A stretch of 64,000 bases of DNA, taken from contig NZ_CP092332.1 of NCBI RefSeq assembly GCF_029866485.1, positions 1,612,001 to 1,676,000 on the forward strand. Reading direction: 5' to 3'. The DNA comes from Flavobacterium keumense. GTDB taxonomy: Bacteria > Bacteroidota > Bacteroidia > Flavobacteriales > Flavobacteriaceae. A program made the position numbers and the translations under genes. Shown here in pieces: positions 1 to 64,000 of this stretch. Under the pieces are notes generated by a model that searched no databases, was not told the DNA's origin, and was given only the letters and a program-made list of their open reading frames with translations. Each line of letters starts with the position of its first letter. Position 1 is the first letter of the stretch.

Positions 1-1103
1 TTTATAGAAACGTTCAAGCTTCGGGAGTAATTCCGCAAATATCAGCTATTATGGGGCCTTGTGCCGGAGGAGCGGTGTATTCACCAGCTATGACCGATTT
101 TACGATGATGGTGGAAGATACGAGCTATATGTTTGTTACCGGGCCTAATGTGGTTAAAACAGTAACTAATGAAACCGTAACTTCCGAAGAATTAGGAGGA
201 GCAAGTACTCATTCTACTAAGTCAGGAGTGGCTCATTGCACTTCGGCTAATGATGTGGAATGTTTGGAAGATATAAAGCGTTTGTTGAGCTATTTGCCCC
301 AATCCAATAAAGAAAAGCCTAAAAATTTGTCTTACATACTTAATGATGAAATAAGAGAGAAATTAGGGGCTATAATTCCAGATAATCCTAACAAGCCGTA
401 CGATATGCACGAAGTGATTTCAGGTATTATTGACGAAGATTCATTTTTTGAAATCCATAAGAATTACGCAGAAAACATTATTGTAGGTTTTTCAAGAATA
501 GGTGGGCGTAGTGTTGGTATTATTGCTAATCAGCCTATGATTTTAGCGGGTGTATTGGATGTAAATTCATCGATCAAGGCAGCACGATTCACGCGTTTTT
601 GCGATTGTTTTAACATTCCGTTACTAGTAGTGGTTGATGTGCCAGGTTTTTTGCCAGGAACAGACCAAGAATGGAATGGAATCATTGTGCATGGGGCTAA
701 ATTGTTGTACGCTTTAAGTGAGGCTACGGTACCAAGAGTAACCGTAATTACACGAAAAGCCTATGGAGGTGCTTATGATGTGATGAACTCTAAACACATT
801 GGTGCCGATATGAATTTTGCATGGCCATCTGCCGAAATTGCAGTTATGGGTGCAAAAGGAGCGAGTGAAATTATCTTTAAAAAAGAAATTAGTGAAGCTC
901 CGGATCCTGCTGCCAAATTATTAGAAAAAGAAGCTGAATATGCCGATTTGTTTGCAAATCCATATACAGCTGCACAACGTGGGTTTGTAGATGAGGTAAT
1001 CTTACCACAAGATACTCGTAAAAAAATCATCAAAGCATTTAGCATGTTAGAAAACAAAGCGAGCATAACTCCAAATCGTAAACACGGTAATATTCCTTTA
1101 TAA
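1..1103 (+). CDS. acyl-CoA carboxylase, carboxyltransferase (beta) subunit, 5' truncated
   Basis: The reading frame is open from the window edge (frame of base 3), so the N-terminal part lies outside. This is the carboxyltransferase subunit of a biotin-dependent acyl-CoA carboxylase, most like propionyl-CoA carboxylase beta (PccB). It moves the carboxyl group from carboxybiotin to the acyl-CoA. Visible hallmarks are the [12 protein letters not shown] oxyanion-hole stretch, the [10 protein letters not shown] motif in the C-terminal crotonase-like half and the later [10 protein letters not shown] and [12 protein letters not shown] blocks. The family is usually a little over 500 residues and about 367 are present here. 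A hairpin terminator follows directly, so this is the last gene of its unit. Acetyl- and methylmalonyl-type relatives share these motifs, so the acyl substrate is inferred. Confidence 0.9.
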
Positions 1104-1124
1104 ATAGTTATTATTATAAATTTT

Positions 1125-1153
1125 AAAACCACTTTTAATGAGGTGGTTTTTTT
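1125..1153 (+). terminator. intrinsic terminator after the carboxylase gene
   Basis: An 8-bp perfect stem, AAAACCAC (1125-1132) with GTGGTTTT (1143-1150), closes a 10-nt loop and runs into seven T residues. Confidence 0.75.
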
Positions 1154-1185
1154 GTAGTGGTATGATTTAAATAATTACATACCCC

Positions 1186-1284
1186 AAAAAAATAGGGGGT
1201 AATTGTATTATTATGTTATAATATTGGTTTAAAATACTTGTTTTTTTGTTGTAAAAATATAATTAAGTAAAAAAAATAGGGGGT
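1186..1284. repeat. direct repeat AAAAAAATAGGGGGT, two copies 84 bp apart
   Basis: The copies at 1186-1200 and 1270-1284 are identical over 15 bases. The G5 tract stands out against the local AT-rich sequence. The function is unknown; a regulator-binding pair for the porin gene is one possibility. Confidence 0.6.
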
Positions 1285-1435
1285 TGTCGTTATTTTTTAA
1301 TTATAAACACCTTAATTTAATAGTGTTTTAAATTGTAAATTTATATTTTTTGCGAATTTTATTTTGAATTTGATAAAAATGCTTATACTGTTGAATATAA
1401 TTTATCATTTTATCTTTTTAATTGATAAAAGTTGA

Positions 1436-1443
1436 TAGTTTTG
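1436..1443 (+). promoter_or_regulatory. candidate -7 promoter box of the porin gene
   Basis: TAGTTTTG matches the Bacteroidota -7 consensus TAnnTTTG, but no TTG stands at the usual 17-23 nt upstream. It would give a leader of about 110 nt. Confidence 0.3.
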
Positions 1444-1561
1444 CTTCAGAAACAAAAAATAATTCAGTTGTTATTTGAGAGAGATAAATTATATGATTTC
1501 GATACACTGAATAATTTCAATTTCTTAAAATAAACTAATAGTAAATTAAAATTAATTCGAC

Positions 1562-2551
1562 ATGAAAAAAGTAATTACCATCTTCGCTTTGGTACTATCA
1601 AGTACATTTGCCTTTGCTCAAGACACCCCGTTAGAAATTTCAGGATCTGCTGATGCGTATTGGAAATACGATTTTGCAAAAACAGCTAATATTCCAACAA
1701 GTTTTGCTACAGATCAAAATTCATTATCCTTAGGTATGATTGATGTAGTCTTAAAGAAAAAAACTGGAAAGACTTCATTTGTTGGTGAAGTGTCTTTTGG
1801 GCCTAGAGGAGCAGGACAATCTATTCCTGATGTAAATGGTCAATCATTTCATATTCAAAATTTGTATGCAACTTATGCCGCATCGGATAAATTAAGTTTA
1901 ACAGCAGGATATATGGGAACATTTATAGGATATGAAGTAATTTCACCTCTCGGAAACTTCCATTATTCAACGTCTTATTTGTTTACTAATGGGCCATTTC
2001 AAAATGCTGGGATAAAAGCTAATTATGTTGTATCTAGTAAAGTAAGTTTGATGGCGGGATTATTTAATGATCAATGGAACACATATCAAGCTACTCCTAA
2101 ATTTGGTTTAAATGCTTTTGGAGCTCAATTAGCAGTTACTCCAGCCGAAGGATTTACAGCGTACATTAATTTACTAACAGGCTCTGAAAGTGGAACAATT
2201 GTCGATTTAACTACTGCGTATCAAGTATCTCCTAAATTTAAATTAGGGTTAAATGCAGCTGATTTTTCTGGTGTAACAAGCGGAACTGGTTATACAGGTG
2301 TAGCAATTTATCCATCTGTTGCTATATCTGATTCTTTTGGATTGGGATTACGTGCAGAATCGTTTAAATCTAAGACTACAGACATTTCGGTTTCAGCCTT
2401 TACGTTGTCAGCTAATTTGAAATCAGGAGGATTAACATTTATTCCAGAAATACGATTGGATAATGCATCGGAAGATAGTTTCTATACTTCTAATGGTAAT
2501 CCAACAAAATCAGCTTCTCAATTTGCATTGGCAATGGTGTACGGTTTTTAA
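1562..2551 (+). CDS. outer-membrane beta-barrel porin, OmpL-like (BBP2 type)
   Basis: A 329-residue protein with a clear signal peptide (MKK, hydrophobic core, cleavage near AFAQD at residue 20). The rest is alternating amphipathic strands such as KLSLTAGYMGTFIGYEV, ending with a C-terminal aromatic residue (MVYGF), as expected for an outer-membrane barrel. The overall look matches the putative beta-barrel porin-2 family. Its likely role is passive uptake of small solutes, but the substrate cannot be read from the sequence. It is a single-gene unit with a long AT-rich upstream region and its own terminator. The family assignment is moderately sure; the outer-membrane location is well supported. 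Confidence 0.75.
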   Translation: MKKVITIFALVLSSTFAFAQDTPLEISGSADAYWKYDFAKTANIPTSFATDQNSLSLGMIDVVLKKKTGKTSFVGEVSFGPRGAGQSIPDVNGQSFHIQNLYATYAASDKLSLTAGYMGTFIGYEVISPLGNFHYSTSYLFTNGPFQNAGIKANYVVSSKVSLMAGLFNDQWNTYQATPKFGLNAFGAQLAVTPAEGFTAYINLLTGSESGTIVDLTTAYQVSPKFKLGLNAADFSGVTSGTGYTGVAIYPSVAISDSFGLGLRAESFKSKTTDISVSAFTLSANLKSGGLTFIPEIRLDNASEDSFYTSNGNPTKSASQFALAMVYGF

Positions 2552-2617
2552 TTACTAAGTTGTGTTGTGTTGTTTCTGACTTATTTCAAGAGACAATGGT
2601 GTTTTAAATAGTAGGAG

Positions 2618-2661
2618 AACTGCTCAAAGGCTATGGTAATAGTTTTTGGGCAGTTTTTTTA
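2618..2661 (+). terminator. intrinsic terminator after the porin gene
   Basis: AACTGCTCAAA (2618-2628) pairs with TTTGGGCAGTT (2645-2655) over 11 bp with one G-U pair, followed by a run of T. Confidence 0.75.
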
Positions 2662-2680
2662 TATATAGTTATAGAATAAG

Positions 2681-3484
2681 TTATTGTTTTTTATAGATGC
2701 AGTAAATTGTGTTTATTGTTTTAGGATCTAATATATCGTTCACTTCTGTTTGGATATAGTGAAGTTTAAATGCTTTGATAGCAGAAGAAAGGTTTCGGGT
2801 ATCGTATCCAATAATACGTAAACCTTGTTCAATATTAAAATCTTGTGGCGCTTCTTTTATTTCATTATCTGACCAAACTCCAAATCCTGAATCGGCTAAG
2901 AGTTTCCAGGGGAATAAAACACTTGGGTCTGATTTTCTTGTAGGAGCAATATCTGAATGAGCAATTATATTTTGAGTTGGTATGTTGTATTCTTTTTTTA
3001 ATCTGGAAAGAAGAGCTAGTAAGCTGTTAATTTGGTTGTCTGAAAAAGGTTCAGTACCGTTATTATCTAGTTCTATTCCGATGGAAGTTGAATTAATATC
3101 TGTGTTTTTTCCCCAACTTGCATTTCCTCCATGCCAAGCTCTTAAATAATCATTTAGCATTTGAACCACTTTTCCATCATCACTAATTACGTAATGAGCA
3201 CTTACCTGCGTTTTTGGTAATGTGAATGTTCTAATGGTTTGTTGAAGTGAATCCTGTGCTGTATGATGAATAATGATAAAGTTGGGTTTGCGAAGATTAA
3301 AATTAACAGTACTAATCCATTCAGGATTAATTCCGTTTTCTAGCGGGGTCGTTTTTTTTGAGGAAAGCTTCTTTTGAAAACCCCGTAATTGACTTTTGTA
3401 TGATTTTTCACTTGATCGAAACGGATGGGTACCGCATGAAGAAATAATTGTAATTACAAAAAAATATAGCAAATATTTTTTCAT
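2681..3484 (-). CDS. N-acetylmuramoyl-L-alanine amidase, AmiD-like lipoprotein
   Basis: This 267-residue enzyme belongs to the amidase_2 family. It hydrolyses the bond between N-acetylmuramic acid and L-alanine in peptidoglycan or its fragments. The N-terminus is a lipoprotein signal with the lipobox ISSC (Cys17), so the mature protein should be membrane-anchored. The zinc site is complete: His73/74 in IIHHTAQD, His176 in IIAHSDIAP and Asp186 in RKSDP, the pattern of E. coli AmiD. The last 60-70 residues resemble the small peptidoglycan-binding helical domain that follows the catalytic domain in AmiD. It lies 14 nt after the Gly/Tyr-repeat gene on the same strand and is probably cotranscribed with it. 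Confidence 0.88.
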   Translation of the reverse strand: MKKYLLYFFVITIISSCGTHPFRSSEKSYKSQLRGFQKKLSSKKTTPLENGINPEWISTVNFNLRKPNFIIIHHTAQDSLQQTIRTFTLPKTQVSAHYVISDDGKVVQMLNDYLRAWHGGNASWGKNTDINSTSIGIELDNNGTEPFSDNQINSLLALLSRLKKEYNIPTQNIIAHSDIAPTRKSDPSVLFPWKLLADSGFGVWSDNEIKEAPQDFNIEQGLRIIGYDTRNLSSAIKAFKLHYIQTEVNDILDPKTINTIYCIYKKQ

Positions 3485-3498
3485 GGCTTTTTTTGAAC

Positions 3499-4005
3499 TT
3501 AATTGGAATCAGTAGTTGCGTCTTTCTTTTTTTTCTTTGATTTTTTTGGATTTTTTGCATCCTCTTGCATAGCCTTATACTTCTCTTTTTGAGTTTGGGT
3601 TAGCAGTTGTTTAATTTTAGAATCAGTAAGTTCTGATAGTGTTTGAATTTCTTTAATTTTATCATCTTGACTAATTTCTTGTTTCATTATTGCACCTTGA
3701 GACTTAATACTTTCAGTAAGTATATTTGCAACAGCAATTTCTTGTAGAGCATCTAATTGTAGTTCGGGTTTTAATTGTTCCATGATTTTACTAACAGTAA
3801 CTTCAACAGGAATTTCTTTTGGTTTATCAGGATGTTGATTCATTCCGCCCATTCCGCCCATGGCACCCATTCTGCTGCCATAGCCTCCGTATCCTCCATA
3901 ACCGCCATATCCTCCATATCCTCCATAACCACCATATTGAGCAAAAATTGAAGTGCAGCTAAAAAATAAAGCTATTATTAGAATGAGGGTGAATTTATTT
4001 TTCAT
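3499..4005 (-). CDS. secreted protein with a Gly-Gly-Tyr repeat segment; function unknown
   Basis: 168 residues with a signal peptide (cleavage after SIFAQ, about residue 22). A low-complexity run of GGY triplets, then Gly/Met-rich sequence, fills roughly residues 23-55. The following 90 residues are helical and polar, with a pattern (LQLDALQEIAVANIL, later LLTQTQKEKYKAM) loosely like Spy/CpxP-type periplasmic chaperones. The tail is very basic (KKSKKKKKD). I do not recognise a characterised orthologue. It sits between rimO and the amidase gene, and a candidate -7 box lies 18 nt upstream. The Spy-like reading is an inference only. Confidence 0.6.
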   Translation of the reverse strand: MKNKFTLILIIALFFSCTSIFAQYGGYGGYGGYGGYGGYGGYGSRMGAMGGMGGMNQHPDKPKEIPVEVTVSKIMEQLKPELQLDALQEIAVANILTESIKSQGAIMKQEISQDDKIKEIQTLSELTDSKIKQLLTQTQKEKYKAMQEDAKNPKKSKKKKKDATTDSN

Positions 4006-4023
4006 AAAAAATTAATTTTGAAT

Positions 4024-4031
4024 CAAATTTA
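4024..4031 (-). promoter_or_regulatory. candidate -7 box upstream of the Gly/Tyr-repeat gene
   Basis: TAAATTTG on the minus strand fits TAnnTTTG and lies 18 nt before the ATG. No convincing -33 element was seen. Confidence 0.35.
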
Positions 4032-4048
4032 ACAAAAGAATTTAAACT

Positions 4049-5362
4049 TTATATGGGTTCACCATACAAATCAAATTCGGTTGCTTCGATGATTTTGATA
4101 GTGACAAACTCTCCTGTTTTTAGATAGTGTTGAGTAGCGTCAATTAGGACTTCATTGTCAACATCAGGGCTATCATATTCAGTACGACCAACAAAGTGTC
4201 CACCTTCTTTTCGGTCAATGATGCATTTGAAAGTTTGACCTACTTTTTCTTGGTTCAAATCCCAAGAAATTTGCGATTGCAATTCCATAATTTCATTCGC
4301 GCGTTCTTGTTTTACAGTATCTGGAACATCATCTTCCAATAGATAGGCCGAAGTATTTTCTTCATGTGAATAGGCAAAACATCCCATTCTGTCAAATTTC
4401 ATTTCCTGAACAAATTCTTTTAAGATTTCAAAATCTTCTTTAGTTTCTCCAGGATAGCCAACAATCAAAGTAGTTCTGATAGCTATACCAGGAACTGCTG
4501 CTCTAAAATCTTTCAACAACTGAGTTGTTTTGGCTTGAGTCGTTCCCCGTTTCATAGATTTTAAAATAGAATCAGAAATGTGTTGCAACGGAATATCGAT
4601 ATAATTACAAATCTTTGGTTCACGCTTCATTACCTCTAAAACATCCATTGGAAATCCAGTAGGAAAGGCATAATGCAAACGAATCCATTCAATTCCTTCC
4701 ACTTTTACTAGAGCTTCTAATAACTCGGCTAGATTTCTTTTTTTGTAAATGTCAAGGCCATAATATGTTAAGTCTTGGGCAATTAAAATCAATTCTTTCA
4801 CTCCGTCTTTAGCTAAACCTTCGGCTTCTTTAACCAATTTTTCAATAGGTTGTGAAACGTGTTTTCCTCTCATTAACGGAATAGCACAAAAACTACAAGG
4901 TCTATCACAACCCTCAGCTATTTTTAAATAAGCATAATTTTTTGGCGTGGTAGTTAAACGTTCACCTAATAATTCATGCTTATAATCTGCCCCTAAAGCT
5001 TTTAAAAGTTGCGGTAATTCGGTGGTGCCAAAAAACTGATCTACATTCGGAATCTCTTTTTCTAAATCGGGTCTGTAACGTTCCGATAAACATCCGGTTA
5101 CAAAAACTTTATCTACTAATCCACGTTCTTTTTTATCAGCATATTCTAAAATCATATTCACTGATTCCGCTTTTGCATTATCAATAAAACCACAGGTGTT
5201 AATTACAATAATGTTGCCTTCTTCAGCTTCAGGTGCTTCGTGTTCTACTTCTTTGCCGCTGGCACGAAGTTGCCCCATTAAAACTTCACTATCGTAGATG
5301 TTTTTAGAACATCCTAGGGTAATTACATTGATTTTATTTTTCTTTAAAGACTTCGTTCTCAT
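4049..5362 (-). CDS. rimO: ribosomal protein S12 methylthiotransferase RimO
   Basis: A 437-residue radical-SAM enzyme that methylthiolates an aspartate of ribosomal protein S12. The three-domain layout is clear. The N-terminal UPF0004 domain has its three cluster cysteines (Cys18, Cys57 in INTCGF, Cys91 in VTGCLS). The radical-SAM core has Cys152/156/159 in CDRPCSFC. A C-terminal TRAM domain follows (KVGQTFKCIIDR onward). Conserved RimO signatures such as RLHYAFPTG and IPLQHISDSILKSMKRGT separate it from the related MiaB. Length is normal for the family. A complete promoter lies 33 nt upstream. Confidence 0.95.
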   Translation of the reverse strand: MRTKSLKKNKINVITLGCSKNIYDSEVLMGQLRASGKEVEHEAPEAEEGNIIVINTCGFIDNAKAESVNMILEYADKKERGLVDKVFVTGCLSERYRPDLEKEIPNVDQFFGTTELPQLLKALGADYKHELLGERLTTTPKNYAYLKIAEGCDRPCSFCAIPLMRGKHVSQPIEKLVKEAEGLAKDGVKELILIAQDLTYYGLDIYKKRNLAELLEALVKVEGIEWIRLHYAFPTGFPMDVLEVMKREPKICNYIDIPLQHISDSILKSMKRGTTQAKTTQLLKDFRAAVPGIAIRTTLIVGYPGETKEDFEILKEFVQEMKFDRMGCFAYSHEENTSAYLLEDDVPDTVKQERANEIMELQSQISWDLNQEKVGQTFKCIIDRKEGGHFVGRTEYDSPDVDNEVLIDATQHYLKTGEFVTIKIIEATEFDLYGEPI

Positions 5363-5394
5363 AATAGTAGACTTTCAATAGTTGGAAAGGTGGG

Positions 5395-5427
5395 CAAAAT
5401 TACATTTTTTATTTTTAGGAGCGCCAA
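5395..5427 (-). promoter_or_regulatory. rimO promoter
   Basis: On the minus strand TTG (5427-5425) is followed after 22 nt by TAATTTTG (5402-5395), matching TTG-N17-23-TAnnTTTG. Transcription would start about 28 nt before the ATG. Confidence 0.55.
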
Positions 5428-5512
5428 TATTTTCTTATTTATGGGGTTTTCTCCTTTTGTTCGTTATAATTTCCTCAGGATCGATCAGTAGGATTTTCAC
5501 TACCATCGGGGA

Positions 5513-5546
5513 TAAAAAAAACATCTTGTTTTTCAATACAAGATGT
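5513..5546 (-). terminator. intrinsic terminator after the FadL-type gene
   Basis: ACATCTTGT (5521-5529) and ACAAGATGT (5538-5546) form a 9-bp perfect stem. The minus-strand transcript then runs into eight U residues. Confidence 0.8.
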
Positions 5547-5568
5547 CTTTAATTTTAGTTTTATATTT

Positions 5569-7071
5569 TTATAGCTCAAACAAAAGTGTCAAAGTAACTG
5601 TACTTTTTTTGGTATTGATAGCTGCGCCATCAGTAAGTCCTTGCTCAAAGAAACCTTGTTTCGAATCTCTTTTGAAAGCAGCGTAAGACAAATCCAATTT
5701 GGTACCACCAAAATTATAGCCAATTCCTGTTGAAAAGCCTTTTAAGTCTCCAATTGTAGTCTTATTTTTGTATGGACTTTGTTCATAACGGTAACCACCT
5801 CTCAAACTCCACGCTTCAATTTTATACTCAGCTCCAATTCGCAATTCTTCTGCGTTAATTAGTAAACCGTTTAAGCTGTTGTTTAGGTCTCTAAAATAAG
5901 CGTCATTTGCTGGCTTAAATTGGGTGTTGTTGTAATCTTTTAAAGTGTAATCAATGCTAATTAATCCTTTTTTGCCAAAAATATAAGCCATACTTCCAGT
6001 CCATTTGCTTGGGGTTTGCAATTTGTATGGGTCGTAATAATTGGTGATGTTTGGATTGACTACATCAGGTGCTAATTCTCCGGTTGTGTTGGCACTAACA
6101 GCGATAAGCTTCTGAGTAAATTCATCACTTAAACGATACCAAGTAGGAGATTCGTATGCTAAGCCTAATCGTAATGAATTGGTAATTTTAGCGATGGCAC
6201 CTAATTGAAAAGATAATCCAGTTCCGTAAGTATATAACTCGTTGTCAAATTGAATTCTTGAAATCGTATAATTTGAGGTTAGGGGCGCATTGTTGTCTTC
6301 ATAAAATCTTGCGAACTGTCTGAAGTCAACAAAATGAGTGTTTAAATTAAATCCTAAGTATATTTTATCTCTAAACGATGAAGATAAATTAAAAGATAAT
6401 TTGCCATTGTAACCTTTGTTGTTAATAGTACTTTCATGATAATAGTTTCCGTTGTCAGCTACATTTGAAACATAGCTAGTATTGTTTGGAGTAGTACTAC
6501 TAGGATTAAATACATAAGCCTGATATCCCAAAAAAGCTTGTTGAGCACCATGTCCAAGATCTCCATAATTAGAATTTTCTAATACACTTAAAGGAATGCC
6601 ATTAGCATATGATAAGAAGTAACGATCAATAGAATGTGTTGGATTGGTTCCTGCAGAGAAAATAGAATTATTTAGATTATTAGTATTTTCATAGTTAATA
6701 CCTATTGAGATTTTTTTCCAATCATTAGATGTTTGTTGGTTTTTAAAAACAAATACACCTCCCGCCTGATTGAGGTCTATAGAATGGTTTGTTTCTTTTG
6801 TTTTTTCTCCAAAATAATCAGAATTATTGGTGGTACCGTTTGAATTTAAAGTAAAACCTAGTTGATTGTTTGAGAAAATAGCGTAACCTGCGGGGTTAAT
6901 ATTGATAGAAGATAAATCTCCTCCTAAAGCTCCAAAAGCACCACTCAAAGCATTGAAACGGGCAGTTCCGTTGATATTACTTTGCGCATAACGTAAAGCG
7001 TCTCTAATTTCTTGTGCATGAAGATGGTAAAACGAAAGACTAACTAGTATAAGTAAGATATTTTTTTTCAT
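5569..7071 (-). CDS. OmpP1/FadL/TodX-family outer-membrane protein
   Basis: 500 residues with a signal peptide ending at LHAQE (about residue 20). The N-terminal segment that follows, RFNALSGAFGALGGDLSSININPAG, carries the GAFGALGGDxSxxxxNPAG pattern typical of the FadL family, in which this region forms the plug of a 14-strand barrel. The remainder is beta-strand rich and ends in LLFEL. Relatives carry hydrophobic compounds across the outer membrane; the substrate here is unknown. It follows the Tyr-rich lipoprotein gene by 56 nt on the same strand with no clear promoter between them, so cotranscription is likely. Confidence 0.8.
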   Translation of the reverse strand: MKKNILLILVSLSFYHLHAQEIRDALRYAQSNINGTARFNALSGAFGALGGDLSSININPAGYAIFSNNQLGFTLNSNGTTNNSDYFGEKTKETNHSIDLNQAGGVFVFKNQQTSNDWKKISIGINYENTNNLNNSIFSAGTNPTHSIDRYFLSYANGIPLSVLENSNYGDLGHGAQQAFLGYQAYVFNPSSTTPNNTSYVSNVADNGNYYHESTINNKGYNGKLSFNLSSSFRDKIYLGFNLNTHFVDFRQFARFYEDNNAPLTSNYTISRIQFDNELYTYGTGLSFQLGAIAKITNSLRLGLAYESPTWYRLSDEFTQKLIAVSANTTGELAPDVVNPNITNYYDPYKLQTPSKWTGSMAYIFGKKGLISIDYTLKDYNNTQFKPANDAYFRDLNNSLNGLLINAEELRIGAEYKIEAWSLRGGYRYEQSPYKNKTTIGDLKGFSTGIGYNFGGTKLDLSYAAFKRDSKQGFFEQGLTDGAAINTKKSTVTLTLLFEL

Positions 7072-7127
7072 AATCTATTCTAAGGTTTGAGATTTTTGAT
7101 TTTTAAGTAAGGTGTGTTGCTAAAGAT

Positions 7128-8087
7128 TTATCGGTTGCCTCTTCTTCCTCCTCCATAAGATCCACCTCCTCCATAAGATCCACCGCTAGAACGGCTATAA
7201 TCTGAATCAGATGATCTTGAAGGAGTGTAGCTGTCACTACTGCTTGGGCTGTAAGATCTTGAAGGGGTATACGAATCGTTCTTACGATTTGGATTATAAT
7301 TCCTGGCTGGGTTAGTATTACTATCGGATGATCTTGTTCTGTTAATGTTGTTATATAAAAAATTTGGGTTTTGAGTGTTGTTTGAGTTACTGCTAAATGA
7401 AGGTGTCGATCTTGTTGAGCGATAACTACCTCTATTTGAGTAATTTGCTGGGTTTTGAATAACTGTTCTTCCTATATAATTTCCTGAATAATTTGTGTTA
7501 TTAGTATAATTAGAACCTCTTCTACTATTGTTGTAAGAGTAATTTGTTCCTCGGTACGAATGATGATATATTGGGTAATTCCAATATGTTGGAGAGTAAT
7601 AGTATCCAAAATAATTAGGATAAACCCAACCGTAATATGAATAGTCCCAATAATTATATGGATAACCCCAATTAGAATAAGGATTTCTCCAACCATATCC
7701 GTAAAAAGGATATCCGAATGACATACCCCAATTGTTAAGGTAATAATTGATGGTTACATTTTTAGAATTACTACCCCAACTGGCGTAATTGGAATTATTT
7801 TGACGATTAATAGTGTCGTTATAGCTTGTATAACTATCAATGTCTGTGAAGATTGCAGTAGTATCATTACTGTCTTGTAATGAATTAAAATAATTTTGAT
7901 ACGCTGTTGCGGATTCATTAGAAATTATTCTTCTCTGAATTTTAGAATCAGTAGAGCCATAAATGCCATCTGTGTCATAATAAGAGCTATTTTGATACGA
8001 ACTACAAGAAGTTATTACAAAAATGCTTAAAAAACCAATTATGGAATAAAGAGAGGGCTTTGGGAAAGAAATAAAATTAGTTTTCAT
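7128..8087 (-). CDS. Tyr/Asn/Ser-rich lipoprotein of unknown function
   Basis: A 319-residue protein. The N-terminus is a lipoprotein signal with the lipobox ITSC (Cys28). The mature part is strongly biased. A central block of about residues 120-185 is dense in Tyr, Trp, Pro and Gly (for example WGYPYNYWDYSYYGW). A C-terminal block is rich in Ser, Arg, Asn and Tyr with repeated SYTPSRS units, and the end is Gly/Arg-rich (GGGSYGGGRRGNR). I do not recognise a domain. The composition suggests an exported, largely disordered or sticky surface protein. It is transcribed divergently from proS from an almost abutting promoter and is followed by the FadL-type gene. Confidence 0.65.
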   Translation of the reverse strand: MKTNFISFPKPSLYSIIGFLSIFVITSCSSYQNSSYYDTDGIYGSTDSKIQRRIISNESATAYQNYFNSLQDSNDTTAIFTDIDSYTSYNDTINRQNNSNYASWGSNSKNVTINYYLNNWGMSFGYPFYGYGWRNPYSNWGYPYNYWDYSYYGWVYPNYFGYYYSPTYWNYPIYHHSYRGTNYSYNNSRRGSNYTNNTNYSGNYIGRTVIQNPANYSNRGSYRSTRSTPSFSSNSNNTQNPNFLYNNINRTRSSDSNTNPARNYNPNRKNDSYTPSRSYSPSSSDSYTPSRSSDSDYSRSSGGSYGGGGSYGGGRRGNR

Positions 8088-8104
8088 ATCTGTAGGTTTT
8101 TTTA

Positions 8105-8135
8105 TTGTTGCACATTACAAAAATAGTTAGTTTTG
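8105..8135 (+). promoter_or_regulatory. proS promoter
   Basis: TTG (8105-8107 or 8108-8110), then 20 or 17 nt, then TAGTTTTG (8128-8135). The longest open frame would begin inside this -7 box, which argues for the ATG at 8190 as the real start. Confidence 0.6.
8118..8125 (-). promoter_or_regulatory. candidate -7 box of the Tyr-rich lipoprotein gene
   Basis: TATTTTTG on the minus strand matches TAnnTTTG exactly and lies 30 nt before the ATG. It is only two bases from the proS -7 box on the other strand. No good -33 element was seen. Confidence 0.4.
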
Positions 8136-8189
8136 CCAAACTATTTAGTTAATGTAAACGAAAACAAAATTTGTGCCAAAACAATAAAT

Positions 8190-9668
8190 ATGAGTAAGAA
8201 CCTTACTACACGATCAGAAGATTATTCAAAATGGTATAATGAGCTGGTTGTAAAAGCAGATTTAGCAGAAAATTCAGGAGTTAGAGGTTGTATGGTAATA
8301 AAACCATATGGTTATGCTATTTGGGAAAAAATGCAAGGAGAGTTGGATCGAATGTTTAAAGAGACAGGACATCAAAATGCTTATTTTCCTTTATTCGTAC
8401 CCAAAAGTATGTTTGAGGCAGAGGAAACTAATGCAGAAGGCTTTGCTAAAGAGTGTGCTATTGTTACTCACTATAGATTGAAAACAGATGAAGGTCGCCC
8501 CGGAAAATTAATGGTGGATCCTAATGCTAAATTAGAAGAAGAATTAATTGTTCGTCCTACAAGTGAGGCAATTATTTGGTCAACTTATAAAGGTTGGGTA
8601 CAATCCTATCGCGATTTACCATTATTAATTAATCAATGGGCCAATGTAGTACGTTGGGAAATGAGAACGCGTTTGTTTTTAAGAACTGCCGAATTTTTAT
8701 GGCAAGAAGGGCATACTGCACATGCTACACGTCAAGAAGCTATTGAAGAGTCAGAAAAAATGATGAATGTGTACGCTGATTTCGTTCAAAATTTTATGGC
8801 GATTCCAGTTGTAAAAGGATTAAAAACAGAAACCGAACGTTTTGCAGGTGCTGATGAGACGTATTGTATTGAAGCTTTAATGCAAGATGGAAAAGCATTG
8901 CAAGCGGGAACTTCTCACTTTTTAGGGCAAAATTTTGCTAAAGCCTTTGATGTTAAGTTTGCTAATGCCGAAGGAAAACAAGAGCATGTTTGGGGAACTT
9001 CTTGGGGAGTTTCTACACGATTGATGGGAGCCTTGGTAATGACGCATTCGGATGATAACGGTTTAGTTTTGCCTCCAAATTTAGCTCCAATTCAAGTCGT
9101 AATTGTTCCTATATATAAGTCAGATGAAGAGCTAGAGAAAATTACTTCTGTAGTGAATGATTTGATGGCTCAATTCAAAAAACTTAATATCTCAGTTAAG
9201 TTTGATAGTAGAACCACTCAAAAACCAGGCTTCAAATTTGCTGAATGGGAATTAAAAGGAGTGCCTGTTCGTATTGCTGTGGGGCCAAAAGATTTAGAAA
9301 ATGGTACGTTTGAAGTGGCGAGAAGAGATACATTGAGTAAAGAAGTAGTTTCAAATGATGGAATTGTAAATTACATCAATGATTTGTTAGAAATCATTCA
9401 AAATGATTTATTCCAAAAAGCATTGGATTATAGACAAAATCATATTACAGAAGTAAATTCTTTTGAAGAATTTAAAGAAGTATTAGAGAATAAAGGTGGA
9501 TTTATTTCGGCACATTGGGATGGAACTCCTGAGACAGAAGAAAAAATTAAAGATTTAACCAAAGCAACTATCCGTTGTATTCCTTTAGATCGAGTAGAAG
9601 AGCAAGGGAAATGTATTTTTACAGGATTGGAATCTGCTGGTAGAGTGTTATTTGCAAAAGCCTATTAA
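8190..9668 (+). CDS. proS: prolyl-tRNA synthetase (short, archaeal/eukaryotic-type)
   Basis: A 492-residue class II aminoacyl-tRNA synthetase that charges tRNA-Pro. The catalytic core shows motif 2-type sequence [26 protein letters not shown] and the upstream RPTSEAIIW block. The anticodon-binding region and a C-terminal extension ([19 protein letters not shown]) follow. This is the short form lacking the bacterial editing insertion, as is usual in Bacteroidota. The start at 8190 gives [15 protein letters not shown], the expected N-terminus. The frame stays open further upstream, but only to a TTG lying within the promoter. Confidence 0.96.
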
Positions 9669-9696
9669 AAAAAAATATTTTTTTTCGCGTCTACTC

Positions 9697-9726
9697 TTGT
9701 GCGTCTAAAAAATAGTTGTATTTTTG
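9697..9726 (+). promoter_or_regulatory. promoter of the tRNA-Glu pair
   Basis: TTG (9697-9699), 19 nt, TATTTTTG (9719-9726). The predicted start is about 15-20 nt before the first tRNA. Confidence 0.6.
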
Positions 9727-9746
9727 CATCCGCATTACAGAAATGA

Positions 9747-9818
9747 GGTCCGTTCGTCTATCGGTTAGGACGCCAGGTTTTCATCCTGGTAAGGGGGGTT
9801 CGATTCCCCCACGGACTA
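9747..9818 (+). tRNA. tRNA-Glu (anticodon TTC), copy 1
   Basis: The 72-nt cloverleaf can be drawn fully. The acceptor stem is GGTCCGT/ACGGACT (first pair G-U), the D arm starts GTCT, the anticodon stem CCAGG/CCTGG holds the loop TTTTCAT, and the T arm is GGGGG-TTCGATT-CCCCC. CCA is not encoded. Confidence 0.96.
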
Positions 9819-9864
9819 CAAAATCTGTTTGATGTATTAGTCATCCTGAACTTAGAAGGAAATT

Positions 9865-9936
9865 GGTCCGTTCGTCTATCGGTTAGGACGCCAGGTTTTC
9901 ATCCTGGTAAGGGGGGTTCGATTCCCCCACGGACTA
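9865..9936 (+). tRNA. tRNA-Glu (anticodon TTC), copy 2
   Basis: Identical in sequence to the first copy over all 72 nt and separated from it by 46 nt. It is probably processed from the same precursor, since no separate promoter is evident between the two. Confidence 0.96.
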
Positions 9937-10103
9937 CAAATTAGTTTTGAAATGGTTTTATGAAGCAAGTGGTAGTGTCTCTCTTCTTGTTTTATTAGTT
10001 AAAACTGAAGTGATTAGTTAAAAAAAAAAATTAATTGTGGGAGGTTTTTCTAATTTTATTTCTAATAATCAATTAGTTATTTACATTTTAAAATATACAA
10101 CAA

Positions 10104-10355
10104 ATGGCAAATCATAAGTCAGCTTTAAAAAGAATCAGAAGTAACGAAAAGAAAAGAGTATTAAATAGATACCAACACAAAACTACTCGTAATGCGATTA
10201 AAGCTTTGCGTTTGGCTACTGATAAATCAGATGCTACATCTAAATTATCTACTGTTATTTCTATGATAGATAAATTAGCGAAGAAAAATATCATTCATGA
10301 TAATAAAGCAGCTAATTTAAAATCTAAGTTAACAAAACACGTTGCTAAATTGTAA
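10104..10355 (+). CDS. rpsT: 30S ribosomal protein S20
   Basis: 83 residues, very basic, starting MANHKSALKRIRSNEKKR, the classic S20 N-terminus, with the typical three-helix pattern. S20 binds 16S rRNA early in 30S assembly. The gene stands alone between the tRNA pair and typA and ends in its own hairpin terminator. About 170 nt separate it from the second tRNA; I saw no fully convincing promoter there, so readthrough from the tRNA promoter cannot be excluded. Confidence 0.97.
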   Translation: MANHKSALKRIRSNEKKRVLNRYQHKTTRNAIKALRLATDKSDATSKLSTVISMIDKLAKKNIIHDNKAANLKSKLTKHVAKL

Positions 10356-10377
10356 TTTAATTACAACACAAAATAAC

Positions 10378-10404
10378 AAAGCTTCCTTTTAGGGAGCTTT
10401 TTTT
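10378..10404 (+). terminator. intrinsic terminator after rpsT
   Basis: AAAGCTTCC (10378-10386) pairs with GGGAGCTTT (10392-10400) over 9 bp with one G-U pair, followed by a run of T. Confidence 0.75.
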
Positions 10405-10455
10405 ATACCTTAAACTTTAATGAAAAGAAACAATTTTTTATCTCAAAATAAAGTG

Positions 10456-10463
10456 TACCTTTG
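10456..10463 (+). promoter_or_regulatory. typA -7 promoter box
   Basis: TACCTTTG lies 19 nt before the typA ATG. A T-rich stretch takes the place of the -33 element. Confidence 0.5.
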
Positions 10464-10482
10464 CACCCATTAAAAATTACAG

Positions 10483-12279
10483 ATGGAATCTATTAGAAAC
10501 ATTGCAATTATTGCTCACGTTGACCACGGTAAAACGACTTTGGTTGATAAAATTATGTATCACTGTCAATTATTTCGTGAAAACGAGAATACAGGCGACT
10601 TAATCCTTGATAACAACGACTTAGAGCGTGAAAGGGGAATCACAATTACCTCAAAAAACGTTTCTGTTGTTTATAAAGGAACAAAAATCAATATTATAGA
10701 TACTCCTGGTCACGCCGATTTTGGTGGTGAGGTAGAGCGTGTATTAAATATGGCTGATGGTGTTTGTTTATTGGTAGATGCTTTTGAAGGCCCAATGCCG
10801 CAAACTCGTTTTGTTTTGCAAAAAGCAATTGATCTAGGATTAAAGCCATGTGTGGTAATTAATAAAGTAGACAAAGAAAACTGTACTCCAGAAGAAGTAC
10901 ATGAAAAAGTTTTTGACTTAATGTTTGAGTTAGGAGCTACAGAAGAACAATTGGATTTCCCTACCGTGTATGGTTCTGCAAAAAACAACTGGATGTCTGA
11001 CGATTGGAAAAATCAAACAGAAAACATTGAGCCTTTATTGGATATGGTAATTGATCATGTACCTGCACCAAAAGTATCTGAGGGAACTCCTCAAATGTTA
11101 ATAACATCATTGGATTTTTCTTCTTTCACAGGACGTATCGCAATTGGTCGTTTAGAAAGAGGGGTGTTAAATGAAGGGATGCCAATTTCTTTAGTGAAAA
11201 GAGATGGAAGTATTATAAAATCAAGAATCAAAGAACTACATACTTTTGAAGGTTTAGGTCGTAAAAAAGTGCAACAAGTTATAGCTGGAGATATTTGTGC
11301 TATAGTTGGAGTAGAAGGATTTGAAATTGGGGATACAATTGCTGATTTTGAAAATCCAGAGGCTTTACAAACTATTGCAATTGATGAACCAACAATGAGT
11401 ATGTTGTTTACTATTAACGATTCTCCTTTTTTTGGTAAAGAAGGAAAATTTGTAACTTCTCGACACATTCGCGAGAGATTAACTAAAGAGTTAGAGAAAA
11501 ACTTAGCGATGAAAGTGGGCGAAACTGATTCTGCTGACAAATTCATGGTCTTTGGGCGTGGAGTATTACATCTATCAGTTCTTATTGAAACGATGAGAAG
11601 AGAAGGGTATGAGTTGCAAATTGGTCAGCCACAAGTAATTATTAAAGAGATTGATGGTGTTAAATGTGAGCCTATTGAAGAGTTAACTATTGATTTACCG
11701 GAACATCTTTCTGGTCGTGCAGTAGAATTTGTTTCTGTACGTAAAGGAGAAATGTTGAGTATGGAAGGTAAAGGAGACCGCATGGTGGTTAAATTCAATA
11801 TTCCTTCACGTGGAATTATAGGATTGCGAAATCAATTATTGACGGCAACGGCAGGAGAGGCGATTATGTCACACCGTTTCATTGGATATGAACCCTATAA
11901 AGGTGAGATTCCAGGAAGAAATAATGGATCTTTAATTTCTATGGAAAATGGAAAAGCAATTCCATATTCTATTGATAAACTACAAGATCGTGGTAAATTC
12001 TTTGTGGATCCTAATGAAGATATTTACGAAGGTCAAGTTATTGGAGAAAATTCTCGTAGCGATGATATGACGGTAAATGTAACTAAAACTAAAAAGTTAA
12101 CCAATGTACGTTCTTCAGGTGCTGATGATAAAGCAAGAATTGTTCCTGCAATTAAGTTTTCATTAGAGGAAGCATTAGAATACATTCAAAAAGATGAATA
12201 TGTTGAGGTAACACCAAAATCCTTACGTTTGCGTAAAATCTATTTATCTGAAACAGATAGAAAAAGATACAAAATCTAA
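10483..12279 (+). CDS. typA: ribosome-associated GTPase TypA/BipA
   Basis: A 598-residue translational GTPase of the EF-G superfamily that acts on the ribosome and in 50S assembly, often under stress. The G domain is at the N-terminus with G1 AHVDHGKTT, the switch II motif DTPGHADFGGE and the G4 motif NKVD. Domain II follows, then the EF-G-like domains III and V, and the BipA-specific C-terminal domain containing SRGIIGLRNQLLTATAGEA and the DDMTVNVTKTKKLTNVRSSG segment. Length matches the family. It is a single-gene unit closed by a strong terminator shared with the convergent gene. Confidence 0.96.
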   Translation: MESIRNIAIIAHVDHGKTTLVDKIMYHCQLFRENENTGDLILDNNDLERERGITITSKNVSVVYKGTKINIIDTPGHADFGGEVERVLNMADGVCLLVDAFEGPMPQTRFVLQKAIDLGLKPCVVINKVDKENCTPEEVHEKVFDLMFELGATEEQLDFPTVYGSAKNNWMSDDWKNQTENIEPLLDMVIDHVPAPKVSEGTPQMLITSLDFSSFTGRIAIGRLERGVLNEGMPISLVKRDGSIIKSRIKELHTFEGLGRKKVQQVIAGDICAIVGVEGFEIGDTIADFENPEALQTIAIDEPTMSMLFTINDSPFFGKEGKFVTSRHIRERLTKELEKNLAMKVGETDSADKFMVFGRGVLHLSVLIETMRREGYELQIGQPQVIIKEIDGVKCEPIEELTIDLPEHLSGRAVEFVSVRKGEMLSMEGKGDRMVVKFNIPSRGIIGLRNQLLTATAGEAIMSHRFIGYEPYKGEIPGRNNGSLISMENGKAIPYSIDKLQDRGKFFVDPNEDIYEGQVIGENSRSDDMTVNVTKTKKLTNVRSSGADDKARIVPAIKFSLEEALEYIQKDEYVEVTPKSLRLRKIYLSETDRKRYKI

Positions 12280-12300
12280 GGATAAGTATTTAATTTATAT

Positions 12301-12332
12301 AAAAAACCACCAGCGAAAGTTGGTGGTTTTTT
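12301..12332. terminator. bidirectional terminator between typA and the convergent T9SS cargo gene
   Basis: A 14-bp stem (AAAAAACCACCAGC, 12301-12314, with 12319-12332, one G-U pair) is capped by a GAAA tetraloop. A tract on one side and T tract on the other let it work on both strands. Confidence 0.85.
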
Positions 12333-15109
12333 TATCTTTTCAAACTAAAATGTCCTTTGGTTTCTCTGCCGTCTTTTAACTTAACACTAAACCAGTAGTC
12401 GTCAGAGGGTAATTGATTTTCATTAATTGTTCCATCCCAACCTTGACTTTGAGGAGTTATTTCTTTAATGAGTTGACCAAAACGATTGAATATTCGAATG
12501 TTTTGTATTGTAAGTGACACACTGGAACCTTTAACATTCCAAAAATCATTGTAGCCATCACCATTAGGAGTAAAAAACAAAGGAGCTTCAAGAACAACTA
12601 ATTCTGAGTTTATTTGCCCACAACCATCAATATTTTCAATTATTAATTGGTGAATACCTCCAGGAATATTTTCAAATATTGGATTGTTTTGAAATGGAGT
12701 TGAGGTGCCGTCTTCGAAAATAATTTTATATCGATAAGCAGCAGCATTGTCTAATATTACAATGACTTGATTATTTTTTTGTAAATCTTTAATTTGTAAT
12801 GAATTGATTCTTGCGAGTTTAGATAATGTAAGGGTTATATTTCGAGTTGCTTTGCAACCTAGATTATTAGTAATAGTTACATTGTATTTTCCTTCTTTAT
12901 TTGTTCTAATTGTAGGAGAAGTTTCGTTAGTATTCCATAAATAAGTAAAATCATTTTCAGTTGCAGGAAAAATAATACCAGCATCTAATACCGCAAAATT
13001 ATTTGAGCCTTCACATACTATTTTATTTTCAGACAGAGCTACCGAAGGACTTGGATCTACATTAATATCAAATTGGCCAGTACCAAAACAGCCATCTTCA
13101 TTTTCAGCTCGTATGAATATAGTTTTTGAACTAGATGTATATGTTTTTCCTAGTGGATTTATTCCTAAATCGGCATCATTTTTACTTGAATAGTAGGTCA
13201 AAATTACATTTTGAGGTAAATTGAGTTCATTTCGGATTTGCAATGTCTTATTTTCTAAATCAAATTCAGCTTTATTATTGCCATTGGTGCATGCATGTAA
13301 GACTGAAGGTAATAGTGTGATATTTGGATTTGCATGAAGCATTATATTTTGTATGCTGTAACATGATCCAGAAGGGAGTACTAATTTTGCATATATTATT
13401 TCATTAGGGATACTATTTCTGTAGATAGGATTTAAAGCATTTAAATTATTTTTATCTTCATTAGCTTCTGAAATAGATTTGTAATAATAAATTTCAATAT
13501 CTGTTTGTCCGGTACGTAAAAAATCATTTGCTAAATCAAGATTAAAACTAGCAAGTCCATCGGTTGAATTATTGTCTTGAGTATCACATTGAATTAATTT
13601 ATATGGAGTAGAAGTTGTTTTGGGGCTATTATATATTGTTATGGTTTTTTCTATAGGTTCTCTTTCCTCGCCATTAACCGTTTTTATTAATGTTACTTTA
13701 TAGTCTCCTGGACTAAGATAAGTGTGGTAAGCATCTTTATTGTTAGAAGTAGTTCCATCCCCGAAATTCCAAACTACAGAATCAACTGTTTCTGTTGAAT
13801 TAATATAAAAATGGGTAGCTTGGCCCAAGCAATTACGTTCATAGTTAAAGCTATATAGAAATAAAGAAGTAATAAATGGCGGTAATCCTAAATGTACGAT
13901 TCTATTTTTTAAATCAATTTGATTTTGTAGATAGTTGCAATTTAATCCATCTAGTTCAGGATTATTAATTACAGAGATTTTATCATATCCATCCTGCAAA
14001 ACAGGATAACCTGATCGGTATATTTTTTCATCTATTGCTAGTTGTAAAGCACCTGCAACATTATATGAATTATTGATTTCGATTTTAGAATTTATAATAT
14101 TATCACTTTTTAAATTGTATTGAAATAACGAACTTCCTTGACTAATACCTTCAATATCAAATGAGTTGGTGGTCACATATAATTTTTTTGATTTTGCAGA
14201 AAATTCTACTCCATACGGATTTGATCCACTTAAAATAGTTATTCCATTGTTTACGTTACCTGTAGCAGTGTTGAAATCGAATAGCCAAACATTTCCAGTA
14301 TTCCTTCTGACTTCTCCTTTTGGACCTAATTCGTTATTTGGTTTCGATGAAGAATTTACAATAGCTAATTTTGTACCGTTTGGAGAGGTCTTTAGGTATC
14401 CAATAGCATTTGAATGATAACCTCCAAGCATTACATTCATGGGGGTACTCGATTTTACAGGAGTTTTATTTACTCCAGTATTAGTTATTTTGAACGCATA
14501 AAAAGTATCTAAAAAATGAGTTATTACCCAAAAAGACACTCCATCTGCATGTTGTACTGCGGTTATTTTTTCTGAACATTTAAATTTTAATTCTTCTGTG
14601 TCTTCAGGATTGTAAGTAATTAAATGGATATTTTTTTCAGTAATAGGAATATCTCCTAATCCATTGTTTAATCTTAAATCAACTTGCGAATAATTTAATC
14701 CATTATTAGGGGGATCCTCGTCATTTAAAGGATCGTTGTCAACATTTTCGGCAAGAGGTTGGTCAACAGTAAATATGTAATAAACAAATGGATTATTTGG
14801 TTTAGGAACTATTATAGCAGATTGCGTACTTGAAACATGACCTAATAAGCCTGAACCATTAGGCATCACCTGATGTAATTTGTTATAAACAGTTGATCCG
14901 TCAGTATAAAATAGGATATTTCCATTTTTATCTGAAATACTAGCACATCCTTCACGTGTGATTAATTTTCCGTTTAATAAACCAACAGGAGTTCCAGAGT
15001 TGAAGTCTAAACCTGCTTTATCTCCAAAATACCATACTGCAGCTTCTTTTTGAGCAAAAGAATTGCCGAAAAAGAAAATCATGACTAATAGTAGGAGCTT
15101 TTTTTTCAT
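12332..15109 (-). CDS. secreted protein with PKD domain and T9SS type B sorting domain
   Basis: 925 residues. A signal peptide (cleavage after NSFAQ, residue 20) is followed by a roughly 390-residue region of short strands starting AAVWYFGDKAGLDFNSG, which looks like a beta-propeller. A PKD-like domain at about 425-495 has the hallmark VVWNFGDGT and the following YHTYLSPGDYKVTL. Ig-like repeats come next. The C-terminal domain (845-925) begins [14 protein letters not shown] and ends KGHFSLKR; this is the T9SS type B sorting signal that directs export across the outer membrane and surface attachment. It is the last gene of a three-gene run of such proteins (34-nt spacer upstream). Adhesion or surface scaffolding is plausible; no catalytic motif was seen. 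Confidence 0.85.
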   Translation of the reverse strand: MKKKLLLLVMIFFFGNSFAQKEAAVWYFGDKAGLDFNSGTPVGLLNGKLITREGCASISDKNGNILFYTDGSTVYNKLHQVMPNGSGLLGHVSSTQSAIIVPKPNNPFVYYIFTVDQPLAENVDNDPLNDEDPPNNGLNYSQVDLRLNNGLGDIPITEKNIHLITYNPEDTEELKFKCSEKITAVQHADGVSFWVITHFLDTFYAFKITNTGVNKTPVKSSTPMNVMLGGYHSNAIGYLKTSPNGTKLAIVNSSSKPNNELGPKGEVRRNTGNVWLFDFNTATGNVNNGITILSGSNPYGVEFSAKSKKLYVTTNSFDIEGISQGSSLFQYNLKSDNIINSKIEINNSYNVAGALQLAIDEKIYRSGYPVLQDGYDKISVINNPELDGLNCNYLQNQIDLKNRIVHLGLPPFITSLFLYSFNYERNCLGQATHFYINSTETVDSVVWNFGDGTTSNNKDAYHTYLSPGDYKVTLIKTVNGEEREPIEKTITIYNSPKTTSTPYKLIQCDTQDNNSTDGLASFNLDLANDFLRTGQTDIEIYYYKSISEANEDKNNLNALNPIYRNSIPNEIIYAKLVLPSGSCYSIQNIMLHANPNITLLPSVLHACTNGNNKAEFDLENKTLQIRNELNLPQNVILTYYSSKNDADLGINPLGKTYTSSSKTIFIRAENEDGCFGTGQFDINVDPSPSVALSENKIVCEGSNNFAVLDAGIIFPATENDFTYLWNTNETSPTIRTNKEGKYNVTITNNLGCKATRNITLTLSKLARINSLQIKDLQKNNQVIVILDNAAAYRYKIIFEDGTSTPFQNNPIFENIPGGIHQLIIENIDGCGQINSELVVLEAPLFFTPNGDGYNDFWNVKGSSVSLTIQNIRIFNRFGQLIKEITPQSQGWDGTINENQLPSDDYWFSVKLKDGRETKGHFSLKR

Positions 15110-15143
15110 GAATATAGTTTAAATCTTCAGAATTATATAAATA

Positions 15144-18100
15144 TTATCGTTGTAAACTAAAGTGTCCTTTTGCTTCTCTGCCGTCTTCTAATTTAAGTGT
15201 AAACCAATAATCATCGGCAGGTAGTGGAGCTCCGTTGATAGTACCGTCCCAACCTTGGCTAGAAGGTAGTATTTGTTTCATTAATTTGCCATACCTGTCA
15301 AAAATATAGATGATAGATTTTGAACTAAAATTAGCATTAACACCTTTTATATTCCAATAATCATTAAATCCATCGCCATTAGGAGTGAAAAATTTTGGTA
15401 CACCAATAACGGCTATAGTTTTACTTACTGTACCACAACCATTTTTATCAGTAACAAAAATTTCATGAATTCCAGCAGTAACATTCTCAAATCGATTTGA
15501 ATTTTGAAAAGGTCCTAATGGAGCGTCTAAACTGTATTCGTAGAGCCCTTTTCCTGAAGCGTTTACAGTAACAGAATTTAAATCTGTTAAATCAACAATA
15601 TCAATGCTATTAATTGTAGCCACATCAGAAGCGTTTACTTGAATAATTCGTGTTCTATAACAGCCTGAATGTGTACTCACTGTAACAGAGTAGGTTCCTT
15701 TTGTATTTACATTTAAAGTAGGGTTGCTCTCTGCAGGTAAAACAGTACCATCTTTTGACCAAGTATATGTGTAATTGGTAGTTGGTGAACCATCAGTAAT
15801 TCCAGCGTTGAGTTCTACAAAGAATGTAGGAAGATTGGAGCATACTAATTGATTATCTAATCCATTGCTATTAGTATTTATATTGGGCTTGGGATTTACA
15901 ATTAATTTAATATGAGGGCCTAAACCATAACAAGAATTATCCAAAATGCTTTCTACTCTTACCCAGATATCTTGCTGATTGGGGTAGCCTGAATTTCTAT
16001 AATTAGAAGTGTTTGTAATTTCATTAGTTTCTGCCAAAGCATCTGCCTCATTTGGATAGTATTTGATGGTATAATTTGTTAAAGGTGGAATTAAAAAACT
16101 TTGAATATCAGAAGTAACACTGCTAAAGTCAAATTTTGAAATTCCATCAGTATCTGTACTTATTGTAGCAATATCATCATCACAGTCTTGAAATTCTCGT
16201 TTGAAAGTCGTTGGGATTTGGGTAGAAGAAACAATTAAATTTATTTCTGATACACTAAAACAACCGTATGGATTTTCAACTCTAACCCAAATTTTTCTTG
16301 AATTTGAAGTAAAGGCTAGAGGAGTATTGATTAGAGCGGTATTATCTTTTGTTTGAGCACCAATCAATGAAGTATAATAGAAAAACGTCTCTGAACTATA
16401 ATTTGCAGATATAAAGTTATTTTTTTCTGTTAAATTAAAATCAGAAACGCCATCAGAATTATCATCACATTGTTTTAAATCAATGGAAGATGCTAATGTA
16501 GGAAGTGCATAAACAGTCAAAGTAGCAGGATTAGAAATTAATCCGCAACTATTTCCTGATTTATTTAATTGAACACGGTATTGAAAACCGTTCATTGAAT
16601 TGATTACTCTCGTGATAGTGAGAGTATTTGATGTAACTCCAGAATAAGTGGTGTTATTTGTGATATTGTTCCAATGAATACCATCAGTAGATAATTGCCA
16701 TTGATAAGTATTGCCACCATTGTCAACTAAAGTAACTGAGGAATTTTGGAGTTCACAGGTTGGAGCTATTTGTGGTTGTGTACTGATGCTGATTGGGGCT
16801 GCTATGGTATAGTTTATATTGGGATTAATGTATCCATTGCTACTTATTACTACTCCGTTAGAATTTATAGTTGGCGGAATACTGTTTCCAAGAGTGGCAT
16901 TTGTATTGCCCAAATACCCAGCTTCTATTACATCTGAGCAACCATCATTATCACTGTCTAATTCTCTGTAATTTTTAATTCCATCACCATCAATATCAGG
17001 GTTGGTTGCATTGGTTCCTGATTCGTCTAAATCATAGATTCCGTCATTATCAGTGTCCAAATCCAAATAATCTGGAATGGTATCATTATCAGTGTCTAGT
17101 GGTATAGTACCTGATCCAAAAACATCAAAAAGTCCGTCTTTATTATTGTCAAGATTAGAAACGGATGTAAAAATATTAGGGAGTGATTCTGTTGTGTCAG
17201 TTATACCATCATTATCGCTATCTAAATCGAGTTGATCAGCAATTGAGTCACCATCGGTATCCTTGGGAAGGCAAGTAGCTATTATTGAAAAAGTAGCTTT
17301 GTTATTTGTGCTATCGGATAAATTTTTATGAGTAAATGTTAACGAATTAGTTATGTACGTATGAAAACTGAAGGTGCCAGTACCCGCTGTGAGAGGTGTG
17401 ATGCTATTTAGTCGAAAACTAATCTCAAATGAAGAATATTGAGTTACTCCACTTTCAAAAATACCATCATAATTTGTATCAATTAATAACTGATTGTTTG
17501 GGTTTAAAACGGTAATTGTCTTATCATTGTCTGATTTTATACTGAATTCTCCATCGGAGGTAATTAAATCAGTATTATTAGCAGAATCTACATAGTTTAT
17601 AGCTAAAGAAATAGGTTTAGCAAAATTAATACTGTATTCTAACGTGTTTCCTTTTCCGGCAGGGACTTCGCTAATAAAATCACCATTTGTTTTACCAGTA
17701 AAAGGTGTAATAACAGCAGAATTATTTAAAGACAATGTATTGATACTTGTTGAAAAAGTAGTACTATACCCCATTTTAGTTACTATGCCAGTAGTAGAAT
17801 CTATACCCATATCTCCGTATGATTCAGTACAATTTGTAATTCCGTCATTATCATTGTCTAAATCGATATTATCAAAAACGGAATCATTATCTAAATCTGT
17901 CGGACAATTGCTTATGGGAATTTTATCAGACAATGTGTTAGTGCTACAGCTAGGAATACTTCTTTTAACTTGATAATATCCTGCTTCTGAAGGAGTAAAA
18001 GTATCTCCCGTAGCACCTGTTATAATGGCGTCATTTTTTAACCATTGGAAAGTATAATCAGGGTCAGGAGTGGTCTTTAATGTGATATTAGGAATACAAC

Positions 18101-19475
18101 TGCCAGAAATTGAAGTTGAATTTTCTATTGTTAATTCAGGTTTTAAATCAAAACCTGAATAATAACCACCATAAGTAGCATAAACATTTGTTCCGTAATA
18201 GGATACATAAACTTGTTTCGTTGATTTTACACTAACATTTCCTGAAAGTCCATTAATAGAATAAAAGACAAAATTAGGGTTTCCATTAATGGTTATTGGG
18301 TTTGTAACGGGAGTATTATTTACTAAAACTCCTGCACCAGTTTCGGTTACAATATTGACAGTGCCATCATAAGTTTTGGAACCTATTTTATCTATTTGAG
18401 GAATATTATCTACAATTTTAGGAGTAGAACAGTTGAGTGGAGGTACAAAAAACAAATTTTGGTTTGCATTGGATGATGTTCCTCCAATGCTCTGATAAGC
18501 AAAAACTTTTTTTGAAGAGGATATGTATAAATTATTGTTCAAAAATGCACTTCCGTCAAAAATATAATATTGTCCACCCTGAAGAGTTGTAATAGGGCTA
18601 GTACTCCCGTTTGCATAAATTTCGGTATTATCTTCGTCAGCAATAAGTAGTGCACGTTCTAGTACGGTAGTTCCAAGACCTTTTATAAAAATATATTCTT
18701 TGCCAATTTTATCCGTTCCAACAATTTGATCAAAACCTACATCTCTTCCAGCTCCTGAAGCAGTGGAGGGATCATTTGTTCCACCAAACGAACCACTATT
18801 TACAACGACATCTTTATTAGATTCAATTAATGCACCAATAAGGTTACTTCCTGTATTGCCATTAATAGCTAAAATGTAACTTTCGTTTTTATTAAGATTG
18901 ATTGTAATAGGTCCATTATAAGTAGTGTTATTAGCAAATAAAGTACCATTCGTTATATTTGAAATAGTAATCGTTGTATTATTTTCTGTAGCTAAAATGG
19001 AAAAAAAGTTGAGTAGTCCTACTATTGTAGAAGAATTGAGCATTGCACCAGCTCGAAAGCGTTTACCTAAAGCGCTATTTCCTTTACAAACAAGCCCTCC
19101 AGCTTGTGCAAAATTACCTACATTTGTTCTTACACTGGTATAAACCAGTCCTTCACTTTCAATGATAAATCCTTTGTTTGTTACAATTCCAGTTGAGATA
19201 CTAGGTACAAATAATTGCGTCGCGTCTCCAGAACCAATCAAGTGAATATAAGGAGTAGTTTTATTTACCCAACCTGAAATTGTAGAACCTCCTATTTGAA
19301 TGATTTTGAAGTTTACATTGCTTACACTTGGAGTAGAAATATAAATATAGTGATCTTGTGGTAATGTGGTTGTTGCACTATTAGATGTTATTGGCGGAAT
19401 ATAATGTGTTTTACTAAATTGCGCTACACAATTTATAGAATAAAAAAGTAAAAATAAAAGTGGTATTTTTTTCAT
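15144..19475 (-). CDS. very large secreted protein: IgGFc-binding-like domain, Ca-binding TSP3 repeats, T9SS type B sorting domain
   Basis: 1443 residues. After a signal peptide (about 1-18) the N-terminal 400 residues match the style of the IgGFc-binding protein family: [12 protein letters not shown] at the start, then GGYYSGFDL near the end. Aspartate-rich thrombospondin type 3 repeats sit near residues 530-550 and 735-880 ([28 protein letters not shown] and similar), which usually bind calcium. Ig-like modules follow. The sorting domain occupies 1362-1443 ([14 protein letters not shown] to KGHFSLQR). It is the middle gene of the three-gene T9SS cargo run, 22 nt behind its upstream neighbour. 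A role in adhesion is inferred from its parts only. Confidence 0.83.
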
Positions 19476-19497
19476 TGGCTAAAAATAACAAAAAAAA

Positions 19498-21318
19498 TTA
19501 CCTTTTTAAGCTAAAATGACCGTTAATGGTTTGATTATCATTTAGGATTAATTGAAACCAATAATCGTTAGAAGGAAGTGGATAACCATTAAAAGTGCCG
19601 TCCCAACCTACAGAGTTCGACATCATTTGTTTGAGTAATTTTCCGTATTGATCAAAAATAGATATCACAGCCTGTGGATATGTATCGAAATTTTCTATTT
19701 TCCAGACATCATTGATTCCATCCCCATTGGGTGTAAAAAAGGTAGGATAATCTAAAATGGTAAATGGATATGTGGTATATTCACAATTGGAGGTATTTCT
19801 AATATATGCTAAATAATTCCCTCTTGGTAGTCTTGTAAAAAGTGGATTTTTTTGATAATTCGTCCCGTCGATAGAAAATTCGTAGATAGCATTGGTAGAA
19901 GGAGTAATTAATTCAATTGAATTTTTGCCACCAGCAAATTCTTTGATAATAGGTGTTGGTAAATTAGTTTGATTGCGACTACTTGTCATAGTACGCAATG
20001 TAATTTGAGCCGTTTCCGAACAACTTATTTTGGAATTAATTCCTTTTGCATATACGATTTGGTCTCCCGTAGTTGTTTTTTCAAAAGCAGTAGGTGTAAC
20101 AATAGGAACTGTTAAGGTATTGTCGGTATAGTATCCTTCAATAGTAGTACTTGAAACATTGTTGGTGATAATAGATTGTACTGAAGTTAGATCAAATACT
20201 GCAATTCCTAATCCGTTATCGTCGCATTTAGAAAGCTCGACGTCTTTTAGATTCATTCCTGGGGCGTATTCTATTTTTATTTCACCAGTAAAAACACATC
20301 CGCTAGTATCCATTGCTTCTACTTTGTATATTCCCGCTTGTGTTACTGTGAGTGTTGGATTAGTTGCGCCAATTAATGGGGTTAAAGCCCCGTCTTTGTA
20401 CCATTTGTAAGCATATGTTGTTGACATATTGGTTTTGATGTCGAATGTTTCTCCGTTACAAATAGCGGTATTATCAGCGATTAGGCGGTCTTTTCCTAAA
20501 TTAATTTTTGAAGTAAAGCTACCAGCTTCAATAAATAAGGCTGAGAATTGTGCCTTACTTCTATCCTCAGCAATTACGAATTTAATTCTGTATTTGTGTC
20601 CAATTTCTAATTTACTTTGAGCGTTTAAAACTTTAGTTTGTCCTGCATAATTGATAGGACTAAGGATAGCTACATCAGTATTGAATTGACCAAAATACGA
20701 TTCGTTTTTAGCATCACATTTGGCTAAAGTTGGGTCGGAATTGCTTATTGCTGGATGTATGTTTTTTGAAGATACAGGAGTGCCATCAGGCAAAGTAGCA
20801 ATATTAGTATAATTACTATTGGTGGTAATATCTTTAATTAGAATTGCTAATCCATCAGAATAAGAACAAGGATAATCTCGAATGTATTCATTGGAAGCAA
20901 AAATGTAATTGAAACTTAAAAAGTTTGTTGCCGATTCAAAATCAAATTCCAGTGTTGTAGCGTTTAGTGAGTTAATTCCCAAAATAGCATCCATATTGGA
21001 ATCTCCATTCCAACTCGCTACACTACCACTAAAAGCAGGATTATAAGGGCCTGTTGAATTTTCAGCTTCCCAAGTGCTTAATACTATTCCGGAAGTAAAA
21101 GGGAAATTACTTCCGTTCTTATCAAATGTGGCAAAGCTATTTTTGATGGGAGAACCTGTAGCCGTTGCAGGATAAACAGTGAGACAAGAGTTATTATTGG
21201 TTACCACTCGGACTAATTGGTCGGCATTTTGTGTATCATCAATACTGATTTGAGCCATTATCCAATTAGGAAAACAACAAATGAATAGTACAAATAATAA
21301 GGTTTTTATCCAACTCAT
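19498..21318 (-). CDS. secreted protein with choice-of-anchor L domain and T9SS type B sorting domain
   Basis: 606 residues. The signal peptide ends near MAQIS (residue 22). Residues about 23-270 form a choice-of-anchor L domain (DTQNADQLVRVV at its start, later FDFESATNFLSFNYIFASNEY and the Cys-containing YPCSYSDGLAILIKD). Ig-like modules follow, and a type B sorting domain fills 527-606 ([14 protein letters not shown] to NGHFSLKR). It is the first gene of the run of three T9SS cargo genes, and its -7 box lies only 8 nt before the ATG. The protein should be exported by T9SS to the cell surface or medium; its ligand is unknown. Confidence 0.83.
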   Translation of the reverse strand: MSWIKTLLFVLFICCFPNWIMAQISIDDTQNADQLVRVVTNNNSCLTVYPATATGSPIKNSFATFDKNGSNFPFTSGIVLSTWEAENSTGPYNPAFSGSVASWNGDSNMDAILGINSLNATTLEFDFESATNFLSFNYIFASNEYIRDYPCSYSDGLAILIKDITTNSNYTNIATLPDGTPVSSKNIHPAISNSDPTLAKCDAKNESYFGQFNTDVAILSPINYAGQTKVLNAQSKLEIGHKYRIKFVIAEDRSKAQFSALFIEAGSFTSKINLGKDRLIADNTAICNGETFDIKTNMSTTYAYKWYKDGALTPLIGATNPTLTVTQAGIYKVEAMDTSGCVFTGEIKIEYAPGMNLKDVELSKCDDNGLGIAVFDLTSVQSIITNNVSSTTIEGYYTDNTLTVPIVTPTAFEKTTTGDQIVYAKGINSKISCSETAQITLRTMTSSRNQTNLPTPIIKEFAGGKNSIELITPSTNAIYEFSIDGTNYQKNPLFTRLPRGNYLAYIRNTSNCEYTTYPFTILDYPTFFTPNGDGINDVWKIENFDTYPQAVISIFDQYGKLLKQMMSNSVGWDGTFNGYPLPSNDYWFQLILNDNQTINGHFSLKR

Positions 21319-21325
21319 AATAAAA

Positions 21326-21333
21326 CAAAGATA
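21326..21333 (-). promoter_or_regulatory. candidate -7 box of the three-gene T9SS cargo run
   Basis: TATCTTTG on the minus strand matches TAnnTTTG. Its last base is 8 nt from the ATG, so the leader would be only a few nucleotides. The -33 element is weak. Confidence 0.4.
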
Positions 21334-21403
21334 CTACAATTCTCTTTTTTTGTTTAACTAACGGAAAAGGAAACCAAAAATTATTTTCAAGTATATTTTT
21401 CAG

Positions 21404-21411
21404 TAAATTTG
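21404..21411 (+). promoter_or_regulatory. candidate -7 box of the 353-residue unknown gene
   Basis: TAAATTTG lies 17 nt before the ATG at 21429; a T-rich stretch stands where the -33 element is expected. Confidence 0.45.
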
Positions 21412-21428
21412 TTGTAAATACATTCCTA

Positions 21429-22490
21429 ATGAGCGAAGAACCTTTGATGATATTTAAAAAGCCGTCTTATCCCATTAATGAGGCTTTGTTGGACTATCTT
21501 GAACGATTTGATAGAATTTCTAAATTTCCAATTTCATACGACGATTTGTTGCGGTTCTCTGGTTCAATTAATGTATATGACAAAGAAGATCAGGATACGT
21601 TGTGGATTAGAGTCTATTACAACGAATTTGAGCGTGAAGAAATTGATTTGACTTTGAAAAAAATCTATTCCCTACTTCACTCTGATGGTAACTTAGAGAT
21701 AATCAAATTCTTAAATGTCGATTCAATTGACTATTGTACCTTTGGAAATTCAAAGCCATTTCGAATTAAAATCCGAAATATTCTAAACGATAACTATACG
21801 CATTTTTATATTAAAAAAGCCGATGCCTCAAGGGTATATGGGTTGGAATTGGAACATATTTTATCACCTGATAAAATCAATTTCTTAGTGCATCAAGATA
21901 CTTTAATTGAGGAACATATTATGGGAATTGCTGGAGATGTTTTTATTAATAACCATCTGAAAAATTGTTCTGAAACAGAAAAATCACAAATCGCTAAGGA
22001 GTTTGTAAAGTTCAATGAACGTTCTATGATTCGGTTACTTGGTGATATGCGCGCTTACAATTATGTGGTGATTCCTATTCACGATTTTGACCAAGTAGTG
22101 TATCGAATTCGAGCCATTGATTTTGACCAGCAATGTTATGAAGGTAATTTTAAGGTGTATCGTCCTCAATTTTTCAAGGAGAATTATCCCATGGTGAAAT
22201 TGGTAAAAGATAAATTACAAGAAAGTTCTATCAATCAATATAAAAATGAGGAACGTTCTGTTTTGGCTAAACGAATTCACTCGGCCGAGAACAGAATTAA
22301 AAGGTTGTTGAAAATTATGGGAGAAGATACTTTGTCGACTCCTTCTCATTTGGAGCAGCTAAAATTAGAATTGTACCGATACACCAATGATTTGAATTTT
22401 AAGAAAGCCAAATCGATGGGAAATATTATGAGTGCTTCTTTTCAGTACATTACTCGAAATTTCAAAAACGTCAATCCGTTTAAAGCGTAG
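21429..22490 (+). CDS. conserved-looking cytoplasmic protein of unknown function
   Basis: 353 residues with no signal peptide or membrane segment. I do not recognise the family. The N-terminal half has mixed alpha/beta character. Residues about 205-240 read RLLGDMRAYNYVV, a short gap, then YRIRAIDFDQQCYEG. The GDxxxxN followed by IDFD resembles the catalytic and metal-binding loops of kinase-like phosphotransferases, but the usual upstream lysine and glycine-rich signals are not obvious. The last 90 residues are charged and helical (AENRIKRLLKIMGED onward). It has its own promoter, divergent from the T9SS cargo genes, and is followed by a palindromic repeat. Codon use is like that of its neighbours. 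Confidence 0.75.
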   Translation: MSEEPLMIFKKPSYPINEALLDYLERFDRISKFPISYDDLLRFSGSINVYDKEDQDTLWIRVYYNEFEREEIDLTLKKIYSLLHSDGNLEIIKFLNVDSIDYCTFGNSKPFRIKIRNILNDNYTHFYIKKADASRVYGLELEHILSPDKINFLVHQDTLIEEHIMGIAGDVFINNHLKNCSETEKSQIAKEFVKFNERSMIRLLGDMRAYNYVVIPIHDFDQVVYRIRAIDFDQQCYEGNFKVYRPQFFKENYPMVKLVKDKLQESSINQYKNEERSVLAKRIHSAENRIKRLLKIMGEDTLSTPSHLEQLKLELYRYTNDLNFKKAKSMGNIMSASFQYITRNFKNVNPFKA

Positions 22491-22524
22491 TAAGTAAAAA
22501 AAATGCTTCTAAAAAAAGAATCGT

Positions 22525-22638
22525 CTTGTCATTCCGAATTTATTTCGGAATCTATAAATTTTTATATGTCAATCTATATAATAGAAACTGACCCGAGCAA
22601 TAGCGAATAGGCAAAGCAAACAAGTTCAGTTTGACAAG
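22525..22638. repeat. palindromic REP/MITE-like intergenic repeat
   Basis: The ends are inverted, CTTGTCA (22525-22531) and TGACAAG (22632-22638). Inside are a perfect 8-bp hairpin ATTCCGAA/TTCGGAAT (22531-22551) and an AAACTG/CAGTTT pair (22585-22590, 22627-22632). It fills the gap between two convergent genes and has no coding capacity. Confidence 0.5.
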
Positions 22639-22665
22639 ATTTTGACTTTCAAGTGTAGTCTTATT

Positions 22666-23724
22666 TTAATTTTTCTCTTCCTTATTGAAATATACCAAGT
22701 AATAGTACATTTGTTTTTCTTCGTCCCAGCCTTTTTCTACAAATTTTTCAGCACTTTCTGGGTTGATGAAATCCATTTTAATTTGGATGTGTGTGTCTAA
22801 ATTAATCACGTTTTTGATCGATTTTCTAGCATCAGAAACTGCTGCGTTTGCAATAGGGAAGGTGGTGATATCTTCAATACTGTATTTGTCGCCTTTGCCT
22901 ACTTTATAATTTTTAAATTCAGGAATCAAATCAGGATTATCTAACACCTCATTTAAGAAATTAGTTTCCTCAAATTGGTCGTTTTTGGCAAAATAATTCA
23001 CAGAACGATTCATAAACATTACTTCTTCTTTTTTGTCTTCAGCAGGGAAAACTACGTCTTTAGCAAAGCCTTGACAGAATTTCAAGTATTTTTTAGTGAT
23101 GTAATTTTCATCTTCAAAAGCATCTACAGATAAGAAGTGTTCTAACCAATACCGTGCATCGTAACGGTTACTATCCACCGTTAAGATTTTATATCCTTCT
23201 TCTTTTTTGTAATTGAAAATCAAACAACCTTTGTCCAATTTATTCAAACTCACTCCGTGTTGTAAAATCATTTCAAGGTGAGTATCTTTTTCTTCAAATT
23301 GTAAAAAATCAGCTTGGATTTCACTTTTGAAAATTCCGATGGCATCGACTACATTGTTATCAATAGCAAGGTTGGTTAAATACGTAACATATACTTCACC
23401 ATTCTTAATGTGTGGGTGATTGGATTGTTCAAACAAATGTTTGGTGATTTGCTTTGAAACCTCATGAACATTAGACGGATTCTCAAATATTTGAGAAGCA
23501 AATTGGTACATTTCATTGTAATCCAAATCCACTTCGTGCGCAAACTGAAAGTAATTTTCCTCTTTCTCTCTGAAAGGCTTGAAGAAAAATTCTTTTATCA
23601 ACGGAACAATTTCATCAGTTAAATTATATGGTTGTTCGGATAAAAAAATAGCTTCGTTACGGCTTTTATTTCCTACACGGTGTATAGAAAGTGAATCAAT
23701 ATGGGTGTTGAATAGGTTAATCAT
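22666..23724 (-). CDS. nucleoid-associated protein, NdpA (37-kDa) family
   Basis: 352 residues starting MINLFNTHIDSLSIHRVGNKSRNE, the usual opening of the NdpA/YejK nucleoid-associated family (PF04245). These proteins bind DNA in the nucleoid. The frame stays open upstream to a TTG, but that extension runs through a palindromic repeat and reads MHLPFGEDGRG, so the ATG at 23724 is chosen. No signal peptide is present. The protein is acidic and basic throughout and ends YYYLVYFNKEEKN. Palindromic repeats lie both downstream (convergent with the unknown gene) and immediately upstream. Confidence 0.82.
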   Translation of the reverse strand: MINLFNTHIDSLSIHRVGNKSRNEAIFLSEQPYNLTDEIVPLIKEFFFKPFREKEENYFQFAHEVDLDYNEMYQFASQIFENPSNVHEVSKQITKHLFEQSNHPHIKNGEVYVTYLTNLAIDNNVVDAIGIFKSEIQADFLQFEEKDTHLEMILQHGVSLNKLDKGCLIFNYKKEEGYKILTVDSNRYDARYWLEHFLSVDAFEDENYITKKYLKFCQGFAKDVVFPAEDKKEEVMFMNRSVNYFAKNDQFEETNFLNEVLDNPDLIPEFKNYKVGKGDKYSIEDITTFPIANAAVSDARKSIKNVINLDTHIQIKMDFINPESAEKFVEKGWDEEKQMYYYLVYFNKEEKN

Positions 23725-23744
23725 AAGGTTTTTGCCCCTCCCGT

Positions 23745-23761
23745 CCTCCCCGAAGGGGAGG
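23745..23761. repeat. GC-rich palindrome upstream of the NdpA-family gene
   Basis: CCTCCCC (23745-23751) and GGGGAGG (23755-23761) form a perfect 7-bp stem with a GAA loop, in strong contrast to the AT-rich surroundings. It looks like a dispersed intergenic repeat; family membership needs a genome-wide search. Confidence 0.6.
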
Positions 23762-23827
23762 TGCAAGAATAGGTGTTTATTTTAGTTATTTTTTAATTAT
23801 AAATAGAATTTAAGTATATTTTATGCT

Positions 23828-23846
23828 CCCTCTCCTTTGGAGAGGG
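23828..23846. repeat. GC-rich palindrome downstream of the pRiA4b ORF-3-like gene
   Basis: CCCTCTCC (23828-23835) and GGAGAGGG (23839-23846) form a perfect 8-bp stem with a TTT loop, followed by TTGGGGTGAGGC. It lies 12 nt from the stop codon of the next gene and may also slow transcription, although no U tract follows. Confidence 0.6.
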
Positions 23847-23858
23847 TTGGGGTGAGGC

Positions 23859-24404
23859 TTAATTCCAATTTTCTTCGTAGCCAAAGTCTTCAAAACTGTC
23901 ATCACCTTCAAACATATCTAGGTCGTCATCGTCTAAATCGTCTTCAAATTCACCATAGATATCATCATGCATATCCGCCTCAAAGTTTTTTTCAATAGCT
24001 TCATCAGGCATTTCTCCGTGAGAAAATAGTGTTTCAGGATAAATGGCTCCTGCTTTAGGTTCTTCGATAGCAGCTAATTCTACCAAGAAAGTCCACATAT
24101 TGATGAAGTCATATACGTAGATGATTTTTGTGTTCTCTTTATCTAAAATGTCCGACAATTTGTAATCGCTCATAATGGTTTGTTCTCCAGGAACATCTCC
24201 TGCGTCAAACATTGGAATTTCATCTTCTTGGTTCCATGTATCATCACAAGTATAAAAAGAAGCCACTTCCATTCCGTCAAATCCAAAAGAATTGAAGATA
24301 GCATTGTGTAAATCTTCTAAAGTGTCTTCGGCAAGGATAGCAATATCTCTGAAAATATCTTCTTCGGCATCAAGAATTACTCTGAATTTATAAACCATAA
24401 TCAT
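23859..24404 (-). CDS. plasmid pRiA4b ORF-3-like protein (IS1096 TnpR-like family)
   Basis: 181 residues. The N-terminal 100 residues, starting VYKFRVILDAEEDIFRDIAI and running through FYTCDDTW and KIIYVYDFINMW, match the pRiA4b ORF-3-like domain (PF07929). Despite the family name this is a normal chromosomal gene in many Bacteroidota. The C-terminal 50 residues are extremely acidic (DDLDDDDLDMFEGDDSFED). The molecular function is unknown. The ATG at 24404 gives MIMVYKF; the second ATG (24398) is an equally possible start. No transposase or insertion-sequence ends surround it. Confidence 0.78.
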   Translation of the reverse strand: MIMVYKFRVILDAEEDIFRDIAILAEDTLEDLHNAIFNSFGFDGMEVASFYTCDDTWNQEDEIPMFDAGDVPGEQTIMSDYKLSDILDKENTKIIYVYDFINMWTFLVELAAIEEPKAGAIYPETLFSHGEMPDEAIEKNFEADMHDDIYGEFEDDLDDDDLDMFEGDDSFEDFGYEENWN

Positions 24405-24421
24405 TGTTTTAATTGAAAGTT

Positions 24422-24429
24422 CAAAGGTA
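24422..24429 (-). promoter_or_regulatory. candidate -7 box of the pRiA4b ORF-3-like gene
   Basis: TACCTTTG on the minus strand, 17 nt before the ATG, matches TAnnTTTG. The -33 position is not clear. Confidence 0.45.
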
Positions 24430-24430
24430 A

Positions 24431-24465
24431 ATTATTAATTACTAATTACGAATTGTGAATTACGT
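24431..24465. repeat. heptamer tandem array, five units
   Basis: Five back-to-back 7-mers are present: ATTATTA, ATTACTA, ATTACGA, ATTGTGA, ATTACGT. The 7-bp period is exact. The reverse complement of the unit (TCGTAAT) differs by one base from the unit of the array at 38156-38197. Confidence 0.6.
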
Positions 24466-24715
24466 TTTGTTGAAAAGATTTTAAATTGTTGAAATTGAGT
24501 GTTTTATTCTATCTCATGGAATGTTTTAGCCAGATTCTCAATCACTGGAGAATAATCTGGAATATTTTTCTTCTTGAAGTGTTAATTCTGTTGGGTGTGG
24601 ATTGATTCATTTTACAATTCATCGCGGTTTTTTGACATTTCGGTTTATCTTATTTTTATACATTGATACTTTAGTGCAACTTTGCTTTACCAAATAAATA
24701 AATAAAAACAGCATT
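24466..24715. other. intergenic region before the LytS-type kinase cassette
   Basis: No larger gene is seen. An imperfect inverted repeat CCAGATT (24530-24536) / AATCTGG (24554-24560) may form a hairpin. No full TAnnTTTG promoter was found; the nearest match is CAACTTTG at 24678-24685, about 30 nt before the small reading frame. Confidence 0.4.
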
Positions 24716-24781
24716 ATGATCCGAATAGTTATTTTATTAACCTTAAGTTTGGTTGCCTTATTGCGCCAATTCTTATTTTAA
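24716..24781 (+). CDS. possible 21-residue hydrophobic small protein or leader peptide
   Basis: ATG to TAA, 22 codons, giving a basic start and a single hydrophobic helix (MIRIVILLTLSLVALL, then RQFLF). It ends 5 nt before the start codon of the kinase gene, so translational coupling is possible. Whether it is expressed is not known. The frame is short enough to arise by chance, but the hydrophobic, membrane-like composition and the position are suggestive. Confidence 0.35.
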   Translation: MIRIVILLTLSLVALLRQFLF

Positions 24782-24786
24782 ATCCA

Positions 24787-26127
24787 ATGAGTATGTTTAC
24801 TAAATTAGTTAAAGAATTTCCGAGAGCTTTTGTTCTTTCGCTAAGTATATTTTTAGTATTATTACTTGTACGTTATCTTATAGGAGATGTAATTGTGTTA
24901 GGAAATTCCTTTTGGATATACTTTGGGTATACCATGTTATATGGCCTAAGTTTGTACTATGCTAATGCTGCAGTATTTATATATTTAGATTCTTTTTATA
25001 AAGACAACCGATTTACAATCAATCGATTAATTGTTGGTTTTGTAAGTACATTTTGTATTACACTTTTTGTGGTTTTTCTTTTGCGCGTTTTTGAAGAAGT
25101 GATTATAGATGGGATCTCTTTTCAAAAATATATAGAAGAGGAGAGTATAGGACATTTTCTAATTCCTATAGTGCTTTTTGTCATTGTTTCGTTGGCGATT
25201 CATGCTTTCTATTTTTATAAAACCTTACAAGAAAACAAATTCAAAGAACAAAAAATAATTGCGACTACTGCCAATGCACAATTTGAAAGTTTAAAAAATC
25301 AAATTGATCCTCATTTTCTATTTAACAGCCTCAATGTGTTGAGTTCATTGATTGAAGAAAATCCTGAAAATGCCCAAAAGTTCACCTCTTCTTTATCTAA
25401 AATATACCGTTATGTTTTGGAACAAAAAGACAAAGAATTAGTGGCGGTTTCAGAAGAATTGGCTTTCGCCAAAATTTATATGCAATTATTAACCATGCGT
25501 TTTGAGAATAGTATTTCGTATGAATTGCCAGATTGTACTAACGAAGAAGCCAAAGTAGTTCCTTTGTCATTGCAATTAGTATTAGAAAATTGCATCAAAC
25601 ACAATGTGGTGAGTAGTTCAAAACCACTGCACATCAAAATCAGTATTCAAGACAATCAATTGGTAGTTGAAAACAACTGGCAAAAGAAAGAAGTTCTTTC
25701 TGACGGTAAAGGTGTTGGATTGCAAAACATTGTGAATCGTTATGCCTTATTGACTGAACGTAAAGTAAAAGTGATTCAAGATGAAAAATCGTTTAAAGTC
25801 TATTTACCTATATTAACCAAACAAATTTCAATAATGAAAACAGCTAAATTTACAGAAGAAGATATGGCTTATGCTCGAGCTAAAAAAAGGGTGGAGCAAT
25901 TAAAAGGATTTTATGGAAATCTTACTTCGTATTGTATCGTTATTCCAACATTAGCACTAATTAATTACTATACTTTTTGGGGATTTCAATGGTTTTGGTT
26001 CCCAATGCTAGGTTGGGGATTGGGATTGTCTTTTCATGCCTTTGGCGTTTTTGGCTACGGAAAATCCTGGGAAGAACGAAAGATACAAGAGATTTTAAAC
26101 AAGGATAAAAACAATAATTGGGAATAA
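24787..26127 (+). CDS. LytS/YehU-type sensor histidine kinase fused to a C-terminal 2TM domain
   Basis: 446 residues. Four membrane segments (about 14-32, 42-65, 80-100 and 122-144) lead into a His_kinase domain with the phospho-acceptor His176 in IDPHFLFNSLN, then an HATPase_c domain (LVLENCIKHN, later GKGVGLQNIVNRY). The kinase part ends near residue 345. A 2TM domain follows (about 358-440; YARAKKRVEQLKGFYGN, two hydrophobic segments, then the KSWEERKIQEIL tail). It is nearly the same in layout as the separate 104-residue protein encoded next. An internal ATG at 25834 marks where an ancestral separate gene could have begun. With the 2TM and LytTR genes it forms a two-component cassette. 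Confidence 0.9.
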   Translation: MSMFTKLVKEFPRAFVLSLSIFLVLLLVRYLIGDVIVLGNSFWIYFGYTMLYGLSLYYANAAVFIYLDSFYKDNRFTINRLIVGFVSTFCITLFVVFLLRVFEEVIIDGISFQKYIEEESIGHFLIPIVLFVIVSLAIHAFYFYKTLQENKFKEQKIIATTANAQFESLKNQIDPHFLFNSLNVLSSLIEENPENAQKFTSSLSKIYRYVLEQKDKELVAVSEELAFAKIYMQLLTMRFENSISYELPDCTNEEAKVVPLSLQLVLENCIKHNVVSSSKPLHIKISIQDNQLVVENNWQKKEVLSDGKGVGLQNIVNRYALLTERKVKVIQDEKSFKVYLPILTKQISIMKTAKFTEEDMAYARAKKRVEQLKGFYGNLTSYCIVIPTLALINYYTFWGFQWFWFPMLGWGLGLSFHAFGVFGYGKSWEERKIQEILNKDKNNNWE

Positions 26128-26148
26128 TATTTTAAATAAGTCAACCAA

Positions 26149-26463
26149 ATGGGAAATTTAAATTCAGATCAAATTCGTTACGAAGAAGCGGTAAAAAAAG
26201 TTAAAAAGCTTAAAGGATTTTATACACATGCTATAGTGTATGTAGTCATCAATATGATGTTTGTCATCGTCAATGTTCAAAATCTTCAACCTGGTGAAAG
26301 TTATTTTCAATTCAAAAATTTCTTTACGGCATTTTTCTGGGGAATAGGGTTGTTAGCTCATGCAATGGCTACTTTTGTTCCGTATTTTATTCTTGGTAAA
26401 GAGTGGGAAGAGCGTAAAATCAAAGAATTGATGGAGAAAGAAAAAGCTAATAAGTGGGAGTAA
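26149..26463 (+). CDS. 2TM domain-containing membrane protein
   Basis: 104 residues. A charged N-terminal helix (YEEAVKKVKKLKGFYTHA) leads into two transmembrane segments (about 27-43 and 63-85) and a C-terminal cytoplasmic tail KEWEERKIKELMEKEK. This is the 2TM family common next to LytTR two-component systems in Bacteroidota. It closely parallels the 2TM part of the preceding kinase gene, 21 nt upstream, so the two are probably duplicates. The biochemical function is unknown; a regulatory or sensory accessory role in the membrane is inferred from context. Confidence 0.87.
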   Translation: MGNLNSDQIRYEEAVKKVKKLKGFYTHAIVYVVINMMFVIVNVQNLQPGESYFQFKNFFTAFFWGIGLLAHAMATFVPYFILGKEWEERKIKELMEKEKANKWE

Positions 26464-26515
26464 TTTAGTCATAGTTGTCACAACATAAGAACTTGAAACT
26501 TGAAACAAAAAAACA

Positions 26516-27271
26516 ATGAACATTATCATCATCGAAGACGAAAAACCAGCGGCTCGTTTATTACAACGTAAACTTGAAAAACTAGGCTATTCGATTACCA
26601 CCTTACTACATTCGGTTGAGGAATCGTTAGTGTGGTTTCAAAATAATCCACATCCTGATTTGATTTTTTTAGATATTCAATTATCAGATGGTTTGTCGTT
26701 TGAAATTTTTGAAAACATCAATATCAAAAGTGCCGTGATTTTTACCACGGCCTATGATGAATATGCGTTGCGAGCCTTTAAATTGAATAGTATTGATTAC
26801 CTATTAAAACCTATTGACGAGGAGGAATTGGCTACTGCAATTTCAAAATTCAAAAATCAATTTCAAATCAATAGTATTTCGAGTTTAGACTTTGAATCTA
26901 TCAAACAAATGTTGGTGAATCCTGTTTCAAAGGAATACAGAAAACGTTTTTCGGTTAAGATAGGTCAACAACTCAAAATAATTGATGGAGCTGAGATTGA
27001 ATGTTTGTATAGCGAAAATAAAGGCACTTATATTCATACCTTTGACAATAGGGACTATTTGATTGATAGTAGTTTAGAAATTGTAGAAACAGAACTCAAT
27101 CCCAAGGATTTTTTCCGCATTAGTAGAAAATTTATTATCCCGATGCAGTCTGTAAGAGAGATACACGTGTATGCTAATTCTAGACTAAAAATCAGTTTGC
27201 CAACGTATAAAGCCGATGAGGTAATCGTAGCTCGAGAACGTGTTTCTGATTTTAAAGAATGGTTGGGTTAA
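26516..27271 (+). CDS. LytTR-family response regulator
   Basis: 251 residues. An N-terminal receiver domain has the acidic pocket IIEDE, the phospho-acceptor Asp53 (IFLDIQL), Thr78 in FTTAYDEYALRAF and Lys98 in YLLKPI. A C-terminal LytTR DNA-binding domain (about 145-250) shows KRFSVKIGQQLKII and DFFRISRKFIIPM, then ends with RVSDFKEWLG. It should be phosphorylated by the adjacent LytS-type kinase and bind direct-repeat DNA sites. The target genes are unknown. It is the last gene of the cassette and ends right against the convergent phosphatidyltransferase gene, with no spacer. Confidence 0.93.
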   Translation: MNIIIIEDEKPAARLLQRKLEKLGYSITTLLHSVEESLVWFQNNPHPDLIFLDIQLSDGLSFEIFENINIKSAVIFTTAYDEYALRAFKLNSIDYLLKPIDEEELATAISKFKNQFQINSISSLDFESIKQMLVNPVSKEYRKRFSVKIGQQLKIIDGAEIECLYSENKGTYIHTFDNRDYLIDSSLEIVETELNPKDFFRISRKFIIPMQSVREIHVYANSRLKISLPTYKADEVIVARERVSDFKEWLG

Positions 27272-28042
27272 TTAATTGAAATTAGTTTTTCGAATCCCAA
27301 TAAAAATAAGTATCAAAACAGAATACGCAATAAAAAACGGAATGATCCATTCTATTTGTCCCAAAGGTAAAAGTACGGCAATAATCAGCAATTGGAATCC
27401 TAAACCATACAAGGAAACCAAGGTCATGAACCAGTTGGGCAAGGTTTTTACCTTATAAGCATCGCTGTCTAAGGCGTGAATAATTTTATCAAAACCACCA
27501 TAAACTACGGTATAGATTTTAAATAGAATATTGACTGCTTTTTGAGTTTCTCCAGGTAAAGCTCTAGGTGTTTTGTATTCAAAAACCTTGCTGGTAGTAT
27601 CCCCTCCAATAGATTTGTTTCTTAAAATCACATAGTAATAATTGTATAGTGTGCCTTGCAATTGAATGCAAAAAAATGCAATCAAAGTAAGCCAAAACGA
27701 AGTTTGAGAAACATAACAAATTGTTATTAAAAATAGAAAGTTTAAAATAATATCAAATACACTATCAAGGTACCTGCCTACATAAGAAGGCGTGTTTTTC
27801 AATCGAGCCAATTCGCCATCGGCAGCATCAATTCCTGATTTTAGTACAATGAAAAAACCTGCCCATAGATAGTTTTCGTTGAGAATGAAATAAATTGCGA
27901 TTAATCCAGTAATGCCAAATAATAGAGTGATATGAATAGGAGTAAAGCGCGTATCCTTTAAGCTATTGGCAAGAAATTTTCCAAAAGGTCTTCCGTAATC
28001 GGATAAATCTAAAAATTTATCTTGAGTGGCTAGTTTAGACAT
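27272..28042 (-). CDS. CDP-alcohol phosphatidyltransferase family membrane protein
   Basis: 256 residues, polytopic. The family signature D-x2-DG-x2-AR-x8-G-x3-D-x3-D is complete: DAADGELARL near residues 71-80, then GRYLDSVFD. The protein should use a CDP-activated donor and transfer a phospho-alcohol within the inner membrane. Several hydrophobic segments surround this core. The substrates cannot be told from sequence alone. It is the last gene of a long minus-strand run, 41 nt after ctaA, and stops exactly where the LytTR gene ends on the other strand. Confidence 0.85.
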   Translation of the reverse strand: MSKLATQDKFLDLSDYGRPFGKFLANSLKDTRFTPIHITLLFGITGLIAIYFILNENYLWAGFFIVLKSGIDAADGELARLKNTPSYVGRYLDSVFDIILNFLFLITICYVSQTSFWLTLIAFFCIQLQGTLYNYYYVILRNKSIGGDTTSKVFEYKTPRALPGETQKAVNILFKIYTVVYGGFDKIIHALDSDAYKVKTLPNWFMTLVSLYGLGFQLLIIAVLLPLGQIEWIIPFFIAYSVLILIFIGIRKTNFN

Positions 28043-28083
28043 TGATTATGGTTAAGACGATGTTGTGACATTATAGTCGGGTA

Positions 28084-29100
28084 TTATTGGGTATTTTTTT
28101 TAAAATTTTCTAAAACTAAATAGAATTGTAAGCCAAATAGAAGGGTCGCCATTACGATATGAATCGTTTGAGATCCAAAAGGAAAATTGAAATAATACAT
28201 CGCGATACCAGATAGAATTTCTACACAAAGCAAGGCTATTACCCAATCCATTTTAGTAAAACCAAGCTCCATTTTTCTGTTTCTCCAAAATAAAAATGCA
28301 TTGGCACAAACCACTAAAATAGAAAAACTTCGGTGGGTGTAGAACCCGCCTTTCGGATTTTGTAACCAAACTTCTTTTGGCAAACCTGCCTCTACAATTG
28401 TATCAACCGATTCTCGGACTTGAGTTCCAAAAAGAATTTGTACAATGGTCAATCCTAATGCGGCAAACAATACCCATTTAAATTCATTATCAATTAATTG
28501 TGTCTGTTTTTTCTCTTGAGTAGTATAAATCAAATACAACTGCACCGCAACAATAAGTAAGGCTGCCAGCATGTGTGTGGTTATTTTATAGGGGTTCAAA
28601 ACAGAGTCCACTACAGTTTTTCCTAACCATGCTTGAAAACCCATTAAAAAACAGATGAATAAACTATAGAATATTAGTTTTTTGTTTTCTTTCCAATAAC
28701 TGAATGATAGAAACAGCGCAATGATACAAGCGATACCTGCTAATGCACCAACTAATCGATTGATATATTCTACCCAAGTATGGAATGGATTGAAAAGGGC
28801 ATAATCATGTTTGGTATATTTTTCCCAATGAGAGCTTTCAAAACGTGTTGGAGCTGTAAAATTATCTTTCGCTACCAAAAGTGTTTCGTCTTTAATTATA
28901 ACTTGACCTTTTGAATATTCTTTTCCAATGGTGTAAAGCAATTCTTTTTCTTCAGTAGGAGGGATGTAATAGCCAAAGCATTTCGGCCAATCAGGGCAAC
29001 CCATACCCGAACCTGTCATTCGGACTAATGCTCCAGCAATAATTACTAGATAGACTAAAATTAAAGCTGCTTTTGCGGAGGGTAGAAAATATTTTTTCAT
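28084..29100 (-). CDS. ctaA: heme A synthase (CtaA/COX15)
   Basis: 338 residues with about eight membrane segments. It oxidises the C8 methyl of heme O to the formyl group of heme A for aa3-type oxidases. Conserved features are the Cys pair in [14 protein letters not shown] and the heme-binding histidines in [31 protein letters not shown] and TIHIVMATL. The start overlaps the stop of the nucleotidyltransferase gene (ATGA), so the two are translationally coupled. The window shows a cbb3 oxidase, which does not use heme A, so this gene implies an aa3-type oxidase elsewhere in the genome. Confidence 0.93.
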
Positions 29101-30521
29101 GATTGTTTTGCTTTTTGTAATCCTAATTTTTCAGCTCTTTTTAAAACAAAATCATAGGCTGCTTGGTATTCATTTGGAATTTCGCCTTCTAATATAGCTT
29201 CTTTTACCGCTTCTTTCAGCACACCAATTTCGCGCGATGGTTTGAGATTAAAAATAGTCATGATTTCCTCACCAGAAATAGGAGGTTGGAAATTTCGGAC
29301 GTGATCTCGAGCCTCTACTTCAATAATTTTCTTTCGAACGATATCAAAATTATTGTGGTATTTTTTGAATTTAGCTGGGTTTTTAGTGGTGATATCGGCT
29401 TCGCAAAGGGTCATTAAATTATCGACATCTTCACCTGCATCAAAGACTAATCTTCGCACTGCTGAATCGGTAACAATCTCTTCTGCTAACACAATAGGTC
29501 TGGAACTCATCATGACCATTTTTTGAACAAATTTCATTTTTTGGTTCAACGGCATGTGCAAGCGCTCAAAGATTTTTTTGACCATTTTCCCTCCTAAAAA
29601 TTCATGACCGTGAAAAGTCCAACCTTGTTTTTTGTTAAAACGTTTAGTAGGTGCTTTACCTATGTCATGTAATAAAGCCGACCAACGCAACCATACATCA
29701 TCTGTATTCGGACAAATGTTATCCACCACCTCTAACGTGTGGTAAAAGTTGTTTTTGTGTGTATGACCTTCTATTTCTTCTACCTGATTCAAAGCAGTCA
29801 GTTCTGGTAAAATAATATCCAAAAGTCCTGTTTTGTATAATAATAAAAATCCAACAGAAGGTTTTTCTGTAGATAAGATTTTATTCAATTCATCTACGAT
29901 TCGTTCGCCAGAAATGATTTTGATGCGTTCTGCATTTTTGGTAATCGAAGCCAAAGAATTCTCTTCAATTTCAAAACCCAATTGGGTAGCAAAACGAATG
30001 GCTCGCATCATTCGCAATGGGTCATCAGAGTAGGTAATGTCTGGATCAAGAGGTGTTTTTATTGTTTTGTTTTCCAAATCCAAAACCCCATTAAATGGAT
30101 CAACTAAATCACCATAAGTCTTTGGATTTAGTGATAAAGCCAATGCATTTATTGTAAAATCACGACGGTTTTGATCGTCTTCTAAAGTTCCGTTTTCAAC
30201 AACAGGATTCCGACTTTCAAAATGGTAGGATTCTTTTCGTGCGCCCACAAATTCGATTTCAGTATCCTCAAAACGAAGCATGGCCGTTCCATAGTTTTTA
30301 AAAACCTGAACTTTTGGTTTTTTAGGAAGTAATTCAGATACTTTCAAAGCGAGTTCGATTCCGCTACCTACAGCAACAATATCGATGTCTTTTTTAAAAT
30401 CTCTTCCTAGAAGAAAATCTCGTACAAATCCACCAATAACATAGCTTTCTATATTAAGTTCTTGTGAAGCTTTAGCAATAACTTCGAAAATTCTATTATT
30501 TAAAGCAGATTTGTAATTCAT
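29097..30521 (-). CDS. CCA tRNA nucleotidyltransferase / poly(A) polymerase family protein with HD domain
   Basis: 474 residues. The class II nucleotidyltransferase head has [20 protein letters not shown] (catalytic DxD), then [12 protein letters not shown] and the RNA-binding [13 protein letters not shown] segment. An HD domain follows ([21 protein letters not shown]). This arrangement is that of bacterial enzymes that add or repair the CCA end of tRNA. That role fits the tRNA genes here, which lack an encoded CCA. Poly(A) polymerase activity cannot be excluded. It overlaps ctaA by 4 nt. An 18-bp inverted-repeat arm ends 17 nt beyond its start codon. Confidence 0.88.
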
Positions 30522-30530
30522 GTTTTTTCC

Positions 30531-30964
30531 ACCGCAGATTCGCAGATTTGTTATTTAATTGAATTAACTATTCGTTTATATTCTAATGAAACTGAATTGA
30601 AATTTACCAGTAATGCGAGTTCATTATTAGATATTTTTAAATAGTTTAGACATTGATTATAATGATTTGCATTAAAACAATCTACAGTTTTTATCTCTAA
30701 AATTATTTTGTTGTGTACTACAAAATCGGCATAAAATTTATGCTTTAGTATTGTGTTTTTATAATTAACGCTAAATTCTTTTTCTCTTTCAAATGGAATG
30801 TTTAGTTGGGCAAATTCAAATTCTATGGCATCTTTATATACAATTTCAGAAAATCCTTTACCTAAATTCTTATGAACTTCAAAAAGAATTCCAATAATTT
30901 GATATGTTTTATCTTTATGTAAATAATCTTCCATTGATTATATTTTAATCTGCGAATCTGCGGT
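30531..30964. repeat. 18-bp perfect inverted repeats framing the GxxExxY gene
   Basis: ACCGCAGATTCGCAGATT (30531-30548) and its exact reverse complement (30947-30964) enclose 398 bp holding only the GxxExxY gene. Each arm is itself two CGCAGATT octamers in tandem. The gene's stop codon is 2 nt from one arm and its start codon 12 nt from the other. No target-site duplication is visible outside the arms. Confidence 0.8.
30551..30934 (-). CDS. GxxExxY protein (PD-(D/E)XK nuclease-like)
   Basis: 127 residues. The name-giving motif is GKGFSEIVY, reading G-x2-E-x2-Y, after the helix [13 protein letters not shown]. The nuclease-like core follows: [21 protein letters not shown], with an Asp and then E-x-K as in the PD-(D/E)XK fold. 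The C-terminal part, [19 protein letters not shown], is also conserved in the family. The function is not established. It sits alone inside perfect 18-bp inverted repeats, between tsaC and the CCA-type gene. That placement suggests it arrived as a small unit. Confidence 0.85.
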
Positions 30965-30973
30965 AAAATTTAA

Positions 30974-31543
30974 TTACTTTCTAATCACTTTTACCTGCGC
31001 ATCATTTGTCAATTTTATAATTGTAGATGGTTTGCCAGCAATTTTTTCGTGGTGCAAATTTACAACATAGTCCACACCTTTTATAATTTCGGGACTAATT
31101 TCTTTAAATGATTTTGGAGTAGGTTGTCCCGATATATTGGCCGAGGTAGAAACTAATGGCTTTTTCATGCGCTCCATTAATTTGAAACAAAAAGGTTCTT
31201 TTACTAATCGAATTCCTAAAGTTTTGTCGGGCGCAATTAAATTAGGCGCTACATTCCAAGGATTGTCAAGAATCAAGGTGGTTGGATTCTCAGATAAATC
31301 TAGAATTTGCCATGCTACTTCAGGAATATCTTTAAATACATTGTACATCATTTTCTCTCCATTCATGAGGCAAATCATACTTTTTGATTCTTCCCGTTGT
31401 TTTAAAGCATAAATTTTTTGTACCGCCTCTTCATTGGTGGCATCACAACCAATTCCCCAAACCGTATCAGTAGGATAGAGAATGATTCCGCCATTTTTTA
31501 TGACTTCAAAAGCATTTAAAATTTCTTGATTGATGTTCATCAT
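30974..31543 (-). CDS. tsaC: L-threonylcarbamoyladenylate synthase (TsaC/Sua5 type)
   Basis: 189 residues. The enzyme makes threonylcarbamoyl-AMP from threonine, bicarbonate and ATP for t6A37 modification of ANN-reading tRNAs. The YrdC domain covers the whole protein: GGIILYPTDTVWGIGCDATN at the N-terminus, the central LGIRLVKE and later STSANISGQPTP. The Sua5 C-terminal extension is absent, so it is the short TsaC form. Two consecutive ATGs (31543, 31540) are possible starts. It begins 4 nt after the DUF3575 gene. Confidence 0.93.
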   Translation of the reverse strand: MMNINQEILNAFEVIKNGGIILYPTDTVWGIGCDATNEEAVQKIYALKQREESKSMICLMNGEKMMYNVFKDIPEVAWQILDLSENPTTLILDNPWNVAPNLIAPDKTLGIRLVKEPFCFKLMERMKKPLVSTSANISGQPTPKSFKEISPEIIKGVDYVVNLHHEKIAGKPSTIIKLTNDAQVKVIRK

Positions 31544-31547
31544 GATT

Positions 31548-32102
31548 TTAGTTTAGTTGATACGATAGCATAATACCACCTCTATAAGGGAGCCATTCAC
31601 CACTTTTATTATATTTTACGGCACTCTCGTATCGTTCATTTGTACCAATGTAATATCCTTTATAAAAACCTTGGTGCGATCCACCTCCTAAAAAACAGTC
31701 TAAATGTAATTTTTGATTAATTTTTGCTTTATAGCCCAATGTTACTCCCATAACATACCCTAATCCTTTTTCGTATTTATTAGTGTTTAAATAATTCCAT
31801 TTTTGGAAATTGAAAATGGTTGCTCCTACATGTGCTCCTAAGTAAAATCCATTATTTTTTTCTTTAAAATGGTAGCGGTATTCGGGAATAAAAAGATAAA
31901 ATTCTCTAGGATTGCCTTTGACCGATTTCCAAAATGAAGCGGTAATGTCAAATTGAAAGGTAGATTGCTTACCAATACTTGTTTCAATACCCACATTTGG
32001 AATCGTCAATAATGTTGTAAATACATTCCCTTTTAAATAAGTTTGGGCATTTGAATGGATGGTACAACTGAAAAAGATTAGGATAACGAAAAATTTTTTC
32101 AT
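31548..32102 (-). CDS. DUF3575-type outer-membrane/periplasmic protein
   Basis: 184 residues with a signal peptide (cleavage after HSNAQ, about residue 20). The mature part is strand-rich with alternating aromatic positions: FYLFIPEYRYHF, then FYLGAHVGATIF, a GYVMGVTLGYKAKIN segment and the end YRGGIMLSYQLN. This resembles the DUF3575 family of small outer-membrane barrels. The function is unknown. It lies 21 nt behind the DUF4422 gene and 4 nt before tsaC, in the same minus-strand run. Confidence 0.65.
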   Translation of the reverse strand: MKKFFVILIFFSCTIHSNAQTYLKGNVFTTLLTIPNVGIETSIGKQSTFQFDITASFWKSVKGNPREFYLFIPEYRYHFKEKNNGFYLGAHVGATIFNFQKWNYLNTNKYEKGLGYVMGVTLGYKAKINQKLHLDCFLGGGSHQGFYKGYYIGTNERYESAVKYNKSGEWLPYRGGIMLSYQLN

Positions 32103-32123
32103 GAAGGGGGAGATTTGATTACG

Positions 32124-32969
32124 TTACTTAATTGATTTTAGGTGATTTTTTTTAGTAAGCTTAGAACGAAACCAAAAAATGATATTATTGTTGTATTCAA
32201 CAACTTTCTTCATTAACCTAGACTTTGATTTGTATTTGTCAGCAACAAAATGTACTGGGAGGTATTTTATTTTTAACTGATTATGATATACATACACATT
32301 GAGTAATCGTTCAGACATAAAACCTAATACTCTTTCTTGATACGGATTGGTAGAAATTTCTATTTGCTGTTCTACATCTTCTAAGATTGAAAATAGCCAA
32401 GTTGTATAATCATCAACGAGTTCTTTTTTGGCTACAAGCATATTGAAAGGCGAAAAAGAATTGTTCTCAAACATTACTTTTTGGAAAGATTTTATATATT
32501 CTGGATGTAATTTTGCTACTGTTTTAGCGAGAATGTCAAAATCTTCTGGTAAATGGGATAATGCGTAATGGCTGTAAAGTGATCGTGTTTTAACTAATGG
32601 ATTGGGTAAAATAATGTCATACCCGTCTAGGAGGTTTTCTTTGTAGATATAATTTTCAAAATTAGTTGAAAAATATTCTTCTGTAATTTCTATAATTGTA
32701 TTTGCAGATGTAGTGTCTGAAAAATCAAAAAATCGTCTATAGTGGCAAAGACCAATAGTACCAACTTCATTTAAGTTCTTCCACGCCCAATACAATGCTG
32801 TAAGTTCGCAATAGTTTTTGTTTTTTTTACTGATATTGCTTCCAGTATTATCAGACTGATAAGGTAAATTCAAGGAACTTATTTCTTTCCCAACATGAAT
32901 AGGCAAAAAAGAGTTGTCTTGAATATAATTGAATTCTCTGTGTGTACAAATTAGAATTTTGCTGCTCAT
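32124..32969 (-). CDS. DUF4422 glycosyltransferase-like protein
   Basis: 281 residues, cytoplasmic. It shows the DUF4422 pattern: KILICTHREF at the start, the SDNTGSNISKKNKNYCELTALYWAWKN segment (broken here into its two halves, GSNISKKN and ELTALYWAWKN), then GLCHYRRFF. Later FMSERLLNVYV is typical. Members are found in capsule and O-antigen clusters and are presumed glycosyltransferases. It follows glf by 9 nt. With glf and the GT2 gene it suggests a small galactofuranose-containing glycan module. Confidence 0.82.
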   Translation of the reverse strand: MSSKILICTHREFNYIQDNSFLPIHVGKEISSLNLPYQSDNTGSNISKKNKNYCELTALYWAWKNLNEVGTIGLCHYRRFFDFSDTTSANTIIEITEEYFSTNFENYIYKENLLDGYDIILPNPLVKTRSLYSHYALSHLPEDFDILAKTVAKLHPEYIKSFQKVMFENNSFSPFNMLVAKKELVDDYTTWLFSILEDVEQQIEISTNPYQERVLGFMSERLLNVYVYHNQLKIKYLPVHFVADKYKSKSRLMKKVVEYNNNIIFWFRSKLTKKNHLKSIK

Positions 32970-32978
32970 AAATGAAGA

Positions 32979-34085
32979 TTATAAAAAATCATTACTTTTT
33001 TTTAAGGCCGAAGCTATTATTTGGTGCATATCATAATATTTATATTCGGCTAATCGTCCTCCAAAAATAACTGAATCGTCTTTTTCAGATAATTTTTTGT
33101 ATTGATTGTAAATAGCATTGTTTTTATCATCATTGACTGGGTAGTAGGATTCTTTGCCAGGACTCCACTCGTCAGGATATTCATATGTAATTACGGTTTT
33201 CTTTTGTGTCCCAAATTCAAAATGCTTATGTTCAATAATTCTTGTATAAGGAATTTGACTTTCAGTATAATTTATGACAGCATTTCCTTGAAAATTAGTT
33301 TGATCCAAAGTTTTGGTTTCAAATTTCAAGCTACGATATTCCAAGCTACCAAATTGATTATTGTAATATTCATCAATTTTTCCTGTAAACACAATTTTAT
33401 CAGCCAATCGGGTAAGTTCCTCACGTTGAGTAAAAAAATCGACATTTAATCGAACTTCAATTCCGTCTAATAACCCATCAATTAATTTGTTATAACCACC
33501 AATTGGGATTCCTTGGTATTTGTCATTAAAATAATTATTGTCATACGTAAATCGAACAGGTAATCGTTTAATGATAAAAGCGGGTAATTCAGTAGCTTTT
33601 CTACCCCATTGTTTTTCAGTATATCCTTTAATTAACTTTTCATAAATATCGATTCCTACTAAGGATATCGCCTGTTCTTCAAGATTTTTAGGATTGGTAA
33701 TACCAGATGATTTTACTTGTTCTTCAATTTTGGTTTTGGCCTCTTCAGGAGTTTTGACACCCCATAATTGGTTAAAAGTATTCATGTTGAATGGTAAGTT
33801 ATATACTTCATCTTTGTAGAAGGCTACGGGGGAATTTGTATATCTATTGAATTCAACAAATTGGTTCACATAATCCCAAATATCTTTATCATTAGTATGA
33901 AATATATGGGCACCATACTTATGTACATTGATATCTTCAATTTGTTCGCAATATACATTACCGCCTTTATGATTTCGTTTGTCAATGACTAAACATTTTT
34001 TTCCTTTTTTATGTGCTTCATGTGCAAAAACAGCTCCAAATAGTCCAGAACCTACTATTAAATAATCGTATTGTGATAGCGCCAT
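32979..34085 (-). CDS. glf: UDP-galactopyranose mutase
   Basis: 368 residues. This flavoenzyme interconverts UDP-galactopyranose and UDP-galactofuranose. The FAD-binding Rossmann start is YLIVGSGLFGAVFAHEA, followed by the family signatures KYGAHIFHTND and FNRYTNSP. The conserved arginine context and WGRKATELP follow, and the C-terminal FGGRLAEYKYYDMHQ is diagnostic of Glf. Full length for the family. It lies between the GT2 and DUF4422 genes, which probably use or extend the galactofuranose product in a surface polysaccharide. Confidence 0.95.
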   Translation of the reverse strand: MALSQYDYLIVGSGLFGAVFAHEAHKKGKKCLVIDKRNHKGGNVYCEQIEDINVHKYGAHIFHTNDKDIWDYVNQFVEFNRYTNSPVAFYKDEVYNLPFNMNTFNQLWGVKTPEEAKTKIEEQVKSSGITNPKNLEEQAISLVGIDIYEKLIKGYTEKQWGRKATELPAFIIKRLPVRFTYDNNYFNDKYQGIPIGGYNKLIDGLLDGIEVRLNVDFFTQREELTRLADKIVFTGKIDEYYNNQFGSLEYRSLKFETKTLDQTNFQGNAVINYTESQIPYTRIIEHKHFEFGTQKKTVITYEYPDEWSPGKESYYPVNDDKNNAIYNQYKKLSEKDDSVIFGGRLAEYKYYDMHQIIASALKKSNDFL

Positions 34086-34104
34086 TGTATTAAATTTAGG
34101 GTAT

Positions 34105-35082
34105 TTACTTTTTGAGATAATTCATAGCGCGAGGACTAGTCCAAGTAGATTGAATTATACAGTTAAAATAATAAAGAATTAAGTGTTTTAGGATTAACAA
34201 ATTTACTTTTAGTTTAGGTATAAAAAAGAATACTAATCCAATTATTGCTAATAATATTTTTTCTACTAGCGTTGAACTAACTAATATTAATTGAATAAGA
34301 AAATGGTGTAACCCTTTTGTATGTTCATTAAAATAAACATGTTGTGAAATTAAAACTTCGGTTTTAGTCAAAGCTTTAGTTTTAATATTAATTCTTGAAG
34401 CACCCCCGTGTTTGTGTAGTATTGAAGTATTTCTAATTAATCCAACTCTACCTCCTTGATTACTTACTTTTTTACATAAGTCTACATCTTCAAAGTAAAG
34501 CCAATATTTTTCAGTCCATCCGTTCACTTTTTCAAACCAAGTTTTACTCATAAAAATTACAGCTCCTGTTGCCCATTCAGGAAAGACTATTTGCTTTTCA
34601 GGGTTGTAGTTCTCATTAATCAATTGTTTATTGATTACTTTAAACAAAGCCCTGAATGGTCCAAATAAAGTTCGTAGACTTGGAAAAAATCGAATTTCAT
34701 TGTAGTGTTTCCCAGATTCATTGATTTGGGTACAGCAAACAATTCCTAAATCAGGAGTTGTAGAGGCAGTCTTCCATAGTTCATAAATAGCTTCTTCAGA
34801 TAGTATAGTGTCTGGATTTAAAAAAAATAAATAATTTCCTTTTGCAGCTGCTGCTCCTACATTGCACCCATTAGCAAAACCATTATTGCCAGAATTTTCA
34901 ACAAAAGAAATGGAAGGAAAGAGGTGTTTAAATTCCTCAATCCTTCCATCGCTTGATTGATTGTCTACAACAATTGTTTCCACAGTAAATTGATGGCTAT
35001 TGATTGAAACAATAGACTGAAGACATTCCTTCAGATCATTCCAACTTTTGTAGTTTACAATGACAATTGAGATATCAACCAT
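34105..35082 (-). CDS. family 2 glycosyltransferase
   Basis: 325 residues. The GT-A fold begins ISIVIVNYKSWNDLKECLQS. The nucleotide-binding acidic residues are in VVDNQSSDG and the DXD-like FFLNPDTIL. The acceptor-site segment WLYFEDVDLCKKV is the ED-x-D motif of rhamnosyltransferase-like GT2 enzymes. Hydrophobic sequence near residues 260-300 suggests membrane association. The sugar transferred is not deducible. It sits 10 nt after dapD and 19 nt before glf. Confidence 0.87.
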   Translation of the reverse strand: MVDISIVIVNYKSWNDLKECLQSIVSINSHQFTVETIVVDNQSSDGRIEEFKHLFPSISFVENSGNNGFANGCNVGAAAAKGNYLFFLNPDTILSEEAIYELWKTASTTPDLGIVCCTQINESGKHYNEIRFFPSLRTLFGPFRALFKVINKQLINENYNPEKQIVFPEWATGAVIFMSKTWFEKVNGWTEKYWLYFEDVDLCKKVSNQGGRVGLIRNTSILHKHGGASRINIKTKALTKTEVLISQHVYFNEHTKGLHHFLIQLILVSSTLVEKILLAIIGLVFFFIPKLKVNLLILKHLILYYFNCIIQSTWTSPRAMNYLKK

Positions 35083-35092
35083 TTGATTTGTA

Positions 35093-35932
35093 TTATACTG
35101 CTACGTCGTATTCTCTCAACGCATTGTTCAATGATGTTTTCAAATCAGTAGAAGGTTTGCGAGTACCAATGATTAAAGCACAAGGCACTTGAAATTCTCC
35201 AGCCGCGAATTTTTTAGTGTAACTTCCTGGAATTACTACAGAACGAGCAGGTACAAATCCTTTCATTTCTTTAGGTTCGTCACCAGTTACATCGATGATT
35301 TTTGTTGATGCAGTTAAACATACATTGGCTCCAAGAACCGCTTCTTTACCTACATGAACTCCTTCTACTACAATACAACGAGAACCAATAAAAGCACCAT
35401 CTTCAATAATTACTGGAGCAGCTTGTAAAGGTTCTAAAACACCACCAATTCCAACACCACCACTTAAGTGAACGTCTTTACCAATTTGAGCACAACTTCC
35501 TACGGTCGCCCAAGTATCAACCATAGTCCCTTCATCAACATACGCACCAATATTAACATAACTTGGCATCATGATAACCCCACTAGAAATGTATGAACCA
35601 TAACGAGCAGAAGCGCCTGGTACCACACGTACTCCTTTTTCAGCATAGTTTCTTTTCAATTCCATTTTGTCATGGAACTCAAAAATACCAGCTTCCCAAG
35701 TTTCCATTTTTTGGATAGGGAAATACATTACTACGGCTTTCTTTACCCATTCGTTTACTTGCCAAGAGCCTGTACTGAGCGAAGTCGAAGTATCTCCTTT
35801 TGGTTCAGCAACACGTAATTTTCCGGCATCTAATAATGCAATAACTTCTCTAATAGCATTGGTTGTAGCCGTTTCTTGTAATAAAGCTCTGTTCTCCCAA
35901 GCTTGTTCTATTGTTGTTTGTAATGAATTCAT
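35093..35932 (-). CDS. dapD: 2,3,4,5-tetrahydropyridine-2,6-dicarboxylate N-succinyltransferase, with an unusual linker insertion
   Basis: 279 residues. The enzyme succinylates tetrahydrodipicolinate in the lysine/diaminopimelate pathway. The left-handed beta-helix core is typical: VLMPSYVNIGAYVDEGT-type sequence (here MMPSYVNIGAYVDEGT), DTWATVGSCAQIG and HLSGGVGIGGVLEPLQA. The ATG at 35932 is chosen because the promoter -7 box lies just upstream and overlaps the longer frame. Residues 45-56 (KGDTSTSLSTGS) lie in the linker between the N-terminal domain and the helix. They are longer than the E. coli linker by about eight residues and are encoded by a repeat-like sequence. Confidence 0.94.
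   Translation of the reverse strand: MNSLQTTIEQAWENRALLQETATTNAIREVIALLDAGKLRVAEPKGDTSTSLSTGSWQVNEWVKKAVVMYFPIQKMETWEAGIFEFHDKMELKRNYAEKGVRVVPGASARYGSYISSGVIMMPSYVNIGAYVDEGTMVDTWATVGSCAQIGKDVHLSGGVGIGGVLEPLQAAPVIIEDGAFIGSRCIVVEGVHVGKEAVLGANVCLTASTKIIDVTGDEPKEMKGFVPARSVVIPGSYTKKFAAGEFQVPCALIIGTRKPSTDLKTSLNNALREYDVAV
35770..35797. repeat. repeat-like imperfect palindrome inside dapD
   Basis: The plus strand reads ACTGAGCGAAGTCGAAGTAT (35774-35793) at its core. It belongs to the type of sequence that gives LSEVEG-like peptides when translated on the other strand, a familiar dispersed intergenic repeat of Bacteroidota. Here it is in frame inside dapD. Confidence 0.6.
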
Positions 35933-35956
35933 GGTGTAGTTTGTATTAATTTTTGA

Positions 35957-35985
35957 CAAAGATAGTTTTTTTGTGCAATTGTCAA
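35957..35985 (-). promoter_or_regulatory. dapD promoter
   Basis: On the minus strand TTG (35985-35983) is followed after 18 nt by TATCTTTG (35964-35957), a full match to the consensus. It places the start of transcription downstream of the longest possible start codon and so supports the ATG at 35932. Confidence 0.6.
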
Positions 35986-36099
35986 AAAAGGAACTCTAGG
36001 ATACATAGTTATCAATTAACTGAATTAATTCATCGTAACTGGAAAGGATTTATGCTGAATTTTAAGTAAATTTACCCCTCCAATTTAAGAGAAAAATTA

Positions 36100-36516
36100 A
36101 TGCCAAGAATACTCGCTATAGATTACGGCCAAAAACGCACCGGAATTGCAGTTACTGATGAGCTGCAAATCATTGCTTCTGGATTAACAACGATTCCTTC
36201 GGCAACGGCCATTGATTTTTTGAAAGACTATTTCCAAAAAGAAAAAGTAGAAGCAGTACTTATTGGCGAACCCAAGCAAATGAATGGTCAGCCTTCTGAA
36301 AGTGCTTCAATTATCAAAGGATTTGTGACACATTTCACCAATCATTTTCCTGATATGAAAGTAATTCGAGTGGATGAACGGTTTACTTCTAAAATGGCTT
36401 TTCAAACAATGATAGATAGTGGATTGAGCAAAAAAAAGCGTCAAGATAAAGGCTTAATTGACGAAATCTCAGCAACGATTATGCTCCAAGACTATTTGTC
36501 TAGAAAGATGTTTTAA
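36100..36516 (+). CDS. ruvX: Holliday junction resolvase-like RuvX (YqgF)
   Basis: 138 residues with the RNase H-like fold. ILAIDYGQKRTGIAVTD carries the first catalytic Asp, IGEPKQMNGQPSESA is the middle motif, and VDERFTSKMAF with the later DEISATIMLQDYL supplies the remaining acidic residues. The family takes part in processing of the 16S rRNA 5' end and was first named for Holliday junction resolution. It is transcribed divergently from dapD. Confidence 0.93.
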   Translation: MPRILAIDYGQKRTGIAVTDELQIIASGLTTIPSATAIDFLKDYFQKEKVEAVLIGEPKQMNGQPSESASIIKGFVTHFTNHFPDMKVIRVDERFTSKMAFQTMIDSGLSKKKRQDKGLIDEISATIMLQDYLSRKMF

Positions 36517-36599
36517 TTAGGGATTAAAAAGGCGTTCATTTCTTACGTTTCGACCTGAATTTGTTACAATTTTATGCTGTTTTTTGCAATTTTAAGGAG

Positions 36600-36607
36600 T
36601 ATATTTG
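36600..36607 (+). promoter_or_regulatory. mqo -7 promoter box
   Basis: TATATTTG lies 19 nt before the mqo ATG. A T-rich TTTTTTG stretch lies 13-16 nt upstream in place of a well-spaced -33 element. Confidence 0.45.
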
Positions 36608-36626
36608 CACCTTAAAATTTTGAACC

Positions 36627-38120
36627 ATGTCCGATACTACAATTCGAACCAACCCTGATGTAATCCTTATAGGTGCAGGAATTATGAGCGCCACTCTAGG
36701 TGTTATTTTAAAAGAACTACAACCTAATATTACTATTGAAATATACGAAAGATTAGATAATGCCGCTTGCGAAAGTTCTGATGCTTGGAACAACGCCGGG
36801 ACGGGACATTCTGCTTTTTGTGAATTGAACTATACGCCTGAAGCAGCAGATGGGACCATAAGTCCTAAAAAAGCCATTAGTATTGCGGAGTCTTTTGAGG
36901 TTTCAAGACAATTTTGGGCGTATTTGGTACAGCAAAATAAAGTAGTTTCTCCAGATAAATTTATTAAAAGTGTACCGCATTTAAGTTTTGTTTGGGGAGA
37001 AAAAAATGTGGATTATCTTAAAAAGAGATTTGAAGTATTGCAATCCAATCCTTTATTTCAGGATATGAATTTTAGTACAGAATTTTCGGTGCTGAAAGAA
37101 TGGATGCCTTTAGTTATGGAAGGAAGAGAACTTTCAGAACCGATGGCAGCTACTAAAATGGATATTGGTACCGATGTTAATTTTGGGGAATTAACTCGAA
37201 ATATGTTTAACTATCTTCAAACATTAGAAGGAGTTACGATGCATTTTAATAATGAAGTTAGAAAGCTAAAACAACGAAAAGATGGTTCTTGGCGAATCAA
37301 AGTACGTGATTTGACAACAGGACAGAAGAGAAGAGTGTATCCAAAATTTATCTTTATTGGTGCTGGAGGCGGTTCTTTACCATTGTTGGAAAATGCCAAT
37401 GTTCCTGAAGGGAAAGGTTATGGTGGTTTTCCTGTAAGTGGTCAATGGCTAAAATGTACTAATCCAGAAGTGATTGCAAAACATGATGCTAAAGTATATG
37501 GTAAAGCTAGTGTTGGTGCTCCTCCTATGTCGGTACCTCATATTGATTCCCGAATGATTAACGGAGAAAAGCAGTTACTTTTTGGTCCTTTTGCAGGATT
37601 TTCTACACGATTCCTTAAAAATGGTTCTTACTCTGATTTGCCATTATCAATTAAATCAGACAATATTATTCCGATGGTAATCGCTGGAATTAAAAATATT
37701 CCATTGACTAAATATTTGATTGAGCAAGTACGTCAAAAACCAAAAGATAGAATGAATGCGTTACGAGAATATGTGCCCAATGCGAGGTCAAAAGACTGGA
37801 AGTTAGAGCGTGCAGGACAACGTGTTCAAGTCATTAAAAAAGACGAAAAAGAGGGAGGTATTTTAGAATTTGGAACTGAAGTGATTACTACTAATGATGG
37901 AACTTTATCGGTTTTGTTAGGGGCTTCTCCTGGAGCTTCTACTGCCGTATCCGTAATGCTAGATGTAGTACAAAAATGTTTTAAAGACCAAATGAAAACT
38001 AAAGAATGGCAGTCTAAATTAAAAGTAATGATACCCTCTTTTGGACAAGAATTAAATGCTAATCCGGATTTGTTAGCTGAGGTTAGAAAAAATACTGCCG
38101 ATACCTTGGGATTAAATTAA
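36627..38120 (+). CDS. mqo: malate:quinone oxidoreductase
   Basis: 497 residues. This FAD-dependent peripheral membrane enzyme oxidises malate to oxaloacetate and passes electrons to quinone, linking the TCA cycle to respiration. It opens with the dinucleotide-binding loop DVILIGAGIMSATLG, followed by the conserved AWNNAGTGHSAFCELNYTP. Later blocks are typical: FIGAGGGSLPLL, GKASVGAPPMSVPHID, LFGPFAGFS and the C-terminal LGASPGASTAVSVML. Full length. It has its own -7 box and no evident partner gene. Confidence 0.96.
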   Translation: MSDTTIRTNPDVILIGAGIMSATLGVILKELQPNITIEIYERLDNAACESSDAWNNAGTGHSAFCELNYTPEAADGTISPKKAISIAESFEVSRQFWAYLVQQNKVVSPDKFIKSVPHLSFVWGEKNVDYLKKRFEVLQSNPLFQDMNFSTEFSVLKEWMPLVMEGRELSEPMAATKMDIGTDVNFGELTRNMFNYLQTLEGVTMHFNNEVRKLKQRKDGSWRIKVRDLTTGQKRRVYPKFIFIGAGGGSLPLLENANVPEGKGYGGFPVSGQWLKCTNPEVIAKHDAKVYGKASVGAPPMSVPHIDSRMINGEKQLLFGPFAGFSTRFLKNGSYSDLPLSIKSDNIIPMVIAGIKNIPLTKYLIEQVRQKPKDRMNALREYVPNARSKDWKLERAGQRVQVIKKDEKEGGILEFGTEVITTNDGTLSVLLGASPGASTAVSVMLDVVQKCFKDQMKTKEWQSKLKVMIPSFGQELNANPDLLAEVRKNTADTLGLN

Positions 38121-38155
38121 ATCTGTTTCGACTTTAGATAAGAGATTTTAAAAAA

Positions 38156-38197
38156 ATGGTAAATCGTATATTGTAAATCGTATATCGTAAATCGTAA
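38156..38197. repeat. heptamer tandem array, six units
   Basis: Six consecutive 7-mers of the form ATnGTAn: ATGGTAA, ATCGTAT, ATTGTAA, ATCGTAT, ATCGTAA, ATCGTAA. The array ends 17 nt before the -7 box of def. The unit is related to the reverse complement of the one at 24431-24465. Confidence 0.65.
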
Positions 38198-38214
38198 TTC
38201 AAATATCTTTTTAC

Positions 38215-38222
38215 TATTTTTG
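38215..38222 (+). promoter_or_regulatory. candidate -7 box of def
   Basis: TATTTTTG matches TAnnTTTG. It is 57 nt before the def ATG. No TTG at -33 was found; the heptamer array occupies the region just upstream. Confidence 0.4.
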
Positions 38223-38279
38223 CACTCGAAAAAAGAAAATTATCTTTTAAAAGGTAAATGACAATTTAATACAATACGA

Positions 38280-38867
38280 ATGATTTTACCAATTATAGGT
38301 TATGGAGACCCTGTTTTAAGAAAGGTTGGAGAGGAAATTACACCTGATTATCCTAACTTAAAAGAAACCATCGCCAACATGTATGAAACGATGTACAACG
38401 CCTATGGAGTGGGATTAGCAGCGCCACAAGTAGGTTTGCCAATACGTTTGTTTATTATTGATACAACCCCTTTTAGTGATGATGAGGATATGTCTGAAGC
38501 CGATCAAAAAAAAATGAACGGATTCAAACGTACTTTTATTAATGCTAAAATTGTAAAAGAAGAAGGCGAGGAGTGGAGTTTCAACGAAGGTTGTTTAAGT
38601 ATTCCTGATGTGCGCGAAGATGTCTATCGAAAACCAATCGTAACAATTGAATATTGTGAAGAAGATTTTGTAATGAAAACCGAAGTTTTTGATGGTTTAA
38701 TTGCAAGAGTCATTCAGCACGAATACGATCATATAGAAGGGATTTTGTTTACAGATAAAATTTCGTCTTTGAAAAAACGTTTGATACAGAAAAAATTAAA
38801 AAACATTATTGAAGGCAAAACATTTCAAGAATATAGAATGAAGTTCTTTGGTAAAAAAGGAAGATAA
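38280..38867 (+). CDS. def: peptide deformylase
   Basis: 195 residues. This metallohydrolase removes the formyl group from nascent N-terminal methionine. The three motifs are intact: GVGLAAPQVG, EGCLSIPDV (Cys ligand) and HEYDHIEG (two His ligands and the catalytic Glu, with the usual QHEYDH reading). The start MILPIIGYGDPVLRK is typical. The DUF5606 gene begins 17 nt downstream, and both are closed by the terminator at 39366, so they form a two-gene operon. Confidence 0.97.
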   Translation: MILPIIGYGDPVLRKVGEEITPDYPNLKETIANMYETMYNAYGVGLAAPQVGLPIRLFIIDTTPFSDDEDMSEADQKKMNGFKRTFINAKIVKEEGEEWSFNEGCLSIPDVREDVYRKPIVTIEYCEEDFVMKTEVFDGLIARVIQHEYDHIEGILFTDKISSLKKRLIQKKLKNIIEGKTFQEYRMKFFGKKGR

Positions 38868-38884
38868 TAAATAATAAATATATA

Positions 38885-39343
38885 ATGAATATCGAAAAAA
38901 TATTAGCTATTTCTGGGAAACCAGGTTTATACGAATTGAAAATCCAAACGCGTACTGGTTTTGTAGCCGAGTCATTATTGGACGGAAAAAAAATCACAGT
39001 AAATTTAAAAGCAAACGTAAGTTTGTTATCTGAAATTTCGATTTATACGTATGAAGCTGAAAAACCATTGGTTGAAATATTGATTGCTATTGCCAAAAAA
39101 GAGAATAATGGACCTGCTATTTCTCATAAAGAAGATGCAGCTACTTTAGCCGCTTACTTCAAAGAAATCGTACCTGATTATGATGAGGAGAGAGTATACG
39201 GTTCTGATATCAAAAAAGTATTGAATTGGTACAATTTGTTGCAATCAAAAGGGTTAGTTACTGATGAAGCGCCAAAAGCGTCAAGTAAAGAAGAATCCGT
39301 TACAGAAGAAAAACCTAAAAAAGCAAAAGCTACAAAAGCGTAA
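38885..39343 (+). CDS. DUF5606 domain protein
   Basis: 152 residues, cytoplasmic. The conserved N-terminal domain begins MNIEKILAISGKPGLYEL and continues with TRTGFVAESLLDGKK and the helix-rich ALSHKED-type segment (here AISHKEDAATLAAYFKEI). The end is a Lys/Glu/Ala-rich disordered tail. The family is restricted to Bacteroidota and has no assigned function. Close linkage to def, 17 nt upstream, suggests cotranscription with it. Confidence 0.87.
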   Translation: MNIEKILAISGKPGLYELKIQTRTGFVAESLLDGKKITVNLKANVSLLSEISIYTYEAEKPLVEILIAIAKKENNGPAISHKEDAATLAAYFKEIVPDYDEERVYGSDIKKVLNWYNLLQSKGLVTDEAPKASSKEESVTEEKPKKAKATKA

Positions 39344-39365
39344 TTGTTAATTGGAAAATTATTTA

Positions 39366-39402
39366 AATCCTGCTGAGATCGATTTCTTAGTAGGATTTTT
39401 TT
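39366..39402 (+). terminator. intrinsic terminator after the def operon
   Basis: AATCCTGCTGAG (39366-39377) pairs with CTTAGTAGGATT (39386-39397) over 12 bp with two G-U pairs, followed by a T run. Confidence 0.75.
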
Positions 39403-39427
39403 ATTTTTACCAAAACCAATTTTTACA

Positions 39428-40201
39428 ATGAATTCAAGAGAATCACAACTTCAAGCTTTCGATAGATTGTTAACCATTATGGATGATTTGCGTGCTCAAT
39501 GTCCTTGGGATAAAAAGCAAACATTACAAAGTTTGCGTCACCTAACTATTGAGGAAACCTATGAGTTGGGCGATGCGATTTTAGAAAATGATTTGGAAGA
39601 AGTCAAAAAAGAATTGGGTGATTTGTTGCTGCACATTGTTTTTTATGCCAAAATTGGAAGCGAGACTCAAGATTTTGATATGGCCGATGTGTGTAATGAA
39701 ATCTGTGAAAAACTGATTCATCGTCACCCACATATTTATGGTGATGTGGAAGTGAAAGATGAAGAAGAGGTGAAACAAAATTGGGAAAAACTCAAGCTAA
39801 AAGAAGGAAAAAAATCAGTTTTGGAAGGTGTGCCAAAAGGCCTGCCTGCTTTGGTAAAAGCCAGCCGAATTCAAGATAAGGTTAAAGGTGTTGGTTTTGA
39901 TTGGGAAGAACCACATCAGGTTTGGGATAAATTACAAGAGGAATTACAAGAATTTCAAGTTGAGGTAGCCGCTGGAAACCAAGATAAAATGGAAGCTGAA
40001 TTTGGAGACGTGCTCTTCTCAATGATTAATTATGCCCGATTCTTAAAAATCAATCCTGAAGATGCTTTGGAACGAACCAATAAAAAATTCATATCCCGAT
40101 TTCAGTACTTAGAAAGCAAAGCAGCAGCATTAGGCAAACCATTAATGGATATGACGTTGGCTGAAATGGATGTTTTTTGGAACGAGGCGAAGAAAATGTA
40201 G
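39428..40201 (+). CDS. mazG: nucleoside triphosphate pyrophosphohydrolase MazG
   Basis: 257 residues with the tandem MazG domains of the long form. The first has CPWDKKQTLQSLRHLTIEETYEL with the ExxE metal site and GDLLLHIVFYAKI. The second has DKLQEELQEF, then AEFGDVLFSMINYARF. The enzyme hydrolyses (d)NTPs to monophosphate and pyrophosphate, cleaning the nucleotide pool. It directly follows the def terminator. It converges on the Fnr-type regulator gene with only three bases between the stop codons and no terminator between them. Confidence 0.95.
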   Translation: MNSRESQLQAFDRLLTIMDDLRAQCPWDKKQTLQSLRHLTIEETYELGDAILENDLEEVKKELGDLLLHIVFYAKIGSETQDFDMADVCNEICEKLIHRHPHIYGDVEVKDEEEVKQNWEKLKLKEGKKSVLEGVPKGLPALVKASRIQDKVKGVGFDWEEPHQVWDKLQEELQEFQVEVAAGNQDKMEAEFGDVLFSMINYARFLKINPEDALERTNKKFISRFQYLESKAAALGKPLMDMTLAEMDVFWNEAKKM

Positions 40202-40204
40202 GAG

Positions 40205-40885
40205 CTACTCTGCCATTTTCTTTAATTTGCCAATTTCTTTTAAGGTGATTTTTTTACCCGATAATTCAATCAAACCTAATTTATTGAAATCAGAAAGTAA
40301 ACGAATACAACTTTCGGTAGCGGTGCCAATCATACTGGCAAGTTCTTCTCTTGATAATTGTACTTTTAGGCTGTCATCATCATTTTTACCGAAGGTATCG
40401 GCTAAATAAAGTAAGGTTTCGGCGAGACGTTCTTTAACCGTTTTTTGAGCCATATTCACGGCATGGTCATCTGCTTCTTTTAAATCGCCACAAATCGTTT
40501 TCATGACATTCATAGAAAACTGATTGTTTTTCTCAAAAAAATCCATCACTTCAGATCGTGGTATAAAACAAACTTCCATGTCTTCTAAGGCAATCGCACT
40601 TAAATTCACAGGTTCGTCACTAATAATAGAACGTTGTCCTAGTAATTCACCTTTTTTGATGAGTTTAACAATATGATCTTTTCCGTTAGCACTCAATTTA
40701 GAGAGTTTGCAAACACCATCTTTGATACAATAAATTCCATTTATGGTTTCGCCTTCTTCAAAAATAACATCCCCTTTCTTAATTGAATATGATTTTTTGC
40801 ATTCTGAAAGGCGGACTAATTCTTCCTTATTTAAGGCTTTTAAAGAGCTGAATTCTCTAACAATACATTGTTCACATTTACTCAT
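40205..40885 (-). CDS. Crp/Fnr-family regulator, Fnr-like with candidate iron-sulfur cysteines
   Basis: 226 residues. An N-terminal CxxC (Cys4, Cys7) and Cys29 precede the cyclic-nucleotide-binding-like beta-roll (KKGDVIFEEGETINGIYCIKDG). Cys106 in MEVCFIPR aligns with the central cluster Cys of E. coli FNR. Four cysteines could thus hold a [4Fe-4S] cluster for oxygen sensing, which is an inference. The helix-turn-helix at the C-terminus has LSREELASMIGTATESCIRLL, keeping the Glu and Arg that read TGA half-sites. It is divergent from ccoI. A TGACAAATGTCA palindrome in the shared region probably serves both genes. Confidence 0.9.
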   Translation of the reverse strand: MSKCEQCIVREFSSLKALNKEELVRLSECKKSYSIKKGDVIFEEGETINGIYCIKDGVCKLSKLSANGKDHIVKLIKKGELLGQRSIISDEPVNLSAIALEDMEVCFIPRSEVMDFFEKNNQFSMNVMKTICGDLKEADDHAVNMAQKTVKERLAETLLYLADTFGKNDDDSLKVQLSREELASMIGTATESCIRLLSDFNKLGLIELSGKKITLKEIGKLKKMAE

Positions 40886-40912
40886 AATATAAAGTAGGGA
40901 CTTGATTGACTA

Positions 40913-40920
40913 CAAATTTA
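40913..40920 (-). promoter_or_regulatory. -7 box of the Fnr-like regulator gene
   Basis: TAAATTTG on the minus strand, 28 nt before the ATG. The palindrome at 40931-40942 falls over its spacer and -33 region, where a bound regulator would block transcription. Confidence 0.5.
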
Positions 40921-40930
40921 ATGATTATTA

Positions 40931-40942
40931 TGACAAATGTCA
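40931..40942. promoter_or_regulatory. Fnr-like site upstream of ccoI
   Basis: TGACAAATGTCA is an inverted repeat of TGAC with a 4-nt centre. It ends exactly 23 nt before the presumed ccoI -7 box GACCTTTG (40966-40973). Confidence 0.65.
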
Positions 40943-40963
40943 TATTTTTAATAGGAACAATTG

Positions 40964-40977
40964 GTGACCTTTGTCAC
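40964..40977. promoter_or_regulatory. second palindrome over the ccoI promoter
   Basis: GTGACCTTTGTCAC carries TGAC-N4-GTCA and contains the presumed -7 box. It could be a second binding site, possibly repressive, or only the core promoter. Confidence 0.45.
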
Positions 40978-40997
40978 AGGTAAAATGAGCAAAGACT

Positions 40998-43379
40998 ATG
41001 GATACAAAAAACTGTTTCCATTGCGGTTTAGAGATTATAGAAAAAGAAGAAATTGTCTTTGATGACAAATTATTTTGTTGCACAGGTTGTAAAACCGTGT
41101 ATGAAATTTTTAGTCTCAATGATATGACTTGTTATTATGATTTTGAAAAATCGCCTGGAGCAACTCCACAAGATATTAATGGTAAATATGATTTCTTAGA
41201 TAATGAAAGTATTGTGTCAAAACTGTTGGAATTCGAAGAGAATGCAACCGCTATTGTTTCACTTAACATTCCTCATATACATTGTAGCTCGTGTATTTGG
41301 ATTTTGGAAAATTTACAACGTCTTCAAAAGGGAATAAGTACTTCTCAAGTTAATTTTCCAGAAAAAAAAGTCCGAATTACCTACAAACCAGAAGAGGTTT
41401 CGCTCAAAGAAATTGTCTATTTACTGAGTGGAATTGGCTATGAACCTTACATAAGTTTAGAAAACTATGAGGCAGGCTCCAATAAAGTTGATAGAAGTTT
41501 AACCTATAAATTAGGAGTCGCGTTCTTTTGTTTTGGCAATATTATGTTGCTTTCCTTTCCCGAATATTTTGAAGTAAAAGAATATTGGCTCGACCAATAC
41601 CGTGGTTTTTTCCGTTGGTTAATTTTTGCATTATCATTACCGAGTTTCTTATACTCCGCAAGTGGTTATTATGTGTCGGCCTATAAAAGCATTAAATCCA
41701 AAATGCTCAATATTGACATTCCAATCGCGTTAGGAATCATTGTGATGTTTGTGCGCAGTACTGTAGATATTGTAATGGATTATGGTTCTGGCTTTTTTGA
41801 TAGCTTAACGGGTTTAGTTTTCTTTATGCTTTTAGGGAAAATGTTCCAAATCAAAACCTATAGTTTCTTGAGTTTTGAACGTGATTTCAAATCGTATTTC
41901 CCCATTGCCATCACGCGAATTCAAGGCAATTCAGAACAAAGTATCCCTGTTTATGATATTCAAAAAGGCGACAGATTACTCATTCGCAATCAAGAATTAA
42001 TTCCTGTAGATGGTATTTTAATCTCTGAAACAGCCGAAATTGATTATAGTTTTGTAACGGGAGAAGCTATTCCTATTACCAAAAAGTCAGGAGACAAAGT
42101 ATTTGCAGGAGGAAAGCAAATAGGTACAATGGTCGAAATGGAAGTGTTGCATTCGGTCTCTCAAAGTTATTTGACACAATTATGGAGTAATGATGTGTTT
42201 AAAAAAAAGGTAGTACAAAAACACAAGACCATTACCGATCAAATTTCCCGCTATTTCACTCCGCTTTTGCTTTTAATTGCTTTTGGAGGTTTTGGTTATT
42301 GGATTTTCAAAGATGTCAATATCGCCTTTAATGTATTTACTGCAGTATTAATAGTCGCTTGTCCTTGTGCTTTGGCATTAACAGCACCGTTTACTTTTGG
42401 AAATATTCTTCGAATTCTAGGTAAGAAAAAATTCTATCTCAAAAATGCTTTAGTAATTGAACAATTAGCGAATGTTGATACCATTGTTTTTGATAAAACA
42501 GGAACGATTACTACCAATAAAAAATCAAATATTTCATTCCAAGGAGAAGCGCTTTCAGAAAACAAAATCGCTTTAGTTAAAAATGTACTTCGTGCGTCTA
42601 ATCATCCATTGAGTCGCATGTTGTATGACTTTTTGCCAGAAACAAAAAGAATAAAATTGGATTCATTTGAAGAGATTACTGGAAAAGGAATTCAAGCTCA
42701 AATAGATGAAACGATTATACAGTTAGGGTCAGCTTCTTTTGTGGGTTCGATAGAAGAAAATGAGGTTCAACAAACTTCAGTTCATATTAAAATAAATGGG
42801 AATTATTTAGGAAAATATGTTTTCAATAATCAATACCGAGAAGGTTTGGCAACACTTTTTGCTAATTTGAGTCAGCAGTATCAATTGAAAATACTTTCAG
42901 GAGATAATGAAGGAGAACGAGAGGCATTAGAAAAATTATTACCGAAAGGAACCGAATTAATTTTTAATCAAAAGCCAGAGCAAAAATTAGCGTTCATTAA
43001 AAATTTGCAAGAAAGCGGGAAGAATGTAATGATGGTAGGAGATGGATTGAATGACGCAGGTGCTTTAGCACAAAGCAATGTGGGGATTGCAATATCCGAA
43101 AATGTGAATGTGTTTTCTCCAGCATGTGATGCCATTTTAGATGCAAGTGTGTTTCAGCAGCTTCATTCGTTTTTGAAACTTTCTAAAAAATCCATCACAA
43201 CGATTAAAATGAGCTTTACATTATCGCTATTGTATAACGTTGTTGGATTGTCATTTGCAGTTACAGGGAATTTATTACCTCTTGTGGCAGCTATTATTAT
43301 GCCCTTGAGTACCATTACGATAGTGAGTTTTGTAACCTTATCTAGTAATTATTATGCCAAAAGAGTAGAAAAGAAATAA
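40998..43379 (+). CDS. ccoI: copper-translocating P-type ATPase of cbb3 oxidase assembly (CcoI/FixI)
   Basis: 793 residues. It exports copper towards the site where the cbb3 CuB centre is assembled. The N-terminus has a metal-binding Cys-rich module (CFHC at 6-9, CCTGC at 27-31). A heavy-metal-associated domain follows with CSSC (96-99). About eight membrane segments surround the actuator motif TGEAIP (355-360), the ion-path motif CPC (455-457), the phosphorylation site DKTGT (499-503) and the hinge VGDGLNDAGAL. The extended N-terminus is characteristic of CcoI rather than CopA. It heads the cco cluster under its own Fnr-like site. Confidence 0.94.
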   Translation: MDTKNCFHCGLEIIEKEEIVFDDKLFCCTGCKTVYEIFSLNDMTCYYDFEKSPGATPQDINGKYDFLDNESIVSKLLEFEENATAIVSLNIPHIHCSSCIWILENLQRLQKGISTSQVNFPEKKVRITYKPEEVSLKEIVYLLSGIGYEPYISLENYEAGSNKVDRSLTYKLGVAFFCFGNIMLLSFPEYFEVKEYWLDQYRGFFRWLIFALSLPSFLYSASGYYVSAYKSIKSKMLNIDIPIALGIIVMFVRSTVDIVMDYGSGFFDSLTGLVFFMLLGKMFQIKTYSFLSFERDFKSYFPIAITRIQGNSEQSIPVYDIQKGDRLLIRNQELIPVDGILISETAEIDYSFVTGEAIPITKKSGDKVFAGGKQIGTMVEMEVLHSVSQSYLTQLWSNDVFKKKVVQKHKTITDQISRYFTPLLLLIAFGGFGYWIFKDVNIAFNVFTAVLIVACPCALALTAPFTFGNILRILGKKKFYLKNALVIEQLANVDTIVFDKTGTITTNKKSNISFQGEALSENKIALVKNVLRASNHPLSRMLYDFLPETKRIKLDSFEEITGKGIQAQIDETIIQLGSASFVGSIEENEVQQTSVHIKINGNYLGKYVFNNQYREGLATLFANLSQQYQLKILSGDNEGEREALEKLLPKGTELIFNQKPEQKLAFIKNLQESGKNVMMVGDGLNDAGALAQSNVGIAISENVNVFSPACDAILDASVFQQLHSFLKLSKKSITTIKMSFTLSLLYNVVGLSFAVTGNLLPLVAAIIMPLSTITIVSFVTLSSNYYAKRVEKK

Positions 43380-43430
43380 AACGATTTTTTATTCTTTTTT
43401 TGATTAAATTTAATAGAAATAAGTGTAGTA

Positions 43431-43442
43431 TGATAAATGTCA
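43431..43442. promoter_or_regulatory. Fnr-like site upstream of ccoS
   Basis: TGATAAATGTCA (TGAy-N4-rTCA) ends 23 nt before the -7 box TAACTTTG at 43466-43473. Confidence 0.7.
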
Positions 43443-43465
43443 TATTTTTTAAAGAGTACTACAAC

Positions 43466-43473
43466 TAACTTTG
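43466..43473 (+). promoter_or_regulatory. -7 box of the ccoS-ccoNO operon
   Basis: TAACTTTG matches TAnnTTTG and lies 18 nt before the ccoS ATG. The Fnr-like site takes the place of a -33 element, as at a class II activated promoter. Confidence 0.6.
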
Positions 43474-43491
43474 TTAACATAATTTTAAGGT

Positions 43492-43683
43492 ATGAGTGTT
43501 ATTTATTTATTAATCTCGATTAGTATCCTAGTAGCCATAGGTTTTTTTATCGCTTTTATAAGAGCAGTAAAAACAGGACAATACGACGATGATTATACGC
43601 CTTCAGTCAGAATGCTTTTTGATGACGAGCTTAAAGTAAAACCAAATAAATCAGTACAAACAATAGAAGAAAAACAAATTTAA
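43492..43683 (+). CDS. ccoS: cbb3-type oxidase assembly protein CcoS
   Basis: 63 residues. A single N-terminal membrane helix (VIYLLISISILVAIGFFIAFI) is followed by the conserved GQYDDDYTPSVRMLFDDE. This matches CcoS, a small membrane protein needed to insert cofactors into the cbb3 catalytic subunit. It precedes ccoNO by 2 nt and is the first gene of the Fnr-controlled operon. Confidence 0.93.
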   Translation: MSVIYLLISISILVAIGFFIAFIRAVKTGQYDDDYTPSVRMLFDDELKVKPNKSVQTIEEKQI

Positions 43684-43685
43684 TT

Positions 43686-45863
43686 ATGGAAATGCAACAA
43701 TTTTATTACGACAACAAAATTGTAAAGAAATTCCTTTACGCCACCATTGTTTTTGGTGTAGTAGGAATGTTAGTTGGACTTATTCTGGCTTTTATGTTTC
43801 TTTTTCCAAACGTTACCGACGGAATTTCGTGGTTGAGTTTTGGTAGATTGAGACCTTTACATACTAATGCAGTTATTTTTGCCTTTGTGGGTAATGCTAT
43901 GTTTGCTGGGGTATATTATTCCATGCAACGTCTCCTAAAAGCAAGAATGTTTAGTGATTTTTTAAGTAATCTTAACTTTTGGGGTTGGCAATTAATAATT
44001 GTTGCAGCAGCCGTTTCTTTGCCATTGGGATTTAGTACTTCAAAAGAATATGCTGAATTAGAATGGCCAATCGATATCGCAATTGCATTGATTTGGGTTG
44101 TTTTTGGTATCAATATGATTGGAACCATTTTGAAAAGAAGAGAGCGTCACTTGTATGTGGCTATTTGGTTCTACTTAGCAACTTTTGTAACTGTAGCGGT
44201 ATTACATATTTTCAACAGTTTAGAATTGCCTATTTCTGGAATGAAAAGTTATTCAGTATATGCTGGGGTTCAAGATGCTTTGGTACAATGGTGGTACGGC
44301 CATAATGCGGTTGCATTCTTTTTAACCACACCATTCTTAGGATTGATGTATTATTTTGTTCCAAAAGCAGCCAATCGTCCTGTATACTCGTATAGACTTT
44401 CTATTGTTCACTTTTGGTCTTTGATCTTTATTTATATCTGGGCAGGGCCACACCATTTATTATACTCTGCGTTACCAACTTGGGCACAAAATTTAGGAGT
44501 AGTTTTCTCAGTAATGTTGATTGCTCCATCTTGGGGAGGTATGATTAATGGTTTGTTAACCTTAAGAGGAGTTTGGGACAAAGTACGAGTTGAGCCAGTA
44601 TTGAAGTTTTTTGTAGTAGCTATTACAGGTTATGGTATGGCTACTTTTGAAGGACCAATGTTGTCTCTTAAAAATGTAAATGCTATTGCACACTATACGG
44701 ATTGGATTATTGCTCACGTACACGTTGGTGCTTTGGCTTGGAACGGATTTATGGCGTTTGGTATGATTTATTGGTTGATACCACGAATGACTAAAACTCC
44801 TTTATATTCAACTAAATTGGCTAATTTTCACTTTTGGATTGGTACATTAGGAATTATACTTTATGCGCTGCCAATGTATGTTGCTGGTTTTACACAAGCT
44901 TCAATGTGGAAACAATTCAATCCAGATGGAACCTTAACTTACGGTAATTTCCTTGAGACGGTTACCCAAATTATGCCGATGTATTTAATGAGAGCTGTGG
45001 GAGGAACTATGTATCTTGTAGGAATGTTAGTGTTGGTATATAATATTATTCAAACCGTGAGAGCAGGTCAATCTATCGAAGATGAATTAGCTGAAGCTCC
45101 TGAATTAAAACAAATCAGCAGTGGAAGATTAAAAGGAGAAAAATTCCATCCTTGGTTGGAAAGAAAACCAATCCAATTGACAATTTTGGCTACAGTAGCG
45201 ATTTTAATTGGAGGTATTATTCAAATTGTACCTACAATTATGGTAAAATCGAATATCCCTACAATTACAAGTGTTAAGCCTTATACACCATTAGAATTAG
45301 AAGGACGTGATTTATACATTCGTGAAGGGTGTGTGGGATGTCACTCACAATCGGTTAGACCGTTCCGTAGTGAAGTAGAACGTTATGGACCACAATCTAA
45401 AGCAGGAGAGTTTGTATACGATCATCCATTCCTTTGGGGATCAAAACGTACTGGACCCGATTTATTGAGAGTAGGTGGGAAGTATAATGACAACTGGCAT
45501 TTCAATCACTTTTGGAATCCACAAAGTATTTCAGCGGGTTCAATTATGCCAGGATATAAATGGTTGTTTGACAATGAGGCAATGGATATTTCTATGACTC
45601 AAAAGAAAATGGAAGCAATGGTTACTCTTGGAGTACCTTATACTCCAGCTCAGGTCGCTAATGCTCAAAAAGATTTAAGAGCTCAAGCTATTACAATTGA
45701 AGAGAGCTTGAAAAATGATCCTGACTTTGTGAAAAGTTATGATGAAAGCAAGAAAAAAGCAGCCGCTAAAGGCGAAAAATTTGTTCCAATGAACGAAAGA
45801 GAAATCGTAGCCTTAATTGCTTATATGCAAAGATTAGGAACTGATATCAAAGTAAAAAAATAA
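43686..45863 (+). CDS. ccoNO: cbb3-type cytochrome c oxidase, fused subunits I and II (CcoNO)
   Basis: 725 residues. Residues about 1-480 form the 12-helix heme-copper subunit I. The conserved histidines are visible in LRPLHTNAVIF, WWYGHNAVAFF, WAGPHHLLYSA and DWIIAHVHVGALAWNG. After a further anchor helix (about 500-520), the CcoO part carries one c-type heme site, Cys549-Val-Gly-Cys552-His553, and the typical SQSVRPFRSEVERYG and GPDLLRVGGKY. In most Proteobacteria these are two proteins; the fusion is usual in Bacteroidota. This high-affinity oxidase reduces oxygen under low supply. Confidence 0.96.
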   Translation: MEMQQFYYDNKIVKKFLYATIVFGVVGMLVGLILAFMFLFPNVTDGISWLSFGRLRPLHTNAVIFAFVGNAMFAGVYYSMQRLLKARMFSDFLSNLNFWGWQLIIVAAAVSLPLGFSTSKEYAELEWPIDIAIALIWVVFGINMIGTILKRRERHLYVAIWFYLATFVTVAVLHIFNSLELPISGMKSYSVYAGVQDALVQWWYGHNAVAFFLTTPFLGLMYYFVPKAANRPVYSYRLSIVHFWSLIFIYIWAGPHHLLYSALPTWAQNLGVVFSVMLIAPSWGGMINGLLTLRGVWDKVRVEPVLKFFVVAITGYGMATFEGPMLSLKNVNAIAHYTDWIIAHVHVGALAWNGFMAFGMIYWLIPRMTKTPLYSTKLANFHFWIGTLGIILYALPMYVAGFTQASMWKQFNPDGTLTYGNFLETVTQIMPMYLMRAVGGTMYLVGMLVLVYNIIQTVRAGQSIEDELAEAPELKQISSGRLKGEKFHPWLERKPIQLTILATVAILIGGIIQIVPTIMVKSNIPTITSVKPYTPLELEGRDLYIREGCVGCHSQSVRPFRSEVERYGPQSKAGEFVYDHPFLWGSKRTGPDLLRVGGKYNDNWHFNHFWNPQSISAGSIMPGYKWLFDNEAMDISMTQKKMEAMVTLGVPYTPAQVANAQKDLRAQAITIEESLKNDPDFVKSYDESKKKAAAKGEKFVPMNEREIVALIAYMQRLGTDIKVKK

Positions 45864-45874
45864 TATAGTACGTC

Positions 45875-46054
45875 ATGTTTGAACAAATAAAACATAATAT
45901 GGAAACCATCGCCGGAGTTGCGATTTATCCAATACTGTCATTGTTGATTTTCTTTTTATTCTTTGTAGGATTAGGACTTTGGGTTTTCTCCTATAAGAAA
46001 GAAAAAATAGAAGAGATGAGCCAAATTCCATTGAATGACAATCCATCATTATAA
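45875..46054 (+). CDS. ccoQ: small cbb3 oxidase subunit CcoQ
   Basis: 59 residues. One membrane helix (IYPILSLLIFFLFFVGLGLWVF) is followed by a charged tail, SYKKEKIEEMSQIPLND. Size, topology and the place between ccoNO (11 nt) and ccoP (18 nt) identify it as the FixQ/CcoQ subunit, which stabilises the complex. Sequence conservation in this family is low, so position carries much of the call. Confidence 0.85.
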   Translation: MFEQIKHNMETIAGVAIYPILSLLIFFLFFVGLGLWVFSYKKEKIEEMSQIPLNDNPSL

Positions 46055-46072
46055 TTTTTTAAACTTTTAAAA

Positions 46073-46972
46073 ATGAAAAAATTAATCCCTGTATATGTAA
46101 GAGTTCCTCTTATTTTCTTCGCCGTTTTTGGTGCAATGGAATTTTTTATTGACTCTGGAGACCGTCCTGCTTTTGTGAAATTTCCAATGGTGTCTGTATT
46201 CTTATTTGTGTTTCTATTTCTTTTAATTGCAATAGAAATTACAATTAGTGCAATTGATAAGATTACCTATCAATTATTGACTGAAGAACAAAAAGCAAAG
46301 TTAGAAGAAGCTACACAATTAGGTTTTAAAGAAAGCCAATGGTATGCTAAAATCATGAAAGCCTTGACCAAGTCAGAACCAATGGAGAATGAAGGTCAAC
46401 TTTTATTGGATCATGATTATGATGGAATCAAAGAATTAGATAACAATTTACCACCATGGTGGTTGTACTTATTCTATGCTTGTATCGTATTTTCGGTAGT
46501 ATATTTAGTTCGTTTTGAAATTCTTGGAGCTGATGATCAAGAGACCGAATTGAAAAAAGAATTGGCACAAGCCAAAATTGAAGTAGCCGAATATATGAAA
46601 ACAGCTCCGGATTTAATGGACGAAAAAACAGTTACTTTAGTTACAGACGCACCTACATTGGCAGAAGGGAAAACCATTTTCGAAACCAATTGTGCTGCTT
46701 GTCATAGAGCGGATGCTGGGGGACAAATTGGACCTAACTTAACTGATGAGTACTGGATTTTAGGAGGAGGAATCAAAAACTTGTTCCATACGATTACCAA
46801 TGGTGGTCGTGACGGAAAAGGTATGATTGCTTGGAAAGGTACTTTGAAACCAAAAGAAATTCAAAAAGTAGCGAGTTATATTATTTCTTTGAAAGGAAGT
46901 AATCCAAAAGATCCAAAAGCACCAGATGGAGAAATCTGGGTTGAAGAAGCTACTGCAACACCTGCAAAATAA
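46073..46972 (+). CDS. ccoP: cbb3 oxidase subunit III (CcoP), single-heme form
   Basis: 299 residues. Two hydrophobic segments near the N-terminus (about 9-20 and 42-60) and one at about 125-145 precede the C-terminal cytochrome c domain. That domain has one heme motif, Cys207-Ala-Ala-Cys210-His211, then GGQIGPNLTDEYW and the likely methionine ligand in GRDGKGMIAWKGTL. Proteobacterial CcoP carries two CxxCH motifs; only one is present here. The 3' side has a long hairpin before ccoG. Confidence 0.93.
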   Translation: MKKLIPVYVRVPLIFFAVFGAMEFFIDSGDRPAFVKFPMVSVFLFVFLFLLIAIEITISAIDKITYQLLTEEQKAKLEEATQLGFKESQWYAKIMKALTKSEPMENEGQLLLDHDYDGIKELDNNLPPWWLYLFYACIVFSVVYLVRFEILGADDQETELKKELAQAKIEVAEYMKTAPDLMDEKTVTLVTDAPTLAEGKTIFETNCAACHRADAGGQIGPNLTDEYWILGGGIKNLFHTITNGGRDGKGMIAWKGTLKPKEIQKVASYIISLKGSNPKDPKAPDGEIWVEEATATPAK

Positions 46973-46984
46973 ATAAACACGAAC

Positions 46985-47020
46985 TAAAAGACCAATTTCA
47001 AATCTGAAATTGGTCTTTTA
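46985..47020 (+). other. 15-bp hairpin between ccoP and ccoG
   Basis: TAAAAGACCAATTTC (46985-46999) pairs perfectly with 47006-47020, with loop AAATCT. Only four T residues follow, so it looks like a partial terminator or an RNA-processing and stability element. It would separate oxidase-subunit from accessory-gene expression. Confidence 0.6.
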
Positions 47021-47033
47021 AAATTACAGCATA

Positions 47034-48452
47034 ATGTCCAGTTTACAAGATGAGTCTTTTAGAGACAGTATCGGTACTATTGATGAGGCCGGAAAAAGAA
47101 AATATGTATTTCCTAAAAAACCTTCAGGTAGGTTGTATGAGTACCGAAAATTAGTCAGTTATTTTTTATTGGCTATTCTTATTGCTAATCCATTCATTAA
47201 AGTTAATGGCAACCAGTTCATGATGTTCAATGTCTTGGAACGCCGATTTAATATTTTTGGATTTCCATTTTGGCCTCAAGATTTTTATCTGTTTGTATTA
47301 TTCATGATTGTTGGGGTCGTTTTTGTTATTCTCTTTACCGTTATTTTTGGGAGGATATTTTGTGGATGGATTTGTCCGCAAACCATCTTTTTAGAAATGG
47401 TTTTTCGTCGAATAGAGTATTGGATTGAAGGAGATCGAGGAGCACAAATCCGATTGAGTAAACAAGAATGGAATGCCGAGAAGATTAGAAAAAAAGGAAT
47501 CAAATGGTTTTTGTTTCTTGTGATTTCTTTTTTCATTGCGAATGTATTTTTAGCCTATTTAATCAGTAGTGATGAATTGCTAAAAATGATTGAAGAGGGA
47601 CCCGAAAGTCATTTGAGTACTTTAATTGCGTTATTGATTTTTACAGGCGTTTTTTATTTCGTTTTTGTTTGGTTTAGAGAACAAGTGTGCATCATTGCGT
47701 GTCCTTATGGAAGATTACAAGGAGTACTTTTGGATAACAAATCGATTAATGTGGCGTACGATTTTGTACGTGGCGAAAAAGAAGCAGGAAGAGCTAAATT
47801 CAATAAAAATGAAGATCGTGCTACAGCCGGAAAAGGAGATTGTATCGATTGCCACCAATGTGTACACGTTTGTCCTACAGGAATAGATATTAGAAACGGA
47901 ACACAATTGGAATGTGTAAACTGCACTGCTTGTATTGATGAGTGCGATACTATTATGGAAAGCGTTGGTTTACCCAAAGGTTTAATTCGTTATGCATCCG
48001 AAGACGAAATTGAGAAAAACGCTAAGTTTAAATTTACAGCAAGGATGAAAGGCTACACAGCTGTATTAATTATCTTGGTTGGAGTATTAACAGGTTTATT
48101 GTTTTTGCGAACCGATGTAGAGGCAACAATCTTACGTTTGCCAGGTCAATTGTACCAACATAAAGGTGAAAATATCAGTAATATCTATACCTTTAAAATT
48201 ATTAATAAGACCAATGAAGAATTTAAGGATATTCACTTTAAATTGGTTGGAATTAAAGGGAGTTTGAAGGTAGTAGGAAAACAAGATTTTAAAGTGCCAA
48301 AACAAGGTATGAACAGTGGAACTTTATTTGTTGAAATTAATCAATATCTCTTAGAAACAGATAAAACCAAGTTAGAAATTGAGGTGTATAACGGAAATAA
48401 AAAAATTGAAACAGCAACGACAAATTTCTTAAGTCCGAGAAGTTTTGATTAG
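47034..48452 (+). CDS. ccoG: cbb3 oxidase accessory ferredoxin-like protein CcoG (FixG/RdxA)
   Basis: 472 residues. Membrane segments near 40-57, 80-105 and 160-180 and one at about 195-215 lead to a double 4Fe-4S module. The cysteines are in CIDCHQCVHVCP and CVNCTACIDECD, with further conserved Cys in FGRIFCGWICPQ and VCIIACPYGRLQG. A final helix (TAVLIILVGVLTGLLFL) is followed by an Ig-like domain. CcoG reduces copper for the assembly of the cbb3 CuB site. It lies downstream of ccoP without a visible promoter. Confidence 0.94.
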   Translation: MSSLQDESFRDSIGTIDEAGKRKYVFPKKPSGRLYEYRKLVSYFLLAILIANPFIKVNGNQFMMFNVLERRFNIFGFPFWPQDFYLFVLFMIVGVVFVILFTVIFGRIFCGWICPQTIFLEMVFRRIEYWIEGDRGAQIRLSKQEWNAEKIRKKGIKWFLFLVISFFIANVFLAYLISSDELLKMIEEGPESHLSTLIALLIFTGVFYFVFVWFREQVCIIACPYGRLQGVLLDNKSINVAYDFVRGEKEAGRAKFNKNEDRATAGKGDCIDCHQCVHVCPTGIDIRNGTQLECVNCTACIDECDTIMESVGLPKGLIRYASEDEIEKNAKFKFTARMKGYTAVLIILVGVLTGLLFLRTDVEATILRLPGQLYQHKGENISNIYTFKIINKTNEEFKDIHFKLVGIKGSLKVVGKQDFKVPKQGMNSGTLFVEINQYLLETDKTKLEIEVYNGNKKIETATTNFLSPRSFD

Positions 48453-48472
48453 ATAACTTAATATTAAGAAAA

Positions 48473-48922
48473 ATGAAAATCAATTGGGGAACAGGTATTG
48501 TAATAGCTTTTGGATTATTTATGGCGTTTATTCTCTATTTTGTTGTTGAGGTGCAATCCAATTCAAAATATGATAATGATTTAGTAGTAGAGGAATATTA
48601 TAAGCACGATGCACAATTTGGAAAAGAAATGGAGCGTATTCAAAATGCTCAGGATTTACCAGAAAAGCCAAAAGTGGAATTGACTACACAAGGAGCTCAA
48701 ATAACATTTCCAGTGACTTTTGTTCCTACTAAAATAAAAGGAAAAGTATCCCTTTACAGGCCATCTAACAAGAAAATGGATTTTGAAGTGCCAATTTCGA
48801 TTTCTGAACCAACTTTGCTCGTACCTAAAAAAAGTTTGGTAGGTGGCCGTTGGGATATTAATATGGAATGGCAATACGAAGGGAAATCGTATTTATCTAA
48901 AGAAACCATCTATATTAATTAG
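48473..48922 (+). CDS. ccoH: FixH-family protein (CcoH)
   Basis: 149 residues. One N-terminal membrane helix (GIVIAFGLFMAFILYFVVEV) carries a conserved periplasmic domain with NLDLV-type opening (here YDNDLVVEEYYKHD), a central beta-rich part and the closing WDINMEWQYEGKSYLSKE. This matches FixH, which works with CcoI and CcoG in maturation or stability of the cbb3 oxidase. It follows ccoG by 20 nt and precedes the TauE/SafE-family gene by 6 nt. Confidence 0.9.
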   Translation: MKINWGTGIVIAFGLFMAFILYFVVEVQSNSKYDNDLVVEEYYKHDAQFGKEMERIQNAQDLPEKPKVELTTQGAQITFPVTFVPTKIKGKVSLYRPSNKKMDFEVPISISEPTLLVPKKSLVGGRWDINMEWQYEGKSYLSKETIYIN

Positions 48923-48928
48923 CCGTTT

Positions 48929-49630
48929 ATGTTGTATTCTGCTTTCATCTTTGGTCTAATTAGTAGCTTGCATTGCATTGGAATGTGTGGGCCAATTGCC
49001 ATGATGATCCCAGTAGATAGTACTAATCCAACAAAAAAAGCGACTCAAATTATAACGTATCATCTGGGTCGTTTGGTAGCTTATGCTACAATCGGATTGC
49101 TTTTTGGTTTGGTAGGAAAAGGTTTTTTTTTAGCAGGAATTCAACAAAGATTATCCATATTTATTGGCGTAGCAATGATTATAACTATTCTAACTCCCGA
49201 AAGAGTTTTGGCCAATTATAATTTTTCTAAACCAGTATATCGATTAATTTCAAAGATTAAAATGGCCTTAGGAAAACAATTTAAAAATAGAAGTTACCAA
49301 TCATTGTTTACCATTGGCGTATTAAATGGGTTTCTGCCATGCGGTATGGTGTATGTGGCTTTATTTGGTGCCATTGCTATGCAAAATGTATCTTTAGGTA
49401 TAACCTATATGTTGCTTTTTGGATTGGGCACTATTCCGATGATGAGCAGTGTGACGTATCTCAATTCTTTTATGACTCTTTCATTTCGCAATAAGGTTCA
49501 AAAAGCGATTCCTTATGTTGGAGTTATTATTGGTGTTTTATTTATACTACGCGGATTGGGATTGGGAATTCCATACATTTCACCGGCTAAAATGAGTTTA
49601 TTTGTTCAAGAAACACCCAATTGTCATTAA
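48929..49630 (+). CDS. TauE/SafE (DsbD-like) family membrane protein of the cco cluster
   Basis: 233 residues with about six membrane segments. The opening SAFIFGLISSLHCIGMCGPIA and the later NGFLPCGMVYVALFGAI are the paired conserved Cys-containing motifs of the DsbD_2/SafE-like branch. Relatives are regularly found at the end of cco clusters and are thought to help in copper or thiol handling during cytochrome oxidase assembly. The exact cargo is unknown. It lies only 6 nt after ccoH, so it belongs to the same operon. Confidence 0.87.
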   Translation: MLYSAFIFGLISSLHCIGMCGPIAMMIPVDSTNPTKKATQIITYHLGRLVAYATIGLLFGLVGKGFFLAGIQQRLSIFIGVAMIITILTPERVLANYNFSKPVYRLISKIKMALGKQFKNRSYQSLFTIGVLNGFLPCGMVYVALFGAIAMQNVSLGITYMLLFGLGTIPMMSSVTYLNSFMTLSFRNKVQKAIPYVGVIIGVLFILRGLGLGIPYISPAKMSLFVQETPNCH

Positions 49631-49660
49631 TAAAAATTAGAATTTAAATTATTATAAAAA

Positions 49661-49891
49661 ATGGAAAGACACGATTTATTACACGAATTACCAGAGTACC
49701 AAGATAGAATTCATCAATTGAAAGTGAATAATGCACATTTCAGAAAAGTTTTTGATGACTACCACGAATTAGAGCATGAAATTCATAGAATCAATACAGG
49801 AGTGGAAACAACTACTGATGAACATTTACATCAATTGAAAGCTAATTTATTGTTTATGAAAGATGAATTAGTATCGATTATTAAAAGTTAG
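49661..49891 (+). CDS. DUF465 (YdcH-like) small coiled-coil protein
   Basis: 76 residues, entirely helical and charged. Its pattern (LPEYQDRIHQLKVNNAHFRKVFDDYHELEHEI, here read as two adjacent blocks of the DUF465 family) is typical. The function is unknown. It is the last gene of the plus-strand cco run, 30 nt after the TauE/SafE gene, and is closed by a strong bidirectional terminator. Confidence 0.88.
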   Translation: MERHDLLHELPEYQDRIHQLKVNNAHFRKVFDDYHELEHEIHRINTGVETTTDEHLHQLKANLLFMKDELVSIIKS

Positions 49892-49908
49892 ATTATTTCT
49901 ATAGGAAT

Positions 49909-49938
49909 AAAAAAGCACACTTAATAGTGTGCTTTTTT
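49909..49938. terminator. bidirectional terminator between the cco run and hemN
   Basis: AAAAAAGCACACT (49909-49921) and AGTGTGCTTTTTT (49926-49938) form a perfect 13-bp stem with a TAAT loop. It serves two convergent genes. Confidence 0.88.
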
Positions 49939-49947
49939 ATTATTCTT

Positions 49948-51312
49948 TTAAATTGTCATTGAAAACAAAGCAGTATCAGGTGCTTTTCGTTTTAAAAGTA
50001 AGTCAAATGCCATACAAACATTACGAACAAATGGTTTTCCGTCTTCTGTTACTCTCATCCCATTTGAAATAAATTCAATGAGTCCATCTTTTTCCATTTC
50101 TTTTAATTGAATTACTATTTCGGGAATTTCATTAAAGTAGTTTTTTGGATTGGCCCAAGAGGTTTCAAATTGGCACATTAAATTCAAAATATGTCTTCGG
50201 ATGATTAAATCTTCTTCAGTCAATAGATGGCCTCTAAATACAGGAATAGTATTGGTGTCTAAAAATTGGTAATATTCTTCTATAGTTTTTACATTTTGAG
50301 CAAAGCTGTACCAACTATCACTAATAGACGAAACACCTAAACCAATCATCAATTGCGTTTTGGAAGAACTGTATCCCATAAAATTACGATGTAGTTTGCC
50401 TACTTCAAAGGAATGAAATAAACTATCGGTTGTTAAAGCAAAATGATCCATCCCAATTTCGTGATAGTCATTTTCGTAGAGTAATTCTTTGCCTATTTCG
50501 TAGAGTTCCCGTTTTTTATCATCTTTAGGAATGTCCTCATCATTGAATCCGCGTTGCCCATTTCCTTTTATCCAAGGCACATGGGCATAGCTGTAAAAAG
50601 CTAAACGGTCAGGTTGTAACGACTTGGTTTTCTCAATAGTATCAATCACATCCTCTTTTTCTTGGAAAGGTAGTCCAAAAATAATGTCATGACCTATTGA
50701 AGTATAGCCAATTTCTCTAGCCCACAAAGTTACTTTAGCAACATTTAGAAAGGGTTGGATGCGGTGAATGGCTTTTTGTACTTTTTCAGAATAATCTTGA
50801 ACTCCAAAACTTACTCGTCTAAAACCCAGATCATATAATTTTTGCAGCTGTTCTCGGGTGGTATTATTAGGATGTCCTTCAAAACTAAATTCATAATCGG
50901 AGGCTTTATTTGCTTTTGCAAAAATTCCATTGATAAGTATCTCTAAATTTTCAGAAGAGAAAAAAGTAGGTGTTCCTCCACCCAAATGAATTTCTTTAAT
51001 ATTGGGTCTTTCGCCAAGAATATCGCAATATAAATCCCATTCCTTTACAACGGCTTTGATGTAAGGGTTTTCTACTTCGTGATTTTTAGTTATTCTTTTG
51101 TTACAACCACAAAAAGTACACATGCTTTCGCAAAAAGGGAGATGAATATACAAACTAATTCCTTCTGTTGAATTACTTTCTACAAATGATTTTTTAAGAG
51201 TGCTTAACCAAATTTCATATGTAAAATCACCTTCATTCCAATACGGAACGGTCGGGTAACTGGTGTACCTTGGTCCAGGGACATTGTACTTTTGAAGTAG
51301 TGAATTAGTCAT
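49948..51312 (-). CDS. hemN: oxygen-independent coproporphyrinogen III oxidase
   Basis: 454 residues. This radical-SAM enzyme decarboxylates coproporphyrinogen III to protoporphyrinogen IX without oxygen. The cluster motif is Cys61-x3-Cys65-x2-Cys68-x-Cys70 (CESMCTFCGC), the signature of HemN proper rather than HemW-like proteins. The GGGTPTFF and GHDIIFGLPFQ segments and the C-terminal helical domain with VCMAFDLLL are typical. It has a dedicated promoter with an Fnr-like palindrome and lies beside the cbb3 cluster, so it supplies heme when oxygen is low. Confidence 0.96.
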   Translation of the reverse strand: MTNSLLQKYNVPGPRYTSYPTVPYWNEGDFTYEIWLSTLKKSFVESNSTEGISLYIHLPFCESMCTFCGCNKRITKNHEVENPYIKAVVKEWDLYCDILGERPNIKEIHLGGGTPTFFSSENLEILINGIFAKANKASDYEFSFEGHPNNTTREQLQKLYDLGFRRVSFGVQDYSEKVQKAIHRIQPFLNVAKVTLWAREIGYTSIGHDIIFGLPFQEKEDVIDTIEKTKSLQPDRLAFYSYAHVPWIKGNGQRGFNDEDIPKDDKKRELYEIGKELLYENDYHEIGMDHFALTTDSLFHSFEVGKLHRNFMGYSSSKTQLMIGLGVSSISDSWYSFAQNVKTIEEYYQFLDTNTIPVFRGHLLTEEDLIIRRHILNLMCQFETSWANPKNYFNEIPEIVIQLKEMEKDGLIEFISNGMRVTEDGKPFVRNVCMAFDLLLKRKAPDTALFSMTI

Positions 51313-51332
51313 AATAAATTCATTTGAAAGTT

Positions 51333-51340
51333 CAAAAGTA
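51333..51340 (-). promoter_or_regulatory. hemN -7 promoter box
   Basis: TACTTTTG on the minus strand, 20 nt before the ATG, matches TAnnTTTG. Confidence 0.6.
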
Positions 51341-51363
51341 AGCGGACCTTCGATGAATTAAAA

Positions 51364-51375
51364 TGATAATTATCA
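51364..51375. promoter_or_regulatory. Fnr-like site upstream of hemN
   Basis: TGATAATTATCA is a perfect TGAT-N4-ATCA palindrome, 16 bp when extended (51362-51377). It ends 23 nt before the -7 box on the minus strand. A Fur-type site has similar base content, but the spacing and gene function favour Fnr. Confidence 0.7.
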
Positions 51376-51394
51376 TTCCGTTACATTTTGGCAT

Positions 51395-51424
51395 AAAAAA
51401 ACCTCAATCTTTTAAATTGAGGTT
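51395..51424 (-). terminator. intrinsic terminator after the DUF349 gene
   Basis: AACCTCAAT (51400-51408) and ATTGAGGTT (51416-51424) form a 9-bp stem with a 7-nt loop; the minus-strand transcript continues into U residues. Confidence 0.78.
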
Positions 51425-51443
51425 GTAAGTATAAAGATAAAAG

Positions 51444-53393
51444 CTATTCCTGTTTTAGATTGCGTAATTGTTTCAATTTTTCTTTCCAAACTTCTAGATT
51501 TTCTTTATGAATGGCGATGTTCTTGCGAACTTCCAATACAATTGAATTTTCTTTTTTGGCATTTTTAGTATTGGTAAAAAACTGAATATTATTCTCTAAT
51601 TGAAAAATTTCATTTTGTATTTCTTCAATTTTACGAATCAAAAATATTTTTTCGCTTTCTAATTTACGAGTATCATTACTTTCAGACAATTGATCCATTC
51701 GGTTAGTAAAACGCATCATATCAGAATCTTTTTTACTCAAACTTAATTTTTCAAAAAGGGCGTCTAATATTTTATTGAATTTACCTTCAATGTGACGTCT
51801 ACCAAAAGGAACTTTTCCTAAACTTTTCCAGTGTTGAATATGCGATTTAATTCCTTCTAAATCCGTTTTATGATCTCCAGTTAACTGGAAAGATCTCAAG
51901 GTTTCTAAATAAGCTTTTTTGTTTTCAAAAGCAGCAACTTCTTCACTATTTTCCTCGTTTTTGTGTTCTTTTAATTTGTCAAAATAATGGTTGCAAGCCT
52001 CTCTAAATTCTTTCCAAATACTATCGGAGTATTTTCTAGGAACATGGCCAATTGTTTTCCATTCTTCCTGAATTTGTTTCATAATTGGAGTAGTAGAAGC
52101 AAAATCTGTATTTTCTTGTAACGCTTTTGCTTTGGCTACCAAAGCTTGTTTTTTACTCAAATTATCGTTTTGATCTTTTTTGATTTCTTTATAAAACGAA
52201 TTTTTGAACGAATTAAAATTACGCACAGCTGCTTTAAAGGCTGCCCAAGTAGCTTCGCTCACCTCTGCAGGGACTTTACCTGCTGCAAAAAATGCTTCTC
52301 TAAGAGCTTCTACCTTTTCTATTTGTGTTAACCATTGTGTGTGAGCATTAACTTTTTCAGTAGCCAACACCTCAATTTGTGCAATAATTTCTTTTTTCTT
52401 AGCTAGATTATCAACTTCGGCACTTCTTAGTTTTTCAAATAATAATTCACGTTTGTCGTGCATCTGTTTGGTTAAATCACTAAATTGATTCCAAATTTCT
52501 TCACGATATTCTCTAGAGACAGGCCCAATTTCTTCTTTCCAAATGCGGTGTAAATCCTGTAATTCACGAAATGCTTTGTTAATATCTTCTTCTTTGATTA
52601 GTTCTTTTACACGAGCTACAATTTTTTGTTTTTGCTCTAAATTATGTTTGAAATCAATATCTCGTGCCTCGCGATCCAAGTGCAAATAATCATAGAAATT
52701 TTCTACGTGAAAATGATAGTTATTCCAAACATGATTGTATTTATCTTTTGGAATTGGTCCTGCATTTTTCCAACGCTCTCTTAAATCATTAAAATGTTTT
52801 AATATGTCTTTAATGTTGGCTTGGGGATTAATCAATTCTTTTAACTCCTCAACAATAGCTAAACGGTTTTCTAAATTGTTTTTTAAACTCGTTTGTAAAT
52901 TTTTGAAGTGTTCGTTTTTATGGTTTCTGTAAACAGAATAGATGTTGTCAAATTTCGATTTGAGAGGGAAATGGTATTGGAATTCCTCATTTGGGTCTTG
53001 GTTTTCAGCAAGAAATTCCTCTTTTTTCTCCTCGATAAAGTGGTTGTATTTGGCTAAAAAAGCTTTTTTGATCTCTTCGACATGGTCTTTGATTGACGCT
53101 ACTTTTTCGTTAGAAACTAAGGAGTTTAATTCCTCTACAAGTGCTTCCATAGACAAAGCTTCGTAATCTTGCATCGGAATGTCGTGACGTTCTTTTAAAC
53201 TTTCGTCCTCGCTTTCCTCAGCATTGGTATCGGCAATAGCCTCAATAATTGATTGATTCAAATTGGCTTCGGGTGCCGCTCCAATTGGTTCTACATTAGT
53301 TTCAGGTGTTTCAACTGTTGTAGGTGTTGATTCTTTAGAATCAGTAAGGTTTCCATCTGCTTCAAGCAGGTTATCATTCTTTTCTTCTAACAT
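51444..53393 (-). CDS. DUF349 repeat protein
   Basis: 649 residues. A 90-residue acidic, low-complexity N-terminus leads into a series of DUF349 helical repeats of about 70 residues. Each is recognisable from a WK or RW pattern: LRERWKNAGPIPKD, LHRIWKEEIGPVSRE, then WLTQIEKVEALREAFFAAGKVP and EEWKTIGHVPRKYSD. The last 100 residues are a coiled coil. Repeats of this kind occur in bacterial proteins of unclear function, often highly expressed. The protein has no signal peptide and is probably cytoplasmic. It stands alone with its own terminator. Confidence 0.88.
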   Translation of the reverse strand: MLEEKNDNLLEADGNLTDSKESTPTTVETPETNVEPIGAAPEANLNQSIIEAIADTNAEESEDESLKERHDIPMQDYEALSMEALVEELNSLVSNEKVASIKDHVEEIKKAFLAKYNHFIEEKKEEFLAENQDPNEEFQYHFPLKSKFDNIYSVYRNHKNEHFKNLQTSLKNNLENRLAIVEELKELINPQANIKDILKHFNDLRERWKNAGPIPKDKYNHVWNNYHFHVENFYDYLHLDREARDIDFKHNLEQKQKIVARVKELIKEEDINKAFRELQDLHRIWKEEIGPVSREYREEIWNQFSDLTKQMHDKRELLFEKLRSAEVDNLAKKKEIIAQIEVLATEKVNAHTQWLTQIEKVEALREAFFAAGKVPAEVSEATWAAFKAAVRNFNSFKNSFYKEIKKDQNDNLSKKQALVAKAKALQENTDFASTTPIMKQIQEEWKTIGHVPRKYSDSIWKEFREACNHYFDKLKEHKNEENSEEVAAFENKKAYLETLRSFQLTGDHKTDLEGIKSHIQHWKSLGKVPFGRRHIEGKFNKILDALFEKLSLSKKDSDMMRFTNRMDQLSESNDTRKLESEKIFLIRKIEEIQNEIFQLENNIQFFTNTKNAKKENSIVLEVRKNIAIHKENLEVWKEKLKQLRNLKQE

Positions 53394-53516
53394 TTTTTCA
53401 ATGTATAAGGTTACTAAATTATTCCAGTCGAAAGATACTAAACCGCTTTTGAACTACAAAATAAATCCCTTATTTATCATCGTTTTAGGTTAAAAAAAGT
53501 TAGAATTAAATTTCGA

Positions 53517-54098
53517 TTATATCAATTCTGAATTAATCCATTTTCCAACTTTTGGTGCAATATAACACTCCATTTTGTCGAGAAGATCATCTATATTATT
53601 ACTAATGATTAGCATTTCTTGATTTATCTCTTTTAGAAATCCTTTGCTGACCATAGTTTCAACTAAAGTTATTAAAGCATCAAAATATCCATCTACATTC
53701 AAAACAGCAATAGGTTTTTGATGCAGGCCTAATTGCGCCCATGTAAGCATTTCAAAAAACTCTTCCAATGTTCCATATCCTCCAGGTAAGGCGATGACTC
53801 CATCACATAATTCATTCATCTTTGCTTTTCTTTCATGCATGCTTGCTACAATGATTAATTCAGTTAGGCTATCGTGAGCAATTTCTTTGGATTTTAAAAA
53901 ATCAGGTAATACACCAATAACTTTTCCATTTTCGCTTAGTGCCCCATCTGCGAGAGCTCCCATTAATCCAACATTGGCTCCACCATAAATTAGTTCAATA
54001 TTTCTTTTTGCCAAAGTTTTTCCAAGTATACTTGCTTGTGATCGATAAACATCAGCAGTTCCTGAACTGGAACCACAAAACACAGTTATTCTTTTCAT
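53517..54098 (-). CDS. LOG family protein (TIGR00730, nucleoside 5'-monophosphate phosphoribohydrolase type)
   Basis: 193 residues. The Rossmann-like core starts ITVFCGSSSGTADVY. The catalytic PGGYGTLEE motif, with the upstream MHERKAKM segment, is intact. Family members cleave the N-glycosidic bond of nucleoside monophosphates, including cytokinin precursors in plants; the bacterial substrate is not settled. It follows aroE by 64 nt on the same strand, and no strong promoter lies between. Confidence 0.92.
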   Translation of the reverse strand: MKRITVFCGSSSGTADVYRSQASILGKTLAKRNIELIYGGANVGLMGALADGALSENGKVIGVLPDFLKSKEIAHDSLTELIIVASMHERKAKMNELCDGVIALPGGYGTLEEFFEMLTWAQLGLHQKPIAVLNVDGYFDALITLVETMVSKGFLKEINQEMLIISNNIDDLLDKMECYIAPKVGKWINSELI

Positions 54099-54162
54099 TG
54101 AGGTTGATGAGTAATTTTATAAATACAAAAATGGGTTTCGATGTATTAAGCTTGAATTTACA

Positions 54163-54912
54163 TCATTTATTCCAAATCGTCCACGCTTTCTCTGCTTGGA
54201 AAATGAGCATATCCAATCCATTTTTGGTTTTTGCTCCTTGAAGCTGAGCTTTTTTCAAAAATTGGGTTTCGGCAGGATTGTAAATCAGGTCGTAAGCAAT
54301 GTGTTTTTTGGTAAAAAACTCATACGGAATTTCAGGATAGGCATCGGTGTTAGGGCTGGTGCCTACGGGAGTAGAGTTAATTACAATTTGGTATTCGTCA
54401 AAAATTAAATCCGTAATTTGGTTGTAACCCAAAACGGTTTCACTCGCTTGTCTTGAGACGAAAGTATACTCAATTCCTAATTCGTCTAAGGCAAAAGCCA
54501 CCCCTTTGGAAGCGCCACCAGTTCCTAAAATTAAGGCTTTCTTATGGTGGGATTCTAGCAAAGGTTCTAACGATTTTTGGAACCCATAATAATCAGTGTT
54601 GTACCCTTTGAGTTTACCTTTTTTGGTGAATTTAATGGTATTAACTGCTCCAATTTTAGCCGCTTTTTTAGATAATTTGTCTAAAAATGGCAAAACTGCT
54701 TCTTTGTACGGAATGGTAACATTCATTCCACTCAAATGGTCGTTGTTTTTTATTATATCCAAAAAAGATTCGATTGTTGGAATATCAAAATTTTCGTAAG
54801 TATATCCTTCTAAATTTTCTTTTTCAAATTTATCCGTAAAATAACCTCTAGAAAACGAATAATTGATATTGCGTCCCAGTAAACCAAAACGTTTTTTAAT
54901 AGGTGGCGTCAT
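54163..54912 (-). CDS. aroE: shikimate dehydrogenase
   Basis: 249 residues. It reduces 3-dehydroshikimate with NADPH in aromatic amino acid synthesis. The substrate-binding site reads RFGLLGRNINYSFSRGYF, then GMNVTIPYKEAV, with Lys as the catalytic residue, and AVNTIKF. The NADP-binding domain has ILGTGGASKGVAFALDE. The frame stays open upstream to an alternative codon, but the ATG at 54912, 2 nt after the stop of the TPR gene, gives the expected N-terminus. The two are likely translationally coupled. Confidence 0.94.
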   Translation of the reverse strand: MTPPIKKRFGLLGRNINYSFSRGYFTDKFEKENLEGYTYENFDIPTIESFLDIIKNNDHLSGMNVTIPYKEAVLPFLDKLSKKAAKIGAVNTIKFTKKGKLKGYNTDYYGFQKSLEPLLESHHKKALILGTGGASKGVAFALDELGIEYTFVSRQASETVLGYNQITDLIFDEYQIVINSTPVGTSPNTDAYPEIPYEFFTKKHIAYDLIYNPAETQFLKKAQLQGAKTKNGLDMLIFQAEKAWTIWNK

Positions 54913-54914
54913 GT

Positions 54915-56309
54915 TTATTTTTTGTGTTTGGCAATATAATTTTGAACTTTTTTTTCCTCCCAAACCATTGGGAATAAGTCTTCAATAAGAATGTAATTGT
55001 CAGAGTTCAAACGCAAACCATTACTTAAATGAAATTTAGCTTTAGTGGTGTCTTGAATCATGAAATACAATCCAGCTAAACGGTATTCGATTTCGTTTTC
55101 TTCAGGGAAATATTCAGTAGCTTGTAATAGAGTTTGAATGGCATTATCAAATTCGCCTAAAAACTGAAGAATATCGACCCAAAACAACCAAGTGTCTAAT
55201 TGATAGTCTCCAAATTCAACTGCTTTGCGGTAACCAAATTCAGCTTCTTCAAAGAAATTCATCTGTTTGTTGATAGTAGCATAGCGCTTCCAGTACATTT
55301 GATTTTGGTTGTCAATAGCTAATGCTTTATTAACATAGAACAATGCTTTTTGGAAGTTTTTTTCACGAACGTAAAAATCGGTGATTGCAATCCACCCTTT
55401 GTCTAAAAGTGGGTCTTCGTGAACTGTTTCATTATAATATTTAATTGCTAAAGCGGTATTTCCCAATCTTTCATGGCATTTTCCAATGCGTAGCAGGGCA
55501 TAGGAAGTGGCATCGTCTAATTCAATAGTTCTTTCATAACTTTCAATAGCCTCTTCGTAACGTTTTAAGCGTTCCAAAGCTTTGGCTTTTTCCATGAAAG
55601 CACCCATGAATTCGTCATCAATTAAAGTAGCATAGTTGAAAGCACGAATGGCTTCTTCATATTCTTTTAATCCGTAATGCAAACGTCCCACTTGGTGCCA
55701 CGCTATTTCACTGTACGGATTTCTATCGATGTATTGATTTAAGTATTGAATGGCTTCTTTGTTTTGATCCAAAAATTCAAAGCAATAGACTACGTTATAC
55801 AAAGCTGATTGATCCTCTATGTCTTCTTCGAGGCATTTGATGAAACTGTTTTTTGCCATTTCTAAATTGTCCATAAAAAGATATTCCATCCCAATTAAGT
55901 TATAGACATCAGCATAATCATCAGTATATTTTAAGGCAATTTGTAAGAGTTCAACGGCTTTTTCGTGTTGATCTCTTTTGGAACAAATATTGGCTTTTTG
56001 AATGTAAATTTCTTCGTTATTCGGTTCAATGGCATACAACTCGTTTAGCATTTTATCAGCCAAATCTAATTGGTCTTCATAAACCAACATTTCAACTTGA
56101 ACCAATTTTAATCCAGTAGATTTTGGGTGTTGTTCTAAGGCTAATTTTAATGCTTTTTTGGCCAAAGAAGTTTTTCCCGTATCGATGTAGTGAAGGATGA
56201 TTTCTTCAAATTCCTCGGAATCAAAAAATAAGACTTTATTAGTCTTTAACATTGACTCAAATTTGGAAAGAGATAAGTTGTAATCTTCTTCTTCGTTGCT
56301 TAATTGCAT
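54915..56309 (-). CDS. tetratricopeptide-repeat protein
   Basis: 464 residues made almost wholly of TPR units of 34 residues, including YNLIGMEYLFMDNLEMAKNSF, the next YNVVYCFEFLDQNKEAIQYL and several later copies with the ALLRIGKCHERLGNTALAIKYY pattern. No signal peptide, so it is probably a cytoplasmic scaffold. Its partner is unknown. It lies immediately upstream of aroE (2 nt), and they probably form an operon with the LOG gene. Confidence 0.88.
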   Translation of the reverse strand: MQLSNEEEDYNLSLSKFESMLKTNKVLFFDSEEFEEIILHYIDTGKTSLAKKALKLALEQHPKSTGLKLVQVEMLVYEDQLDLADKMLNELYAIEPNNEEIYIQKANICSKRDQHEKAVELLQIALKYTDDYADVYNLIGMEYLFMDNLEMAKNSFIKCLEEDIEDQSALYNVVYCFEFLDQNKEAIQYLNQYIDRNPYSEIAWHQVGRLHYGLKEYEEAIRAFNYATLIDDEFMGAFMEKAKALERLKRYEEAIESYERTIELDDATSYALLRIGKCHERLGNTALAIKYYNETVHEDPLLDKGWIAITDFYVREKNFQKALFYVNKALAIDNQNQMYWKRYATINKQMNFFEEAEFGYRKAVEFGDYQLDTWLFWVDILQFLGEFDNAIQTLLQATEYFPEENEIEYRLAGLYFMIQDTTKAKFHLSNGLRLNSDNYILIEDLFPMVWEEKKVQNYIAKHKK

Positions 56310-56423
56310 ACTGTTTTGTTTTTGAATTTGGCCTAAATAAAATTAGGAAAATAGAATTATTGCATGAGAAAAAGCAAGAATTGTTGTGAACAATTTAATT
56401 AACAAAAAGTAAGTTGAAATATA

Positions 56424-57611
56424 CTATAATTTTTTAGCAACTTCGTCCATCACTTCAAGTAAGATGGCGCAACCTTCTCGTATTTCTTCTTCAGAAATAG
56501 TCAATGGAGGTGTAATTCGAATCGCGCAACCTTCAAAAAGCAACCAGAATAAAATCAATCCTCTGTCTTGACATTTTAAAATAACTTCATTGGTAATATC
56601 GGCGTTTTTTGTCATAGCTGCCAACATTAATCCTTTTCCTCTTACTTCTTCTATTAAAGGATGTACCAAGAGTGATCGGAATAGCTTTTCTTTTTCCAAA
56701 GCTTCAGTCATAAGAGAAGTCTCGGTAATTTCTTTTAAGGTAGCTAAACAGGCTGCCGCTATGACAGGGTGTCCGCCAAAAGTAGTGATGTGTCCTAATT
56801 TTGGGTCATGACTTAATAAATCCATCATAGCTGCCGAAGCGGTAAACGCCCCAACCGGCATTCCGCCTCCCATACCTTTTCCCATGACTACAATATCAGG
56901 AACGACATCATAATTTTGGAAACCAAAAAGTTTTCCAGTTCGTCCAAAACCAGGTTGGATTTCGTCCAAAATTAGCATCGCACCGACTTCGTCGCAACGT
57001 TGACGCACTTTTTTGAGAAAATCATTTTCAGGTTGGATGAATCCAGCACCTCCTTGAATGGTTTCAAGTAGGATTCCAGCTGTTTTAGTAGTGATTTTGT
57101 CTAAATCGGCTTCGTTATTGAAAGTGATGAATTCGACATCAGGAATTAAGGGTCTAAAAATTTGTTTGCGTTCTTCAAATCCCATGACACTCATAGATCC
57201 CATGGTGTTACCGTGGTACGCATTGTGACACGAAATCAATTGGCTACGACCTGTAACACGACGGGCTAATTTTAATGCCCCTTCAATTGCTTCGGTTCCC
57301 GAGTTAACTAGGTAGGTTTTGTTTAAAGGTTCGGGCAGGAGCGAAGCCATTAGTTTGCAATACTCCACTGCCGGACTTTGCGAATATTCGCCATATACCA
57401 TCACGTGCGAATACAAATCCAATTGGTCTTTAATGGCTTGGTTGACTCTTGGATGCTGGTGTCCTAATGAACAAGCAGAAACACCTGCTACAAAATCCAA
57501 ATAACGGTTATTGCTGGTATCGTAAATGTACGATCCTATAGCATGCGACACCTCCATTCCTAAAGGATAAGGAGATGTTTGTGCTTGGTATTGTATAAAA
57601 TCGTTGTTCAC
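56424..57611 (-). CDS. class III (acetylornithine/ornithine-type) aminotransferase, GTG start
   Basis: 395 residues, PLP-dependent. The cofactor-binding motifs are clear: NSGTEAIEGALKLARR, Asp216 in LILDEIQPGFGRTG, and the Schiff-base Lys245 in VVMGKGMGGGMPVG. The family covers acetylornithine, ornithine, GABA and related aminotransferases; the exact substrate cannot be fixed here. The start is GTG at 57611, giving MNNDFIQYQAQTSPYP. No ATG lies upstream in frame, although the frame stays open into the end of the OstA-like gene. The gene lies 62 nt after that gene. Confidence 0.9.
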   Translation of the reverse strand: MNNDFIQYQAQTSPYPLGMEVSHAIGSYIYDTSNNRYLDFVAGVSACSLGHQHPRVNQAIKDQLDLYSHVMVYGEYSQSPAVEYCKLMASLLPEPLNKTYLVNSGTEAIEGALKLARRVTGRSQLISCHNAYHGNTMGSMSVMGFEERKQIFRPLIPDVEFITFNNEADLDKITTKTAGILLETIQGGAGFIQPENDFLKKVRQRCDEVGAMLILDEIQPGFGRTGKLFGFQNYDVVPDIVVMGKGMGGGMPVGAFTASAAMMDLLSHDPKLGHITTFGGHPVIAAACLATLKEITETSLMTEALEKEKLFRSLLVHPLIEEVRGKGLMLAAMTKNADITNEVILKCQDRGLILFWLLFEGCAIRITPPLTISEEEIREGCAILLEVMDEVAKKL

Positions 57612-57673
57612 TGTATGAATTTTTAATTGCTCTTGAAATTGAAATTTGATTCTTTCGATTGCTATTTCAATGG

Positions 57674-59302
57674 CTATTTCTTCTTTTTTTTATCGTAATC
57701 CAAGGTTTCTTTTCGCACTTTCATGGGTACATTTTTCTTGTCTTTTTGTACCTTGGCTTGTTTGGCTATTTTTTCATTGTCCTCATTTTCTTCAGGCGGG
57801 AAGATATCATCTTTGGATTTGATTCGTTCTTCACCTCGCCAAATGAAACCTTTGAATTTTCGATCGTTTTCGGCCAAGTCTTTTTCAGGAAATAAATCGC
57901 CATCTACTTGTTGGAAAAAGGTAATTTGATCCACTTCGTTTTTGTTGAACAAAATATTGATCCTACTACTCTTATTCTTGTTGATGCCAATAAGTTCGTG
58001 TGCATCATTTCGCATATAATAAATTACTTCAGTGTTTTTGATAATGTCCACATCGTGTAATTTGCCTTCTTCAAATTTTCCAAAGAGATTTTGTCCCTTT
58101 ATTTGGTTATAACCAGTGCCTAAAGTGTCTTTGGAGACGAGAAAGGTATTGTTCAATACTTTGAGTGAATCTAATTTTTGTGTGGTGTTGTTGCCAATGA
58201 GATGCATAAGATCTCCTGTAATTTGGCTTTCTCCATTCCAAAGAATAGGATGTCCAATTAGTTTGGTCAAGGCTGTTTTAGAGCTTGAATGAATCGAATC
58301 ACATTTGCCACTCATGTGTTTTTTGAAAAAACGAACATTATTGAAAGCGCGAATAATTCGGTTTTCTTCTTTTCCTGTAACCATTAATTTTTTTCCGTGA
58401 ATGTAAACGGAGTCGTTTTCGACAAAGTTGATGGCAACGGCTCTTTTGGTTACAAAAAGGGAATCTTTTTTCTTGTACATTTCGGCATAATGGCCTTTCA
58501 CAATGCCGCGATTGATGGAATCGGTGATTTTTACATTGCGAGAAGCCGAAGCGAATTCTTTGTTTCTGTCGTAATACAAACTATCGCCCCGAATGATTCG
58601 GTCGTCGTATTTGATATAGGATTTGTTCAAGAAATGCGCTTTGTTCTTCTTAGTGTCGTAAAATCCTTTTTCGGTATAAATATAATTGGCTTTACTAGTA
58701 ATAGTCGAAGGACCTAACAAATAGGAGTGTCCCGAATTACTGTAATAATCCAAGTGATTGGATTTGATAACATAAGTGGGATTGGTTATCGTAACTTCAG
58801 TCAGGAATTGAAATTTCTTTTCAGGGACATAATATTTTCCCGACTTACTCACTAAAGTGTTTTGTAAATTAGTAATTGTTCCTTTAGTATTGTAAAAAAC
58901 TTCTTGAGTATTGCGGTCAAAATTAATGGTATCTGTTACCAAAGTAGCGTCAGGAGAACTCATTACAGCATTGCCAGTTGCAAATGCTTTTTTTACATTG
59001 CCGCTATACTCGGCATATTTACTGTTCAGGAATAAAGTATCACCTTGTACTAATTGTACGTTTCCAAAGGCTTTAATGTAGTTTTCTTTTTGAAAATAAT
59101 AGGCTTTGTTACAGGTTAAAACCACTCCGTCATGATTCATACGTACATTTCCGGTCAATAAAAAAGCATCTGGAATTTCAACTTGATTCACGTCAGCAAA
59201 ATCAGAATGTTCTATCACAATTTTTTTAGGAGTTTGTCCCAATAAGTTTGAAATAAACACAAAAAATAGTGCAATAAAGAATGTGAATTTAAGTTTTTTC
59301 AA
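57674..59302 (-). CDS. OstA-like protein (LptA/LptD N-terminal domain family), TTG start
   Basis: 542 residues. A signal peptide (MKKLKFTFFIALFFVFISNLLGQ in two stretches, cleavage near residue 23) precedes repeating OstA/LptA-type beta-jelly-roll segments such as AFGNVQLVQGDTLFLNSKYAEY and its echoes. Later blocks include ASRNVKITDSINRGIVKGHYAEMY. Members of this group help move lipopolysaccharide across the periplasm. There is no ATG in frame near the start. Two TTG codons are possible (59308 and 59302); the second gives the standard MKKLKF signal start and is chosen. A highly charged tail ends the protein. Confidence 0.85.
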   Translation of the reverse strand: MKKLKFTFFIALFFVFISNLLGQTPKKIVIEHSDFADVNQVEIPDAFLLTGNVRMNHDGVVLTCNKAYYFQKENYIKAFGNVQLVQGDTLFLNSKYAEYSGNVKKAFATGNAVMSSPDATLVTDTINFDRNTQEVFYNTKGTITNLQNTLVSKSGKYYVPEKKFQFLTEVTITNPTYVIKSNHLDYYSNSGHSYLLGPSTITSKANYIYTEKGFYDTKKNKAHFLNKSYIKYDDRIIRGDSLYYDRNKEFASASRNVKITDSINRGIVKGHYAEMYKKKDSLFVTKRAVAINFVENDSVYIHGKKLMVTGKEENRIIRAFNNVRFFKKHMSGKCDSIHSSSKTALTKLIGHPILWNGESQITGDLMHLIGNNTTQKLDSLKVLNNTFLVSKDTLGTGYNQIKGQNLFGKFEEGKLHDVDIIKNTEVIYYMRNDAHELIGINKNKSSRINILFNKNEVDQITFFQQVDGDLFPEKDLAENDRKFKGFIWRGEERIKSKDDIFPPEENEDNEKIAKQAKVQKDKKNVPMKVRKETLDYDKKKKK

Positions 59303-59410
59303 GTCCAAATTATTTTGGATGTAAAATTAATCAAAATGAATAAAGCACAAGTCTATTTAAGAAATATTTATAAACCAATCATTAGCTGTTTATTTCCTCA
59401 AATAGAAGAC

Positions 59411-59440
59411 TTGCGAATGTTTCAAAAAGATTTATATTTG
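59411..59440 (+). promoter_or_regulatory. promoter of the GH13 hydrolase gene
   Basis: TTG (59411-59413), 19 nt, TATATTTG (59433-59440), then 26 nt to the ATG: a full match to the Bacteroidota consensus. Confidence 0.6.
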
Positions 59441-59466
59441 TCAATACGCTTAAATGCTATTGAACT

Positions 59467-61332
59467 ATGAAAAAAATTGCTTGTATTGTTGCTCTTGTTT
59501 TTTCGCTACTTAGCGGAGCACAATCCCATGATAAAAAAAATAATACTCAAAAAATGACAACTATTCCCACTCAAAAAGCAGTAGTATATCAAGTTTTTAC
59601 TCGATTATTCGGAAATAAAAATACCACTAACAAGCCTTGGGGTACGATTGAAGAAAATGGAGTAGGGAAGTTCAATGATTTTACAGACAAAGCGCTACAA
59701 GAAATTAAAGATTTAGGGGTCAGCCATATTTGGTATACTGGAGTTCCACATCATGCTGTTATACGAGATTATACTCAATATGGTATTTCAAATGATGATC
59801 CTGAAGTGGTAAAAGGAAGAGCGGGTTCACCTTATGCGGTAAAAGATTATTACAATGTCAATCCAGATTTGGCAGTCAATCCAGCCAATCGTTTGCAAGA
59901 ATTTGAAGACTTAATAGCACGCACACACAAAGCGGGATTGAAGTTGATTATAGATATTGTTCCGAATCACGTGGCCCGAAAGTATGAAGGTAAAAATAAT
60001 CCAGAAGGAGTTAGAGATTTTGGGGCTGATGATGATGTTACAGTAGAATACCATAAGGATAATAATTTCTATTACATCCCGAATACCCGTTTCGAATTGC
60101 CAGAGGGTATTACTCCTTTAAATGGAGAAGTGAATCCGTTGATTGATGGTAAATTTGAAGAATTTCCTGCAAAATGGACTGGGAATGGTTCCCGTTTGCC
60201 TAAGCCAGACAAAAACGATTGGTACGAAACGGTAAAAGTAAATTACGGAATTCGTCCTGATGGAACTAAAGATTTTGCTGAACTTCCAGCTGGATTTGAC
60301 ACCAAATCGTGTCAAGAACATTTTGATTTTTGGAAAGATAAAGAAGTGCCAAGTTCTTGGAAAAAATTTCGCGCTATTGCCGAATATTGGTTAGCCAAAG
60401 GAGTTGACGGTTTTCGTTACGATATGGCTGAAATGGTACCGTATGAGTTTTGGAGCTACATGAATTCGGCGATTAAAGTACAAAGACCTGATGCCTTTTT
60501 ATTAGCAGAAGTGTATAATCCAAAAGAATACCGAAATTACATTCGTTTAGGTAAAATGGATTATCTATATGACAAAGTGGAACTGTATGACAAGTTAAAA
60601 GAGATTGTACAAGGGAGAAGTCAAACGGACCCAATTACTGATATTCAAAAAGGATTGGCTGATATTGAGCACCACATGCTACATTTTTTAGACAATCATG
60701 ATGAACAACGTTTAGCAAGTCCTGAATTTGCAGGTTCAGCAGAAAAAGGAAAGCCATTAATGGTGGTTTCGGCAACTATTAGTACTTCGCCAACGATGAT
60801 TTATTTTGGACAAGAAGTAGGTGAGGCAGGAAATGAAAATGGTGGTTTTGGAACCCATTCTAGAACCTCTATCTTTGATTATGTAGGTGTTCCAAATCAC
60901 CAACGCTGGATGAATGGTGGTAAATTTGATGGCGGGCAATTGTCGTCTTCGGAGAAATCGCTACGTGATTTTTACAAAAGGGTATTGAACTTTACGTTAA
61001 AAAGCTCGGCTTTGATGGGAGAATTCCAAGAAATTCATGGATTAAACCGATATGCTACAGAGGGTTATTATCCTGAAGTATATTCGTTTGTGCGTTGGTC
61101 ATATACAGAAAAGTTGATAGTTATTTCTAATTTTTCATCGGTGCATACCAGTCATTTTGAATTGAAAATCCCAGAAGATGTAATTCAAAAATGGTATTTA
61201 AAAGACGGAAAATATACAATTGTTGACCAGTTGTACCAAAAGAGTAGTTTGACTTTAGAAGTGGTCAACGGACAAGGAAAAGTACAAATAGCTATTGAAC
61301 CGTTGGAATCGTTTATTTATCAATTGAAGTAA
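59467..61332 (+). CDS. secreted GH13 alpha-amylase family hydrolase
   Basis: 621 residues with a signal peptide (cleavage after LLSGAQS, about residue 20). The GH13 barrel shows all core motifs: DIVPNHVARKY (region I), GVDGFRYDMAEM with the nucleophile Asp319, FLLAEVYNPK with the acid/base Glu348, and FLDNHDEQR with Asp412. The C-terminal beta domain ends ESFIYQLK. It should cleave alpha-glucans; without the variable regions compared, the specificity is open. It is a single-gene unit with a full promoter, convergent with the superoxide dismutase gene. Confidence 0.92.
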   Translation: MKKIACIVALVFSLLSGAQSHDKKNNTQKMTTIPTQKAVVYQVFTRLFGNKNTTNKPWGTIEENGVGKFNDFTDKALQEIKDLGVSHIWYTGVPHHAVIRDYTQYGISNDDPEVVKGRAGSPYAVKDYYNVNPDLAVNPANRLQEFEDLIARTHKAGLKLIIDIVPNHVARKYEGKNNPEGVRDFGADDDVTVEYHKDNNFYYIPNTRFELPEGITPLNGEVNPLIDGKFEEFPAKWTGNGSRLPKPDKNDWYETVKVNYGIRPDGTKDFAELPAGFDTKSCQEHFDFWKDKEVPSSWKKFRAIAEYWLAKGVDGFRYDMAEMVPYEFWSYMNSAIKVQRPDAFLLAEVYNPKEYRNYIRLGKMDYLYDKVELYDKLKEIVQGRSQTDPITDIQKGLADIEHHMLHFLDNHDEQRLASPEFAGSAEKGKPLMVVSATISTSPTMIYFGQEVGEAGNENGGFGTHSRTSIFDYVGVPNHQRWMNGGKFDGGQLSSSEKSLRDFYKRVLNFTLKSSALMGEFQEIHGLNRYATEGYYPEVYSFVRWSYTEKLIVISNFSSVHTSHFELKIPEDVIQKWYLKDGKYTIVDQLYQKSSLTLEVVNGQGKVQIAIEPLESFIYQLK

Positions 61333-61345
61333 TTAAAAAAAAATA

Positions 61346-62116
61346 CTATTTTGAAATAGCTTCTTCGTAATTCTCTTCTACTTTTCTCCAGTTGATCACA
61401 TTGAAGAAAGCATCAATGTAGTTTTTACGTTTGTATTGGTAATCCAAGTAATAAGCATGTTCCCATACATCTAAGGCTAAGATGGGTTTACCTTGTACTT
61501 TTGCATTTCGCATTAGAGGATTATCTTGGTTGGCAGTACTTGTGATTTGCAATTTTCCGGAACGATCCACAATTAACCACACCCAACCAGAACCAAAGAC
61601 TTTGTTAGCCTCTCCCTTGAATTGAGTGGTAAAATTATCAAAAGATTCAAAATCTTTTTCAATTGCGGTTGCTAAGGAATCTTTCGGTTGGCCTCCTGCT
61701 TTAGGTCCTATACATTTAAAATAAAGGGAATGGTTGTAATAACCACCTGCGTTATTTTTTTGTTCTTCATTACTAGTATCTAATTGCGATACCACTTCTT
61801 CAATAGTACTATTTTCTAAATTAGTTCCCGCAATGACTTCGTTTAATTTATTAGTATAAGACAAATAATGTTTAGAGTAATGGTTCTCTAAAGTAATTGC
61901 TGATAGATTTGGTGCTAAAGCATCGTAGTCAAAAGCTAATTTTTCTAATTGAAACGAACCATCGTTAGCTTTAACATCATCAGGCATACCCATTGTTATT
62001 TTTTCTTCGGCACTTGGCAAAGGAACTTCAACTACTTCGGTTAGTTTTTTCTTGTTGCAAGAGAATAAAATAAAAAAGAATATTACATAAATTACTTTTA
62101 AAAAGTGTTTTTTCAT
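61346..62116 (-). CDS. iron/manganese superoxide dismutase with a lipoprotein anchor
   Basis: 256 residues. The catalytic domain starts near residue 55 (QLEKLAFDYDALAPNLS) and has the four metal ligands His79, His129, Asp216 and His220 (SAITLENHYSKHY, GGYYNHSLYF, DVWEHAYY). It is preceded by an N-terminal lipoprotein signal with the lipobox FILFSC (Cys20) and an acidic linker. It should therefore be anchored in a membrane and face the periplasm or surface, rather than the cytoplasm as ordinary SodB or SodA. It lies 7 nt after the acyl-CoA-binding protein gene. Confidence 0.92.
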   Translation of the reverse strand: MKKHFLKVIYVIFFFILFSCNKKKLTEVVEVPLPSAEEKITMGMPDDVKANDGSFQLEKLAFDYDALAPNLSAITLENHYSKHYLSYTNKLNEVIAGTNLENSTIEEVVSQLDTSNEEQKNNAGGYYNHSLYFKCIGPKAGGQPKDSLATAIEKDFESFDNFTTQFKGEANKVFGSGWVWLIVDRSGKLQITSTANQDNPLMRNAKVQGKPILALDVWEHAYYLDYQYKRKNYIDAFFNVINWRKVEENYEEAISK

Positions 62117-62123
62117 GACTTGT

Positions 62124-62393
62124 TTATTTTTTCAATAAAGAATTGATGATTTCAATATAGTTTTCTTTAGCTTCCTCAATAGATATATGGCTGATTTGCA
62201 TCCAAGCATTTAGTTTGAAAGCATTTCGTAAATCAAAATTATCGGATTGTCCGTATTGGGCTGAACCAGAAGTTGCTTGTTTGTAAAATGCATACAAACG
62301 TAGTTGTACGTCTTGTGGTAGGGAAGCCTGCGTCATTTTTGAAGCCTCATTAACTGCTTCGTCAAATTGTTTATCTAGATCGTTCTCAATCAT
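62124..62393 (-). CDS. acyl-CoA-binding protein
   Basis: 89 residues, the full length of a single ACBP domain. The family pattern is LRLYAFYKQATSG, later LRNAFKLNAWMQ and KENYIEIINSL. It binds long-chain acyl-CoA esters with high affinity and keeps them soluble. The start codon overlaps the psd stop codon by one base (TAATG), so the gene is translationally coupled to phospholipid synthesis. Confidence 0.92.
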   Translation of the reverse strand: MIENDLDKQFDEAVNEASKMTQASLPQDVQLRLYAFYKQATSGSAQYGQSDNFDLRNAFKLNAWMQISHISIEEAKENYIEIINSLLKK

Positions 62394-63046
62394 TACGCTT
62401 TGGTTGCAATAACTGTTTTTCCGCCGATGGCTTTTTGATTTAATACTACATTAATTGGAGTTCCTAAAGGTAAAAATAAATCTACTCTTGAACCAAATTT
62501 GATGAAACCAGCATCAGTTCCTTGAATTACTTGCATTCCTTCTTCGGCGTAGTTTACAATTCGCTTTGCTAACGCACCAGCGATTTGTCTGTACAATACT
62601 TCTCCAAATGATTTATTTTCAACTACGATAGTCGTTCTTTCATTTTCTTCGCTAGCTTTTGGGTGCCAAGCTACTAAAAATTTTCCAGGATGGTATTTGC
62701 TAAATTTTATAATACCTCCCATTGGATAACGGGTAACATGCACGTTTATTGGCGACATGAATATAGAAACTTGTAGGCGTTTGTCTTTGAAATATTCACC
62801 CTCGTACACCTCTTCAATAACAACAACTTTCCCATCAACAGGAGAAAGAATTTGATCTTCGTTTAAGATAAAAGTTCGTTTTGGATTTCTAAAAAATTGA
62901 AGTATAATTATTAAAAAAACAATTGCTATAATTTGAATCGTCATTTTAATCCAGCTAGTGTCAATCAGATTGTCACTTACTAATAGTACAATGGCAGTGA
63001 TACAAGTGCCTAATAAAATGGATTGAGCTCCTTCTTTATGAAACAT
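62393..63046 (-). CDS. psd: phosphatidylserine decarboxylase, short (archaeal-like) family
   Basis: 217 residues. Psd makes phosphatidylethanolamine from phosphatidylserine. A membrane helix pair at the N-terminus (about 11-28 and 34-50) is followed by the decarboxylase domain with SPVDGKV, SIFMSPINVHVTR and the self-cleavage site GS at 185-186 in FIKFGSRVDLF. That serine becomes the pyruvoyl cofactor. The longer open frame starts with TTG inside cdsA; the ATG at 63046 gives the usual MFHKEG start and overlaps cdsA by 11 nt. Confidence 0.93.
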   Translation of the reverse strand: MFHKEGAQSILLGTCITAIVLLVSDNLIDTSWIKMTIQIIAIVFLIIILQFFRNPKRTFILNEDQILSPVDGKVVVIEEVYEGEYFKDKRLQVSIFMSPINVHVTRYPMGGIIKFSKYHPGKFLVAWHPKASEENERTTIVVENKSFGEVLYRQIAGALAKRIVNYAEEGMQVIQGTDAGFIKFGSRVDLFLPLGTPINVVLNQKAIGGKTVIATKA

Positions 63047-63926
63047 AAGATAAAATTTGATAAAATAAGTATACAATTGGTGCTACAAATATAACACTAT
63101 CTAGACGATCTAAAATACCTCCATGCCCAGGCATTATTTTACCACTGTCTTTGACTTGGGCAATTCGTTTAAATTTAGATTCAATTAAGTCGCCAATAGT
63201 TCCAAAAACACCAGCAATTAATGCGATAAAAACCCATATTAAGATAGATCTTTCACTAAAATCAGGATTTGGTTTGATGTATAATTTTGAAATTAGATAT
63301 CCAGCAAAAACAGCAAACACAATACCGCCAAGGAATCCTTCAATTGTTTTTTTAGGAGATATGCGTTCGTATAATTTATGTTTTCCTATTGATTTTCCAA
63401 CCAAATAAGCAAATGTATCATTAGTCCAAATGAGAATAAATAATCCGATAATTATTTTAGGATTGTAATCTTTTATTCCGAAAGAAATTTTAACAATGAA
63501 TATAAATGGTAATAGTATGTAGCCTATTAGGTATAAGTATTTCCAAAGTTTTGTAATAGTTTGTTCTTTATTATCAAATAAAAAGAATAAGCATTTAATA
63601 AAGATTAAAATAGTAATCGTCAGTAATCCTATATTTAATTGTTCAATATCAATACCAAGTTCAGTAGGTCTTTCGCGTAAATTTGATAAATAATCGTTTG
63701 TTTCTGTTTGATAGTAACTGATTAAGCTAATTATAGAATAAGATAAGCTCACAAAAGAAAGAGGAAGGATTGTATTCAATTTCACTAGATTGCAAAACTC
63801 ATAGGTAGCAATAATCAGAAAAATTCCGAATAGTAGGATAAAGCTTTCCGTAGAATATAGAATAGAGGATAGTAAGAGTGTAATATAAATTACTCCAGAA
63901 ATCCCTCTTTTAAGTGTTTCATTCAT
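63036..63926 (-). CDS. cdsA: phosphatidate cytidylyltransferase
   Basis: 296 residues with about eight membrane helices. It makes CDP-diacylglycerol from phosphatidic acid and CTP, the precursor for the phosphatidylserine that Psd uses. The CDS signature is complete: SKFKRIAQVKDSGKIMPGHGG followed by ILDRLDS. Membrane topology and length are normal. Gene order cdsA, psd, acyl-CoA-binding protein with overlaps shows a phospholipid operon. It starts 1 nt after the stop codon of the partial gene at the window edge. Confidence 0.95.
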   Translation of the reverse strand: MNETLKRGISGVIYITLLLSSILYSTESFILLFGIFLIIATYEFCNLVKLNTILPLSFVSLSYSIISLISYYQTETNDYLSNLRERPTELGIDIEQLNIGLLTITILIFIKCLFFLFDNKEQTITKLWKYLYLIGYILLPFIFIVKISFGIKDYNPKIIIGLFILIWTNDTFAYLVGKSIGKHKLYERISPKKTIEGFLGGIVFAVFAGYLISKLYIKPNPDFSERSILIWVFIALIAGVFGTIGDLIESKFKRIAQVKDSGKIMPGHGGILDRLDSVIFVAPIVYLFYQILSYVS

Positions 63927-63927
63927 C

Positions 63928-64000
63928 TTAAAGATCCTCTAAAAGCAATAAATACAAGTTCTTTGCAGCACTTCCGTACTGTGTAAAGTCTTCTTCTCTA
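63928..64000 (-). CDS. 3' end of a gene upstream of cdsA, possibly a LUD-domain protein
   Basis: The last 23 codons are seen, ending QYGSAAKNLYLLLLEDL and a TAA one base before the cdsA ATG. Tight spacing implies one operon. From remembered gene order in flavobacteria (a LUD-domain protein before cdsA) this may be that gene, but too little is visible to be sure. Confidence 0.45.
   Translation of the reverse strand, partial: REEDFTQYGSAAKNLYLLLLEDL

Follow-up and report, generated by a model that had tools for sequence, protein, structure and literature searches.

Background

The closest described counterparts of the promoters analysed here are the class II promoters of Escherichia coli FNR, in which a dimeric TGA...TCA box is centred at -41.5 and the targets serve low-oxygen respiration. 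Among the directly activated FNR promoters with a known start, 19 of 23 have the site at -41.5 (+/-4) (PMC3688515). The flavobacterial promoters are alike in these features. They differ from those of E. coli FNR in that the outer bases of the box are A or C ... T and not T...A, in that the boxes are paired with the Bacteroidota -7 element TAnnTTTG and not with -10/-35 elements, and in that the regulator has its fourth invariant cysteine at C53, not at FNR's third position.

The sigma-A promoters of Flavobacterium psychrophilum are also comparable. They carry TAnnTTTG as the -7 element, and cbb3 and heme-synthesis genes go up when oxygen is limiting (PMC9723704); neither Fnr nor Crp is mentioned in the main text of that paper. 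HcpR of Bacteroidota belongs to the Crp/Fnr family in the same phylum, a likeness drawn by family only. It differs in that it has been described for hcp genes and nitrosative stress and not for cbb3 or hemN (PMC1274295 and PMC13370916). In the open-licence literature, at the level of titles and abstract starts of the papers listed, none was found on flavobacterial Fnr boxes or on an Fnr-like activator at a Bacteroidota promoter.

Results and Discussion

The window, a 64,000-nucleotide stretch of the Flavobacterium keumense genome, was analysed for boxes, -7 elements and adjoining genes (Table 1). The initial annotation had described three TGAY-N4-RTCA boxes at 40931, 43431 and 51364, each exactly 23 nt from a -7 element, ahead of ccoI, ccoS-ccoNO and hemN. 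The coordinates and the gap were confirmed at all three genes, and the gene identities agreed with the Pfam, NCBIfam and TIGR matches. The Fnr-type gene adjoining ccoI was also found, and it is kept in relatives. The -7 elements lie where they had been placed and TAnnTTTG is exact at ccoS and hemN, but GACCTTTG of ccoI departs from it in lacking the first T. The joint explanation, which we regard as quite probable, is that an Fnr-like activator, in all likelihood the protein encoded at 40205-40885, uses the boxes as its operators; the basis of this explanation is the observed box, spacing, conservation, co-occurrence and protein family.

Table 1: Features of the low-oxygen gene region in the window
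Feature	Position	Strand	Basis
Regulator of the Crp/Fnr family, Fnr-like (226 aa), putative activator on the boxes	40205..40885	-	Pfam domains
Regulator-gene -7 element TAAATTTG, 10 nt from common box	40913..40920	-	
ccoI box TGACAAATGTCA, common to ccoI and divergent regulator gene	40931..40942	.	pattern match
Second box TGACCTTTGTCA, overlapping ccoI -7	40965..40976	.	pattern TGAC-N4-GTCA
ccoI -7 element GACCTTTG, without first T, 23 nt from box	40966..40973	+	
ccoI, heavy-metal P-type ATPase	40998..43379	+	Pfam E1-E2_ATPase, ATPase-cat_bd, HMA
ccoS box TGATAAATGTCA	43431..43442	.	pattern match
ccoS -7 element TAACTTTG, 23 nt from box	43466..43473	+	pattern match
ccoS	43492..43683	+	TIGR00847 above cut-off
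ccoNO fusion, cbb3 oxidase subunits I and II	43686..45863	+	NCBIfam NF011053, 1341.9 bits, cut-off 1080
hemN, oxygen-independent coproporphyrinogen III oxidase	49948..51312	-	TIGR00538, 423.3 bits, cut-off 324.95
hemN -7 element TACTTTTG, 23 nt from box	51333..51340	-	pattern match
hemN box TGATAATTATCA	51364..51375	.	pattern match

The conservation of this layout was analysed in the upstream regions of 80 named loci by counting exact boxes followed after 23 nt by a -7 element with at most one mismatch. Gene calls were made with score limits of 180, 500, 40 and 300 bits, and genes cut by a locus end, near a locus end or below these limits were left out. The layout was present upstream of ccoI in 38/63 regions and of ccoS in 56/76, with shuffles averaging 0 for both, and upstream of hemN in 18/28 (shuffles 0.05). 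When gaps of 22-24 were taken together, the loci L023-L076 carried it at ccoI in 41/45, at ccoS in 50/53 and at hemN in 17/21 regions; most promoters of the more distant loci L077-L102 were without it (3/18, 9/23 and 1/7, respectively). Within the genus, the strict form gave 116 sites distributed over 25/25 genomes, with none in the reversed control. Among the 150 matches listed, which come from 7 of 61 genomes with the seventh in part, gap 23 occurred 40 times and gap 24 19 times, and each other gap occurred 3.1 times on average. Whether relatives keep the boxes at an unchanged distance had been named as a test of the proposal; such conservation was found, and the proposal was not refuted. 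The recurrence of the same box at the same promoter distance in relatives points to a common low-oxygen switch and to the neighbouring Fnr-like protein.

The box centre had been proposed to lie near -41.5. This was supported using the F. psychrophilum -7 position, where TAnnTTTG spans -12 to -5 (PMC9723704); together with the gap of 23 it gives a predicted box centre of -41.5, the class II position. The initial annotation had also taken the box to stand in place of the -33 element, which it may or may not do: the box promoters showed a T-run at -33 to -30. A set of 96 box-free TAnnTTTG promoters, drawn from the ORFs of loci L023-L076 and some probably mutual orthologues, showed no clear -33 element; the one signal was a higher count of TTG at -28/-27 (12 and 9). 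E. coli-like -10/-35 promoters were rejected, as the consensus scan gave 42 matches against 48.1 in shuffles and hence no signal.

By domain criteria the regulator is a member of the Crp/Fnr superfamily, with Pfam matches to cNMP_binding (PF00027, 1.7e-21) and HTH_Crp_2 (PF13545, 9.1e-17), both above cut-off. Its AlphaFold model (mean pLDDT 90.3) comprises a strand-rich domain, a long helix at 121-147 and a C-terminal helical part. The protein carries CxxC, and C4, C7, C53 and C106 are invariant in 37/37 sequences (35/35 in an overlapping set), as is the recognition helix TES-x-IR. In alignments with FNR-type chains, C4, C7 and C106 fall on cysteines; Ser13 aligns with what we take to be the third cluster cysteine of FNR, and C53 is invariant instead. 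The curated Fnr model NF008365 scored 92.8 bits, below its cut-off of 228. The designation as an Fnr-type regulator therefore stands with regard to the Crp/Fnr domains and CxxC, but not with regard to the third cluster cysteine and the NF008365 cut-off. FNR proper of the E. coli type was rejected on its cysteine positions, its NF008365 score and its box TTGAT-N4-ATCAA. The sequence suggests an iron-sulfur sensor; cluster binding is not assured, since the third FNR cysteine aligns with Ser13.

The genes behind the strict genus sites were read for 115 of the 116, one near a contig start being left out. Twenty-three precede ccoS and 22 precede hemN. Other strict gap-23 targets were NirK-like copper oxidases (8), NarK-like transporters (2), ScdA-type repair proteins (2), NorC-like cytochromes (2) and a flavohaemoglobin-like globin (1). 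Family scans covered 9 proteins among the strict-site targets, most limited to 200 aa; of each nitrogen-oxide group one member was scanned, over its first 200 aa at most, and the NirK-, NorC- and flavohaemoglobin-like labels are our reading of what these genes may encode. The gene of an uncharacterised membrane protein of about 41 aa has the layout at 21/22 copies (tblastn on all 22 loci) and by this pattern would join the regulon, perhaps as a small cbb3 partner.

The presence of these nitrogen-oxide targets and the missing third FNR cysteine would suit a regulator that responds to nitric oxide, or to some other redox signal, and not to oxygen. However, cbb3 and heme genes are the commonest targets, and F. 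psychrophilum induces such genes when oxygen is limited (PMC9723704); the oxygen-sensing FNR of E. coli also targets the narK, nirB and nrfA operons (PMC3688515). Sensing of a signal other than oxygen is considered unlikely, though it is the best of the alternatives.

The boxes could also belong to another Crp/Fnr protein, the ccoI-adjoining gene being only a neighbour. The genome encodes two such proteins, C1:2287427 and C1:191344, with recognition helices REVISR; these contain the E, S and R through which E. coli FNR touches its box (PMC4505428) and are closer to FNR's E209/S212/R213. Neither, however, has CxxC near its start, and the operator sequence fits the TES-x-IR helix of the neighbour better. 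MTGAY-N4-RTCAT was found in 106/112 sites and FNR's TTGAT-N4-ATCAA in 0/112; an outer T at -48 occurred in 1/112, an outer A at -35 in 0/112 and both together in none. The term Fnr-like box is hence apt for the TGA...TCA core but not for the outer bases, which are A or C ... T where a true FNR box has T...A.

Co-occurrence was analysed in 294 genomes of the order with a homologue threshold of E <= 1e-20, which admits paralogues. Site counts per genome were complete, and a genome was placed among the 74 without a homologue when it did not appear in the matched rows. Strict sites were present in 183/220 genomes with a homologue of the neighbouring regulator and absent in 37/220, against 1/74 without one, a count made for the neighbour only. 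In three families (f6, f7 and f9) they were found in 20/24 genomes with a homologue and 0/22 without. Family f4 has sites although, among the matches listed, the alignment of its homologues begins only at about residue 11-19; a different regulator may therefore own the sites of this family. The regulator gene and ccoI are arranged divergently in 32 named loci and in the window. Another Crp/Fnr protein as the owner of the boxes is considered improbable.

In the intergenic region between the regulator gene and ccoI, an exact regulator -7 element lies 9-11 nt from the ccoI box in 17/33 regions (shuffles 0.12), or in 21/33 with one mismatch allowed. The nearness of the box to the regulator's own -7 suggests autorepression, that is, the regulator would repress its own gene. 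The exact regulator -7 was at 23 nt in only 4/33 regions, and autoactivation as a general rule was rejected on this count; in 3 regions it was at 34 nt. The additional box that overlaps the ccoI -7 was rejected as a general device, being present at 1/38 named gap-23 ccoI sites.

A palindrome close to a promoter core can serve a repressor, and position alone carries no sign, so the box might be a repressor operator whose place at -41.5 is a coincidence. However, several different promoters keep the gap at 23 nt, which contact with polymerase requires and a repressor does not, and the ccoI -7 is off consensus, lacking its first T, in 35/38 named gap-23 sites. Such an operator is considered very improbable.

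In the whole 2.54 Mb genome, TGAYN4RTCA-N24-ANNTTTG gave 5 matches and the reversed-pattern control gave 0. Four of them precede genes in the right sense, and the fifth comes from the second ccoI box read in the opposite direction. A search with strict TAnnTTTG and gaps of 9-39 gave 20 matches (controls 2 and 2), three at gap 23, two at gap 22 and one at gap 24; ccoI is absent from this set, its -7 being without the first T. Chance occurrence in AT-rich DNA would accord with the bare box, whose 7 copies in the window against 4.55 expected are not unusual and show no enrichment, but shuffled and reversed patterns with the spacing gave about 0 and rule it out, leaving it a negligible probability and upholding the initial annotation, which had held chance unlikely for three sites of the same spacing.

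Conclusion

The preferred explanation remains an Fnr-like activator, most likely the one encoded beside ccoI. As predicted from sequence, under low oxygen the regulator dimer would bind MTGAY-N4-RTCAT centred at -41.5 and help the Bacteroidota housekeeping RNA polymerase to start at the -7 element that follows after 23 nt. The cbb3 oxidase (ccoS-NO and following genes), ccoI as its maturation ATPase for metal transport, and heme synthesis without oxygen by hemN would thereby be switched on, in agreement with the rise of cbb3 and heme-synthesis genes of F. psychrophilum on oxygen limitation (PMC9723704). On the common box, often 9-11 nt from its own -7, the regulator would also block its own promoter.

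A wider reading is put forward tentatively, as a possibility that we do not yet favour. It would define, within Bacteroidota, a branch of oxygen regulators that has its own operator MTGAY-N4-RTCAT, a rewired C4/C7/C53/C106 set, class II promoters with a fixed 23-nt gap, autoregulation set by distance and the protein of about 41 aa in the regulon. Here the common box would activate ccoI, and the distance to the regulator's -7 would mean repression at 9-11 nt (17/33) and activation at 23 nt (4/33).

Bacteroidota use their own promoter type, and a box fixed at a predicted -41.5 in many species offers a ready test of how an activator acts there. The operator together with its spacing would serve as a motif for reading low-oxygen regulons from genome sequence, and the membrane protein of about 41 aa is a new candidate to test.

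Conservation of the promoter layout

The three TGAY-N4-RTCA boxes and three -7 elements of the initial annotation were found at their coordinates as pattern matches in the sequence, each pair being separated by a gap of 23 nt. The bare box is frequent (7 in the window against 4.55 expected). The box with fixed spacing is rare, and a whole-genome scan returned 5 matches for the relaxed-first-base pattern in 2.54 Mb compared to none for the reversed control. The genes downstream of four of these matches were ccoI, ccoS, hemN and a 41-aa ORF at C1:1968337 (C1, genome contig).

Coordinates of the boxes, ORFs and Crp/Fnr proteins
Feature	Position	Strand	Remarks
ccoI box	window 40931-40942		
ccoS-ccoNO box	window 43431-43442		
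hemN box (hemN on minus strand)	window 51364-51375		
Second box at ccoI	window 40965-40976		overlaps ccoI -7 element; in reverse reading 23 nt from GACATTTG
Regulator	window 40205-40885	minus	gene divergent from ccoI
~41-aa ORF (MRNLPLYSW...)	L005 1501-1691; C1:1968272-1968459		one likely membrane span; box at gap 23
Gap-22 box TGATAATTATCA	L010; C1:809389-809430	minus	-7 element ~260 nt upstream of ORF with FeoB_N domain
Other Crp/Fnr protein	L104; C1:2287427		
Other Crp/Fnr protein	L105; C1:191344		

The boxes were expected at the same distance in relatives, and they were conserved at all three genes, thinning in distant loci. Among 80 named loci, the exact box at gap 23 (-7 element with at most one mismatch) was present upstream of ccoI in 38/63, ccoS in 56/76 and hemN in 18/28, compared to means of 0, 0 and 0.05 in 40 shuffles; these counts are not independent events because orthologues share descent, and the shuffles ignore kinship. 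With gaps of 22-24 nt, the layout was found in loci L023-L076 at ccoI in 41/45, ccoS in 50/53 and hemN in 17/21. The corresponding counts for the more distant loci L077-L102 (mixed Bacteroidota and a few others) were 3/18, 9/23 and 1/7, and the layout therefore becomes rarer with growing distance. The class II-like promoter layout is real and conserved.

Homologues of the 41-aa ORF were obtained in 22/61 genus genomes; of these copies, 21 of 22 had an exact box 23 nt away from a -7 element that fitted fully or with one mismatch, the latter in 4 of the 21 cases. The ORF came to attention through its box in a single genome and its further copies were reached via protein search, so this proportion is not a search artefact. 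The ORF gave no Pfam or NCBIfam match, and its 29 protein homologues bore no names beyond hypothetical or uncharacterised.

Anatomy of promoter and operator

In PMC9723704, TAnnTTTG is placed at -12 to -5 in F. psychrophilum. With the -7 element set at the position given in that text, the box spans -47 to -36 with its centre at -41.5 in 112 aligned gap-23 sites. The base at -48 was A in 74, C in 33, G in 4 and T in 1 site, while that at -35 was T in 111 and C in 1. MTGAY-N4-RTCAT was present in 106/112 sites and the outer pair T...A of FNR in 0/112; in view of these outer bases the operator is not the E. coli FNR box TTGAT-N4-ATCAA. A run of T covered -33 to -30 (98, 97, 83 and 89 of 112 sites). 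The first T of TAnnTTTG, at -12, was kept in all 74 ccoS and hemN sites; it occurred in 3/38 ccoI sites and was absent in 35/38, as also at window position 40966. The off-consensus ccoI -7 element is probably weak, which would fit an activator doing more of the work or a small need for the ATPase. The second box overlapping the ccoI -7 element was seen elsewhere in 1 of the 38 named gap-23 ccoI sites (L023).

The Fnr-like regulator

An Fnr-type regulator had been annotated next to ccoI, and both Crp/Fnr domains were indeed present in the 226-aa product. Among solved structures it came closest to the Crp/Fnr regulator 2gau and to regulators of the FNR type, and it scored 92.8 bits with the curated Fnr model, below the cut-off of 228. 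The alignment was read using the cysteines which we take to bind the cluster in FNR: C4, C7 and C106 each fall on a cysteine of an FNR-type chain, Ser13 occupies the place of its third cluster cysteine, and C53 lies opposite alanine. C4, C7, C53 and C106 were invariant in 37/37 and 35/35 sequences (overlapping sets); the confident AlphaFold model places C53 in strand 50-56 and C106 in strand 103-109. Compared with E209/S212/R213 of the E. coli FNR recognition helix (PMC4505428), Glu and Arg are kept and an invariant Ile stands where FNR has Ser, the residue match being our own reading. The Ile for Ser would agree with the altered outer bases of the box. The defining features of FNR proper include its cysteine set, the TTGAT-N4-ATCAA box and the curated model score; because none of these three was found here, the regulator is not placed as FNR proper. 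It probably works like FNR. The two other Crp/Fnr proteins of the genome have no CxxC close to the start, and each carries the recognition helix REVISR.

Proposed autoregulation from the shared box

Thirty-three divergent regulator-ccoI regions, window included, were analysed. An exact TAnnTTTG facing the regulator at 9-11 nt from the shared box was found in 17/33 (position-shuffled mean 0.12, largest 2), and allowing one mismatch in 21/33 against a shuffled mean of 1.9; the gap in the window is 10. With this spacing the centre of the box falls near -28, within the core promoter, which makes repression of the regulator gene likely (putative autorepression). The exact -7 element of the regulator stood at 23 nt in 4/33 (L035, L041, L042, L047; shuffled mean 0.025, largest 1), a layout that would make both directions class II, and in this group autoactivation could take the place of autorepression. 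L042 additionally has a one-mismatch -7 element at 9 nt. In 3/33 (L049, L072, L076) the exact element stood at 34 nt, which is 11 nt, about one helix turn, past 23.

Spacing and targets across the genus

Permitting gaps of 9-39 nt, 40 sites had gap 23 and 19 had gap 24 among the 150 matches listed from seven genus genomes, the other gaps having a mean of 3.1 each. The strict 23-nt form MTGAYN4RTCAT-N22-TANNTTTG gave 116 sites in 25/25 genus genomes and none in the reversed control. Downstream genes were inspected for 115 of these 116 sites, the most frequent being ccoS (23) and hemN (22), followed by NirK-like copper oxidases (8), YceI-like proteins (7), the ~41-aa protein (7) and CBS-domain proteins (4), each named group being identified from one scanned member. 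Groups of at most three included ScdA-like, NarK-like and NorC-like proteins, the NarK match being below its cut-off with the first 200 aa scanned. TonB-type receptors and outer-membrane proteins also formed groups of three and many sites occurred once; some of these single sites and groups of three may be chance matches. Boxes of the gap-24 class, like ATGATTT-N-ARTCATAA, numbered 23 in 15/21 genus genomes (L220-L242) compared to 2 in the reversed control. On reading the translations, several sites of this second class lay upstream of flavohaemoglobin-like ORFs and a ~95-aa membrane protein; the class possibly serves another, nitric-oxide-linked regulator.

Link between regulator and box

In a survey of the order covering 294 genomes, 183/220 of those with a regulator homologue (E <= 1e-20, paralogues admitted) had strict sites versus 1/74 of those without, a contrast inflated by very small genomes (0.3-0.6 Mb). 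The contrast also holds within families f6, f7 and f9, with strict sites in 20/24 genomes with a homologue versus 0/22 without. Counting against the link, besides the admitted paralogues, 37 genomes had a homologue yet no strict site, and family f4 has sites although its homologues, among the matches listed, align only from about residue 11-19. The Fnr-like protein encoded next to ccoI most likely operates the layout, and from the gap-22 site before the FeoB_N ORF, ferrous iron uptake may be part of the regulon.
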